A stretch of DNA of 10,599 nucleotides, taken from positions 42,287 to 52,885 of the forward strand of contig JAGIAA010000021.1 of assembly GCA_017745115.1 (NCBI GenBank), in the 5' to 3' direction. The translations under genes were made by a program, and so were the position numbers. Shown piece by piece: positions 1 to 10,599 of this stretch (its first letter is position 1; every line of letters starts with the position of its first letter). The notes beneath the pieces are model-generated. The model was not told the origin of the DNA and did not search any database. It was given only the letters and a program-made list of their open reading frames with translations. The DNA is from Sphingobium sp. (GTDB lineage Bacteria; Pseudomonadota; Alphaproteobacteria; Sphingomonadales; Sphingomonadaceae).

Positions 1-102
1 TGGATGGGCTTTTGGGCAATCAAGCGTGCCTATTCGGTACGATGAGGCGGCATTATGCAGCTTCGGTCAGTATTGCGAGCCTGAATCGCGATTCGAAACA
101 CG

Positions 103-129
103 ATAATTGATGTTCTAGACATCAATTAT
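103..129. promoter_or_regulatory. Perfect inverted repeat, probable operator of the XRE regulator
   Basis: Arms ATAATTGATGT (103-113) and ACATCAATTAT (119-129) are exact reverse complements, 11 bp each, with a 5-base centre. The right half recurs: TAGACATCA is found at 116-124 and again at 144-152, 28 bp downstream, the second copy running into the start codon. Such a dyad directly before a small HTH gene is the usual form of an autoregulatory operator. The dyad and repeat are seen; binding by the adjacent XRE protein is inferred. Confidence 0.6.
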
Positions 130-144
130 AGGTGTCGATATATT
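116..144 (+). promoter_or_regulatory. Sigma70-like promoter of the XRE-sulP pair, probably leaderless
   Basis: TAGACA (116-121, five of six matches to TTGACA) and TATATT (139-144, five of six to TATAAT) are separated by 17 bp. Transcription would begin about 7 bases past the -10 box, at or next to the ATG at 152, and there is no Shine-Dalgarno sequence before that ATG, so the mRNA is probably leaderless. The -35 box lies inside the inverted repeat at 103-129, so a bound repressor would block polymerase. Confidence 0.55.
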
Positions 145-151
145 AGACATC

Positions 152-415
152 ATGATGAGTTCGGCCCAAATGCGCGGTGCGCGCGCCATGCTCGGCATCG
201 ATCAGCGGGAGTTGGCGGAGATGTCCGGCGTGTCGCTCCCCACCATCCAGCGCATGGAGGCGAGCGACGGTAATGTGCGCGGGCTGGTCGACAGCTTGAC
301 CAAGGTGGTTGAGGCGCTGGATCGCGCCGGCATCGAGTTGATCGGTGACGACGTGCCGAGCCCGTCCGGCGGACGCGGCATTCGCCTGAAACAATCGGCC
401 CGTCGGGGGAACTGA
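152..415 (+). CDS. XRE-family helix-turn-helix transcriptional regulator
   Basis: An 87-residue protein made almost entirely of one XRE/Cro-CI-type HTH domain. Residues 8-62 carry the fold: RGARAMLGIDQRELAEMSGV gives helices 1-2, SLPTIQRMEA (28-37) is the recognition helix, and VDSLTKVVEALDRAGIEL is the closing helix and strand. The last 20 residues are polar and probably disordered. ATG codons stand at 152 and 155; neither has a Shine-Dalgarno sequence. The stop is one base before the sulP GTG start, so the two genes are very probably co-transcribed and translationally coupled. From context it most likely represses its own promoter and so controls the anion transporter; whether it senses a ligand cannot be seen, as there is no sensor domain. 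Confidence 0.85.
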   Translation: MMSSAQMRGARAMLGIDQRELAEMSGVSLPTIQRMEASDGNVRGLVDSLTKVVEALDRAGIELIGDDVPSPSGGRGIRLKQSARRGN

Positions 416-416
416 C

Positions 417-2114
417 GTGGCCGGCGCCGCAGCCCGCCCGAGCTTTGCCGCGCTTTACACACCCAAGATCGTCACCGTGCTGCGGGAGGGCTATGACGCT
501 GCCGGCCTGCGTGCGGACGCCATTGCCGGCCTCACCGTCGCCATCGTCGCGCTGCCGCTTTCGATGGCGATCGCGATTGCCTCGGGCGTCGGCCCGGAAC
601 GCGGGCTCTATACGGCGATCGTCGGCGGTTTCCTCGTCTCGCTGCTCGGCGGCAGCCGTTTCCAGATCGGCGGGCCCGCCGGCGCCTTCATCGTGCTCGT
701 CGCCGGGACCGTGGCCAAGCACGGGGTCGATGGCCTTGCCGTCGCTACCTTCCTCTCCGGACTCATGCTGATGGCGGTCGGCTGGCTGCGGCTCGGCACC
801 TTCATCAAGTTCATCCCCTATCCGGTGACGGTCGGTTTCACGGCGGGGATCGGCGTCATCATCTTCGCAAGCCAGTTGAGGGACCTGCTTGGCCTCACCT
901 TGGCGGGCAAGGAACCGGGCGAACTGGTGCCCAAGCTGGAAGCGCTGGCCGCAGCGTTGCCGACGATCAGCATGGCGGCCGTCGGGGTGGCGCTCGCCGC
1001 CATCGCCATCATCGTCGCCTGCCGCATCTGGCGGCCGCACTGGCCGAGCTTTCTCATCGCCGTGGCGCTGACGTCGCTCGTCGCCGCGCTGATGCATTTG
1101 CCCGTCGAAACGATCGGCACCAAATTCGGCGGCATTCCACGAGCCCTGCCGGCGCCGCAGCTGCCGGATCTCTCGCCGGAGCGCGTCGCCGCATTGCTGC
1201 CCTCCGCGTTCAGCTTCACACTGCTCGGTGCCATCGAGAGCCTGCTGTCGGCGGTGGTGGCCGACAGCATGAGCGGCGGGCGGCATCGCTCCAATTGCGA
1301 ACTGGTGGCGCAGGGCGCTGCCAACTGTGCGAGCGCCCTGTTCGGAGGTCTCTGCGTCACCGGCACGATCGCGCGCACCGCGACCAATGTGCGCGCCGGT
1401 GCACGGGGGCCGGTGGCCGGTATGCTCCACGCGCTGTTTCTGCTCGGTTTCGTTCTGATCGCCGCGCCGCTCGCCCGCTACATTCCCCTGGCAGCGCTCG
1501 CCGGGCTGCTTGCCACGGTCTGCTGGAACATGATCGAGCGCGAACAGATCGCCGCTTTGTTCCGCGCCTCGCGCGGGGCGGCGCTGGTGCTTTGCGTCAC
1601 GTTCCTCGTGGTCATCTTCCGCGATCTCAGCATGGGGATATTGGTCGGTTTCGCCCTGGGCACGCTCATCACGCTGCAGCGGCTCGCCCAGGCCATCGAA
1701 GTCGAGCAGGGCGCGCCCATGATCGAGTCCGACCGCGCCGACAGCGATAATGCGCCGACCATCGAAACCGGCGCGGCGCGCGATCCGGATATTGCTTTTT
1801 GCCGCATCTCCGGCGCCTTCTTCTTCGGATCGGCCGGGATCGTCTCGGCGACGCTGGACCGGCTCGGCGAGCATCCGCGGGCCTATGTTATCGATCTCGC
1901 CGACGTCGCCATGCTCGATTCGACGGGTGCGGCGATCATCGAGGGCTTCGCACGCAAGGTCGCCCGGCGCGGCGCGGCGCTCTACATCGCCGGGGCGCGG
2001 CCGGCTGTGCGCCATGTCCTGGTCGCCCATCATGTGACCCCGCCCCATGCCCGCTACCGGGCGACGCGCGCGGAGGCGTTCGCGGCGGCAAGGGCGGCCG
2101 AGGCCGGCCATTGA
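417..2114 (+). CDS. SulP-family inorganic anion transporter with C-terminal STAS domain
   Basis: A 565-residue inner-membrane transporter of the SulP/SLC26 family. Residues 33-425 form the hydrophobic transport domain. It includes the family-typical SGVGPERGLYTAIVGG (56-71) and GGPAGAF (85-91), a conserved glutamate in GAIESLLSA (271-279), and TGTIARTATNVRAGARGP (315-332), which matches the 'R.A.N..AGA' family motif. A cytoplasmic STAS domain follows at about 458-555, with the SpoIIAA-like DSTG at 501-504. The GTG start is chosen because GGGGGA (405-410) lies 6 bases before it and family homology begins soon after. Substrate could be sulfate, bicarbonate or another anion; SulP substrate cannot be read from sequence. 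No carbonic anhydrase or sulfate-assimilation gene is adjacent to settle it. It is the second gene of the XRE operon. Confidence 0.9.
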   Translation: MAGAAARPSFAALYTPKIVTVLREGYDAAGLRADAIAGLTVAIVALPLSMAIAIASGVGPERGLYTAIVGGFLVSLLGGSRFQIGGPAGAFIVLVAGTVAKHGVDGLAVATFLSGLMLMAVGWLRLGTFIKFIPYPVTVGFTAGIGVIIFASQLRDLLGLTLAGKEPGELVPKLEALAAALPTISMAAVGVALAAIAIIVACRIWRPHWPSFLIAVALTSLVAALMHLPVETIGTKFGGIPRALPAPQLPDLSPERVAALLPSAFSFTLLGAIESLLSAVVADSMSGGRHRSNCELVAQGAANCASALFGGLCVTGTIARTATNVRAGARGPVAGMLHALFLLGFVLIAAPLARYIPLAALAGLLATVCWNMIEREQIAALFRASRGAALVLCVTFLVVIFRDLSMGILVGFALGTLITLQRLAQAIEVEQGAPMIESDRADSDNAPTIETGAARDPDIAFCRISGAFFFGSAGIVSATLDRLGEHPRAYVIDLADVAMLDSTGAAIIEGFARKVARRGAALYIAGARPAVRHVLVAHHVTPPHARYRATRAEAFAAARAAEAGH

Positions 2115-2169
2115 CGTGGCGCGCGCCTCCGAACATCCTTTTCGCAGGATTGGGACATGGGGAGAAGAT

Positions 2170-2880
2170 ATGAAGCGGACATGGCTGGGCGCGGTCGGCG
2201 CCATCATGCTGGCGGGTGCCGCCGCGGCGCAGGACCTCAATACAGCCGAAATCGTCGTCACCGGCAGCCGCATCGAGCAGGATGGCTATTCGCGTGACAT
2301 GCCGGCGGTCGGATTGCGGCGGCCTGCCGATTATCTCGTGCAGGAGGTGATCATCAGGGGCGACACGCGCGACGCCAAGCAGCGCAGTCAGGAAATCTAC
2401 GCCATGCTGACCAAGGCAATCGAGCTCGCCGGCAAGAACGGCGTCGAACTCGCCTATGGCGATTATATCCTGACGCCGCTGAACGTCGGGAACATGAAGG
2501 AGCTGTCCCTTGCGAACGACAATCGGCCCGACAGCCAGCGCATCACATTTCTGGCCAAGGTGAAGCTGTCGTCGTCGATGTCAGGCAAACAAGCCCAGGA
2601 AAAGATCGAGAAATATGTCGATTCCGTGCCGGAAGTCGGCCGCGCCCAGATGGACAGCGCGGATGATCCCACCCTGTCGATCGTCGGTCCCGACGGCTAT
2701 CGCGCGCAGATCGCCGCCGTCGTCGGCGAGGATGCACGCTCGCTCGCCGCCAAGATCGGTGAGGGGTACAAGGTGCAGATCGAGGGCCTGAACATGCCAG
2801 TTCAATGGACGCGCTCAGGCCCGTCCGAAGTCTTGCTCTACATTCCCTACAAGCTGACCATCGTCCCGCAGCGTCAGTAA
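2170..2880 (+). CDS. Exported SIMPL-like protein with an N-terminal TonB-receptor-like segment
   Basis: A 236-residue protein. Residues 1-20 are a Sec signal peptide (MKRTW, a hydrophobic run, cleavage near AAAA-QD). Directly after it comes AEIVVTGSR (26-34), the same wording sphingomonad TonB-dependent receptors carry between signal peptide and plug. The remainder (57-234) fits the SIMPL (DUF541) pattern: an alpha helix over AKQRSQEIYAMLTKAIELAG, then GVELAYGDYILTPL, alternating strands, and a closing strand LLYIPYKLTIVP. No receptor barrel is present. The ATG at 2170 is chosen because GGAGA (2161-2165) precedes it and the signal peptide begins there; an in-frame ORF opens further upstream but overlaps sulP. 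It lies 55 bases after sulP and may be transcribed with it. SIMPL assignment is remote and by eye; the periplasmic location is more secure. Confidence 0.6.
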   Translation: MKRTWLGAVGAIMLAGAAAAQDLNTAEIVVTGSRIEQDGYSRDMPAVGLRRPADYLVQEVIIRGDTRDAKQRSQEIYAMLTKAIELAGKNGVELAYGDYILTPLNVGNMKELSLANDNRPDSQRITFLAKVKLSSSMSGKQAQEKIEKYVDSVPEVGRAQMDSADDPTLSIVGPDGYRAQIAAVVGEDARSLAAKIGEGYKVQIEGLNMPVQWTRSGPSEVLLYIPYKLTIVPQRQ

Positions 2881-3845
2881 CCTCGCTCCAGATCCGCGAC
2901 CGCCTCGAGCGGCTCGCCGGCGAGATAGCGATGGACATTGTCGGCGAAGCGCTTGGCCGCCTGCACATACATGGGCAGGTTGCCGCGCCCGGACATGTGC
3001 ATGGTGATGATGATGTTGGGCGCCGCCCAGAGCGGATGGTCGGCGGGCAAGGGCTCGGGATCGGCGACGTCGACGAAGGCACTACGCAGGCGCCCGCCCT
3101 TGAGCGCGGCAATCAGCGCATCCTGGTCGACCATCGATCCGCGCGCGATGTTCACGAAACGGGCGCCGGTCTTCATCGCGTCGAACTCGGCGGTGCCGAT
3201 CATATGATAGGTCTCGGGCGTCTCGGGCGCGGCGAGGATCACATAATCATATTCGCCGAGACGTGTCCGCCAGTCCTCTGCGCCGATCATGCCCTGCGCC
3301 GGATCGGCCTGCCGCCGCACACCGGTCACCATCATCCCACAGGCCTTGAGCCGCTCGCCCAGCTGCGATCCGATTGCACCATAGCCGATGATCAGCGCTT
3401 TCGCGCCATCGAGATCGTCGTTGCATGGCGGCTGCGGCAGCCATTCGCGGCGGTCCTGCGCGCGGACGACCTCGTCGACGCGCTTGGCGAGCATGAGCAC
3501 GCCCATCAGGCCATAATCGGCGACCGCCTTGGAGGTGAGGCCGGTGCCCTTGGTGACGATCACGCCGCGTTCGCGGGCGAAGCCGACCGGGATCTTGGAG
3601 AGGCCGGCAAGCGTCGTGTGCAGCCATTTGGCCTTCTTCGCGGCGAGCACCGGGCGCGGATCGTCCTCCAGCCGGAGGATATCGAGCCAGCCGATATCGG
3701 CGAGGGGCGCCAGCGCGATCGCCTCGTCCACATCGGCGAACCAGCGCACCTCGACCCGGTCGAGCGGGAGCATCGGCTCCAGCATCGGGCGCATGAGGCC
3801 GGGCGCGACGATCACCGGCTTTTGGAGGACCGGTTTCTCAGCCAA
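2874..3845 (-). CDS. D-isomer-specific 2-hydroxyacid dehydrogenase, NADP-type
   Basis: A cytoplasmic oxidoreductase interconverting a 2-keto acid and a D-2-hydroxy acid, about 323 residues from the TTG start. Visible features are the Rossmann motif GYGAIG (154-159), the catalytic arginine in NIARGS (R235), the glutamate in DPEPLP (E264) and the histidine in TMHMSG (H283). The second Rossmann strand ends in VRR (R177, R178) instead of the aspartate of NAD enzymes, which in this family points to NADP(H) and suggests a glyoxylate/hydroxypyruvate-reductase-like role. The substrate is not determinable. The start is uncertain: TTG at 3845 overlaps the cysS stop by 8 bases; an ATG at 3881 would overlap by 44 bases with no clear ribosome site; GTG at 3815 is also possible. 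It is probably co-transcribed after cysS. Its 3' end overlaps the convergent gene by 7 bp. Confidence 0.85.
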   Translation of the reverse strand: MAEKPVLQKPVIVAPGLMRPMLEPMLPLDRVEVRWFADVDEAIALAPLADIGWLDILRLEDDPRPVLAAKKAKWLHTTLAGLSKIPVGFARERGVIVTKGTGLTSKAVADYGLMGVLMLAKRVDEVVRAQDRREWLPQPPCNDDLDGAKALIIGYGAIGSQLGERLKACGMMVTGVRRQADPAQGMIGAEDWRTRLGEYDYVILAAPETPETYHMIGTAEFDAMKTGARFVNIARGSMVDQDALIAALKGGRLRSAFVDVADPEPLPADHPLWAAPNIIITMHMSGRGNLPMYVQAAKRFADNVHRYLAGEPLEAVADLERGY

Positions 3846-5310
3846 GGATCGGCTTCCAGTCCCAGCGCAAGGGATCGCCATCCATCACGTCAATGCCCGC
3901 TGCCACGAGCTGGTCTCGGATCGCGTCGGAGGCCGCGAAGTCCTGGGCCGCGCGGGCCGCCTTGCGCGTCGCGAGCAGCTCTTCGACCGCCTCGTCCTCC
4001 AGCGCCGCATCCTTCGGGCGGACGCGCAGGTCGGTGCGGGTCAGGGTGAGCAGATCGAAGCCGAGCACGGCGTCCATTGCCTCGATGAGTGCGCGCTTCT
4101 CTTCGGTCGGCACTTTCTTGATGGCGACTGCCTCGTCGAGCAGCGTCAGCGCGACCGCGGTGTTGAGGTCGTCGCTGATCGCCGCGTCGAAGCGCTCCAG
4201 CAACTCGGTGAGCTTCGGATTGCGGATCGCAGGCGCTGCGGCGAGGCCGGTGAGCGGCGCGACCGCCATCACCATCCGCTTCAGCCGCGTCAGAGCCGCC
4301 GCGAGGATCTCCCAGCTGAACTCCAGTTCGCTCCGGTAATGCGCCTGGAGGCACATCATCCGATAGGCGAGCGGGTGGAAGCCTTTGTCGATGAGCAATT
4401 GCACGCGCAGGAACTCGCCGCTCGACTTGCTCATCTTGCCAGATCGCTCGACCAGGAAGTTGTTGTGCATCCAGATGCGCGCGCCGCTGTTCTCGGCCAT
4501 GTCGAGGCCATTGGTGCAGTTATGCGCCTGGTTCTGCGCGATCTCGTTGGGATGGTGGATCTCGCGATGGTCGATGCCGCCGGTGTGGATGTCGAACGGG
4601 AAGCCGAGCACCTCGCCCGACATGACCGAGCATTCGAGATGCCAGCCCGGCGCGCCGCGGCCCCAGGGCGACTCCCATTCCATCTGCCGCGTTTCGCCCG
4701 TGGGCGTGTTGCGCCAGATGGCGAAGTCGGCGGCGTGGCGCTTGCCTTCCACTTCCTCGATCCGGGCCCCAATACCTTTGGCACCTTCCTCGGTCACGGC
4801 GCGCGCGAGGCGGCCGTAATCCGCGACAGTCGATGTGTCGAAGTAGAGCCCGCCGGGCAGGGCGTAGCAATGCTTGTCGGCAATGCCCTTCGCAAACTCG
4901 ATCATCTGCGGCACGAAGTCCGTCGCGATCGTCCATTGCGCCGGCTGGCGGATGTTGAGGGCCTTCACGTCGGCCCAATAGGCTTGCTTGTAGTGCTCGG
5001 CGATGTCCCAGATGGATTGCGCCTTCTCGGCCGCCATTTTCTCCATCTTGTCCTCGCCGGCATCGGCGTCGTCGGTGAGATGGCCGACGTCGGTGATGTT
5101 GATGACGTGGGTGAGCTTGTAGCCCTTGAAGCTCAGCGCGCGGCCCAGCGTGTCCGCGAACACATAGGCGCGCATGTTGCCGATATGGGGATAGTTATAG
5201 ACCGTCGGCCCGCACGAATAGACGCGCGCCTCACCCGGGTGGACGGGACGGAATTCCTCCGTCTGGCGAGTCAGGCTGTTGAACAGCTTCAGCGGCGTGG
5301 TCTCTGTCAT
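3838..5310 (-). CDS. cysS: Cysteinyl-tRNA synthetase
   Basis: A class I aminoacyl-tRNA synthetase of 490 residues that charges tRNA-Cys. The HIGH signature appears as PHIGN (41-45) and the KMSKS loop is intact (292-296). The zinc ligands that select cysteine are all in place: C33 (YSCGP), C227 (HLECS), H252 and E256 (IHHPNE), with the same 25- and 4-residue spacings as the Escherichia coli enzyme. The DALR helical domain and C-terminal anticodon-binding region follow (about 330-490), ending DWKPILG. Length is close to the family norm (about 460-500). No strong Shine-Dalgarno sequence precedes the ATG. It is divergent from the antiporter gene across a 140-base gap, and the downstream dehydrogenase overlaps its stop codon. 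Confidence 0.97.
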   Translation of the reverse strand: MTETTPLKLFNSLTRQTEEFRPVHPGEARVYSCGPTVYNYPHIGNMRAYVFADTLGRALSFKGYKLTHVINITDVGHLTDDADAGEDKMEKMAAEKAQSIWDIAEHYKQAYWADVKALNIRQPAQWTIATDFVPQMIEFAKGIADKHCYALPGGLYFDTSTVADYGRLARAVTEEGAKGIGARIEEVEGKRHAADFAIWRNTPTGETRQMEWESPWGRGAPGWHLECSVMSGEVLGFPFDIHTGGIDHREIHHPNEIAQNQAHNCTNGLDMAENSGARIWMHNNFLVERSGKMSKSSGEFLRVQLLIDKGFHPLAYRMMCLQAHYRSELEFSWEILAAALTRLKRMVMAVAPLTGLAAAPAIRNPKLTELLERFDAAISDDLNTAVALTLLDEAVAIKKVPTEEKRALIEAMDAVLGFDLLTLTRTDLRVRPKDAALEDEAVEELLATRKAARAAQDFAASDAIRDQLVAAGIDVMDGDPLRWDWKPILG

Positions 5311-5381
5311 GGCTGCGCCATGTGATCGGACCGGCGCTCGCGGTCAACTCCCGACCCTTGAGAGCGCTACCAGATCCCGCT

Positions 5382-5396
5382 TGCGCGCAGCGCGCA
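5382..5396. promoter_or_regulatory. Short palindrome in the divergent cysS-antiporter gap
   Basis: TGCGCGC (5382-5388) and GCGCGCA (5390-5396) are perfect inverted arms around one base. A further TGCGCA lies at 5398-5403 (partial half-site). The element sits 55 bases before the antiporter ATG and about 70 before the cysS ATG, where a regulator could act on both. GC-only palindromes arise easily by chance in DNA of this composition, so a role is weakly supported. Confidence 0.3.
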
Positions 5397-5450
5397 TTTG
5401 CGCAGACTGAGGCGTGGAAAGCGCGCGAAAGACGCGATCGAGGGGGACAT

Positions 5451-6653
5451 ATGCCGCACAGCCTGAGCACGTCCGAGGCGTTCCTGCTCGCGATGGCGAT
5501 CATCTTCACGGTGCCGTGGCTGGTCTGGCGGCTGGCGCGCGCTGACAACATCGCGCCGCTCGTCGTCGTTCAGGTCATCGGCGGCATCCTGCTGGGGCCC
5601 AGCATGCTGGGTGCGGCCTTCCCCGATTATTACACCGCCGTCTTCCGGCCCGACGTCGTGACGGCGCTCAATGGCCTCGCCTGGTGGGCGGTCATGCTGT
5701 TCGTCTGGGGCGCCGGCATCGAGCTCGACCTGCGCTCGGCCTGGGCGGATCGGCGCCAGGCCGGCACGACCGCGGCCCTGGCGCTCGTCGTGCCGTTGCT
5801 CTTCGGCAGCGTCGCGGCGCTCGTCCTGCTGCACTTTCCCGGCTGGGTCGGCACCCGCGGTGCGCCCTGGCAGACGGTCCTCGGCATCGGCATGGCCTGC
5901 GCCGTGACGGCCCTGCCCGTGCTGCTGCTCGTCATGGACGAGCTCAAGATCCTGCGCGCGCCGCTCGGCCAGCGACTGCTGCGCTATGCCAGCCTCGACG
6001 ATGTCGCCATCTGGGCAGTGCTCGCCTTCATCCTGCTCGATTGGGAACGGATCGGGCGGCAACTGGCCTTCCTTCTCGTTTTCGCCGCCGCGGCCGTCGC
6101 CATCCGCGCGCTCATGCGCCGGCTCGCCGAAAAGGACCGGTGGCCGGTCGGGATCATCTGGCTGATCGTCTGCGGTCTCGCCGCGGACTGGTCCGGGCTG
6201 CACTACATGGTCGGCGCCTTTCTGGCGGGCGCAGTCCTGGATTCCGACATGTTCGACCGTGCCCGGCTAGACAGCTTCCGCAGCACAGTCCTGCTCGTGC
6301 TGATGCCGGTCTACTTCCTGTCGACCGGGCTCAAATCAATATGGTCGGCAAATGGCCTCATGGTGCTGGGCGGCACGGCGCTGCTGTTCATCGCCGCCTT
6401 CGCGGGCAAGCTGGTCGCCGTCGGCATGGCGGGCCGCATCCTGCGCTGGCCGCGGGGCGAGGCGCTTGTCATCGGGCTGTTGCTGCAGACGAAGGGCCTC
6501 GTCGGCATCGTCTTCGCCAATGTGCTGCTCGACAAGCAGATCATCGGGGGCGACAGCTTCACGGCGCTCCTGCTCATGTCGGCGCTGAGCACGATGCTGA
6601 CAATTCCTGCGGTGAGGGGGCGGCTTCTATCCTCCAGCCAGCAGCGCCTTTGA
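5451..6653 (+). CDS. CPA2-type cation:proton antiporter (sodium/hydrogen exchanger family)
   Basis: A 400-residue polytopic inner-membrane protein with about 11-13 hydrophobic segments, expected to exchange Na+ or K+ for protons. Family marks include GGILLGPSMLG (44-54), VTALPVLLLVMDELKIL (152-168), the paired acidic residues in SLDDVAIW (D183, D184), a membrane lysine in FAGKL (K320), and LLLQTKGLVGIV (344-354). The double aspartate is the ion-binding arrangement of electrogenic NapA/NhaA-type antiporters. There is no C-terminal TrkA-N (RCK) domain of the KefB/KefC kind; the protein ends soon after the last helix. The ATG at 5451 is favoured over an earlier in-frame ATG (5322) because AGGGGG (5441-5446) is correctly placed and hydrophobic homology starts here. 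It has its own promoter region and no obvious operon partner. Confidence 0.88.
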   Translation: MPHSLSTSEAFLLAMAIIFTVPWLVWRLARADNIAPLVVVQVIGGILLGPSMLGAAFPDYYTAVFRPDVVTALNGLAWWAVMLFVWGAGIELDLRSAWADRRQAGTTAALALVVPLLFGSVAALVLLHFPGWVGTRGAPWQTVLGIGMACAVTALPVLLLVMDELKILRAPLGQRLLRYASLDDVAIWAVLAFILLDWERIGRQLAFLLVFAAAAVAIRALMRRLAEKDRWPVGIIWLIVCGLAADWSGLHYMVGAFLAGAVLDSDMFDRARLDSFRSTVLLVLMPVYFLSTGLKSIWSANGLMVLGGTALLFIAAFAGKLVAVGMAGRILRWPRGEALVIGLLLQTKGLVGIVFANVLLDKQIIGGDSFTALLLMSALSTMLTIPAVRGRLLSSSQQRL

Positions 6654-6706
6654 TTCCCTCTTACAACTGAGTCCGAGCGCAGCCGACTTTACGTCAGAAG
6701 ATCTTT

Positions 6707-6750
6707 GATCTAAAAAGATCTAAAAAGATCTAAAAAGATCTAAAAAGATC
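6707..6750. repeat. 10-bp tandem GATC/A-tract repeat before the small DNA-binding gene
   Basis: Four exact copies of TAAAAAGATC occupy 6711-6750, preceded by a partial copy (TTTGATC, 6704-6710). GATC occurs at 6707, 6717, 6727, 6737 and 6747 with exact 10-bp period, plus one more at 6700. Each full unit carries an A5 tract, so the tracts are nearly in phase with the helix and should bend the DNA. The array ends one base before the GGAG at 6752. TTGATC (6705-6710) could serve as a -35 box with TCTAAA (6729-6734) as a weak -10, but this is not convincing. Confidence 0.9.
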
Positions 6751-6761
6751 TGGAGATGAGC

Positions 6762-7178
6762 GTGCGGACGATTGAGGTGACAACAGACGTATTTGCGGCA
6801 ATTTGGTCACGCCGTGCAGCTGACGAGCAAACGGAAAGCGAGATTCTCGCCAGACTTTTGGGGCTCGTGCAGATCCAAGTGGCAGCCAGCCGAAAGGAGG
6901 GTGAGAAATTGTCGAATAAGACACTTTGGCGAGACGACGTGCGTCGAGCTCTTGAGGTGCTCGGCGGTCACGGGCATCTATCTGAAATTTACAGGAAAGT
7001 TCGGGAAATCCGGTTGATTAGCGGTCGATCTCTTCCGCCTAGTACCGATGCCATCATCAGGCGTGAACTTGAGTACAATAGTTCCGATTCTGAGTCGTTT
7101 ACGGGTCATCATGACTGGTTTCGATCCAGCCGCGGGATCGGAGAAGGCGACTGGAGCCTGCGGAAGGTTAGCGCTTGA
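6762..7178 (+). CDS. Small putative DNA-binding protein: RHH/SeqA-N-like N-terminus plus winged helix
   Basis: A 138-residue protein not recognised as a named family. Residues 2-35 (RTIEVTTDVFAAIWSRR, then ESEILARLLG) have the strand-helix-helix wording of a ribbon-helix-helix unit and resemble the SeqA N-terminal oligomerisation domain (TIEVDDELY...ASDILRRML). A polar linker (about 40-55) leads to a winged-helix-like domain (56-134): helix DDVRRALEVLGG, LSEIYRKVREI, then IRRELE (99-104), SSDS (107-110), HDWF (117-120) and GEGDWSLR (127-134). I know that last pattern from the wHTH module attached to Mrr-like and other restriction endonucleases; here no nuclease follows. GTG at 6762 is preferred because GGAG (6752-6755) is 6 bases before it, whereas it touches the ATG at 6756 directly. 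Codon use is less GC-rich than the neighbours. Domain assignments are by eye. Confidence 0.6.
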   Translation: MRTIEVTTDVFAAIWSRRAADEQTESEILARLLGLVQIQVAASRKEGEKLSNKTLWRDDVRRALEVLGGHGHLSEIYRKVREIRLISGRSLPPSTDAIIRRELEYNSSDSESFTGHHDWFRSSRGIGEGDWSLRKVSA

Positions 7179-7184
7179 GCAAAA

Positions 7185-7212
7185 AAAGGCCGGGCGGCTA
7201 GGCCCGGCCTTT
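7185..7212. terminator. Shared hairpin terminator between convergent genes
   Basis: AAAGGCCGGGC (7185-7195) pairs exactly with GCCCGGCCTTT (7202-7212): an 11-bp stem with a 6-base loop. For leftward transcripts from the DUF2846 operon the stem is followed by seven U residues (A7 at 7181-7187 on the plus strand), a strong intrinsic terminator. For the rightward gene ending at 7178 the U tract is only three to four bases, so termination there would be weaker. Confidence 0.85.
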
Positions 7213-7230
7213 CTGCATCGCGCGGGCGGC

Positions 7231-7740
7231 TTACTGCGCCGAGGCGATCTGGTCGGGGCGAAGCGCGCCGGGCGCGGGGCCCATGTCATCGGCATCGACC
7301 ATCTTGAGCTTGGGCTGCTTACGGAATTCCTCTTCCGTCGAGGGGCGGATGTCGGGGCGGCCGACCATGATGCCCATCTTGATCTTGCAGCTGGCGAACT
7401 GGGTCTCGTCGGCCTCGACCTCGAGGGCCAGCACGTCCTTGGCCTCGCTCTTCACCGTGAACTCATGTTTGCCCGGGTCGGCGACCATGACGAAATATTT
7501 GCCGGCGCCGAGCGAGCTGACCTTCTGACCATTCTCGTTGACCGAGCAGCCGATCGCGAAACCCATGCCGCCGGGGCGGAAGAAGACGATCTGGCCCTTG
7601 CCTGCAGGCGGCTTGGGAAGGGCGATGGGCGCAGCCGCTTCCTTGTCCTTGCCCTTGTCCTTGTCGGCCGCACCTGCCGGAACCGCCAAGAGCGGCATCG
7701 ACAGGATCGCCATCATGGCGAGCGCCTTATTGTGCTTCAC
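7231..7740 (-). CDS. Exported DUF2846-type protein
   Basis: A 169-residue protein with a signal peptide (1-24: MKHNK, hydrophobic run, PAGAA), a Lys/Asp-rich linker (25-35), and a beta-rich domain at about 48-125 beginning GQIVFFRPGGMGFAIGC and continuing with NGQKVSSLGAGKYFVMVADPGKHEFTV, which fits DUF2846. Cysteines at 65 and 118 could form a disulfide in the periplasm. The function of DUF2846 is unknown; many members are lipoproteins, but this one lacks a lipobox at the cleavage site. The GTG start at 7740 is chosen because a GGAGAAGGA ribosome site precedes it and the signal peptide begins there; it overlaps the end of the preceding gene by 14 bases, so the two are translationally linked. 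The longer in-frame ORF upstream is Arg/Lys-rich and a shadow of the neighbour. Confidence 0.75.
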   Translation of the reverse strand: MKHNKALAMMAILSMPLLAVPAGAADKDKGKDKEAAAPIALPKPPAGKGQIVFFRPGGMGFAIGCSVNENGQKVSSLGAGKYFVMVADPGKHEFTVKSEAKDVLALEVEADETQFASCKIKMGIMVGRPDIRPSTEEEFRKQPKLKMVDADDMGPAPGALRPDQIASAQ

Positions 7741-8398
7741 TATCCTTCTCCCCTGTTTTGCCGGCCTCTGCCGGCGGCGTTGCTTCCGGCACCGCGCTCT
7801 CTTTGGCCGGGGCCGGAAATTCGAATGCTTCGGCGATCTTGGCTTCGGCGATCGTGCCCTGAGGGACCGTCGCCTGGCCGCCATTGATGAAGAAGCCAGC
7901 GAGCGCCACCGGCGCCAATATCGTCGGCGAGGTTGCGACCATCAGCGTGTTGACGGTGTTGATCTTGCTGTTGCCCTCGGGAACGAGGCGCATGCTGCGC
8001 AGCTTCAGGTGCCGCTCGCCAATGTCGAGATAGCGCGCGGCGAGCACCAGTTCGCCCGCAGCGCCCGAGCCGCCCGCCTTCTTGGCGTGGACGACCTCGC
8101 CCATCCCCATTGTCCCGGCCGGCACCATCTCATGCCCATCGACGACGATCGGCTCGGCGAGCCGGATGGGGAAGGTGTCGCCGCTCTTGCTGATCTTGCT
8201 GCCCAACTCCGTCAGGATCTCGATCCTGATCGGGGTCAGCGCGCTGATGGTCGGGCAGCCGCAAGCCGGCACCGCCGCAGCCGCCGGGGCAGGCTGCGCG
8301 GCGATAGCGCCATTATCCGGTTGTGCGGTAGAAACGGCCTGCGCCAGCAAGATTGGCGCAAGCAGCAGCAATGTCTTCGGCAAGCGAATGTCCCCCAT
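7727..8398 (-). CDS. Exported protein of unknown function
   Basis: A 223-residue protein. Residues 1-25 form a signal peptide (MGDIRLPK, Leu-rich core, AVSTA-Q). An Ala/Pro linker and a CGC pair (46-48) follow, then a beta-rich domain (55-140): IRIEILTELGSKISKSGDTFPIRLAEPIVVDG, PAGTMGMGEVVHAKKAGG and LVLAARYLDIGERHLKLRSM. The segment around 155-171 is hydrophobic and may be a second membrane contact or buried helix; the tail (197-223) is Pro/Glu-rich and disordered. The 'P.GT...G.V....' rhythm recalls outer beta domains of VirB10/TrbI-like proteins, but too weakly to assign. I do not recognise the family. GGAG four bases before ATG 8398 supports the start. It is the first gene of a two-gene exported-protein operon with the DUF2846 gene, and lies 80 bases after infC. 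Confidence 0.75.
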   Translation of the reverse strand: MGDIRLPKTLLLLAPILLAQAVSTAQPDNGAIAAQPAPAAAAVPACGCPTISALTPIRIEILTELGSKISKSGDTFPIRLAEPIVVDGHEMVPAGTMGMGEVVHAKKAGGSGAAGELVLAARYLDIGERHLKLRSMRLVPEGNSKINTVNTLMVATSPTILAPVALAGFFINGGQATVPQGTIAEAKIAEAFEFPAPAKESAVPEATPPAEAGKTGEKDSEAQ

Positions 8399-8478
8399 CC
8401 TCTCCGGGCGGCCTTGTGCCGCCGGGAACCCGATGGGGCAAGCGAAATCAGCGAGCGGAAGGCCCGGAAAAAACGCCC

Positions 8479-9027
8479 TTATTTCGGCGAGAGCACCATG
8501 AGCATCTGTCGCCCTTCCATGCGCGGATGGGCTTCGATCTTGGCGATTTCGGCGGTGTTTTCGGCCACGCGCGAGAGCAGCTGCATGCCGAGCTGCTGGT
8601 GCGCCATTTCGCGGCCGCGGAAGCGCAGGGTGATCTTCACCTTGTCGCCTTCGCCGATGAAATCGTGGACCTTCTTCATCTTCGTATCATAGTCATGATC
8701 GTCGATGTTCGGACGCATCTTGATCTCTTTGAGTTCCTGCGTCTTCTGGGTCTTGCGGGCAATATTGGCCTTTTTCTGGGCCTCATATTTGTACTTGCCG
8801 ATGTCCAGGAACTTGCACACCGGCGGATCGGCGTTGGGAGAAACCTCGACCAGGTCGAGACCCACGTCGGCAGCCTGCTCGATCGCCTCGCGCGTCAACA
8901 TCACGCCCAGATTTTCGCCTTCTTCATCGATCACGCGCACCTTGGGCACGGTGATGAATTCATTGTAGCGAGGACCGTTCATTGGTGGGGGCGGCGCAAG
9001 CGGGCGGCGCATCATCGGGGGACGTAT
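8479..9027 (-). CDS. infC: Translation initiation factor IF-3
   Basis: IF3 binds the 30S subunit, prevents premature 50S joining and proofreads start codons. The protein is about 182 residues, normal for the family. The N-domain (about 19-85) contains [49 protein letters not shown]; the linker helix and C-domain follow, with [33 protein letters not shown] and a closing LMVLSPK. The start is taken as ATA at 9027-9025: AGGAG (9040-9036) lies 8 bases before it, whereas the first in-frame ATG (9015) is 20 bases from that site. Non-canonical infC starts (AUU in E. coli) let IF3 repress its own synthesis. It follows thrS and a phosphoesterase on the same strand; rpmI and rplT are not downstream. 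Confidence 0.95.
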
Positions 9028-9040
9028 AGCAGTTTCTCCT
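9025..9040 (-). promoter_or_regulatory. infC ribosome-binding site with ATA start codon
   Basis: On the minus strand AGGAG is followed by eight bases and then ATA, in frame with IF3. Between ATA and the first ATG there are four codons (ATA CGT CCC CCG). No other AG-rich site serves the ATG pair at 9015/9012. The arrangement matches the known use of rare initiation codons in infC. Confidence 0.65.
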
Positions 9041-9060
9041 GTGGTTCGTTCAATAGAGCG

Positions 9061-9128
9061 AGCCGCTTCCTTAACGGTTTTGAGCGGCTACGGAAAGGGT
9101 GAGTGCGACGGGCGCACCGTACGGTGCG
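9061..9128 (-). other. infC leader with two inverted repeats
   Basis: The 165 bases between the phosphoesterase stop and infC hold no gene. They contain AGCCGCT (9061-9067) facing AGCGGCT (9083-9089), a 7-bp stem with a 15-base loop that would end about 21 bases before the infC Shine-Dalgarno site. They also contain a perfect 16-bp palindrome, CGCACCGT/ACGGTGCG (9113-9128). Neither is followed by a U tract on the minus strand, so they are not typical terminators. A possible -35 (TTGTGA, 9186-9181) exists with only poor -10 matches near 9163-9158. A leader structure or operator for infC is plausible but unproven. Confidence 0.4.
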
Positions 9129-9192
9129 GCGCTTTGGCCACAGTCCGGTTAACATCCTATCTAAGCATCGCGCGCCGGTTTCACAAGCGGCA

Positions 9193-10047
9193 TCAGGGCT
9201 TTGGACCGAAGCGGATCAGCCAGACGTCGGGCGGAGCGCCGAAGCGGAGCGGCAGGATGCTGGTGCCGACGCCCGCGCTGACGAACAGGTCGGTGCCCGC
9301 GTTGACGATGTGCCCGCAGGCGAAACGTTTGCCATAGCGCGACATCGTCACGAGCGGGCCGATGAACGGCAGGGCAATCTGCCCGCAATGGGTATGGCCG
9401 GCCATCACCGCCGTGACACCTGCACGCACGGACGGCATGATATCCGGGGAGTGCGAGAGGAGGATGCGCGGACCGGCACCCAGTGCGGTCATGGCGCCTT
9501 GGGTCGCGGCAAGGTCGCTATGGCCCGTGGGCTCGTCGTCGACGCCGCCGATGACGAGCGGGCCGCGACGGATGGCCTCATTGGCGAGGAGCGCGATGCG
9601 ATGACGCGCGAAGGCGTCGCGAAAGGCCGGTGCACCCCGCCAATGATCGTGATTGCCCAGCACGCCGACAATGCCGAGTCGCGACCTGAGCCGGCCAAGC
9701 GGCGCAACGGACTCGCCGACGGAATAGCGGTGCGTCGCGACCTTCTTGTCCGAAACATAGTCCCCCGTCAGCACCACCAGGTCTGGCTTGAGCGCATTCA
9801 GTCCGTCCACGATCCGCGCCAGCCGCTCGGGTGGCATCTCCGGCCCGGCGACATGAGTGTCCGATACGAGCAGCACCGTGACCGGCTTCTCGCCTTTCGG
9901 CCAGCCCGCCAACGCGACGTCGGCCCGGCGCACGACTGGATCCCAACTCGCCTCCCAGTAGGCGTAGAGCGCCAGCCCCGTCAGGATCAGCACCAGCGTC
10001 GCGGCGAGACGGACGGCCCACCACGACGCTGTTGGCTTGCGGATCAT
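9193..10047 (-). CDS. Membrane-anchored calcineurin-like metallophosphoesterase
   Basis: A 284-residue protein with one N-terminal transmembrane helix (about 12-30) and a metallophosphoesterase domain that would lie outside the cytoplasm if the anchor is N-in. All di-metal motifs are present: SDTH (D63, H65), GDY (D96), GNHDH (131-135), SHSPD (H199) and AGHTHCGQ (H218, H220). The architecture is that of the YaeI/YkuE group, whose substrates are variable; some relatives act on lipid A precursors or phospholipids, so an envelope substrate is a fair guess only. The ATG starts 10 bases after the thrS stop, implying one transcript, with a weak ribosome site (GGA). The domain is complete at about 280 residues. 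Its position between thrS and infC separates two genes that are adjacent in E. coli. Confidence 0.9.
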   Translation of the reverse strand: MIRKPTASWWAVRLAATLVLILTGLALYAYWEASWDPVVRRADVALAGWPKGEKPVTVLLVSDTHVAGPEMPPERLARIVDGLNALKPDLVVLTGDYVSDKKVATHRYSVGESVAPLGRLRSRLGIVGVLGNHDHWRGAPAFRDAFARHRIALLANEAIRRGPLVIGGVDDEPTGHSDLAATQGAMTALGAGPRILLSHSPDIMPSVRAGVTAVMAGHTHCGQIALPFIGPLVTMSRYGKRFACGHIVNAGTDLFVSAGVGTSILPLRFGAPPDVWLIRFGPKP

Positions 10048-10057
10048 CGGGTCCGGC

Positions 10058-10599
10058 TCAGCGCAGATCCGGCGGCGTCGCCTCGGCCTTGAGCGCAGCG
10101 ATCGCTTCGTCGAGCATCATCACCTTCTGATGCTGGTCCGATCCCAGCCGCCGCAGCGCGACCGTGCCTTCGTCCGCTTCGCGCCGGCCGACGACCAGCA
10201 GGTTGGGCACCTTGGCGAGGCTATGCTCGCGCACCTTGTAGTTGATCTTTTCGTTGCGCAGGTCCGTGTCGGCGCGGATTCCCGCGGCCCCCAGCTTGGC
10301 GACCACGTCCTTCGCATAATCGTCGGCGTCGGAGACGATCGTCGCCACGACAGCCTGCGTCGGGGCCAGCCAGACCGGCAGCTTGCCGGCGAAATGCTCG
10401 ATCAGAATGCCGATGAACCGCTCATAGCTGCCGAAGATGGCGCGGTGGAGCATGACGGGGCGGTGGCGCGCGCCGTCCTCGCCGACATAGCTCGCGTCGA
10501 GCCGCTCGGGCAGCACGCGGTCGGACTGGATCGTGCCGACCTGCCAGGTGCGGCCGATCGCGTCGGTCAGGTGCCATTCGAGCTTGGGCGCATAGAAGG
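10058..10599 (-). CDS. thrS: Threonyl-tRNA synthetase, C-terminal part (5' end outside window)
   Basis: The last 180 residues of a class II aminoacyl-tRNA synthetase; the gene continues past the right edge, so this is a cut, not a truncation. The visible protein opens with [19 protein letters not shown] and [17 protein letters not shown], the catalytic-domain part preceding motif 3. Motif 3 follows as [18 protein letters not shown]. The HGTP anticodon-binding domain comes next ([20 protein letters not shown], then [24 protein letters not shown]). It ends at a TGA 10 bases before the metallophosphoesterase ATG. The order thrS - phosphoesterase - infC on one strand preserves a modified form of the classical thrS-infC cluster. 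Confidence 0.96.

Follow-up and report, generated by a model that had tools for sequence, protein, structure and literature searches.

The short repeats directly upstream of the regulator gene in the window (the whole 10,599-nucleotide stretch of Sphingobium sp. DNA analyzed here) probably form the operator of an oligomerizing autoregulator, with one winged-helix (wH) domain per repeat lying on one DNA face and neighboring proteins bridged by their SeqA-N-like domains. This reading builds on the array and its phasing, the recurrence of that phasing in relatives whose repeat letters have drifted, the lack of phasing before wH genes without the N-terminal domain, the near-uniqueness of the array in two carrier genomes, and the operon layout. 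Among these, the retention of the phase while the letters drift argues most strongly for an autorepressor.

The six GATC sites of the original prediction were confirmed by position search at 6700, 6707, 6717, 6727, 6737 and 6747, the last five being 10 bp apart, and TRF resolved 6707–6751 into 4.5 copies of GATCTAAAAA that match at 100%; their score, 90, tops the 10 tandem repeats listed for the window. In the 80 nt upstream of the gene, self-similarity at lag 10 stood 5.9 standard deviations above dinucleotide shuffles. Since the word GATC itself is only mildly enriched across the window (111 occurrences versus 87 expected), it is the phasing, rather than the word, that is special. A further AGATCT lies outside the phased units (Table 1), and comparable outlying AGAACT or AGATCT elements were seen by eye 6–7 bp 5′ of the first unit in four relatives (L002, L023, L024 and L046). 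A promoter scan found no sigma-70-type promoter near the array, Rfam gave no match at the gathering score in the window, and the exact array was absent from the viral contigs searched. GANTC, the CcrM site, was likewise searched for in the array and, as had been stated, is absent from it. Across positions 1–10599 GANTC is strongly depleted (17 sites versus 53 expected), and five of the 17 fall within 6652–7096, the segment of the array and gene, a distribution that suits recently acquired DNA.

Table 1 Features of the array, the regulator gene and its downstream flank in the window.
Feature	Position	Strand	Remarks
Outlying AGATCT	6699..6704	+	7 bp 5′ of the first phased unit; read from the sequence
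Five-unit 10-bp array, proposed operator	6706..6755	+	TGATCTAAAA, AGATCTAAAA x3, AGATCTGGAG; register set by the core; phasing recurs in relatives
GGAG, Shine-Dalgarno-like (putative)	6752..6755	+	Within the last unit, AGATCTGGAG; from the sequence
Regulator gene	6762..7178	+	Probable GTG start; SeqA-N-like domain ~6762-6870, linker, wH ~6921-7163
GC-rich inverted repeat (putative)	7183..7215	.	Flanking A and T runs; between convergent genes; from the sequence

Related loci were drawn from genome contigs (14), viral contigs (2) and family-alignment searches of seven partly overlapping genome sets; sets of 397, 94, 195, 385, 6, 2 and 396 genomes contained a match to any part of the family in 16, 4, 3, 7, 2, 1 and 18, respectively. 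Full-length homologues carry 10-bp-phased units directly upstream, with letters differing from those of the window, as in L025 (AGATCA-ATAA-AGATCT-AGAT-AGATCG-AAAA-AGATCT) and L022 (AGATCA-AAAT-AGTTCT-GGAA-AGTTCC-AAAA-TGATCT). A search for the repeat before homologues had been proposed as a check; the 10-bp phasing recurs with changed letters, which fits self-control.

To quantify the phasing independently of any motif, we compared identity per lag in the 80 nt upstream with dinucleotide shuffles. Seventeen loci encoding a SeqA-N-like N-terminus joined to a wH (N+wH) gave combined z values of 9.5 (lag 10) and 6.3 (lag 20), which overstate the independence of the loci because of shared ancestry; duplicates had been removed (L016, duplicating L015; L017–L019, duplicating L001–L003; L049, duplicating L055; L057, duplicating L056). 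With the window removed and close pairs thinned, the remaining 13 loci gave 7.7 and 4.3, and all other lags stayed at or below 2.1; L024, L044, L045 and the window were left out of this set only. The control, 12 distinct genes with a wH and without SeqA-N, reached 1.7 at lag 10 and −1.3 at lag 20, with a maximum of 2.6 at lag 18, its 80 nt ending where the domain match begins, 2–22 residues inside the open frame. When the best three-hexamer run was sought among periods 7 to 13, without a shuffle control, period 10 was preferred in 13 of the 17 loci, the exceptions being L044 and L047 (period 11), L026 (9) and L055 (8).

Two further groups were kept out of the main count. Eleven loci whose genes combine the N-terminal domain with a RAMA-like domain showed a weaker, mixed periodicity (z of 3.8, 3.3 and 3.2 at lags 10, 17 and 7, respectively), and L034–L036, SeqA-N-like with another C-terminus, showed no 10-bp excess. 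Upstream of the latter, two TTATAAG elements were noted by eye, 14–15 bp apart in L035 and L036 and more widely spaced in L034.

The arrangement is nearly unique within two of the genomes that carry it. Among 10 carrier genomes or records, the exact pattern AGWTC-N5-AGWTC-N5-AGWTC occurs only upstream of the gene, in G093 and G283, and the other eight hold no exact match; allowing one mismatch added one site each in G198 and G283. Two of 94 family genomes contain the exact pattern: it lies upstream of the gene in G093 and within an open frame of 587 aa in G018, with no family-profile match near the G018 site.

From 27 units in eight non-window loci with regular arrays, we derived the consensus AGWTCTRAAA, placing the register by eye on the TC core and omitting L001 and L003 (irregular) and L024 and L044 (near copies). 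T4 and C5 are each conserved at 96% and G2 at 84%, and position 3 is split between A (52%) and T (44%). The asymmetry of the unit suits one monomer per unit. In seven loci (L001, L002, L022, L025 and L044–L046), GATA follows the last unit (TCTGATA), possibly a −10 element under the operator. Neutral slippage or intrinsic A-tract curvature, with no dedicated binder, would explain why the window units are nearly identical, making a recent tandem duplication likely there, and why A5 tracts recur every 10 bp in the window array. We find this scarcely credible for the family: the spacing is kept in relatives despite diverged units, and the TC core is better conserved than the spacer (1.75 versus 0.29–0.61 bits, the register having been set on that core).

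The letters of the units bear equally on the version put forward originally, in which binding is specific to GATC and governed by its methylation. By hand count, GATC occurs in 11 of the 27 units, and the other 16 read GTTC, GGTC or similar. Were a GATC palindrome conserved, position 3 should be no less fixed than position 4, and the element that is read has the look of a direct repeat of GWTC type rather than a methylatable palindrome. For GATC as such, then, homologues without the array exist, the finding that the original prediction had named as its refutation, with the 10-bp spacing kept. Five of the 13 genomes searched (G001, G074, G198, G402 and G411) encode MethyltransfD12, the one methylase family sought, in genomes that may be incomplete. 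No such gene was found in G283 and G093, where GATC makes up four of four and two of four units, but one is present in G074 and G198, whose arrays lack GATC; G402 (L006) combines the gene with GATC in three of three units, and G001 and G411 combine it with mixed arrays. As GATC drifts and does not track these genes, methyl-GATC reading was rejected as a conserved function. The structural match of the wH to DpnI is one row of many at the same Z, tied with linker histones, FOX and ORC wH domains; the wH profile gave no PDB sequence match to DpnI, and the tie to it is structural only. A methylation-dependent system is thus improbable. SeqA-like GATC reading appears unlikely as a conserved function, and SeqA-like phased, oligomeric binding appears likely. 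Of the self-controlling GATC-binding system once proposed, self-control is supported, fitted by the phased array before homologues, and the GATC part finds no support in relatives, GATC not being conserved; methylation may still matter to some members, or to the strain from which the window comes.

Regulation could also act at the RNA level, with the palindromic repeats folding into hairpins of the leader and so masking the ribosome site. Relative to shuffles, the leader in the window folds better by 3.9 standard deviations, and eight of 16 folded loci have z below −2; nonetheless, L015 (z 0.16), L056 (0.45) and L006 (−1.0) have clear arrays and no such excess of leader folding, and the RNA leader was rejected as not general. 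Inverted hexamers would moreover suffice for hairpins, which do not demand a 10-bp phase. As an explanation for the array, we hold RNA-level control to be very improbable.

The gene probably starts at GTG 6762, six bases past the GGAG, rather than at ATG 6756, which is also possible; we prefer the GTG because most homologues start with MRTIE(I/V) or nearly so. The inverted repeat beyond the gene is possibly a terminator shared by both convergent genes, although the scan that covered promoters did not flag it. By itself, the window protein had no Pfam match at E ≤ 1. SeqA_N was matched weakly by 13 of the 25 aligned family members (best E 0.0039), relatives L035 and L036 scored just over its gathering threshold, and the family profile matched SeqA entry 1xrx (E 0.00079, residues 1–43) and 3fmt (E 0.0011, residues 1–52); the SeqA-N resemblance recognized in the original prediction is real but weak. 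The top PDB rows by profile, to 3jqh, were discounted as matches to a repetitive helical neck. No family for the SeqA C-terminal DNA-binding domain appeared among the Pfam matches of the 25 members, and the different, winged-helix C-terminal part that had been predicted was upheld by a structure model and fold comparison. Homology links this wH to the domain with which a family of HNH endonucleases begins, and an alignment of eight N+wH with 15 wH-HNH proteins contains eight invariant columns; the window protein stops after the wH, the HNH nuclease domain being absent. Among plasmids, four records matched, HNH endonucleases, and phages yielded no protein match.

The repeat type tracks the wH subtype and the kind of C-terminal domain, and these few loci thereby favor the C-terminal domain as the reader and the N-terminal domain as the linker. 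RRE(L/I) recognition helices accompany GWTC-type units, including the three-domain L006 and, in the opposite orientation (GAAC), L003. RRTL or RKTL helices accompany CCTC elements (L047, L055, L056 and its near-twin L057), and a clear 10-bp phase is seen in this subtype only in L056 and L057; L056 keeps its five units, of which one is degenerate, in exact phase, and the phasing in L047 and L055 is not clear. L026, with an RECL helix, has ACTCG twice, 9 bp apart. In L055 the wH is closest to that of L047 (score 257, versus 150 to L006), the N-terminal domain is slightly closer to L006 (117) than to L047 (101), and the middle domain is RAMA-like, of the L006 kind (168) and closer still to L064 (190); its repeat is of the L047 kind. 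The N+RAMA-like proteins are accompanied by CTAT-type repeats, the RAMA match being weak (E 0.003) and confined to L064, with the remainder assigned by eye.

CTAT- or ATAG-type repeats lie upstream of the SeqA-N-like plus RAMA-like genes of L029–L031, L050–L052 and L061–L065, some of which, by eye, adjoin integrase, resolvase or AAA ATPase genes. Both repeat kinds seem, again by eye, to stand side by side upstream of the three-domain genes of L006 and L055 (SeqA-N-like, RAMA-like and wH).

Alternatively, the N-terminal domain, if ribbon-helix-helix (RHH)-like, would itself read the DNA and the wH would sense something else, an arrangement that we consider unlikely but give an appreciable chance. 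Its pattern of a strand followed by two helices agrees with this. The monomer model of the window protein has two helices and no strand at the N-terminus, with pLDDT 68 at residues 1–10. DUF7557, which we take to be an RHH-like family, was matched weakly by six of the 25 members (best E 5e-5); L015 matched a VapB antitoxin family weakly (E 0.14), and P0020 carries the source name 'predicted CopG family antitoxin'. The lack of arrays before wH genes without the N-terminal domain also fits such a reader, and omega, in the available excerpt of its description, is taken to polymerize on heptad arrays (PMC4803016). Against this, the repeat motif changes with the wH subtype, N+RAMA-like proteins have similar N-terminal domains and other repeats, and the residue pointing outward from the strand would be E5, the same as in SeqA. 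The asymmetry of the unit also tells against it, yet omega too binds non-palindromic repeats according to that excerpt.

With the wH as the reader, the SeqA-N-like domains would form dimers or oligomers, and the wH domains, head to tail, would each bind a single 10-bp unit (AGWTCTRAAA). As the units repeat at each helical turn, the proteins would be aligned along one DNA face, where adjacent N-terminal domains would link neighbors and produce steep, cooperative repression of their own gene. In some relatives, repression would extend to the toxin-antitoxin genes that share the operon. Binding, oligomerization and repression are what we infer from the arrays and their genes, as is the choice of the wH over the N-terminal domain as reader.

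Toxin-antitoxin genes follow the regulator in seven of the 19 N+wH loci (17 distinct), HigB and HigA in L001, L023, L024, L044 and L045 and HicA and HicB in L022 and L046, as counted with four query proteins at E ≤ 1e-3 and with only ~350 nt available downstream in L006. In all seven, these genes are co-directional with the regulator and overlap it by ~4 nt or abut it. The four query proteins matched nothing in 14 loci with other C-termini, nor did the window copy have a HigBA or HicAB match, its next gene being convergent. All seven toxin-antitoxin loci lie directly after uvrB, as does L002 (by Pfam for L001 and L002, by eye for the rest). At 6600–7200 of the window, GC falls to 0.48–0.55, compared with 0.60–0.68 elsewhere, and in the five genomes for which both window flanks appeared among the matches listed (G210, G260, G265, G308 and G345; two candidates per genome scored), the flanks fall on separate contigs or are 30 kb or more from each other (30 kb in G210), with no clean empty site evident. 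The GC drop and the non-neighboring flanks suggest a synteny break or insertion.

Tandem short boxes are also used by MetJ, a cooperative repressor that reads 8-bp boxes through an RHH ribbon; in the window family the reading probably falls to the wH. E. coli SeqA shares with the window family the SeqA-N-like domain and phased sites on one face, and its efficient binding requires pairs of GATC sites on one face, separated by two to three helical turns, as stated in the accessible part of PMC5145175. Unlike SeqA, the family has a wH in place of the methyl-GATC domain, units one turn apart, no conserved GATC, and an array that seems confined to its own gene. Among known layouts, the nearest is that of omega-epsilon-zeta, in which a separate regulator gene heads a toxin-antitoxin operon with an array of short repeats; omega is thought, in the excerpt cited above, to polymerize on heptads before the toxin-antitoxin pair (PMC4803016). 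Omega, however, is an RHH protein on 7-bp heptads, whereas a two-domain protein faces 10-bp units here, and the genes downstream are HigBA or HicAB in some loci and neither in the window. The window protein may work like SeqA or omega arrays, but it is not a SeqA. Modification-dependent restriction enzymes carry wH domains of the wH-HNH and DpnI types (PMC11037411 and PMC4117772, from the portions available), the former homologous to that of the window protein, which differs in lacking a nuclease; to DpnI no sequence link was found. Among the titles and abstract openings listed for open-access papers, we found neither a SeqA-N plus winged-helix regulator nor such a gene before HigBA or HicAB.

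More speculatively, and with only a small chance of being right as a whole, these genes would be scattered, apparently undescribed modular autorepressors of Alphaproteobacteria, in which a SeqA-type polymerizing domain is joined to a wH, a RAMA-like domain or both, readers akin to those of modification-dependent restriction enzymes. Each reader would have its own repeat, the wH repeats being phased at one turn with letters that drift with the recognition helix; some members would have taken over HigBA or HicAB, and all-GATC copies such as that of the window could also serve as a phage alarm that senses the arrival of a Dam-like methylase. If the operator reading with the wH as reader is true, a restriction-enzyme-type winged helix is employed as a plain transcription regulator. 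Two features fused in SeqA come apart in this family, as phasing through the oligomerization domain seems to be kept and methyl-GATC reading lost or exchanged. The family also offers a candidate third component for some HigBA and HicAB operons, and comparison of its subtypes offers a direct test of how phased regulators that form polymers acquire new sequence specificity.
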